Of a DNA stretch of 64,000 nt, positions 1-64,000 are shown piece after piece. Location of the stretch: NCBI GenBank assembly GCA_964035015.1, contig OZ036005.1, positions 1,285,178-1,349,177 on the forward strand. Reading direction: 5' to 3'. The position numbers and the translations under genes are program-made. The notes below the pieces were generated by a model. It searched no databases. It saw only the letters and a program-made list of their open reading frames with translations, and had not been told where the DNA came from. How positions within the stretch are numbered: position 1 is the stretch's first letter; the number at the start of each line of letters is the position of its first letter. The stretch is from Corallium rubrum. Its lineage: Eukaryota; Cnidaria; Anthozoa; Scleralcyonacea; Coralliidae.

Positions 1-74
1 TAGTTGATATAAAAACGTTTTGAAGTTTTGCTGGCGTATAGCCGCTTTACTAAATTAATGAGCTCTTTTTTAAG

Positions 75-222
75 ACCCCATTTACACAATGCCGGTACAA
101 TTTGAAAACGGAACAAAATCATGCCGGTATGCAACTCAGCATATAACATTTCATGTTATTTTTGTGCCGGTATCGTGTAAACGCAAGGCCTAAACGGCAT
201 GATTTTGTTCCGTTTTCAGAGT
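75..222 (+). mobile_element. Foldback MITE, truncated copy (family also at 40095-40267)
   Basis: The left end begins ACCCCATTTACACAATGCC and the body is nearly identical to the intact element at 40095-40267, including a segment with CATGTTATTTTTG. The right terminal inverted repeat is missing: homology fades after about 222. No coding capacity. Confidence 0.8.
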
Positions 223-869
223 CTACGACTTTTTCAGCCTTTATAGGGTCATGACGTAGCTATAGTAAGGTTTCTGATTGGTTTAGATAACCTAACCCAA
301 AACAAAAAATTTACCCCGAGTCAGTAACGAGATACCCTTTCTTCCCGGAGGGTTATGGTTAAGTTTAGGGCCACCGGGGGGTTGTGGTTGGGTTGGGATT
401 TGATTTTTTTAATATTCAGGATTATCCTGAATCTAGACCATTTCACAATTCGGGATAATCCAGAATTCTAGATGAGAGGGTATGCTGACGCATGCTCAAA
501 AAGAAATATCGAGTTTGTTGGCAGAGCCCACTTGCCTCCGAAGCCTGCGTAAAATTTTGAGATTCCTCCCCCGCCAGGTCGGAATTCGGAAAGAGGCTCT
601 GCATGAAAACTATTCAAACGAATTCGTAATTAGCAATGTGATTGCAGGGTACTTTTAGCAGCCCTGCTTTTAGCCAATCAGAGAACCCGTTCATATTAGG
701 CACGTCATTACAGGGTTTATATATACGTCAGAGTTTTGGTCCTACGTGGGTGGTAGTTGAAACATAATTTTTTGGTTGAAACACAATGAACGGGAGTCGA
801 ATGATGAGCATATTTAAAACTGTTTACTAATTTGTCAGTGTTGCCATAATACCGGGCGCAACCTGCATG

Positions 870-1161
870 TAAGGTAAGGTAAGGTAAGGTAAGGTAAGGT
901 AAGGTAAGGTAAGGTAAGGTAAGGTAAGGTAAGGTAAGGTAAGGTAAGGTAAGGTAAGGTAAGGTAAGGTAAGGTAAGGTAAGGTAAGGTAAGGTACGGT
1001 ACGGTACGGTACGGTACGGTACGGTACGGTACGGTACGGTACGGTACGGTACGGTACGGTACGGTACGGTACGGTACGGTACGGTACGGTACGGTACGGT
1101 ACGGTACGGTACGGTACGGTAAGGTAAGGCAAGGCAAGGTAAGGTAAGGTAAGGGAAGGTA
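870..1161. repeat. Pentanucleotide microsatellite (AAGGT)n then (ACGGT)n
   Basis: About 290 bp of pure five-base repeats in two homogeneous blocks: AAGGT to about 995, ACGGT to about 1120, then AAGGT/CAAGG again. It directly abuts the 3' end of a minus-strand LINE remnant. The Pro-Tyr-Arg-Thr-Val reading frames across it are artefacts. Confidence 0.95.
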
Positions 1162-1690
1162 AACTTTATTTAATCACGCTAACCCCTTCAACAAAATAAT
1201 GTTGATTTCCAAGGGGGGCGTGAAAACTAACTATTAATACAAATATTAATAAACTAACTATTAATACAAATATTTACAAAGAGAAAATTATTTACAAATG
1301 TACATAAACTGATAAAAAAAATAAAATAATATAGTTGATTAGTTACAGGCTGGTTACAGGCTATGGTTTCAGTAAGGAGAACATTGAAATTATTTAATGT
1401 CTCCGCGTTTCTCAATTCATTGGAAAGACTCATAATTTAGCTCCACTATAACTCAGACTTTTTTTCATATATTCCGTTTTCGGAAATGGCAAATAAAGCT
1501 TCATATCCGAATTTCGTAAATTATAATGATGCGGAATAATGGACGATCTATGGAATAAATCTGAAAGTGTTTTTGGAGCTAAATCATGAGTAATTTTATA
1601 CATGAGTCTGGCTTTAATAAGTAAGCTACGCTCTCTCACAGTTTTCCATCCAAGTTCAGTTAGAGCTGCTTGAGATTGGCCATGTTCATC
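1162..1690 (-). mobile_element. Non-LTR retrotransposon 3' remnant (CR1/L2-like)
   Basis: On the minus strand, 1639 down to about 1330 encodes a decayed reverse-transcriptase C-terminal tail: LMYKITHDLAPKTLSDLF, then a stop/frameshift, then NELRNAETLNNFNVLL. That order is typical of the region after the RT domain in CR1/L2-type LINEs. It is followed by a short untranslated stretch with a CACGC...GCGTG stem, an AATAAAG tail and then TTACC repeats. Clade assignment is from memory; the fragment is dead. Confidence 0.75.
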
Positions 1691-2366
1691 TAGACTTTCT
1701 CAAAATCCTTTTCAAATATTTTTGACCTTTCGACATTTTTGACCTTTCGGTTCCTCGTTGAAAAGGACTTTTCCCACCTGCAGCGCGCCAAAATTCACTG
1801 GTGAATTTTTCGACCGGTGACGTAATTCGGGAAGTAATTATATTCAGGCTAAATTGCTATGCAAGTGCTATCTTTGGAAGTTGGAGTTTGGACCGACTCT
1901 TGAAAACGTTTTAGTAGGGGTAGAACCACTTTCCATTGCATGTACGATAACCCGAAACACGTCAAAACAGAGCAATGTACATTTCAGCAATTTCCAGCCA
2001 GAATATTTAACTAGATTCAAAAACATGCAAGCGAAAAAAGTCCGCCTCTTTCCTCCCACTTTTCCGCTCTCCCGCCTTTCCGCTAGCCCGCAAAAACTAG
2101 CGCTAAGAGGTGGACTTGGAGCAAGTCTACTCAGGTTCTGTGTTGTCTGCTGTGATGAATACGGGAGAGTGTGTGGCGGAAATAGAGCTGCGCCCATCAG
2201 ATCTTTTCCATGCATTTCCACGTTTCTGACGAAGCTATGGCCTTCGCTCGAAACGTTAGACTAGTTCTACGTTCCATGTTTCGGCAGTAAAAACTCTGAG
2301 CTCGTTCCTGGAGGACTGGGCACAGTCTAAGGTATAAGTACCTTAATTAACCTTGCTCCGCTATCT
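1691..2366. other. Intergenic, repeat-like, no gene
   Basis: Open frames on both strands (about 1854-2264) overlap each other and resemble no protein I know. A motif near 2242-2290 (TTCGCTCGAAACGTTAGAC followed by a TTTCGGCAGTA box) recurs at 53536-53580 and, inverted, near 15205-15250, so this looks like transposon-derived sequence. Confidence 0.5.
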
Positions 2367-2535
2367 GAGTTCTAGTGGCTCAATGGTTAGAGCGTCTGGC
2401 TAGCATTCAGAAGGTTGTGGGTTCGAGTCCCGCTTAGAACTCAGAGTTTTTCTGAGTATTACTAACACAGCTTGTACAGCAAGCAACTGACAATTATTAC
2501 TAACATCAAGCTGCAATTTCTGAAAGTATCAAACC
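2367..2535 (+). mobile_element. tRNA-derived SINE (family A), full head
   Basis: 2367-2442 folds as a tRNA-like cloverleaf: acceptor GAGTTCT/AGAACTC, A-box region TGGCTCAATGGTTAGAGCG, anticodon loop CTAGCAT (AGC in anticodon position) and B box GGTTCGAGTCC. A non-tRNA body follows (TCTGAGTATTACTAACACAG through CTGCAATTTCTGAAA). Head and body recur at 37773-38057 and a decayed head at 42804, so this is a SINE, not a functional tRNA-Ala; the G3:U70 pair of tRNA-Ala is also absent. Confidence 0.8.
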
Positions 2536-2830
2536 TTACTATATTTTGATTTGTGTTTCAACACTGCCCACGCAGCACACTACTTCATTTAGACCTACTC
2601 CCATCGGTTCATTTTCGTAATCGATTAATCGTTGTCAACAATCGATTAATATCGATTAATCGTATTGATTAAATATGTCATGAATTAAATACATGTCCAT
2701 GGTTGGTTTGTCCATTCAAAGGAAGGGGGTGCTTTTATAAAGTTTTTACTAAATTTGTTGGGGATTGCCTCCCTTGTTGTCGCCCAACAATTCAGTCACT
2801 ATTCACGTTTTAAATCAGTTTAATCACGGT

Positions 2831-3016
2831 TATAGACCTTATTCAGAAATGGCCGCCGAATTAAAATTCTTTTATATACATATAAATTAGCCTTATGAAG
2901 TCGTTTTCATGTGTGAAATTCAAAAGAATTTTTACTTTGAAACGAGGTCATAAGGGCTAATTTATATGCACATAAAATAATTCTAATTCGGCGCCCATTT
3001 TTGAATAAGGTCTATA
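2831..3016. mobile_element. Foldback MITE, about 186 bp
   Basis: Nearly the whole element is an inverted repeat. The ends read TATAGACCTTATTC and GAATAAGGTCTATA, and the arms carry the matching TATAAATTAGCCTTATGA and TCATAAGGGCTAATTTATA blocks. No coding capacity. Confidence 0.85.
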
Positions 3017-4266
3017 GATTGCGCACTTTCTCGCGCTCTCACAGTTCACACAAGAGACACAAGACAGAGACGATGTTTAGTTTACATTTGACACTCCTAA
3101 ATGAAACTGCGATACTACTGGCTAATCAGTTTATGAATAATTGGTTTAACCAAGGCGTGTTCGTAATCAGTCATTACTTATCTGTTTAACAAAACAAGAT
3201 TAAATCATTCCAGCATCAATGCATGCTGTGCAGGGTTGTTATAGATGATCTGATTATTGTTAAGTATAATTGATTGTGGAAAAAAACGAAAAAATAATCG
3301 ATTGATTGGGAGCAGCTCTAACTTCATTTCCATATGAGATTAATTTTTATCGTGGATCAACAATCGATTAATCGTATTACAGGAATCGCGTTGTGTTATA
3401 GTCCTGATGCTTTGCGCACCAACGCATTTGAAGTACATGTTGAAATTGAGTTAAAAGACTATTTTACCAATGTTAAGGTTATATTTTACAGAAGACAAGC
3501 ACTTTATATTTAAACTGAAAAGGTGACGGCGATGATCAAGAACAATATTAACGTGAATAAACACTAAACAGTATGCTTAGCAGTCGTCGATCTAATTGTT
3601 TGGTAGTAGTAATTTTGATTTTTGATTGCCAGGAAAAAAGAAAAATAGGCACGCCAGGGCGTGCCTGGATCTACTGCTGACTACTCAACTACATAAGTAA
3701 CAAGCAAATTAAAATTTAAATAGAAAAATCCGTTTGTTTATGTAATATTTTCAAAATATTTCCATTAAAATGTCATTGTGGAGTACTGTGCATTAAAATA
3801 TCATACGTGTGGCACCTGTGCATTGTTAACGTGTGGACTTACACACTCGATGACATTGTATTTACTTGCTTCACAGTAGATACAAAAATGATCGATTAAT
3901 CGATGCATTTGGCGCAGATCTAGGTGGAAGTGAGGGCAGCGCTACGCAAATAGGACATGAGTGTCAAGAAGATCGAGACTGCGCAGGTTGGATGAAACAC
4001 AATATGACAGCAGGGCACTGAAAACAGTTGCACATCGATATCGTTTGTCGCAGATGCACGGCTTGCATACAAATTTGAATGTGCATTCTTAGGGCCTGTT
4101 CACACTGAGATACATCTGGTAAGATCAATCTCAAAGCGGAGTGTGAATAGGTTCTTAAATCATTAATAATTCATGAGGGAAATTCAAAGTAAATAAATGT
4201 ACTTAGGAATACATGTACTTAGGAATACTACAGTCAAATTTAGCAAACCTTGAGGTCGATTTTCTC
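3017..4266. other. Intergenic AT-rich DNA, no gene
   Basis: No supported exon. Palindromic ATCGATTAAT motifs cluster between 2620 and 3905. At 4089 a GGGCCTGTTCACACTGAG end resembles the GTTCACAC/GTTTACAC foldback families seen elsewhere in the window. Confidence 0.6.
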
Positions 4267-4766
4267 TTAAAGTGCCTGTATGGCCTGTGGGATCTTTACA
4301 TATTTAAATAACTTAGGTTAAAAGAAAATGTTTTACGAAATTGTTTCTCAAAAATATTAAATCCCCGCCCATTAACAGCGCTTCAAAGTTGGTACCTCTA
4401 TAACTGTGACCGTGCATTAGGGACATGGTGCGAGTTTATTGTGACGTCACTTTTGACTATTTAGTGTGTTTTTGGTATTTTGCGTCTCTTCCAAGATGGT
4501 TCGTCTGACTCAGACTCGGTGGAAGAAATGTCGGTTTTCCGACTGTGACGCAAATGTGACGTAGATCGATCAATTAGAGCCCAGGCCCAAGAAAACGGTC
4601 TAACTTTCAAAATGGCGCGATTTGGGCTGATTTGGCCAACTTCGCAGCGCTGTTAATGGGCGAGCATTTAATATTTTTGAGAAAAAATTTCGGGAAACAT
4701 TTTCTTTTAACCTAAGTTATATAAATATGTAAAGATCAGATCCCACAGGCCATAGAGGCACTTTAA
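4267..4766. mobile_element. Foldback element with about 120-bp inverted arms and TTAA ends
   Basis: Left arm begins TTAAAGTGCCTGTATGGCC and the right arm is its imperfect reverse complement ending GGCACTTTAA. TTAA at both borders fits TTAA-targeting transposons (piggyBac or Kolobok type), though no transposase is present. The centre contains TGACGTCA and a NotI-free unique stretch. Confidence 0.85.
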
Positions 4767-4964
4767 CATATAGATTCGTTTGAGAAGCTATAGCCAACAT
4801 TCGTCAGTGTTCATCATTCGATGGTTAAATCGGCTTTGTCCTTATTTTCAACCTGCTTCGCTGTATTTAGAAATTGGAAGAAGAACACGGACTCATGATG
4901 GATTTGTTACTTCCAAATTATTAACAGAGAGATTTTAGAGCTGTTTTCATAAGTTGATATTCGA

Positions 4965-4970
4965 TTTATT
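4965..4970 (-). terminator. Polyadenylation signal AATAAA of MRPS28
   Basis: AATAAA on the minus strand a few bases beyond the MRPS28 stop codon at 4977-4979. Very close to the stop, so the 3' UTR would be short, or a later signal is used. Confidence 0.45.
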
Positions 4971-4976
4971 TTTTAA

Positions 4977-5486
4977 TTATTTTACATCTTCAACCAAGGA
5001 AACGTCTGCTTCACAAAGAGTGATTCGTTTAAATTGTCCAAGAAAATGTCCCGTCATTTCTAGTTCATTAATCTTTACTTCAACCATATCACCAACATTG
5101 TATGCTTGGCTAAATGAATTGAAAAATAGAATTAAAGACATGTCAGAGCGACATGGTCTTATTCACCCACACATGTCTGTGGTTTGTCTGTCTCTGTCTG
5201 CTTGTCTGTGTCTGTGTCTGTGTCTGTGTCTGTGTCTGTGTCTGTGTCTGTGTCTGTCTGTTTGTCTGTGTTTGTTTGTTTGTTTGTTTGTTTGTTTGTT
5301 TGTTTGTTTGTTTGTTTGTTTGTTTGTTTGTTTGTTTGTCTGCCTGTCTGTCTGTGTCTGTCCATTTGTCTGTGTATGTCTGTTTGTCTGTGTCTGTCTG
5401 TCTGTCTGTTTGTTTGTTTGTTTGTTTGTTTGTTTGTTTGTTTGTTTGTTTGTTTGTTTGTTTGTTTGTTTGTTTGTTTGTTTGTT

Positions 5487-5565
<79 letters not shown>

Positions 5566-6184
5566 GTGACTGTCCATTTCTGTCTGACTGGCTGCATGTG
5601 TATTATCCAGCAAATAGAGCTGCCTCACATTGGGTGCCCCACCAGCACAAACCAGATCCCCCAAGAAAAACTTGTCTGTCTGTACATATCTTCTTTTCAC
5701 CTCTTCCTTCCTTGCTTCCTTCCTTGCTTCCTTGCTTCCTTCCTTCCTTCCTTCCTTCCTTCCTTCCTTCCTTCCTTCCTTCCTCCCTCCCTCCCTCCCT
5801 CTTCTTCCATTTCTATTCCTTATCAACAATTCCTTTCACAAAACCTCATAATAAACATCCCCATAGAAATTAAGAACAAACGCCCACCTACCTCTTTACT
5901 TTACTAGAAGCTACCTTAACAACAGCGTGAAACTTCCAGCCCATATCAATGTACAATTCATCGTTTATAATATGACTAATCCTACCAACCACAACCTTGT
6001 CAACAGGTCGAACTAACTTTGCAAACTGTGATCTCCTAAACATTTCTTCAAATGATTCCTCCTTGTGGTCTTCCCTAATAACGTTACTTGAAGTAGCATC
6101 ATAATTCGTGCATGAAAACGGCCTGGGGGTGATATATTTACGACAAAACCGAATGCAAAGACCTCTAGCCAAAATTCTCGCCAT
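4977..6184 (-). CDS. MRPS28: Mitochondrial small-subunit ribosomal protein bS1m (MRPS28), two exons
   Basis: Component of the mitochondrial 28S ribosomal subunit. Exon 1 is complement(5892..6184), exon 2 complement(4977..5109), giving 426 bp and 141 aa. Exon 1 ends at a GAG|GTAGGT donor in phase 2 and exon 2 follows an ATTTAG acceptor; the join keeps frame. The protein starts with a basic, hydrophobic leader (MARILARGLCIRF) fitting a mitochondrial targeting sequence. The core then matches human MRPS28 as I remember it: SFEEMFRRS near residue 50, KVVVGRISHIINDELYID near 66-83, GWKFHAVVK, and LEMTGHFLGQ in exon 2. The human protein is about 187 aa, with a longer N-terminus. A second possible donor at 5914 would break the frame. 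The 782-bp intron is mostly microsatellite. It is divergent from HDDC2. Confidence 0.92.
5190..5566. repeat. TCTG/TTTG/TGTGTC microsatellite in the MRPS28 intron
   Basis: Blocks of TGTGTC, TTTG and TCTG, with the longest TTTG and TCTG runs at 5409-5561. Long frames over it (Val-Cys-Leu-Phe/Ser repeats, or Gln-Thr-Asp-Arg on the other strand) are artefacts. Confidence 0.95.
5697..5800. repeat. TTCC/TCCC microsatellite in the MRPS28 intron
   Basis: Interrupted TTCC and GCTTCC repeats passing into TCCC repeats; pyrimidine on the plus strand and so purine in the MRPS28 transcript. Confidence 0.9.
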
Positions 6185-6830
6185 TACAACTGGGACTCCT
6201 CTAGACTGTAATATATCGTCACGCTATTACCGCTGTGGTATAGTACTGTCTGCTCAGCTCCTCTGGACTGTAATATATCGTCACAGAATAGTAATACAAC
6301 CAGAAGTCCAACTCAAGTGAAAACTTGTCCGCATTTCTTCAATGCGCAGGCGCGATATTTTACGCCATCCGACGCCATTCTAGGCAAGTTCCCCCGGCAG
6401 TTTTAACCTTCTTTTGAAGGACCAAACTGCCGGGGGAACTTGCCAGGATGGCGTAGGATGGCGTAGGATGGCGAGGAATCCAGATGCGCGAGGCGACATG
6501 CGCGAGGACATAAACTTCAAAGGTTCCGACGCGAGTTGGACTTCTGGTTGTATTACTATTCTGTGATATCGTCACCATGATCGTCACGCTATTACCGCTG
6601 TGATATAGTACTGTCTGCTCAGTTCTGTTCATTATTAATTTTGAGTTTAATTTTATTTTGTAATTCTGGATAGATTTACTTGTCTTTTTAATTCTTTATC
6701 ATTATAGCTAAAATAAAATAAATGAAGGGGTTGTAAAACTGATATGTTTAGTAAATAAGTGACAGTTTTAATGTGTACTAAAAGCAAGTAATTTGATTTG
6801 TTTGGACACATTGGAGAGAGTCAGGGAGAT
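6185..6830. promoter_or_regulatory. Shared 5' region of MRPS28 and HDDC2 (probable bidirectional promoter)
   Basis: The start codons of MRPS28 (6184, minus) and HDDC2 (6831, plus) face away from each other across 646 bp, so at least part of this must carry both promoters. It contains a tandemly duplicated unit of about 58 bp starting GACTGTAATATATCGTCAC (6207 and 6267) and a 284-bp MITE within the second copy. I see no convincing TATA box. Promoter function is inferred from arrangement only. Confidence 0.6.
6282..6565. mobile_element. hAT-like MITE with ATATCGT target duplication
   Basis: Ends CACAGAATAGTAATACAACC and its reverse complement; a direct repeat ATATCGT flanks it at 6275-6281 and 6566-6572. 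The same family (terminus CACAGAATA, inner motif GGAACCTTTGAAGTTT) sits at 38478-38700 with a clean 8-bp duplication. A near-perfect hairpin at 6383-6444 (GGCAAGTTCCCCCGGCAGTT and complement) occupies its centre. Confidence 0.85.
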
Positions 6831-11675
<4,845 letters not shown>

Positions 11676-12365
11676 TTATACCATGGGAAAACGTATTGAC
11701 CTTTGCTAAGTTTCGAACACTATTCCGTGTTGTTTGTTCTTCTTCTGCTGCAGAAAAACGGCGTCTTCGAATATCTCCACTCTGGAGAGCGTTTTCGAAA
11801 CGCTCCGTTTTCGGTCACCGAAGACGCCGGATTAGTGTCCTAATCGTATAACCGTATCAAAAAGTCTCCGGTTTCATTTGAAAAAGGATTAGTGTGGACA
11901 TAGCCTTACACCTGCTCCAACATAAAGTTTTCAATTAGCGTCTTTGGATTCAAATCCATCGTGCATTTCGGGCGCGCGCGGCTTTCAGTCATCAGTTCTT
12001 GTTCGCGGCTTCCTTCGGTTTAATGACGTCATAATATGTCGTGGCGTGCATGGCTTCTTGGTGGCGCTTGCAGCTTATTTTGCGGCGTTTGCAGCTTACG
12101 TTGCGGCGCTTGCAGCTTAGTCGGCACTGGTCCACGTGTAGCGATGGAATGCAAGCCCTGATCCACAGGTAAGCATCAGACATATTAATATTTGTATTTA
12201 AATCATTTTATTATATTTAGATAGATCTACTGCCTGGAGCTTTATGAGTGCCGGGTGTTATAATGTTCCTTACAATCAGTAGCAAAGTAAAAAGATGGTG
12301 AACTGCCGAGGAATTTAGTAACTAAATACTGTCGTTTTGAGCTGAGCCTTCCACGTTTTACTCCG
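11676..12365. other. Intergenic, no gene; foldback fragment and short tandem repeat
   Basis: 11755-11905 has inverted GGCGTCTTCG/CGAAGACGCC and a GTGTGGACATAGCC end like the TCCACACG foldbacks at 15.1 kb. At 12060-12118 a 19-bp unit (TTGCGGCGYTTGCAGCTTA) is repeated three times. Confidence 0.6.
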
Positions 12366-12556
12366 TTCGGAGTGAGTGAGTGAGTGAGTGAGTGAGTGAG
12401 TGAGTGAGTGAGTGAGTGAGCGAGCGAGCGAGCGAGCGAGCGAGCGAGCGAGGGAGGGAGGGAGGGAGGGAGGGAGGGAGGGAGGGAGGGAGGGAGGGAG
12501 GGAGGGAGGGAGGGAGGGAGGGAGGGAGGGAGGGAGGGAGGGAGGGAGGGAGGGAG
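12366..12556. repeat. Composite GAGT / GAGC / GAGG array
   Basis: Three pure blocks, GAGT (to 12420), GAGC (to 12450), GAGG (to 12556). Ser-Glu-Arg-Ala and Pro-Ser-Leu frames are artefacts. Confidence 0.95.
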
Positions 12557-12618
12557 ATGGTTGGTTGGATCATTCAACGGAACCATCAATTCATCCATCC
12601 CTCCCTCGCTCCTTCATC

Positions 12619-12702
12619 GAATGAATGAATGAATGAATGAATGAATGAATGAATGAATGAATGAATGAATGAATGAATGAATGAATGAATGAATGAATGA
12701 AT
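12619..12702. repeat. AATG tetranucleotide array
   Basis: About 20 uninterrupted AATG units. Confidence 0.95.
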
Positions 12703-12738
12703 AAATAGATACGATATTGACATATTTTGCTAGATAAT

Positions 12739-13087
12739 AGGGACCTCTTCAGTAACCAAGCACAAGGTGAACGTCACGACGACGACCCAAGTCGGCAATA
12801 GTATTTTTCAACCAAAACAAAACATTGAATAATTTGCAGTCCCAAGAGTAATCACAACACGGCGTTTTCACGTTTTCATGACAACGTGGCAAGGAACAGC
12901 AAAAGCTGTTAGTTTACTTAGGCCGGTTAATGTATTATACGTCATGTTGTCGAAGCTATGGTTGCTTTTTAAAGGACCTACAAAATACATAAAGCAAACA
13001 ATATACGATGTCCTGATCTATGGTTCCTTTATGTTTAATTGCAGTAACTATAATTGCCGTCGTCGTCCTAGCTTACTTAAGGTCCCT
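12739..13087. mobile_element. MITE of about 349 bp (second copy at 42413-42758)
   Basis: Ends AGGGACC and GGTCCCT; subterminal GTCACGACGACGAC and GTCGTCGTCCTAGCTTAC. The copy at 42413 is collinear over about 340 bp with small deletions. AAT flanks both ends here, compatible with a 3-bp duplication of PIF/Harbinger type; that superfamily call is a guess. Confidence 0.8.
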
Positions 13088-13218
13088 AATATATCGCCAG
13101 ATAAAATGTTTCAACATATATGGTACAAATGATAAAAACAAAATATTATAAATAGATAAACAAGTTGAATCATCTGTTGAATCATTAGATTTATTTTCCA
13201 CCCTTAAGGATTGCGCAG

Positions 13219-13665
13219 GCCATAAGAAAACATGCTCGACGATGTTGGAATTACCAGACTCTTGAAAACAGCGCCGATACTGATGTACCAACTGTCACAC
13301 CAAGAACTGCCACCACCACGAGAAGGACATGGAAAGGAGAGCGAGGAAGAAATAGCGATGATAGAAAACAACCCTTTGTTCGTTCTTCTAGCAACAGCAA
13401 TACCATGGCTGAACAGAATAATACAAATATAATTAAACTACCCAAACGAAAGTCTTCTGCCAGGTCTCCAACGCCATTAATAATCATTTCAAATATTACT
13501 GCTGCTGCTCCGTTCGCGGGGCAAGGGCGTGATCGCATTGCCGCCCTCAAGCAACGATTGTTTGAACAAGCAACTCCGAAAAGGACTCTTAAACAACCGT
13601 TCAACCCTCTTGTAGGATCCAGATCAGAGGGAAATGTCGCCAAGAAAAGACGCAGCTTGGATAAA
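13219..13665 (+). CDS. Unidentified exon-like open region, Ser/Thr/Arg-rich
   Basis: 149 codons open between a possible acceptor (pyrimidine-rich TTTATTTTCCACCC then GCGCAG) and a possible donor (AAA|GTAAAT). It includes an ATG at 13405 (MAEQNNTNIIKLPKRKSSAR) and a C-terminal basic stretch (GRDRIAALKQRLFEQATPKR). The composition resembles disordered protein with a short helix. I do not recognise it. A possible micro-exon follows at 14830-14845. It may be a gene fragment or chance. Confidence 0.3.
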
Positions 13666-13762
13666 GTAAATATTTAATTTTTATAAAATATCCTTTTAAG
13701 CGAAAATTTGAAAGAACACTTAACCCTTTCCATAGGCGTAGAGTTTTGTTTTCGTCCATGAG

Positions 13763-13797
13763 GGGGTGGGGTGGGGGGGTGGGGGGGGGGGGGGGGG
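13763..13797. repeat. Poly-G tract
   Basis: Runs of G totalling about 30 bases with few interruptions; similar C runs occur at 18674-18686 and 21953-21967. Confidence 0.9.
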
Positions 13798-15109
13798 CTG
13801 AAGTGCACTTTATAATTGGACCCGTGGAGCCTGAAAACAATTTCTTGAAAACATGGTGGCGAATTGTCACAGACAGAAGCGAAACATTTAATTCGACGCG
13901 ACGAATTTTCGTCGCGTAACTCGAACACGCATTATCGTCGCATTAGACGAATTTAATTCGTGAGTCGAATTTAATCGAGTTATACGTCGCAGTTTCGTCG
14001 AATAAAATTCAAACAATTAAATTCGTCTGAATTAAATTTGTCTATTGTGTGACGTTTAGCGCAGGCCTGAGAAGGCTATTTCATATCTGCATAGAGAAAT
14101 TTGTATGACGTACGCAACCATTTGCGTGGTGTCTATGCATGCATAAGAACAATTGATTTTTGTATTAATGATTCATCTCCGTACGTCTGCATAAGGAATT
14201 CATTTTCCAAGCAGCGCAAATTTCTCCAAACAAGCCATGGGAAACTTTGAGAGTTTATAACTCAAGAACTCTACATCAGATTCTCTTGAAAGTTTCACTG
14301 AATGCTTCTGCCACGAGGTTGTAGTCAATAAAACAAAAAATGTCAACATTTTTTTTTACTTCATAGACATTTTAATTACATGATGTATATATGTGTAGTA
14401 ATAACTTCATTTACAGTCAGTTTCAGCTTCCTTTTGAGTTTTGAAATCCGAAATGTATAATTGAAATGAACATTCCGAACTTACGTTGGCAATGTTCAGA
14501 ACTACATTGCGAGGTAGATACAAATTTAAGTCGGCAATTTGTTTCTGTTTAACCAAGTATCTATTATTCTTCATTTGCACCAATATGTATATAATATGGT
14601 GGGTAGTGAGACCTTCACTGGCGTTGTATGCATGAGGACTAATTTGGAGCATAATACTTTGTGTTGGCTAAGGAATTCAATTCAAAGCTAAGCTTATTAA
14701 TTCGAACTTCACAATGAACTTTGCGACCTAGTTCCCAACCTAGCTTCCAACAAATGTTGACAAACAAATTTCAAAAGCAAGCTGAAAGTGACTATAATTC
14801 TAATGTCTTTTCAACATTTCTTTTCCTAGGCATTTGCAGCCAAAGGTAATCTCGCACCAACACTTTTTCCTCTATTTCCAAAGCCAATGGCAAGCAGGAA
14901 TTTTTTTGGTAAACCATTACTGAATCGTTCCTTATCGACAGGGGCGTGCGATATTTCTTCAAAATACTTGTGATGTAATCGTAACTATTTCTTCAACATT
15001 TAGTTTTACCTATAGTAATCACTTAGGTTTACTAACCTACGATTCGTCATGGTGATATCAAATAAAGTTGGTGTGAAGAAACAAATGATTATACGTTTAT
15101 GAGTTTTCG
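13798..15109. other. Intergenic, no gene seen
   Basis: Contains repeated short CGTCG/CGACG boxes around 13896-14000 (CGACGAATTTTCGTCG and similar palindromes), otherwise AT-rich unique-looking DNA. Confidence 0.5.
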
Positions 15110-15409
15110 TTCACACGTATCCGGATTTTTTCTGAAAACGCAACATTTTTTTACGAAATAAAAGTATCGTGCTGCGAAGGCAGTGTAGAAACAACAATCG
15201 AAATATAGTAAGGTTAGATATGCTGCCGAAACAGAGAACGTAGTAGAACGGTTGGCCTAGTTCCGTCCACACGTAATTACGATGAAGCAGTTATCAAAAA
15301 CGAACATTTTCAAAGACGGTCCAAAGTGGAACTTTTTAAAAACGCCGTTTTCCTGTTCTCGTGTGGACGCGGATTTTGTTTAAGGTGGCTCCCTATATAT
15401 AGTTTCAAT

Positions 15410-16189
15410 CATTCAGTGCGGTGAGCAACTTCGTTACAAGTAACTAGTTACATGTAATCGTTACTTTTTTGAGTAACTTTACCGGTAACTAGTTACTTTT
15501 TTCAGAAGGTAACTGTAACTGTAACTAGTTACAAAAAGTAGGAATAAAAAGTAACGATAACTAGTTACATCTGCCGTCGAGAGCGCCGTTACTTTTTGCG
15601 ATATCCATAATACTCCCAACCTCGCCGAGTCGTCGTTCAACGTCGTATCCAGCAGCTTTTCATTGAACTGAACACACCGGTGCCTGCAAGTGCAGCATGT
15701 GAAAGGCTGTTCAGCTGCGCAGGATTAATTTTCAGACCACATCGCTGCTCAATGACTGATCCGCGTAATTTTGAAAATTCTCTTCTGGTCAAATGAAACA
15801 ATAGTTTTGTCTAATTCACATGCTTCTCGATTTTAAAAGCAGGACGAAAGAATAGGTGTAACTCTGTAATTGTAATTGTAATTGTAATTGTAATTGTAAT
15901 TGTAATTGTAATTGTAATTGTAATTGTAATTGTAATTGTAATTGTAATTGTAATTGTAATTGTAATTGTAATTGTAATTGTAATTGTAATTGTAATTGTA
16001 ATTGTAATTGTAATTGTAATTATAATTGTAATTGTAACTAGTTACAAAATTTTTAAAGTAACTTTGTAACTGTAACTAGTTACTTTTTTTCATTGTAACT
16101 TGTATCGGTAACTACTAACTAGTTACTTTTCTGATGATGTAACTGTAACTGCAACTAGTTACAAAAATTATGTAACTATTACAGCACTG
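15410..16189 (+). mobile_element. Decayed hAT transposon with 8-bp target duplication GTTTCAAT
   Basis: GTTTCAAT flanks the element at 15402-15409 and 16190-16197. Near the ends are CAGTGCGGTG and ATTACAGCACTG. 15647-15796 reads LFIELNTPVPASAACERLFS and continues into FRPHRCSMT...NFENSLLVK-stop: the hAT C-terminal dimerisation segment. The rest of the transposase is lost. Many subterminal TAACTAGTTAC motifs (palindromic) occur at both ends, as expected for hAT transposase binding sites. Confidence 0.85.
15864..16035. repeat. Hexanucleotide (TGTAAT)n array inside the hAT element
   Basis: About 28 units of TGTAAT, one variant at 16022; derived in register from the TGTAAC subterminal motif of the hAT element. 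Confidence 0.95.
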
Positions 16190-17059
16190 GTTTCAATAAA
16201 TACGCGCTATTTCATACGCTCATTATCTAACGTTATTCACAAGTTTAAAAATTTGTTAGATAAGTACCAATAGACCTTACTGTAGCAGAACTATCACAGA
16301 TAAAATATCTATCAAAAAGTTCAATTATTTGCTGTTACCATGGTAATAATGACGTTGGAACCTTCAGTATGCTTCGGTGAAATTTTTTAAAAATTGCTGA
16401 GATGATAGATACTGTTGTGGAGAATATCCATGCACAAAATCAGAGAGGGTTGTATGGACAGATTTTTCGCTATAAAAATTATCGCTTTAAAAAAGTTCTG
16501 TCTTATGAAATTTTTTTAAAATTATATATACTTTAGAACTTTTTATAAACTACTTATTTACAAAATTTTAGCAAAATTCACCAAAGAAAACGTCTACCAG
16601 TCTAAAATTTATGTCGACGTGGTCATAGAATTTCGAATCGACAAGATCGCTATTTACGCATGCGTAGCGATACTATTTCTAGTCACCAGTCCCCTATAAA
16701 ACGTAGTACGTACGTATAAAACGTAGTGGTGGTTTAAGCCACCTTAAAACGTAGAAAGAAGTTGCGTTTTGAAACGAAAACGGATACGTGTGGACAACAA
16801 GAGTTCGTGGTTAACCGTTTGGCGTGCGCCATCGAGTTTTATACAATACCCTAGTTGTTATGCGTGTTTTCATTGGTTGTTGCTCATAATCTATTCGAGC
16901 ACAGATATACATGCATCAAGTCGGATCACGTCAGCTGACTTTCAAGTGTTTGCAAGAGTTTCGATAAAAACCTTTTAAATTTTTGTACTGTATAACGTTT
17001 TTGTTCTCACCACGTTATGACGTCATCCGTGCATCTATAACTGAACAGACAACGGCAAA

Positions 17060-17117
17060 ATGGAATCTATTTGTGAAATGGATGCACGCGGGAAGTTGGG
17101 AGAGCACGAAAAAAAGC
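17060..17117 (+). CDS. Possible first exon of the PHD-finger gene
   Basis: ATG in good context (AAAATGG) opens MESICEMDARGKLGEHEKK, followed by a strong donor (C|GTAAGT) in phase 1. The PHD gene exon at 18928 would continue in the right phase. The link is only phase-compatible, and the acceptor at 18927 has a poor pyrimidine tract. If the donor is ignored the frame runs on to 17269. Confidence 0.3.
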
Positions 17118-17424
17118 GTAAGTTGGTCGAGGCGATGGCCAAGAACTTCCCAAGTGCATCCATAACTCAATGGAGCAGGCCAAACCATGCCCATTTCTTT
17201 TATAACAGATTATCAGACACAAAACAACCGAAAAAAGTATTTATTTCGCTGAGTAAAAATGAATTTTAAATGTTATAAATGAGTTTACGTTTGAAATTGC
17301 CGTGCTCCATCGACTTATGGACGCAATGTATTGCGTATTAAACGTGATAACCGGATAGGTTTTCAATATCCACTCTATCCAGTATAGTGTAAACAGATTC
17401 GATCGGCACGATATTGTGCCGAAG

Positions 17425-17715
17425 TAAGCCCCGTTCACACTCTACCGGATAGCTTTTGTGCCGGCAGGAAAACCACCACCACGCTCTATTCTATTAATTT
17501 ACTTCCGGAACGATTTCGAACTCCTTTCACACTGGAGCTGGAACGGCACAAAAAGCTATCCGATACAAGATGTATACCTCTTTCGAGATCGGAGCGGCGC
17601 ACGGCGTGCCGGCACAGAAATTGTGCCAGAGAGTTTTGTGTGTGGACAGAAGGCCTATCCGGATAGGTTTTCGTGCCGGCACAAAAGCTATCCGGTATAG
17701 TGTGAACGGCGCTTA
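17425..17715. mobile_element. Foldback MITE, GTTCACAC family
   Basis: Ends TAAGCCCCGTTCACAC and GTGTGAACGGCGCTTA; subterminal CCGGATAGCTTTTGTGCCGG pairs with its complement near 17672-17695. An older, shorter version of the same motif set precedes it at 17340-17420. Confidence 0.8.
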
Positions 17716-18420
17716 TTTTAAGAGGCTTCGTGCCAGATTATTTGAATCATGATTGTGTACGAGTGTTGGATGGCGAGAACTTTCACGCGGTGATCGTTGG
17801 TCAAAACCAGTTTTGCTCATCTTTTCTGGCTTCTCTACGATTCCTATTTTTGAGGTTTGAAGGCGCTATTAGCTAGTCTGTTACACAAGGCAATTTTTCG
17901 TCCAACCGACAACCCAACGGAGCTTCAAATTGTACATTACAAGAAACATCGCCTGGACCCTTTTAATAAGTGCAAAGTACGTAATTTTCCGCCATTGACG
18001 TCATTTTCAGACTTTCATTGAATTCTATTGAAAATATACAAAAGCTAATAAGACAATAAACGAAATTGAAAAGAATTCAAAAGAAAAGTTGAAAAGAAAT
18101 TGGCATCAAATGGTGAAAATTACGTATTATATACTTATCAGTAAAAGCGTCTATAGTTACATTTCAGCCTTCGTGACAACTTGCATACATCAGAAATCTT
18201 ACAGCAATATATATTTTTTAGAAAAGAATTGCGTTGCGCAAGTTGGACGAAAAAGATGCCGTAACAGCGCCTTGAGTGGAGCGCGCCTAAAATGATACTT
18301 GGGCAACACTTGGCAAATCACTAATTCGAGTTGCAAGAGTTTCTAAAGTCTAGTTTTCATACAAATCATCGCCGATTAATGATTTAGATGCATGTTAAAA
18401 CGGAAAGTGCAGTAATATTA
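17716..18420. other. Intergenic, no gene seen
   Basis: Only short frames. 18340-18395 contains GATTTAGATGCATGTTAA, also found around 21275-21520. Confidence 0.5.
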
Positions 18421-18750
18421 CAGTGGCGGCGCGAGGGGAGGGGCAAGGGACAAGGGGGGGAATTTACCCCCTCCCCCAATTTTTCCTCCTGCTCCCCAAT
18501 AATAGTAGCAATAATGAAACTACTTTAGGATAAAGAACTGTAAATTGTTGGAAACTTAAACTTCCCAGTTTACACTACACTATACTTGACCTTAGCCCTT
18601 AGGATATCTCACTTTTTAATTCGCAGAAAACGCCAAATACAGTTTTATAACAGTTACGTGAAAACGGTTTTGCCCCCCCCCCCCCCAAAAAAAAAATTTA
18701 GTTTGCCCCTCGATTGCCCTCCCAAACTGCGAGGCCTGGCGCCGCCACTC
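18421..18750. mobile_element. hAT-like MITE with CAGTGGCGGCGC ends
   Basis: Left CAGTGGCGGCGCGAGG, right CTGGCGCCGCCACTC. Internal G-rich and C-rich halves also pair. AGTAATA occurs on both sides near the borders but a clean 8-bp duplication is not visible. Confidence 0.7.
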
Positions 18751-19590
18751 AGTAATAATGCACCAGTCAATTGAAACTACGGCCCCCCGGGGCGTAGCGG
18801 GGCTTTAACGGGGAAATAGCCGTGGAATACGCCTATTTAACAACACATTTCCCCGGGGGTACGGGGCATTTAACAAGGTTAATAATTTAGAGGGGAAATG
18901 TAGCGGGGATTTAACGCGGGGATTTAGAATGGTATGAAAATGGGCCACAGTTGACTTACGTTCCAAAACCGATTCCTGACCCGAACAGGCCTTGGGGTGG
19001 TAAATGTACAGAGTGCACAACCTTGTGCGCTGGACATTATTTGAAGCCCAAAGAGCATGCAGCCTTTGTCAAAGAAAATGGAGATTCTATGTGCATGTAC
19101 AAGCCTCCCAGTGCAATTATAAAAGAGGAATTCTATAAGTCACTGAAGGAAAACAAAGAGTTGTCAGAGAGTTGGTTGCAGGAAGTTGCTTAAAAGACGC
19201 TCCTTACTTTCGAGGAACTTAACATGCATGTGGACCATTTGGGAGCTACAGCCAAACGGAGAAAAGAGGGTGCTAAGAAGGCAGCGTTAACGAGAAAAGC
19301 AACGAAAGGGGACGGAAACAAGAAAGCAGAAGGAGATAACAAAGGCAAAGAACATGAAGGAAACAAGAAAGGCAAAAAATCAGTCAAGAAAGTCACAGGT
19401 AAATACTGTTCAAAAGTAATCACTCGGAGGAGATGCTGGTCCAGTGTTGGCTGCGGGCCTTTTCTCTGAGAGAAACTCGCGTACCTACAATGGATCGTAT
19501 TATTGTTTTAGAGTGATTTAATTAAGAAATTCAGGGAACTTTAATATTAAGTTGTAATTCTACATTCACTTGTTTATATTCCTTTTTCAG

Positions 19591-19754
19591 AACCAGATGT
19601 CTGGTGCTGGTGTCGTGACAAAGAGTATGGTGACATGCTTCTGTGTGAAGGAAAATCTTGTGAAATTAAATGGTTTCACTTTGCTTGTGTTGGGCTTCTC
19701 TTCAGCCCAGCATTTTCGTGGTTTTGTCCAGGCTGTAAAGGTGAACAAAGTTAA
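19591..19754 (+). CDS. PHD-finger last exon A
   Basis: Follows a good acceptor (CCTTTTTCAG). Encodes DVWCWCRDKEYGDMLLC, then CEIKWFHFACVG and WFCPGC: a complete C4HC3 zinc finger of the ING-like PHD type that typically reads histone H3 tails. Ends GEQS-stop. In phase 1 with the preceding donor. Confidence 0.6.
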
Positions 19755-20032
19755 CATTTAATCGCGCTGTAATTTACGCTGCTATTTATGCTGCTAAAAG
19801 TAGCGTTTCAATTTAATAGCAACGCGAAAGCGTGATGAACTGCCAAGAATTTGGGGAACGTAACATACATATAGCTGTAGCTGGCGGACACATTTTTCAA
19901 TTGCAATTTAATTGTGATATGTTCTCAAACTCGTGGCAGTCTATACATTTTCGCTTTGAGATACATTGTAAACTTTCATTGTGATTTGAAAAATGGCGAA
20001 TAATTTTTGTTCTTTCCATAAAAAACATATAG

Positions 20033-20190
20033 TTGAACCTGAACAGTTTTGCCTGTGCAACCAACCTGAATTTGGTTTAATGTTGGCCTGCGACAATATC
20101 GACTGCAAGATTCAGTGGTATCATTTGGCATGCGTTGGTCTGAAAGATGCACCAAAAGGGTCCTGGATTTGTCCTCAGTGTATTTTGTAG
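20033..20190 (+). CDS. PHD-finger last exon B
   Basis: Encodes VEPEQFCLCNQPEFGLMLAC, DCKIQWYHLACVG and WICPQC then IL-stop: a second complete C4HC3 PHD finger, about half identical to exon A. An AG at 20031-20032 gives the same phase as exon A; an ATG at 19993 also opens the frame. Either an alternative last exon or a separate short gene. Confidence 0.55.
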
Positions 20191-21226
20191 AAACAGGAAA
20201 AACATTAACATTACCTTTTACCTGTATTATTATAAACATTAACGTTGCCTTGTATTTTAAGTAAAACAATAATTTTAGCGAGAGAAAAACACATTAGTTG
20301 AGTAAAAATTTGACATGATTTTCTAGAACAACATCGGTTATTATACGAGACAATTGTGTTTTGAACATGTGGCTGCCATTGGGTAAGTACTACTTCCACA
20401 TTTATTTTCATGTTTCGGCTACATGAGCCTACTGGCCACAGGAACCTACTGGCCACCCATGCGTAAGTTGTATAATCGGAACAGGATATGCAGAGAGGGG
20501 AGAAACTACACATATTAAAAGCGCAATTGGTGCGCAAGAACCAGTTTTGCGACAAAACTACCATTTTATTTTTTGTGACATTTATTAGTCTCTGATTTAC
20601 AACAACTTGACATATTTTATTATAATTTGAGTAATTCGGCGTCGATTTACTGATTTACGATATACCAGTATAGTGCCATATTTTGCTGGAGCACTTTAAT
20701 TTGGTGAGTTTGTCCGTATCTTCATACTTAAACTATGTGTGTTGTTTCTTCGTATATATACATTCATTTATTGTATATCTGCTTAAAACTCCGGTTTATA
20801 CTGTCAAATTTTTACTGAACTTTCACATGTTTATTAAGGTAAAGAAATACGAGGAGCAAAATTGCAGCAACTTGCAACAAAATCTGATTTCAATTTGCAA
20901 GATCTGAGACAACATTTATCAATATTGCGAATTAACATGTGTTGAAATCAAATTTTGTTGTAAGTTGCTGTGACTTTGTTGCTCGCATTACTTCTATACC
21001 CGTTTCGTGTTAAATTTACGTATTACTTTATTTGTTTATATTGTATCTTGATATATTTGATTAAAGTTTGGTTCAATGATCCCCTTGGTACCGGGGCTTT
21101 TAACACCGGGGGTTCCACCGGTGGCGGGGGAAATAGCCGGGGATTAACACTAGGGAAATGTTAAATGCCCCGCTATTCCCCGGGGGTCGGGGGGCCGTAG
21201 TTTCAATTGACTGGTGCATAAAGAAG

Positions 21227-21560
21227 CAGTGCTTTTCTGCATTGTTCTTTGTTATGTAACAACGGTAACATATGCATGCATCTAAATCATAAAAATCTGC
21301 GACGATCTGCGACTGTCGGCGACACATGAAAACTAGGCTTAAGCCTAAGCGACCACCTCGGGGCTGTGGAAATATAAGCCTGGTTCTCATATGTCGCGGA
21401 TCGTCGCCGACCCATGATTTAAATGCATGTTAAGTAAAAGAATAAAAGCACTGCTTTTCTGTATTGTTCTTTATTACTTAACATGCTGCTGCGCTTCACG
21501 TTTTAACATGCATCTAAATCACAAGTCGCCGACGATCTGCGACATACGAAAACCAGGCTT
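21227..21560. repeat. Cluster of inverted and direct repeats around GTCGCCGACGATC
   Basis: GCATCTAAATCA and GTCG-rich GACGATCTGCGAC boxes with ACCAGGCTTA recur three times in both orientations; related half-copy at 18340-18395. Probably foldback element remnants. Confidence 0.6.
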
Positions 21561-21609
21561 AACTACTAGAGCTGGTCACTTACGAGAGCTCAAACACAAA
21601 GAAAAACTA

Positions 21610-22500
21610 AGTCTAGTTCGAAAACTCAAAGGTGGTCGTGTGTGGTCCCTATAAACTATCTCTCTATAACTCTTTCCTGTCCGAATTTTATTCTGGCTAT
21701 CGCCAGACGATTTTATAATATATTTACCTTTGGGAAAGCCCTCGCCGGACAGCAATGAGTCGAGGTCGTTTACGTACACTGATTTTTCTCATTCTGACGT
21801 ATGGCTTTGAGTGGATGACTCACGTCAGTATTGGAACATATATAGCTTTGCAAATGGCAAATACATTTGTAAGTAATTCATTTGATCGCATGCGTCAGGA
21901 GAAAAGGTCAAGTGCATGAGAAATTAATCACGGGAAAAATCGCTTGTGTTTCCCCCCCCCCCCCCCCTTTTTGTCATGAAGTGCCCTTTTTGCAACAGGA
22001 AAGTGCCCTTTTTATTTTATGATAGAACATGTAACTACAAATTAGAACTGATGCAATATAAATTATGTCAGGAAATAAACTGTAAACAGTGTATTCAATC
22101 TACTGAGTGTATGCATTTTGAGTATCTATGTGACGTTTGCGTGTTTTGAGTATTTTATATGCCGTTTTTTAACTTTAGAGTTTGTAAAATCTTCCTCCAA
22201 AAGCCAGGAAATGGCATTTCAGCGACTCTCGATTTCAAAATTTCCCGGGGGAGCATGCCCCCGGACCCCCCTAAAAATTTATTTTGATTTCGGCTCCCCC
22301 CTTTCAAAATCCTGGCTACGTGCCTAAACAGTTCAACTGATAACCGATGTCACTAATGATCATAACTGATGATCTAGGGTCTGACTTTGTCTCCGGAGGG
22401 TTGTGATTGGGTTTAGGGTTGCCGTAAAAAAGTTCGAAAACTGAAAGGTGGTCGTGTGTGGTCCCTATAAACTCTATAACTCTTTCCTGTCCGAGCTGGT
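21610..22500. repeat. Direct repeat pair and tandem duplication
   Basis: About 65 bp containing GGTGGTCGTGTGTGGTCCC and CTCTTTCCTGTCCGA occurs at 21617 and 22431. Nothing coding between. Confidence 0.65.
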
Positions 22501-22529
22501 TGTAATATGAACACGTAAGACAAAAAAAA

Positions 22530-23406
22530 CCGAACAACAGTGTTGTTCTTGCGCTTCCAGGGGGGAGCGGTCGAGCAGCAGGTCGAGCACCAATCTGCTT
22601 GTTGTTCTGGTGCTTCCAGGGGGGAGCGGTCGAGCAGCAGTCTGCTTCGCAGACTAGCTCTCTGTTCTCATAAATGCACGGAGTCCAACCAATCAGAGCG
22701 TGCGTAGAAGGCACCTTCGCATGAAACGAATTCAAGTTTACGTCTATTTTATTTATTTATTAACTTTACAACCATACATAAATGCGAAAGAATTAAAACT
22801 ATCAAATTAGAGGAAAAAAACTTGGAATAACTAAAGATATGGTTGAAGGTAAGGTCAACAGGACATGAGTAGTCCCATGTGAAGACCGACCTTAATGAAA
22901 ACAAACATAACATACAATAAAATAAAGACGAGAACAAATATACAGTTTACAGAAGACATGACGAGCGGCACTTGGAACAGAAGGTTTTCCAAGTGCGCAT
23001 TCTGTTTACATCGAAAGATGAGTGTAGTAGAGAAGACTAGTCGACGAAGCTAACTATGAATTAAAGTCGTCTCAATTAAATGCGACGTATGAACTCGGAG
23101 AAAAATCAGCTATCAAACCTTACGACAGCTTGTACATGGCAACTTTACCAGATATAGTCGCTACAGTTACTATATTTAGCAACTCAAGCTGTGCTAATAC
23201 CATGTGACGTCATGGTCGTCGATCGTAGTTATGGAACTCGAGTGGACTGGATCCTAACGTGGAGGAAATCGAACTTGATTTTCCAGCACGTTGGATGATT
23301 TATGTTGTTTGCAAAAGCACCATAAAACGACCATTAAAAACACACAAACTCACTCTGTACACTCGCAGGAATCTTCCTAAAGTATTGACCTACAGAAGAG
23401 TGAAAT
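22530..23406. other. Intergenic and 5' flank of AAK1
   Basis: 22545-22640 holds a 60-bp tandem duplication (TGCTTCCAGGGGGGAGCGGT twice). The remainder up to the AAK1 start has no recognised feature; the frame opening at 23259 is out of phase with AAK1 and not supported. Confidence 0.5.
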
Positions 23407-36818
<13,412 letters not shown>

Positions 36819-37020
36819 AAGCTTGGAATTTTAAATATTTCCCGTTATGTGGTCAGCAGTCATTTGCTAGACCCATATTCCTGCCACGTATTTCACTGTT
36901 ACCTTGGTTTCAACACGACTACAGGAAGTGACAGAACTTGACAACGAAAACCAATCATACTGCAGAAAATGACAGAGTAACATCTTTTGCAGTTTTTCGT
37001 TTCCTTGATTCGTTCTTCAG

Positions 37021-37770
37021 ATATTTCAGTTTGTTTGATGTGTGAAATTGTAAATGTCAAATGTTGTGACGTACACGTGCATAATGACTTATCAGAAAAG
37101 CTATATATCTTTGCTTTTATAAAACCAAACTTAATTTGGAGGAAGCGTGTGCGTGTATTTCTTTTACACGCGTAAAAACGCACAACTTGTTCACGGTTGT
37201 CAACAGGCGTGAACAATGTTGTGCTGCTCGCCGTGAACAAGTTGTCAACAAGTTGTTCACTTATGGTTCGAACAACTTGTTCACGGATAAGTCAGCAGTC
37301 CTGAACAAGTTGTTCCAACAGGACATTTTTTATAGCCAACAACGTTGTTCGCACATGATACAACATGTTGTAACAGCATGACGAAATAACAACGATGAAC
37401 AACAATGTTACAACAGTGGTGAACATGGTTGATCTATCAACACGTTCTTCGGTTGTTACAACATGCGTGAACAACGGTTGTTGTTTCATCAAGCAGTAAC
37501 AACTTGTTGAAACAATGATGAACAATGTTGTTCATTTATCAATGTTGTTCACATATGTCAACAAGTTGTTACAGCATTGTTGCAAGTTGTTACAGCATTG
37601 TTCAGGCACCAGTGCTGTAACAACTTGCGAGATTTTTACGCGTGTACAACACGAAACATGCAGGATTTCAAGTAGTTTCTTTTGATTATATCAAAAATAT
37701 ATAACCTTCTCCGCCAAGTCATTATACACGTGCACGTCACAACATTTACATATCAAACAAACTGAAATAT
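37021..37770. mobile_element. Large foldback element
   Basis: ATATTTCAGTTTGTTTGAT at 37021 and its perfect complement at 37752-37770; arms about 140 bp also share ACGTGCA and ATAATGACTT boxes. It encloses a second element at 37165-37646. Confidence 0.8.
37165..37646. mobile_element. Element made of dense AACAACTTGTT-type palindromes
   Basis: Ends TACACGCGTAAAAA and its complement. Between them about 450 bp consist almost wholly of imperfect palindromes of GTTGTTCAC/GTGAACAAC and AACAACTTGTT type. No coding capacity. Confidence 0.75.
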
Positions 37771-37772
37771 AA

Positions 37773-38057
37773 TTGTCAGTTGTTTGCTGTACAAGCTGTG
37801 TTAGTTAGTAATACTCGAGTCCCGCTTAGAGCTCAGAGCTTTTCTGAGTATTACTAAGTCGGTTTTCCACTAGGCGACTTTTTTCGCGCGAAACGACTTA
37901 TGAGCTCTGAGCTGGAACTAATCAGAAATCTATTGAATTCGAATAAAAGAAAGTCACTTCGCGCGAAAAAAATCGCCCAGTGGAAAACCGGCTTAACACA
38001 GCTTGTACAGCAAACAACTGACAATTATTACTAACATCATGCTGCAATTTCTGAAAT
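37773..38057. mobile_element. Head-to-head SINE A pair split by a MITE
   Basis: 37773-37812 is an inverted SINE A tail (AATTGTCAGTTGTTTGCTGT), followed directly by the end of a SINE A head (GAGTCCCGCTTAGAGCTC) and its body, which is interrupted at 37858-37993 and resumes ACACAGCTTGTACAGCAAAC to about 38057. Confidence 0.8.
37858..37993. mobile_element. MITE inserted in SINE A, TAA target duplication
   Basis: Ends GTCGGTTTTCCACTAGGCGA and its complement (TCGCCCAGTGGAAAACCGGC); subterminal CGCGCGAA. TAA at 37855-37857 and 37994-37996 (by one base) flanks it and the SINE is collinear across the gap. A half copy begins at 38171. Confidence 0.85.
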
Positions 38058-38265
38058 ATCTCAGAAACAAAGCAAGGAAACCAAAAACTATAAAAATGTT
38101 ACTTTGTCATTTTAAGTGTTCTTTCAAATAAGACAAACTTAATGTTCGTGTCATAGACATTTTATAATAAGGCGGTTTTCTACTATAGGCGACTTTTTTC
38201 GTGCGAAGCGACTTTTTCTTTTGTCTTATAAGCTCTGGACTGGAAATTAGAAATCTATTCAACAG

Positions 38266-39035
38266 GCCATTTGCACGATGACGTGAGATGGCGTTGGGTG
38301 ACTACAACTACCAGAATGCTTTGCCAGCTAGTATGCTAGGGTTTCGGCTAAAAGGGATCACTCAAAGGAAGCCGTCCAGTCCTTTCGCGGCTTTTCCAAA
38401 ATATGTCGACAAATACGTTTTTCCAAAAATTAGGTAGGGGGTAAATCATATTACTGATTAGGATTAGGGTTTATGTCACAGAATAAAGACTATACAGAAG
38501 GGCCACTCGGGTCGGAACCTTTGAAGTTTTTGTCTCCGCGCATGTCTCATTACGCATGTTGCTCAGCCAGTAAACTGCATGTTCTGGCCAATAAGCACGC
38601 TGAACTGGCTGTCCTAGCCAGTAAACTGCATATTTTTGCATAAAAATACGAGGACACGTTGTACCGCTAAGTGGCCCTTCTGTATAGTCTTTATTCTGTG
38701 GTTTATGTTGTGGTTAGGGTATGCATTGATTAAATTTAAAACCGATGCAAGTGTACGCCCGGTTTGTTGGTGATTCTAAGTAACTATGCGAATTGCATGG
38801 CCTTTGTGCCGGCGATGTTTCATTCAAATTAGGAAAAGATTGCTCAAATCTTGAGACTCACTGAATCTTGACGACAAATTTGGAAGAAATAAATTTGACG
38901 GAATATTTTGGAAAAGTCGCGAAAGGACTGGACGGGTCCTTTTGAGTTATCCCTTTTAACCAAAACCCTAGAATACTAGCAAAGCATTCTGGTAGTTGTA
39001 GTCACCCAACGCCGTTGTGCGTCATCGTGAAAATG
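38266..39035. mobile_element. Foldback element with about 125-bp arms
   Basis: CACGATGACGTGAGATGGCG and matching complement near 39000-39030; arms share AACTACCAGAATGCTTTGC and TTTGGCTAAAAGGGAT-like boxes. Interrupted by 38478-38700. Confidence 0.8.
38478..38700. mobile_element. hAT-like MITE, 223 bp, target duplication GTTTATGT
   Basis: 31-bp perfect inverted ends starting CACAGAATAAAGACTATACA; GTTTATGT at 38470-38477 and 38701-38708. Same family as 6282-6565. Confidence 0.93.
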
Positions 39036-39494
39036 ATTCATTGTAACAATAGAAAGTCGATTGGCGCGAAAAGTCATATTTTCCAAACAATAGTTTTGAT
39101 CCAGTCTTTTAGAGATCAGTGCCTCACGCTTTCGAAGAAAATTTTAATAGATCAAACAAACACCGCTGCCAAACGTTTGCGCATGCGTGAATTCGCTAGC
39201 CGTGGCGACAACAACCAGACAGTGAAGACTAAGTAAGATTCGACTATTCATTTGTGTTTTAAAAAAAGGGTCATGAAAATTACGAAGGGGTCATTTCAGA
39301 ATATGTTACAATATTGACAAAGAAGCCATGCACAAATTACCTACCTTATCTTTTTGGTAGTATGCTTATAATTTTAACTTTTGTGTCGGACTCTCGGACA
39401 GTCTAACTATTTCAGTGTTTTCCCGCTCGTTTTTTGAGGACAAGTTCGGACATCACGCATGCGCAAAACGTTGGCAGCGGTGATCAAACACGAG

Positions 39495-39606
39495 TTTGAG
39501 TGTTTCATCAGGAGGTCCAAACACGAGAAAACAAATGAAAACCGAGGGCCTAGCCCCGAGGTTTTTATTGTTTTCGAGTGTTTGGAGTCCCCTGATGAAA
39601 CACGAT
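39495..39606. mobile_element. Foldback hairpin element of the GTGTTTGGA family
   Basis: GAGTGTTTCATCAGGAGGTCC faces its complement GGAGTCCCCTGATGAAACAC around a central stem AAAACCGAGGGC...GCCCCGAGGTTTT. Related to 32091 and 33791. Confidence 0.7.
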
Positions 39607-39829
39607 AAACGAGTGTTTGATCTTGCTTCTCAAACGAGTATTCGCATCGCGATTTGCGGTGTTTTCTTTATTGGTTTCAATATGCAGATTAAGAAATGTG
39701 ATCCAGTTCACTAGGAAGTTCATGCATGTCATATGGTGTATACGTTCATGGATTGGCTACGATATTCATGAATTATTAATAAGTTTGAGAAATCTACGTA
39801 AAATAATCCAGCATCTCTTTATACTAATT

Positions 39830-40890
39830 CTGTATGAACGAAATGATCCAATCAACTTAACACAGAATCCGAATACAAGACAAATACAAGACAAAGCAGA
39901 AACCGAAAATCAACATCTTGAAACTCAAAATATGATTTATTGTCGTGGCAATACAGTAGAAGCAATCCTAAAATATTGTTGCAATATATTCCTCAAGTTG
40001 ACAAATTCATTTGCTAAGATTCATTGACAACTTCCTGTTTTGAATTCTGTTTAGAATTAGACTGGTGTTTGGCAAATAATCCTGTTTCATTTATACCCCG
40101 TTTACACGATGCCGGTACGATTTGAAAACGGAACAAAATCATGCCGGTATGCAAATACAGCATATAACATTTCATGTTATTTTTGTTCCGGTATCGTGTA
40201 AACACAAGGCCTAAACGGCATGATTTTGTTCCGTTTTCAAATTGTACCGGCATCGTGTAAACGGGGTCTTAGACCTTGGTTTATACATCGTGCTACGACC
40301 GAACTAATTATTTGCCAATTGGTTCGGTCATAGCACGCTGTAGAAATCAATTTAGCTCGCTCTTTGAATTAGGTCCGCTCTTAACCGTGCGAAGGCGTAC
40401 GGAACGTACTTAGCACGGTGAAGCACGCTGGTGATTTATACGATCGAGCCAACGCCGTACCTAAATAAGCTATGATTGAATATAATTTATTATAATCCAT
40501 GATTTAGTTTTAGGGTTATAATAAATTTGGTTCGTTCAAAAATTTTCATGTATAAATCGGACAGCGTTCTATCAGCGTGCCAAGACCGCGCCAATTAATT
40601 AATTGGTTCGGTGCTCTCATAGCACGCTGTATTGGTTGTTCAAAAACCAGAAACCAATCAATTTCGAAACAGTTAACAATAATTTTCATGAAATGAATTA
40701 GTCAACTTGAGGAATATATTGCAACAATATTACAGTATATGAACCATCGCTTGGTCTGATAACGACTTTGTAATAAAATCGAAATATCACCGTTTCATTT
40801 GTTCTCTTGGTTTAGCTCATATTCTGAGTTTCAGATGTTTATTTTCGGTTTATGCTTTGTCTTGTATTTTTTTTCAAATTATAGGCTGGA
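39830..40890. mobile_element. Large foldback with nested MITEs
   Basis: 39880-40020 (for example TTGCAATATATTCCTCAAGT) is complementary to 40690-40880. Inside are the intact MITE 40095-40267 and a third inverted structure at 40275-40640 with ends TTTATACATCGTGCTA / TAGCACGCTGTA and repeated AGCACGCTG boxes. Confidence 0.7.
40095..40267. mobile_element. Foldback MITE, intact copy
   Basis: Ends ACCCCGTTTACACGATGCCG and exact complement; 173 bp, nearly all in arms. Partner of 75-222. Confidence 0.9.
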
Positions 40891-41930
40891 TGTGACTTTT
40901 TATTAATCCGGATAAATTCTCTCTTGTGATTAATAAGAAGTATTTGGTCTAGTATACAGGAACCATAATTGTAAAATAGAAATAGTTTAATAATTTGTTG
41001 TAAAAATATTTTTTGCACAATGTATGATTTTTATTCATGAGTTATAAAGTATTTATTACGTGTTGGGAACGTATTCGACAAGAATTCTTCCTCTTCATTT
41101 TAAGTGCTTATGAAATTAAATTTTTGCTTTTTATATTATTTGATAATATAAAATTATAGAAAATTCTGATATTCTTCGTACATATGTTCATTTAATATTT
41201 ACGTCTTTGGAAAACACATCAATTCAAAGTTGATAGCTAGGGCCATGAAACGTCAACACAATAACGCGGCCACAACAACTATTTTACGTCACACGGTGGA
41301 GCATTATCATAAATTTGTTTTGTCTTGATCCACCTTGTGACATCACAGGTATTGCTACTCGTCTCAGTCCTTGCTGACATTTCGACTTAAGAAATGCTAT
41401 GGTTTGGCAAGTTTAAATATAAAAATAAAGCACTTTCTAAACACGTAGAAACAAAGTGAGCATTATATATGTAGCAATATCAGCGATTTCTATATTTTTA
41501 TATTATGAAATAAAGAAATTAGCGAAAATTTCATGTCATAAGCACTTTAAATTAAATGCCCCTGTCCAATTTAGCGTCCCAAAATCAAAATAAAGGTTCA
41601 TGATAAACCGCCAAATACAATAGTCAAAACAATGCAGGGGTTTGATTTGCACTACAGTCAAAATTTCACGCAATATTTGAAGTTTGCTTTATCTGATCTG
41701 TTTTATGGTGAAAGTAGGTTGCTGATCGTCCTTTGCTGTACGAAGAATTACACCAATATCCTTTATCCCAAAGTATTTATTTCTAAACACAAACCTAATA
41801 CACATGCAGTAAAATATAAACATGTTCGAATGTTTACACGAGGAGCTCTATCACCAAGACACAGTCACCGCAGAACGTTAGCCACAATAACAGTGATACA
41901 GGTCACCTCAGCACGTTCTACACGACTCAG
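40891..41930. other. Intergenic AT-rich, no gene
   Basis: The largest frame (41632-41946) has no recognisable protein character and runs into a MITE. Confidence 0.5.
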
Positions 41931-42038
41931 ACCCCGTTTACACTAGAGCAAAAGTATCTGGATTCACATTGTTTTTTATTCCCATGAGGATGAAAAACAA
42001 TGTGAATCCAGATACTTTTGCTCTAGTGTAAACGGGGC
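41931..42038. mobile_element. Perfect foldback MITE, 108 bp, CTCAG flanks
   Basis: Ends ACCCCGTTTACACTAGAG and complement; arms about 47 bp nearly perfect around a short loop. CTCAG occurs on both sides. Confidence 0.9.
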
Positions 42039-42061
42039 CTCAGTGCCGTAATAGCAGTATA

Positions 42062-42396
42062 CAGGGTGTATCAAAAAAAAGGCTACCCTTAGAAAATATA
42101 ATTAACATTCTTTTCAAATAACCTATTGTATATTGACAGCCCTGGCACCTCTGAAGTCACGGATGCGTAAAAAACAAATGGTCGTATACACCTGGGAAAT
42201 TACGATAACTTCTAAACGTATGAAGGAGCATAACTGAAATAAAAATGTTAATTATATTCATATCAGTTCGATTAAAAATGGTTCAACTGACCACAGAGCA
42301 ACGCGTATGTGTCCAGGGCTGTCAATATACAATAGGTTATTTGAAAAGAATGTTAATTATATTTTCTAAGGGTAGCCTTTTTTTTGATACACCCTG
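42062..42396. mobile_element. Tc1/mariner-like MITE with long arms, TA flanks
   Basis: CAGGGTGTATCAAAAAAAAG and its complement at the ends, arms about 90 bp, TA on both sides. No coding capacity. Confidence 0.88.
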
Positions 42397-42412
42397 TATA
42401 TTAGGGACCTTA

Positions 42413-42758
42413 AGCAAGCACAACGCGAACGTCACGACGACGACCCAAGTACAATAGTATTTTTCTACCAAAACAAAACGTTGAATAATTTGCAGTCCCA
42501 AGAGTAATCACAACACCGTCCTCGTTGCACATACAACATCAACTGAAGCGTTTTGACGTTTTCAAGACAACGTTGTGGCAAGGAACAGCAAAATCTGTTA
42601 GTTTACTTAGGCGTTAATCTATTATACGTCATGTTGTGGAAGCTATGGTTGCTTTTTAAAGGTCTTACAAAAGAGATAAAGTCATAAAGCACACAATATA
42701 CGATGTCCTGATCCATGGTTTCTTTTAAATGCATTAACTTAATTGCCGTCGTCGTCCT
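42413..42758. mobile_element. MITE, second copy of the 12739 family
   Basis: Begins AGGGACCTTAAG and runs to GCCGTCGTCGTCCTAGCTTT; the last terminal bases are lost. Confidence 0.8.
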
Positions 42759-42803
42759 AGCTTTATTGTCATACATCGAACTCAATTTACGTTCAAATCA
42801 TCT

Positions 42804-42870
42804 GAGTCCTAGTAGCTCATTGGTTAGAGCGTCTCAGGTTGTGGTTTGAGTCTCGCTTGGAAACTTTTCT
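42804..42870 (+). mobile_element. SINE A head, decayed
   Basis: GAGTCCTAGTAGCTCATTGG and TTAGAGCGTCT match the head at 2367, but the anticodon arm is deleted. Confidence 0.7.
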
Positions 42871-43259
42871 TGGGTATCAATTAGCTCGAAGAACATTTAA
42901 ACTCCGTTCTCATGTACGAGCTACCATACCTGTCTCTTATGAAATAAACCTAATTACTGTTAATAAAGTGACAACGTTTCGACAACCTATAACGTCATTT
43001 CCAAGTCAAAATAAAAATCAAAGTGTTCAGAATATTTATAGTGATTACAATAATTAAATTCAGAGCTGAAAGTATAAATTAACAAAACATTAAAAGATAA
43101 AACAATTAAAAACATACACTAATCTGGTCAACTATATAAAAATCTGGCGCTAATCGAGTGCGATGAAGTGAAGGCATGATATCCCTAATGTAAAACATGT
43201 CGTAAAGAGACATTCAAATTTACTTCTACATTTACCCAATTAGCTCTACGAACGAGGAA

Positions 43260-43855
43260 CTCGCACGACTAATTTGTAAAAGAGTTTTAAGAAATGCTTT
43301 TTCATTTTTTTCTTAACCCTTTCTCGTGGATTCTTTCTAAGACGAGTAAAATTGTCTTGCGTTAGCCAGGCAGAACTAAACAGATATGACCTAAAATTGT
43401 ATACCGCCTAGAAACAGTTTAAAAATTATTTTTAGCTTGTTTTTAACCTTTTTCGTAGAGTCTTCCTGTGTCGAGTAGAATCATCTTGCGTTAACTAGAA
43501 TTAAATAGATAAGACCTACAATACATGGATCGCGAATCTCAACTGCGCATCAGAATGACGCGTTCTGAGTCGGGATAAAACTTAATTAACTTTATCACAT
43601 AAGGCTAAAGCTGCAATTTTCATTTGCATTTTCATTTACATTTCTGAACTCATTGTACTGAATTCCTCAGCCTAATGTTATAAATTGAAATAAGTTTTAT
43701 CCCGACTCAGAACGCGTCATTCTGATGCGCAGTCGAGATTCGCGATCCATGTATATTTGTATCCCGCCTAAAAAGAGTTTTAAGAGTTTCTTTTTCACTA
43801 GCTTGTTCTTAACCTTTTCTGTGACAAGTATAAAATCGTTTGATGTTACAGTCAA
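43260..43855. repeat. Tandem repeat, about 125-bp unit x3, with a foldback inserted
   Basis: Units start near GAGTTTTAAGAAATGC, contain TTAACCNTTT...GAGTAAAATTGTCTTGCGTTAG and end ATACCGCCTA. The third is interrupted by 43524-43751. Confidence 0.7.
43524..43751. mobile_element. Foldback MITE with about 60-bp near-perfect arms, TA flanks
   Basis: Ends ACATGGATCGCGAATCTC and complement; arms continue through GATGCGCAG and AACGCGTCATTCTGA boxes. Confidence 0.9.
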
Positions 43856-43975
43856 AATGGAAATACTTTCTCACTTCTTCTTCTTCTGTAGTTCGTCGCG
43901 TATTCCTGTATTTCTGTAGCCGCTACCAAAGCCTGAGAAAATTTTTTGTTGAAAACTGTACAAAAATAGTATAAT

Positions 43976-44301
43976 TTAAAGGTGCTGTCCACTCCGTTCT
44001 GCGCATGATCCGCATCTTTGTTTATCGGGACCCTCAAACAGACATTCGTAGATAATTACATGAAGTACTCAGCTCGATGTAAACCGTTAGGAGCGACATG
44101 GCAGAAAACCAGCGATTCGGTGAGGATATCTCTTCGGATTTCTTCTATTTCTTCTGAAAATGTTTTGTTTTGGGTACAAGTAATGAAGAGGAAGCAAGAA
44201 AAGCTTACAATCTTGAATAAGATATCAGTAAATATTTTTATAAACGAAGAAGTAAACATTAGTTTCGTACATGCGCAGAACGGAGTGGACAGCACCTTTA
44301 A
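43976..44301. mobile_element. TTAA-ended foldback MITE
   Basis: TTAAAGGTGCTGTCCACTCC and complement ending CAGCACCTTTAA; centre unique. Confidence 0.88.
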
Positions 44302-44514
44302 CTTTAAATGGCATTTAATCATAATACAATGGATGTTTATCCCAAATCGATACCAACAGACGAATATACATCAAGAATTGGCGACTTTTATCGCTAGACT
44401 TTCCTCACGCTTCAGTAGCGACTACAGAAATACAGTAATACACAACCAACTACAGAAGAGGGAAGGTATTTTCATTTTGACTGTAACTCGACGGCGGCGG
44501 TTATTAAATTAGCA

Positions 44515-44700
44515 TATTCTAGGGATTTTTGGCGAAGGAAAATTCGAATGTATAGAATATGTACATTTTAAGACCAAACCGAGACCAGTTGCGAAAAATG
44601 CAACTACACAGGCCTTCTGGTAGGAATTGAACCCACGACCTTGCGGTTCTAGTGCAATGTTCTGACCACTGAGCCACGGAGGCCGTTGCCGAGAACTTGA
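44515..44700 (-). mobile_element. tRNA-derived SINE (family B)
   Basis: Complement 44611-44684 folds tRNA-like: GGCCTCCGTGGCTCAGTGG (A box) and GTGGGTTCAATTCC (B box), AGA in anticodon position but no long variable arm. Tail 44515-44575 is duplicated at 44791-44860, so a SINE. Confidence 0.75.
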
Positions 44701-44937
44701 TTGCGAGTTCTGTATACATTAAGGTGGTAATGCCAGGAGAGAATTGGGTTTATTAGAAGTAACATTGGGCATTTCACTCGATTACATAGCATGTTCCAGG
44801 GATTTTTGGTGAAGGAAAATTCGAGTGTAGAATATATACATTTTAAATTATTAAATTAAATTATCCCACTTCTGGATGCGGCATTTAATCGAGAGCGGCG
44901 CTAAATCGAGCATTTAGGGTATATAACTTGAGAGTCG

Positions 44938-45003
44938 CTAGCCTGCGTGCAGGATTCAATTACTCATGTTCCGGAAATACAAGCGTCTGCAGGCAGGCTA
45001 GAG
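44938..45003. mobile_element. Short foldback, CTAGCCTGC ends
   Basis: GCTAGCCTGCGTGCAG faces CTGCAGGCAGGCTAG around a 30-base loop. A left half of the family occurs at 51707. Confidence 0.75.
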
Positions 45004-45635
45004 AGTCGCATGTCGCTTAGAACTCAAAAAGAGTTCAGTCTATAGTTTAGTTAAGGCACCTGTTGTTATTTAGAAAACCAACCAATAATATCATCACGCC
45101 GAGTTAAGTCTAAACAGAGCAGGTATGTTTATGCTTTCATTTGAATACTGCTGTATCACGCACACGAATACCTCACGCTCTTCATGTTTGAAATACTTCT
45201 GTTACAACAACCTTGGATAACTCAGTTCTTATGAGGAAGATCTTCTACTGGCTCCAAGGACTACTATTTGTTTTTTGTGATTCTTCTTCGTCGTTTGTGG
45301 TTCTACAGTCAGCGTCGCGAAACTTGTCTTACAGTTGTTGCGTTCAATCGACAACGTTTTTCGTGCTCAAGGAATGGAGAACTGCTTAGCGTGTATTCTG
45401 TGTGGATTATTTGAAAAGGATTTACTTTTATCGTCGTCGTTCCTACAGGATTAGGAAAACAGCTTTTATATAGAGAAGGCGTTCTTTGTGCTTACTCTTT
45501 GTCACTATAAGCAGCGAGTATAGGATCTCGTTTACAGGTGGCTGTTCGTTGTTTCATGTTAGGAGATCATAAAAACCGCTTATTTAAACCAGTGGGACAG
45601 GCATAACTAGCTATAAGCTTGTGAAGTACATTGTC

Positions 45636-51516
<5,881 letters not shown>

Positions 51517-52496
51517 TTTTAATTAAACTAATTCTAATTAATGATTATTCTAGGAATTAAGGGACAATCTGTTAAGACAAAATCACGTAGGGCCCGTTTT
51601 GTGGTGCAATCAGATCTCAACTAGATCTGGACAAAAGCGAAGTCAGGATTTTCATGTATCACGTCGGATTCAGTCCCCTACGTTGTGTGCATGTTGCCTT
51701 TTGACCTAGCCTGCGTGCAGACCATTGATCTCTATAAAAATTGGATGGGGCATGAGGCCGGATTTTGCGTGCCAGCTGTATAACGTGACCACTACCCAAG
51801 ATGGCCGCCACTAATAATGACAACAAGAAGTACTCAATAAGGTTTAAGACGCTAATTTCTTGTATTTGTTTCTATTACTAAGCTGTAAAACCTTTAAATT
51901 TCGTTGTTTTTCTTCAGTGCCAACAACGAAGAAACTTCACGATAATATAAATTGAAAAACAAAATCTGCGAAGAATTCAATTCCATGTCTTAAATTGTAC
52001 CTTTTATAGTAATCTTAATGCCTTAACAATATTTCGTGTTGTGTACTTGCCATCTTTTGAATGTATTTGTTGTTACACAGCCGTAAACTAAACGAACCGG
52101 CATCTGATGTTTGCTTTACAGCTTTTCCGACTCCCCCGGCGCAGAGTACTTAATATTCATCCCCTCGAATAATTTTACCGTGCTGACGTCAAGATTGCTT
52201 ATGCTAGTCAACTTTAGGATTGGGAACAAGGCCGCAATGCGTCATATGTTCCACTACGTAAGATGGCGGCGACTGCCACGAAATGTTTGACTGCTGGCCA
52301 TAGGGAATGGCCTATCCAGTTTATTTAGAGATCAGTGGTGCAGACGCTTGTGTTTCCGCTGCTTGTGTTCCCGAACCTTTCTGTAGTTTCCTCCTTTTTA
52401 AACTGATACGATAGCTTTTGTATAATAGTACAAAGTGTAGCTTTATGTATTAAATATTGTAAACTATATATTCTAAATGAATACGGATGCAACTCT

Positions 52497-52498
<2 letters not shown>
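51517..52498. other. Intergenic with nested foldback
   Basis: A foldback with ends CCATTGATCTCTATAAAAAT and complementary TTTAGAGATCAGTGG (51722-52337) interrupts a CTAGCCTGCGTGCAGA... element (51707; resumes GTGCAGACGCTTGTG at 52337). Inner ATGGCCGCC/GGCGGC boxes also pair. Confidence 0.65.
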
Positions 52499-52572
<74 letters not shown>

Positions 52573-52612
52573 GTATATATATATATACAGGTATATATAT
52601 ACAGGTATATAT
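52499..52612. repeat. (AT)n array with ACAGGT interruptions
   Basis: About 35 pure AT units, then three TATACAGG interruptions. Confidence 0.95.
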
Positions 52613-53104
52613 ATAACATTTTAAAAACGCAGGCGATGATTGGTTAAAAGCCGTACGTTTATAACTCTATGGAAAACATGGTAAGATTACACCACCATAT
52701 ACAAATACGTACGTCATTAATCAATTATTTAAGAAATAGAAAACGTTTCCAAGTTATTGAAACACGAGAGGAAGTGTGGGAGAACGAGAACTTGTGATGG
52801 TGACACGCGAACTCACAACCCACAGCGCTGGCATTCGTTTCTTTTTTTTAATTAAAACTTAAAATTGACCAAATTTAATAAAAGATAGCTGTCACACGCT
52901 AGCAAAAATGCGGGTTACCCCAACCTTGAAAAGTTTTGAGAAGTTAACAAATGGGGAAATGGTCTTTACACCAGGATATATAATCACAAATATAAAAAAT
53001 TAAATTATTATATCGCGTCTTTTGACAATATATAGTTTTTCTACGTTAAACTAAGTATAATGCTTTCAGCTTTTGAGTTGTTAAAGTTTCAGTTGTTTTT
53101 GCTA

Positions 53105-53950
53105 TACAAACTAAACTAAACTAACTTTATTTATACTGGATAACTCTATCAGTCATATCTAAACTGTTCTCTCTAGAGGTCCAGTAAGGACCATCCTTCA
53201 TTGATTCAGTGTTACTGGAGGAAAACAAACTAAATTAAACTAACTTATATTTATACTGGATAACTCTATCAGTCATATCTAAACTGTTCTCCCCAGAGGT
53301 CCAGTAAGGCCATCGTATCCCTCATTGGCCCAGTGTTACTACAGAAGGAAACCAGAGTAAACTAAACTAACTTTATTTCTACTGGATAACTCTATGAGTT
53401 ATATATAAACTGTTCTCTCTAGAGATCCATGCATTAAGGGCCATCCTTCATTGGTCCAGTGTTACAACAGGAAGAAACCAGAGTAAACTAAACTAACTTT
53501 ATTTATAATAAAAGTAATAAAAGTACGAAGGGCCTTCGCTCGAAACGTTAGACCACTTACGTTCTCTGTTTCGGCAGTATTAACCTACTATACCATATTT
53601 CGATTGTAACTTTATTTATACTGGATAACTCTATCAGTCGTATCTAAACTGTTCTCTCTGGTGGTCCAGTAAGAACCATCCTTCATTGATCCAGTGTTAC
53701 TACAGAAGAAACCAGAGTAAACTAAACTGACTTTATTTATACTGGATAACTCTATCAGTTATATCTAAACTGTTCACTATAGAGGTCCAGTAAGAACCAT
53801 CCCTTATTGATCCAGTGATACTACAGAAGGAAACCAGAGTAAACTAAAGTAACTCATATTTATACTGGATAACTCTATCAGTTATATCTAAACTGTTATC
53901 CGTAGAGGTCTAGTAAAGCCATTCTTTATTGGTCGTGTTCCTACAGGAGG
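53105..53950. repeat. Tandem array, about 118-bp unit, about seven copies
   Basis: Units read AAACTAACTTTATTTATACT, then GGATAACTCTATCAGT, a GGTCCAGTAAG box and CAGTGTTACTACAG. One unit is interrupted at about 53512-53610 by the TTCGCTCGAAACGTTAGAC repeat. On the minus strand units end ...AATAAAGTTAGTTT, like LINE or SINE 3' ends. Confidence 0.85.
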
Positions 53951-54038
53951 AAACCGGAGTACCGGGGGGGGGGGAACCTGCGGTGTTTGGTAGAGTGAAA
54001 CTAGAATCACTCTTCTCACATGCGGTCAAGGTGAAATT

Positions 54039-54122
54039 TTCAATGAGATAACTGCAGAGAGCAGGAATCGAACCACCCGGTTCGTAGAGGTGAAAGACAT
54101 GTGCGCTAACCACTGTCGAAAG
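54039..54122 (-). mobile_element. tRNA-derived SINE (family C) head
   Basis: Complement reads ACAGTGGTTAGCGCACATG (A box) and GGTTCGATTCCTGC (B box). It lies at the end of the 118-bp array. Confidence 0.7.
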
Positions 54123-54129
54123 CATATAG

Positions 54130-55187
54130 TAAGTGTTCGAGTTCCGTCTGAAGATGAGTTTGCCGAGTTGAACTATACTTACGACAGTTTTTTAACGAAA
54201 ACAACTGGAACTTTAATCCATAGTTTCTTTGTGGATAAAGTATATGTTATAGAGTAACTACCTCTAAAATTATTATGAAATAAGACCTACAAGAACCTTG
54301 GAAGTGGTAAAACTCTTTGAAAGATTTGAATTTTTTCTGCGTTTTTTTTATATGTAGCCTATATTAGCATATCATTGTTAAGACAAGCTGTTTCGTTGAG
54401 ATCGCGTCCTTTGAACGGTAAAAATTGTTTACTTTTTCAACCTGTCAATAGACGCTTTATACCATAAACATATTAATTGCGTTTCCTCTTGGCCACTAAA
54501 TTTAAAAAATACCCTTAGAAATGGCTACATTATTTTAATCTTGTGACTTAGAGTTTATAGAGGGTAAATATAAGCATGCAAGTTTCAAAATATTTCTAAA
54601 TTGTTTAAAAATAAAGCCTAAACAAAGCGTTCGAATACTTAGTGGGCAGGTGGCAACCAAGCGTCAGTTGTTATTATTCTTCGCGCTAAAAATAATTTAT
54701 ACATAAAAACAATATGAAGTGATATGACAGTTTTAAATTCAAAAACATTTCACCTCGTTCTGTAGACGTTAAAATTAAGTTGTGTTTTCAAACAAATCCA
54801 TCAAATTAAATCCATAATAAATAAAATGTGCTCGAATTTATTATCTGATATTAAAATTATCTTTTTTGTAAACATTGTTAGTTCTCCCTCGCATTTTTGA
54901 TGTGTATGCATGGGTTATTATGCGATTATCTTATGGGGACTTTTTTATTTTAAGTCAATACATCTGTGTCTTGTGTGTTCTTTTTATTTTCATTGCTTAT
55001 TCCGTGCTACATAAACAGAAATTAATTGAACTATGCTATTTACAATATCGCCATAGCGACAACGCTAGGCTGCATGTCGAGATCTTAACTGATATGGACC
55101 CGTGCTTGATCTAGAAATGTTTGAAATAGAAAGACAGACGTTGTAACGAGGTTTTAATGCCATAAAATGATACCATAACGTGTACGA
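54130..55187. other. Intergenic, 5' flank of the giant coiled-coil gene
   Basis: AT-rich, no recognised repeat or exon. In-frame stops at 55153 and 55174 precede the ATG at 55188. Confidence 0.5.
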
Positions 55188-58100
55188 ATGGAAGGGGATT
55201 CAAATTTGGAGGAGCTTGGAAGTACGGTGGTTGAAGGAAGCAGTAATGTCGAAAGACAGCCGTTACAGCTGGAGAGTGAAGACGCTTTTGACGAAACACA
55301 ACCAATGCCAAAACACCGCAAAGAACAGGCTTTATCAAGTGAGGAAGACAATATGGATGACAAAGGAGAGAGCCTTAGTAGCGAAAATATAACGGTTTCT
55401 ATTAATTTAGTCGCATCACACACTACCACGAATGAGTTTACCGAGCATTTCAGAGACCATACCTCAGAACATACTGGATATAATACGACTACACAAAACA
55501 GCTCTGCGCATCAGAGTTCCGTTTCTGAAATCGATGAAGTATATGAAGATTCATTGAATTACAAATTAAAGAGTTCCTTGCAGAGAATTTCTTTGGAGTT
55601 GTTTGAATTTTCCCGCCAGTATAAACAATTAGAACACGACCTGGATAGCAATGAGGAAGCACTGGAAACATTTTCGAGCGAGACGTGCACGAAAGGATCC
55701 GAGGAATTGTGGCAAAAGTTCCGAGACGAAAGACAACGTTTTAGAGAACTTGTGGAAACGATGTTGCAGAATTGTAACATTGAGCAAATGTTGCAAAGTT
55801 GTAACATTGAGACTTTCCATGAAACGTGTAGTGATGAAAGGAACAATTCTGGAAATGGGGAGACAGTTCCCGGAATTTGTGGTAAAGGAGTGACAGCTGG
55901 GCTGAGAGAATGCCGTTGTGAGGAAATTCCGAGTTTAAAGAAAGAAAACGAAGAATTAAAGGCTGAAGTTATCCGACTGTCGTGTGGAGGTAGCAATCTG
56001 AAGGATGAAAGCCAGCAAACAGAAAACAGCTCGCCTGACAGTTCGCCAGAAAATAACTTAAATGAAAAAAGGGAAGAAAGTAGAACAAATGGTATTCAAT
56101 CTGATCCAGGGCTAACGCGTGAGCTTGAAGAGCTGCAGAAAAAACACAAGAAGATGATAAATGAACGAAGTAACTTGCAAGAGAAGGTTTTTGAAGTTGA
56201 ATCTGAGATTTGTTCAGTCGAGATTGAACGAGATTTGAAGAATGAAACGGCGCGGTATTTAGAGGAACAAGTATCTTCAGTTAGCTCCATGTTAGTCATG
56301 AAAGAAAATGAGCTGGTCTCGTTAAGAAAGCGTTATAGATTAGTGAACGAAGCGTTTCAAAACAGCGAGGAGCTAAGAGAACGGTTGGAGAAGGAGACAT
56401 CTGGGTTGACAGTGGTTATCAGGGAGCTCGAGGAACGCTCATCGCAACGTACAGATAGAGAAAATCTGAATGAAGGTCACGAGGTGGAAGAATTGCTGGT
56501 TGCTGAACAGTCTAAGGTTTTAAAAGACGTGGAAAGGCTGGAAGGAGAAATCTTGGCAGTTAATGAAGCATTGGAAAAGGAAAGAGCGTTAAGAGAAGGC
56601 GTTGAAGAAATGTTGGCGAATATCGAGAAAGAACGAAGCTTGCTGGTGAAAGAACTCGATATTTTGAAAGATGCACATCAACGAACACTTCACGAAGTGG
56701 AGGAATTTAGGAAGAAAATACACCACATGAGTAAACAACAACAACAAGAGCAACAGCGACAACAAGAGCAGCAGCGACAGCAAGAGCAGCAACAACAAAA
56801 AGAGCAGCAGCAACAAGAGCAACAGCGACAGGAGCAGCAGCGACAACAAAAAGAGCGACAGCAAGAGCAGCAGCAACAACAAAAAGAGCAGCAACAGCGA
56901 CAACAACAGCAACTACAAGAGCAACAACAGCAACAGACCAAAGAAACAACGGAAATCCGAGAAAACATTTCGCAACTTTCTCACAGAATTCTATTATTGG
57001 AAGACGAGAACAAGAAATTAGAAGCGGAAGTGTACCAACAGCTTGAAGTCATCGAAAAAATGGAAACAGAGAGTAAAGTCTTAAGACAAGGACGAGAATA
57101 TATCCGTTTGGAGTTGAAAAAGATTGGTTTGGAAACTGTAGAAGAACTAATAACAGGCTATCATGTTGTAAAAGACGAGATGAACGTTCAAGAGCATAAA
57201 TTAAGACGGTTTGAAAGTTTGCTGTCAAACCGCCAGATGTCTGGGGAAGATCTGAAAACTGGAGACATTGATTTAGATGATCCTGAGTTGTGTTTTTCAA
57301 GCAAAGTGGAAGAGGGGAATTGTTCGAGGACATTTTACTCCGTTCCTAGATCTGAATACGTTAAGCTTAAATTTCAGCTGAAGTCGCTATCGGAAGAAAT
57401 GAAGTTTTTGAAGGAGGTGACAGTTCCTGGGGCGATGAAAAATATGTCTGTGGCTGCAAAGAACGTAGAAGAGGAACGAGCTTCTTTGAAACAAGAGAAT
57501 AAGGTGGTCAAGAAATGGCTGAAGACCATTAAAGAGAGCATGAGTGTTGTCACGGAGGAAAACGAGGTCGTTTCAAAACGGTTTTCTTCAATGCTGCTTG
57601 AGACGCAACTACATGAAGCTAGAATTAGCCTCACCGAGCAGCAACATGAAATTGAAGTTATCAGAAAAGAAAAGGAGATTCTTCTTTCCAAACACGAAAA
57701 CCAGGAGGAGTCCATGAATGTGTTGAAACAAAGGTTGGTTGAAGACCAGGAGATTCACAAAAACAAGCTCAAAGAAATTCATAAGAAGCTCGAGAAACTG
57801 GAACAAAAACTTCAAAGTGAAGTCGAGAATCACATCAAAAAGAAAGCCTGGGTTGTTTTATTGGAAGAACGCAACGCAGAAGTCAATGCTGAGTTTGAAA
57901 GCGTTAAACAAAAGTTAGAGTGTTTGCAGAAAGAAAAGCAGATTGTTGATGAAGAACTTGGGCAGTTGAAACTCGATGTACTTAAGTATTTTGGCAGCGC
58001 AAGTTTACAATCAGTCAGCGAATCGTGGAATACTACAAAGGAAAAGTGTACTGAATATGTTAAAGTTATTGAGAAGAGCAAAGAGAGTATCACTAAATAT

Positions 58101-61100
58101 CAAAGAAATCTGGATTCATTAACGAATGTGAATACTGCAATAAGAAAAGAAATGGATAACGTTAAAGTTGAATTGCAAGAAGCACACCAATTAAATTCTC
58201 AGAAACAATCAGACATTGAAAGTGCTGAGAAAAGTGAAGTTGATCGATTAAAGGCCGTAACTCAAGCTTTGGAGATTGGAAAGCAAAACGAACAGGAACT
58301 TTTGGGTGCGTATATGAAAGAGAAAAAGGAATGTGAGAACTTACAGAAGAAAATAAACGTAATAAGTACTGAATTACAGGAAGCCAAGGAATTGTTATCG
58401 AAGAAAGAAAAAGAAAGTAAAGTATCCAAGGCTATTCTAAAAGAACTTGAAACCACATGTCAGGTTTATGAGAAAGAGTTTGAAAATATTACTGTCGCTC
58501 GTGGAAAGAGCGCTTTGCTAGCCCAAGAAAATGTTGATTTAAACCTGGAAAGAACCATCAAACCTGAGGAGGAGGTCGTTTCCGAGAACGAAAGTGACAT
58601 TGAGAATTTCCGAGAGTTACAAGAAATGGTTCAGGAAAGTTTAGCCACGAAGGTGCAAGTTTTACAAAATAAACTTGGGCAGCTCATGGAGGCTTTGGTG
58701 TCGTGTCAAAATTTGAATGTGAAATTACAGGAAAGATTACATTCCGTTGAAATGAAACATTTGGAAAACGAAGGGAATAGGGTTCATGGAAAGACAGACG
58801 AAGGGTTAGATAACGTGTTGAAAGAGCTTTCTGAGAAAGAGAAATTAATCGAGGAAATGTTGAGTAAGAGTTTTCAAGAACGCAGTAGTGAGGAGGACGT
58901 CCTTGTGAACAGTGTGAATAGTGAATATTTGAAAGATACTTTATCTCGTTATAAAGAAGTTATTAAATGTTTGCGGACGGATAACGCGAGATGCGAAGAA
59001 AATTTAGCTGAGGCTCATGAAAGACTCGCGAAACAAGAAGAGAAAATCGCAGTGTTTAGTTATCACCTTCGAGAGAAGGATTCCAAAGAGAGAGATATTG
59101 AGTTGAAGGAACAGTCTTTGTCTCGCGCCGAAATCTTGACCAGAAATGAAAATGATCGAGAATCCGAGAAAAAGATTCATGAGCGTACTGAATTTAACCA
59201 TTCAGAGAATGTGAATTCCTCTTTTTATTATTCAGAAGACTGGATCGAGTACGACCAAGCAACAGCCAATAGGACTGCATCTCCTCTGGGTGTCATAGCA
59301 ACCGCCAGAAATCTGAAAGAAGAGTTAGATTGTGTTACTGCTCGATATGTGAACCTCAGGGCAGCTTTCGAAGGATGCCAAAGACGATTGAGGTTTTTGG
59401 AGTCATCAGCAGAAGGCAAAGAATTCGATGAAATGGTTGTTATGGAAACCGAGTCACTTGCGTTTAGAGCGCCGGCGGGAGTTGTAATAGACAATTTAAC
59501 AAGAGACGGTGGAAGAAACAAAGAATTATCCAAAATTGTCGAGGGAGGAATTGTTTCAAATTTAGTTGACAGTATTGAGGTACAGTCTCAGAGGAATGAG
59601 TCCATGGATTCTGAACATTCTCACCTAAGACACATTTGTACTCAAACTGATGAGGACTTAGAAGACATTCGTCCTTTCATTTCCGAAATTTCTTTTAATC
59701 TCACAGCAAGTGAGGCAGACTTGGATACCGGAATTGATCGCATGGTTGTTGAGCTCTCTGTAACGGAGTCGGAAATTGATCTCTTACCCATTTCAAGGAA
59801 CGAAAACGAAATTGAGCATGAAAAGTATGAACTTGAAAATGATTATTCTCGTTTAAGAAATAAAATTGAAGAACTGGAAACAATTGTTTTGGATTCTCGA
59901 AATGAATTACAACGTGTCAAAGTATGCTCGTTTGAAGAAAGATTTAATCTTGAAAACACCTTGAAAAGCAGTCAAGATACGAATGCCATGTTTACAACGG
60001 AACTGGGGGCACTAAATCAGGAGAAAGTTGATTTGATATTCAAGATCAAAGAACTAGAAACTAAGCTAGGAGCAAGCGAGCAAGAGACACAACGAATCAA
60101 AAGTTGTTCGTTTAACGAGAGGGAAACTTCTGATAATATTATTAAAAGTTTTCAAGATACAGATAACAAGGTGAAGGAGAGGGTAGAAGAGTTGGAAATG
60201 GAGAAAACTAACTTGAATACTGGAATAAGAAGACTTGAAGGGAAAGTTATTGAATGTTGTAATGAAACGCAGCGAATCAAAGTTTGTTCGCAGAACGAAA
60301 GGGAAATTTTTGAAAACAACATTCAACGACTTCAAGAAATAATTGTCATTCTGGAAAGGAGATCCGTAGATCAGAAAAGCGAGATAGCTAATGCAAGATT
60401 TAAAATAAAAGAGCTTGAAGATAGGATTCTTTTATCCGACGAGGAAAAAGAAGAAAACAAGGCTTGTTTATACAACGAAAGGAACGATTTGGAAGATACT
60501 ATCAAACAACATCGGGATACAATTGCAACGATGCAGAAAGAAATGGAAGAACAAAATACAAATGCAAACTCAAAAATTAAAGATCTTGAAGATCGTGTTT
60601 TATCGTCTGGTGAAGATGCAGAACAGAAGGAAATTTCTTTCTTGGCTGAGAGGCAAGAGTTGAAACAGAGTATCAAAGACCTTCAAGGAACGATTTCTAT
60701 TATAGAAAGAAACGTTGAAGACGAAAAAAAAGAGAAAGAACACCTGGAAGCCAGAACGAGAGAACTTGAAACTAAAATATTCTCCTCCAGTAAGGAAATA
60801 CAACGAATTAAAGTTCAATCGTTCAGTGAAAGACAAAATTTTGAAGATACTATAAAAAACCTTAAAGAAACATGTGGGTCAATGGAGAAGAGACTCGAGG
60901 AACAGGAGAAGAAAAGAGAAAATTTGGAAAATATTATGAAAAATCTTAAAGAAAAAAAAGGGTTAACGGAGAACCGATTTGAAGAGCAGAAAAAGGAAAG
61001 ACAAAATTTGGAGGATAATACTAAAAGTCTTAAAGAGACAATTGCCTCAATGGAGAAGAAAGTCAAAGAACAGCTAATAAAAAGACAAAATTTGGAAGAT

Positions 61101-64000
61101 ACTAGCAAAAATCTTAAAGAAACAATTGCCTCAATAGAGAAGACACTCGAGGAACAGGCAACGGAAGGACAAAAATTGGAAGATGTTATCAAAAATCTTG
61201 AAGAAACGATTGCCTCAATGGCGAACAGGTTTGAAGAGCAGAAAATGGAAAAAGATGGTATTGAATCAAGAATGAAGGAATGTGAAGTCAAAATTCATGG
61301 ATGTAATGATGAAATAAAACGAATCAAAGTTTGTTCTTTCAGTGAAAGGCAATACTTGGAAGATACTATCAGTGAAAAATGCCAGGAATTGTCGGAAATG
61401 AAGAACGTTTTTGAAAGCCATTTTGTGTTGTACAAAAGCAACATTTCTAAACTTGAGGAGAAAGTTAGCGAGCTCGAAAGTGGAAAGTTGGTAGGGATAG
61501 ACGAAGTCCACTTGGCCAACGAACAGTTAAATATTGAACGTAAATCTCGTGACGAATTGGAAAGAAAGGTGGCTACGATGAATCAAGAAAGGGAGATTTT
61601 GTTTAGTCAAAACGAAGAGAAGATAACTCTTTTTAAAAAGGATTTAGAGCGACTTCAAAATGAAAAAGAAAGAGTGATGAGAGAAATGAATGAACAGAAG
61701 AGAAGCGATGAGATAAATGTTCAGGAAACGATCGAAGAGTATCGTAAAGAGATTGATTCCTGGAAGAAAAAGGTCTTTGTTTATGAAAATGATTTATTGA
61801 ATCTCAGGGAAAATGTAGAACGGCTCGAAAACGAAAGGAAAACTGCGGAAAATGAAATAAGAAAAGTGAATGAAGAGAAGCAAAAAGAAGAGAAAGATCG
61901 ACATGAGATAGTTGAAAAACATCAGGAAGAGGTTGATATTTGGAAGCAGAAAATTCTTGTTTATAAAAACGAGTTACTGGTTCTCAGAAAAAATGTGGAA
62001 CAGCTTGGAAACGAAAAGGAAAATTCGGAAAATGAAATAAGAAAAGTGAATGAAGAGAAGCAAAAGGAAGAAAACGATCGACAGGAAATGATGAAAAAAC
62101 ATCGTGAAGAGATGGATATTTGGAAAGAGACAGCTCTTGTTTATGAAAATGAGTTATTAATTCTTAGAACAAATGTCGAGAAGCTTGAAAACGAAAAGAA
62201 AAATGAAATAAGAAGAGTGAATGAAGAGAAACAGAAAGAAGAAAAAGATCGACAGGAGATGGTTGAAAAACATTGTGAAGAGATTGATATTTGGAATCAG
62301 AAGATTGTTGTTTATGAAAAGGAGTTATTGATTCTCAGAACAAATGCCGAACAGCTTCGAAGCGAAAAGGAAAATGCGGAAAATGAAATAAGAAAAGTGA
62401 ATGAAGAGAAACAGAAAGAAGAAAAAGATCGACAGGAGATGGTTGAAAAACATCGTGAAGAGATTGATGTTTGGAATCAGAAGATTGTTGTTTATGAAAA
62501 GGAGTTATTGATTCTCAGAACAAATGCCGAACAGCTTCGAAGCGAAAAGGAAAATGCGGAAAATGAAATAAGAAAAGTGAATGAAGAGAAACAGAAAGAA
62601 GAAAAAGATCGACATGAGATGGTTGAAAAACATCGTGAAGAGATTGATGTTTGGAATCAGAAGATTGTTGTTGATGAAAAGGAGTTATTGATTCTCAGAA
62701 CAAATGCCGAACAGCTTCGAAGCGAAAAGGAAAATGCGGAAAATGAAATAAGAAAAGTGAACGAAGAGAAACAGAAAGAAGAAAAAGATCGACAGGAGAT
62801 GGTTGAAAAACATCGTGAAGAAATTGATATTTGGAATCAGAAGATTGTTGTTTATGAAAAGGAGTTATTGATTCTCAGAACAAGTGCCGAACAGCTTCGA
62901 AGCGAAAAGGAAAATGCGGAAAATGAAATAAGAAAAGTGAATGAAGAGAAACAGAAAGAAGAAAAAGATCGACAGGAGATGGTTGAAAAACATCGTGAAG
63001 AGATTGATATTTGGAATCAGAAAGCCCTTGTTTATGAAACTGAGTTATTGAATATTAGTGGAAATGTGGAACTGCTCGAAAACGAAAAGAAACGTGCGAA
63101 GAATGAAATAAGAAAAGTGAGTGATGAAAAACAAAAAGAAGCGAACGATCGACAGAGGATTGTTGAAAAATACAGAGAAGAGATTGATACTTGGCAACAA
63201 AAGATCGTTGTTTATGAAAAAGACTCATTGATTCTCAGAACAAATGTAGAGCAACTTGAGGACGAGAAAAACAAGGCAGAAAACACCTTGCAGGAAGTCA
63301 ACAAAGAAAGACAAACAGAACAGAAATGTCTTTACGAGCTGTTAGAAAAACTTCGAGGTGAGAATGATCCACTGGAGTATGAGGAAACCAACATTGAAAA
63401 TAATCTGCGAAGTATTAATGATATGTTTGAAAGACTTCGTGAAGAAAAACTTGTGTTGGAACAAAAGATAATTTCTCTTGATGGAGATGTATCTGTTCTC
63501 CGAAAAGAAGCAGAAGAGTTGAAACAAGGAAAAGAAAATATGAATAACAAAATAAAAGAAATGGATATTGAAATACAGAACTTTTCTGAAGAAATCAGAA
63601 ATCTCCTCCAAGACAACGATAACGTTCGTGAAAATATCACTGATTGCGGAAAGGAAAATGCTAATTTAAAAAATTTAGTAAATGAATTAGAAAAAGTGAA
63701 AACAGAGATGGAGAATCAAATAAAGGCGTTAGATTTGCGGCGGCAAAGCAAGGAAAAAGAATTACAAGATTGTAATGTTATTGAAGGACAGCTCAGGGAA
63801 GAGAATAGGGTTTTAACTGAGATTATTTCTGCTAGTAAAATGGAGGTTTGTGGTCTTGAGGATAAAGTTAAAGGATTATGTAAACTAAAAGATAACATGG
63901 AAGAAACACAAGTGGCAACGAATGAGGAGCTGAACCAGCAGAAAGATGAGCTCATAGATCTAAGAGAAGTTTTAAAATCTTCTGAAGCGAATGAACTGGA
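55188..64000 (+). CDS. Giant coiled-coil protein, single open exon, 3' end outside window
   Basis: I read every codon from ATG 55188 to the edge: 2,937 codons without a stop or intron. N-terminus (1-125) is acidic, Ser/Thr-rich and disordered (MEGDSNLEELGSTVVEGSS). Coiled coil begins about 125. Poly-Gln/Glu/Arg lies at 517-583. A less helical insert occurs at 1345-1560. Residues 1563-2045 are 60-residue repeats (LETKxxxxxxExQRIKVCSF) with an inner run of five 28-residue repeats (RQNLEDTxKNLKETIASMEK type). Residues 2185-2721 are nine further 60-residue repeats (EEIDIWNQKIVVYEKELLIL type). No motor, GRIP, PACT or membrane segment is visible so far. Size and layout recall giant golgins or centrosomal and kinetochore coiled-coil proteins, but nothing diagnostic; the missing C-terminus would probably decide. 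Same strand as, and 3.7 kb after, the other coiled-coil gene. Confidence 0.88.
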   Translation, partial: MEGDSNLEELGSTVVEGSSNVERQPLQLESEDAFDETQPMPKHRKEQALSSEEDNMDDKGESLSSENITVSINLVASHTTTNEFTEHFRDHTSEHTGYNTTTQNSSAHQSSVSEIDEVYEDSLNYKLKSSLQRISLELFEFSRQYKQLEHDLDSNEEALETFSSETCTKGSEELWQKFRDERQRFRELVETMLQNCNIEQMLQSCNIETFHETCSDERNNSGNGETVPGICGKGVTAGLRECRCEEIPSLKKENEELKAEVIRLSCGGSNLKDESQQTENSSPDSSPENNLNEKREESRTNGIQSDPGLTRELEELQKKHKKMINERSNLQEKVFEVESEICSVEIERDLKNETARYLEEQVSSVSSMLVMKENELVSLRKRYRLVNEAFQNSEELRERLEKETSGLTVVIRELEERSSQRTDRENLNEGHEVEELLVAEQSKVLKDVERLEGEILAVNEALEKERALREGVEEMLANIEKERSLLVKELDILKDAHQRTLHEVEEFRKKIHHMSKQQQQEQQRQQEQQRQQEQQQQKEQQQQEQQRQEQQRQQKERQQEQQQQQKEQQQRQQQQLQEQQQQQTKETTEIRENISQLSHRILLLEDENKKLEAEVYQQLEVIEKMETESKVLRQGREYIRLELKKIGLETVEELITGYHVVKDEMNVQEHKLRRFESLLSNRQMSGEDLKTGDIDLDDPELCFSSKVEEGNCSRTFYSVPRSEYVKLKFQLKSLSEEMKFLKEVTVPGAMKNMSVAAKNVEEERASLKQENKVVKKWLKTIKESMSVVTEENEVVSKRFSSMLLETQLHEARISLTEQQHEIEVIRKEKEILLSKHENQEESMNVLKQRLVEDQEIHKNKLKEIHKKLEKLEQKLQSEVENHIKKKAWVVLLEERNAEVNAEFESVKQKLECLQKEKQIVDEELGQLKLDVLKYFGSASLQSVSESWNTTKEKCTEYVKVIEKSKESITKYQRNLDSLTNVNTAIRKEMDNVKVELQEAHQLNSQKQSDIESAEKSEVDRLKAVTQALEIGKQNEQELLGAYMKEKKECENLQKKINVISTELQEAKELLSKKEKESKVSKAILKELETTCQVYEKEFENITVARGKSALLAQENVDLNLERTIKPEEEVVSENESDIENFRELQEMVQESLATKVQVLQNKLGQLMEALVSCQNLNVKLQERLHSVEMKHLENEGNRVHGKTDEGLDNVLKELSEKEKLIEEMLSKSFQERSSEEDVLVNSVNSEYLKDTLSRYKEVIKCLRTDNARCEENLAEAHERLAKQEEKIAVFSYHLREKDSKERDIELKEQSLSRAEILTRNENDRESEKKIHERTEFNHSENVNSSFYYSEDWIEYDQATANRTASPLGVIATARNLKEELDCVTARYVNLRAAFEGCQRRLRFLESSAEGKEFDEMVVMETESLAFRAPAGVVIDNLTRDGGRNKELSKIVEGGIVSNLVDSIEVQSQRNESMDSEHSHLRHICTQTDEDLEDIRPFISEISFNLTASEADLDTGIDRMVVELSVTESEIDLLPISRNENEIEHEKYELENDYSRLRNKIEELETIVLDSRNELQRVKVCSFEERFNLENTLKSSQDTNAMFTTELGALNQEKVDLIFKIKELETKLGASEQETQRIKSCSFNERETSDNIIKSFQDTDNKVKERVEELEMEKTNLNTGIRRLEGKVIECCNETQRIKVCSQNEREIFENNIQRLQEIIVILERRSVDQKSEIANARFKIKELEDRILLSDEEKEENKACLYNERNDLEDTIKQHRDTIATMQKEMEEQNTNANSKIKDLEDRVLSSGEDAEQKEISFLAERQELKQSIKDLQGTISIIERNVEDEKKEKEHLEARTRELETKIFSSSKEIQRIKVQSFSERQNFEDTIKNLKETCGSMEKRLEEQEKKRENLENIMKNLKEKKGLTENRFEEQKKERQNLEDNTKSLKETIASMEKKVKEQLIKRQNLEDTSKNLKETIASIEKTLEEQATEGQKLEDVIKNLEETIASMANRFEEQKMEKDGIESRMKECEVKIHGCNDEIKRIKVCSFSERQYLEDTISEKCQELSEMKNVFESHFVLYKSNISKLEEKVSELESGKLVGIDEVHLANEQLNIERKSRDELERKVATMNQEREILFSQNEEKITLFKKDLERLQNEKERVMREMNEQKRSDEINVQETIEEYRKEIDSWKKKVFVYENDLLNLRENVERLENERKTAENEIRKVNEEKQKEEKDRHEIVEKHQEEVDIWKQKILVYKNELLVLRKNVEQLGNEKENSENEIRKVNEEKQKEENDRQEMMKKHREEMDIWKETALVYENELLILRTNVEKLENEKKNEIRRVNEEKQKEEKDRQEMVEKHCEEIDIWNQKIVVYEKELLILRTNAEQLRSEKENAENEIRKVNEEKQKEEKDRQEMVEKHREEIDVWNQKIVVYEKELLILRTNAEQLRSEKENAENEIRKVNEEKQKEEKDRHEMVEKHREEIDVWNQKIVVDEKELLILRTNAEQLRSEKENAENEIRKVNEEKQKEEKDRQEMVEKHREEIDIWNQKIVVYEKELLILRTSAEQLRSEKENAENEIRKVNEEKQKEEKDRQEMVEKHREEIDIWNQKALVYETELLNISGNVELLENEKKRAKNEIRKVSDEKQKEANDRQRIVEKYREEIDTWQQKIVVYEKDSLILRTNVEQLEDEKNKAENTLQEVNKERQTEQKCLYELLEKLRGENDPLEYEETNIENNLRSINDMFERLREEKLVLEQKIISLDGDVSVLRKEAEELKQGKENMNNKIKEMDIEIQNFSEEIRNLLQDNDNVRENITDCGKENANLKNLVNELEKVKTEMENQIKALDLRRQSKEKELQDCNVIEGQLREENRVLTEIISASKMEVCGLEDKVKGLCKLKDNMEETQVATNEELNQQKDELIDLREVLKSSEANEL
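56736..56940 (+). repeat. In-frame CAA/CAG/GAG/CGA tract (poly-Gln/Glu/Arg)
   Basis: About 67 codons of Gln with Glu and Arg in QQRQQE-like units, interrupted enough to keep helical charge. Coding, unlike the intronic tract at 49150. Confidence 0.9.
59874..61283 (+). repeat. Coding repeats: 180-bp units, then five 84-bp units
   Basis: Repeat starts at 59874, 60054, 60234, 60414, 60585 and 60765 (180 bp, one 171). 84-bp units start at 60831, 60915, 60999, 61083 and 61167. The 180-bp motif returns at 61281. Confidence 0.9.
61740..63350 (+). repeat. Coding repeats: nine 180-bp units
   Basis: Units at 61740, 61920, 62100 (171 bp), 62271, 62451, 62631, 62811, 62991 and 63171. Units 4 to 7 are almost identical at DNA level, the outer ones diverged. 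Confidence 0.95.

Follow-up and report, generated by a model that had tools for sequence, protein, structure and literature searches.

An apparently intronless reading frame of 3,489 codons for a predicted repeat-built coiled-coil giant in the octocoral Corallium rubrum

Giant proteins that are mostly coiled coil, with breaks, are known among the golgins (GCC185, golgin-245 and giantin), which are anchored at the Golgi through the carboxy terminus, as outlined in PMC4707255, and the tethering activity of GCC185 was reported to need flexibility in its central region (PMC4721967). Some long coiled coils are described in PMC5082667 as diverging in sequence while their length is kept, and a coiled-coil precedent for retrogene replacement, the intronless SYCP1 gene of amphioxus, is presented in PMC5803294. 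The gene described here, on which no paper was found among the titles and abstract openings listed for the literature, displays the general features of long coiled coils, its product being heptad-based and nearly continuous in predicted coiled coil over residues 1535-3473, with strongest hydrophobic periods of 3.53 in two repeat arrays and 3.51 in the C-terminal rod. By prediction, the protein is a giant coiled-coil protein of a familiar type, and comparison with Pfam and with solved structures (the latter for residues 1-2937), a weak test, gave no named relative. The single exon and the 60-residue bricks are notable, and still within known biology.

The window, i.e., the whole stretch of DNA that was analysed, comprises 64,000 nucleotides (contig C23:1285178-1349177 in a 474-Mb assembly of 312 contigs), and its numbering is carried on into the 38 kb by which the contig was extended beyond it. 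The initial annotation had reported a frame running without a stop from an ATG at 55188 to the window end, with at least 2,937 codons, and had proposed that the contig be extended to find the stop. The start and the unbroken frame were both confirmed, and the extension located a TAA at 65655-65657, giving a frame of 10,470 bases (3,489 codons plus the TAA) and a product of 3,489 residues and 411 kDa, so that the earlier description slightly understated the length of the protein, as it did its internal order. On the 5' side, an in-frame TAA (55176-55178) is separated from the ATG by three codons and, on the 3' side, an AATAAA begins at 65793, 136 bases past the final stop base. The features of the gene are as follows.

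55006..55018, + strand: candidate splice acceptor 5' of the ATG, a pyrimidine-rich tract ending in CAG (by eye, pattern only)
55188..64000, + strand: visible part of the single-exon frame, the last 1,657 bases of which lie beyond the window
55188..56105, + strand: head, residues 1-306, coiled coil predicted in one stretch only, at 126-165
56106..59078, + strand: N-terminal rod, residues 307-1297, predicted coiled coil, interrupted
56736..56939, + strand: Gln-rich tract, delimited by eye as residues 517-584; Gln accounts for 48 of residues 501-600
59079..59789, + strand: middle break, residues 1298-1534, predicted coiled coil at 1374-1405 only
59865..61397, + strand: array A, residues about 1560-2070, seven units with a degenerate KVCSF..ER motif
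60843..61262, + strand: 28-residue (four-heptad) tandem block within array A, five copies, residues about 1886-2025
61749..63359, + strand: array B, residues 2188-2724, nine units
63360..64000 and continuing beyond the window, + strand: C-terminal rod, residues 2725 to 3473, predicted coiled coil almost continuous

The frame was compared with shuffled sequence and with other frames of the genome. The longest stop-free run in 100 shuffles of the same bases was 249 codons in six frames, with a mean of 153 for the longest runs, and the giant frame is therefore far beyond chance; the other five frames of the region carry 76-360 stops each. Codon usage learned from the later portion of the giant-gene frame itself gave a score that was negative, whichever of the six frames was read, in four 300-base windows from 54088 (before and across the ATG), and that was positive for the giant-gene frame only in ten windows from 55288 to about 58287. 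Among 130 protein-kinase matches listed in the genome, 8 fall within open frames of no fewer than 1,000 codons, the longest with 1,411 codons, and the upstream neighbour has an open frame of 1,178 codons; the giant-gene frame is about 2.5 times the longest of these compared frames. It was confirmed as a frame and, judged by sequence, looks like a real, functional gene. That it could be a pseudogene or an assembly artefact was considered extremely improbable: tandem repeats like those of array B are error-prone in assembly and four of the units are nearly identical, but the 10,470 bases show no frame break, and an error could alter the number of array-B units and hardly the rest.

Strict splice patterns (donor GTRAGT; acceptor, a pyrimidine tract followed by YAG) were found within the frame as two donors, at 63117 and 64933, and a single acceptor at 60780, ahead of both, with no donor-then-acceptor pair by these patterns, looser sites being possible. 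From the frame, we infer that the gene is effectively intronless and consists of a single exon. The initial annotation had set the missing intron against many small exons in the other genes; the unbroken frame without a strict splice pair agrees with the first part, but the contrast in exon size was drawn by eye only, and long frames exist elsewhere. The candidate acceptor at 55006..55018, which is followed by six ATGs ahead of the start codon, could close an intron in the 5' untranslated part. Homology is a poor guide for annotating giant coiled-coil genes, and gene finders easily split them; a closed single-exon frame offers the likely full protein sequence ahead of transcript evidence.

The intronless frame and the precedent of amphioxus SYCP1 led to the consideration of a retrogene, that is, an intronless copy of a multi-exon parent, the parent perhaps having been replaced. 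This reading concerns the origin of the gene and is compatible with the role as a tether proposed below; it was judged unlikely. Neither a parent nor insertion marks were found for the giant gene. The own-genome searches with residues 1-514, 697-1531, 1535-2185 and 2668-3489, in which 29 of 29, 54 of 97, 68 of 677 and 55 of 313 initial candidates were scored, respectively, matched the giant-gene locus alone, the last of them also matching array-B units of the same gene; three of these searches scored part of the candidates, small exons of a parent could escape, and the parent may have been lost. No exact direct repeat of at least 11 bases is common to 54301-55187 and 65658-66400 and no A-run of at least 8 occurs in 65658-66400, marks that old retrogenes would also lose.

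Coiled coil was predicted (>0.5) for 2,652 residues of the full protein, or 76%, compared with 16-33% in five shuffles. The matrix used for scoring gives an advantage to sequence rich in Glu/Lys, and it is the contrast with the shuffles, rather than the absolute 76%, that is the evidence. This prediction, which had been suggested as a check, and the two repeat arrays bear out the earlier description as a repeat-built coiled-coil giant, and the poly-Gln, 28-residue and 60-residue repeats named in it are all present. The nearly continuous rod ends at residue 3473, the final 16 residues being outside the prediction, and the N-terminal rod is less regular, with hydrophobic periods of 3.46 and 3.56. 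A coiled coil rises 0.1485 nm per residue, which gives an estimated length of 288 nm for the C-terminal rod and 394 nm for all predicted coiled-coil parts; the proposed rod would most likely be roughly 0.3-0.4 micrometre long. The highest 19-residue hydropathy in the protein was 1.16, with a maximum of 0.35 in the last 60 windows; no membrane-like stretch was found by hydropathy, C-terminus included, and these values disfavour membrane insertion or secretion.

A regular alternation was observed in array B, where the steps between units are 60, 60, 57, 60, 60, 60, 60 and 60 residues, the last unit being taken as 60. Its hydrophobic period of 3.53 is close to 60/17 = 3.529, the value for eight heptads and one stutter, and the register predictor placed nine +3 shifts across the nine units. 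In eight units of equal length, with places assigned by eye, core places were hydrophobic in 89% of cases in residues 2-40 and in 28% in residues 41-58, so that a unit comprises about 40 residues with a hydrophobic core followed by about 20 highly charged residues. This alternation suggests that array B is a series of ~9-nm bricks with soft joints. Such a brick of eight heptads, a stutter and a charged joint would be a natural ruler of simple design and could be studied on its own. The changes in unit length (60 to 57, and 28 as four heptads) preserve the frame and are compatible with a coiled coil. A continuation of the 60-residue period, in phase, into the C-terminal rod was considered and rejected, the profile there having no clear phase signal; a unit-like end at residue 3445 lies, by eye, 13 x 60 residues past the start of the last array-B unit.

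Array A has its markers at residues 1578, 1638, 1698, 1758, 1815, 1875 and 2047, with steps of 60, 60, 60, 57, 60 and 172. The last value equals 60 + 4 x 28, which indicates that the 28-residue block was amplified inside one array-A unit, between the last two markers. The hydrophobic period is also strongest at 3.53, but the alternation of core and charged parts is missing, with a hydrophobic power at period 60 of 0.1 versus 26.0 in array B. A common origin of the two arrays was tested by rotation and was not convincing (best rotation 19.4 versus a mean of -29.7, sd 14.0), the runners-up being 14 and 7 residues from the best, i.e., on the heptad lattice. The 60-residue repeat claimed initially is thus present, but as two arrays without clear kinship and not as one.

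The 28-residue (four-heptad) repeat inside array A is a likeness to the myosin rod and paramyosin. A 28/3 charge periodicity is the mark of myosin-type filaments; in the giant protein it was absent, with a power of 0.0-1.5 for acidic and basic residues in five regions, and packing of the myosin kind is disfavoured for this reason. Aside from heptad-like values of ~3.5, no charge period was seen among the six strongest in all regions. A filament- or rootlet-forming structural rod with side-by-side packing would suit the long, nearly continuous rod at 1535-3473 and the regular 60-residue units, but the missing charge periods and the score for Pfam Filament (9.9 of 40 bits), which also sets the protein apart from intermediate filaments, make it a very unlikely explanation. 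Myosin families were absent from the matches listed with E up to 1.

Among the units of array B, the four central ones were found to be almost identical (pS 0.00-0.06), whereas the outer units differ (pS 0.23-0.75), and the pooled values were 0.151 for pN versus 0.350 for pS (28 non-independent pairs). This pattern fits turnover by unequal exchange, possibly with some protein constraint. The contrast between pN and pS is soft: the numbers of variable columns at the three codon positions did not differ significantly, being 32, 25 and 42 for array B (p = 0.11), 34, 34 and 43 for three units of array A (p = 0.48) and 13, 14 and 18 for the 28-mers (p = 0.63). The near identity of the four central units suggests that turnover was recent and that unit number may therefore vary among individuals, in which case selection on rod length could be tested directly. 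A more specific proposal is that of an octocoral- or cnidarian-specific giant tether without a bilaterian counterpart, whose working length evolution would adjust by adding or removing copies of the 60-residue brick, with its 17 core positions and soft joint; the same brick length would then have been used twice independently, in arrays A and B. We hold this proposal to be doubtful.

The initial annotation had recognised no known family and had named a clear match to a golgin, CENP or centrosomal protein as an observation that would speak against it. Such a match was looked for in Pfam and no family, those of golgins, CENPs and centrosomal proteins included, exceeded its cut-off in residues 1-514, 585-1528, 1529-2678 and 2668-3489; the scans covered E up to 0.1 for residues 1-2937 and E up to 1 for the four pieces, in which the filters drop most matches above 0.1. 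Among solved structures, none matched residues 1-2937 at E up to 0.01, and the nine matches at E up to 10 had a best E of 0.014. The earlier statement stands for the comparison with Pfam and solved structures. Additionally, residues 1-514 gave 27 pattern matches in prokaryotic contigs and residues 697-1531 gave 14 in viral contigs, none of which was confirmed in either case.

Several weak matches below the cut-offs, i.e., CENP-F_leu_zip, TPR_MLP1_2, TMF_TATA_bd, SPAM, TMF_DNA_bd and ANG-1, could suggest that a known animal giant (golgin, CENP-F, TPR, pericentrin/AKAP9 or rootletin) has here a rapidly diverged orthologue, invisible to profiles and still doing the job of that protein, in line with the long coiled coils that lose sequence likeness and retain length (PMC5082667). 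The match to CENP-F_leu_zip at residues 2741-2858 reached 22.9 of the 34.5 bits required (E 9.5e-5), with no further CENP-F model appearing at E up to 1. The CENP-F_leu_zip model also gave matches, all below cut-off, in 6 of 14 prokaryotic control genomes, and in the coral genome it matched at least 15 places, at least 5 of them over cut-off with their neighbours, none of the 15 listed places being on contig C23 (150 of 245 candidates scored). An identity with CENP-F was dropped, the match being below cut-off and the model unspecific. Both TMF1 models matched weakly and in order, TMF_DNA_bd at residues 1246-1291 (14.6 of 35 bits, E 0.033) and then TMF_TATA_bd at 2780-2843 (19.4 of 29.1 bits, E 1.2e-3). 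Stronger matches were found elsewhere in the genome, for TMF_TATA_bd on contig C39 (48.3 bits, over cut-off; 38 of 38 candidates scored) and for TMF_DNA_bd at C23:11500080-11500295 (34.1 of 35 bits, just below cut-off and ~10 Mb away; 150 of 203 scored), and a TMF1 identity was dropped because of them. TPR_MLP1_2, the TPR/MLP coiled coil, matched weakly in the C-terminal rod (E 7.2e-4, 20.0 of 36 bits), as did SPAM in the C-terminal part (E 4.4e-3, 17.4 of 35 bits) and ANG-1 in residues 1529-2678 (E 0.017, 15.8 of 28.5 bits).

The terminal families of these giants were not listed either, with the reservation that the filters drop most matches with E >0.1. PACT and CM1 (Cnn_1N) were not listed in the four pieces (E up to 1) nor in residues 1-2937 (E up to 0.1), and residues 2668-3489 gave no GRIP entry with E up to 1, GRAB being covered via Pfam only. 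The golgins are alike in being giant and mostly coiled coil (76% by prediction in the coral protein) with breaks, but no parallel to their anchoring by the carboxy terminus was found, a GRIP family and a membrane-like stretch at the C-terminus both being absent from the results. That the protein is such a rapidly diverged orthologue is possible, but on this evidence somewhat unlikely.

A moderately probable explanation is that this is a functional, effectively intronless octocoral gene whose 411-kDa cytosolic protein pairs into a rod and serves as a tether or spacer; translation, pairing, cytosolic place and role are all deduced from the predicted protein. Two chains would probably pair in parallel to give the rod, of which the C-terminal half alone would measure about 0.29 micrometre if fully helical. 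The rod could hold two structures apart, or capture one from a distance, with binding or hinge parts provided by the head (1-306) and by the middle break (1298-1534). Array B would be a bendable chain of ~9-nm bricks with soft, charged joints, and its length would shift as units are gained or lost. A precedent for a need of flexibility in such a rod is given by GCC185, as described in PMC4721967.

The giant gene had also been described as adjoining a second coiled-coil gene. Such a gene was indeed found 3.7 kb upstream on the same strand, but with the refinement that no specific kinship links the two. Its exons were delimited as follows.

45636..49106, + strand: large exon of the neighbour gene, with ATG at 45636 and a donor GT at 49107 by eye
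50098..51516, + strand: last exon of the neighbour gene, with an acceptor before 50098 by eye and the stop at 51514-51516

A cruder alignment of the neighbour with the giant protein scored 493, versus at most 467 in 40 register-keeping shuffles and 435 against the reversed sequence, a result in favour of kinship. In a fuller test, z ranged from -0.9 to 2.7 in ten between-gene pairs versus -1.2 to 3.0 in eleven within-gene pairs, and an own-genome search with the large exon of the neighbour matched itself only (40 of 950 candidates scored). The idea that the giant gene is a tandem duplicate of the neighbour was dropped, because the between-gene z was no higher than the within-gene z and the search found only the neighbour itself.

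Several observations were made on the surrounding sequence. The intron of the neighbour gene holds a long CAA/CAG-type repeat (window about 49200-49700), and a minisatellite of about seven units of 121-126 bases (window 53112-53961) lies between both coiled-coil genes; an AT repeat is present at window 52499-52615. Very long TGTC-type simple repeats, at window 9270-10786 and 5136-5870, are open in several frames on both strands, which shows that open frames over simple repeats mean little. Beyond the giant gene, in window numbering and by eye, integrase-type mobile-element-like frames were observed at 67418-69760 and HECT ubiquitin ligase-like frames at 72541-74258 on the minus strand. Two receptor-like frames on the minus strand, one of 361 codons (92391-93473) and one of 369 codons (95980-97086), are very similar by eye, about 3.6 kb apart and with similar flanking frames, and look like a recent tandem duplication.

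The mitochondrial contig C129 has 97,394 bases, about five times the 18.73 kb given for the mitochondrial genome of a sea fan (PMC12856254). Matches to cox1, whole as well as broken, occur on it in either direction and its cob is split over two overlapping frames, so that it is possibly a concatenated or chimeric assembly. The order read on it, with names given by eye, was an unbroken cox1, small-subunit rRNA, nad1, cob, cox2, atp8, atp6 and cox3, with nad4 and nad5 reversed, and nad5 was unbroken over at least 570 codons, the reading having covered 8 kb past cox1-rns. Taken by themselves, the mitochondrial genes make an octocoral likely, perhaps one of the Anthomastus-Corallium clade or a bamboo coral; the results for MutS and for G+C content speak against this. 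Mitochondrial MutS is the usual octocoral mark; with the MutS_I model, none was found on C129, and one match, with an internal stop, was found off that contig. The cox1 loci have a G+C content of 39-40%, while octocoral mitochondrial loci are reported to average 32%, with 38-40% in two species (PMC10167242). The GFP family gave one match in the genome, over cut-off, with an E value of 1.7e-8.
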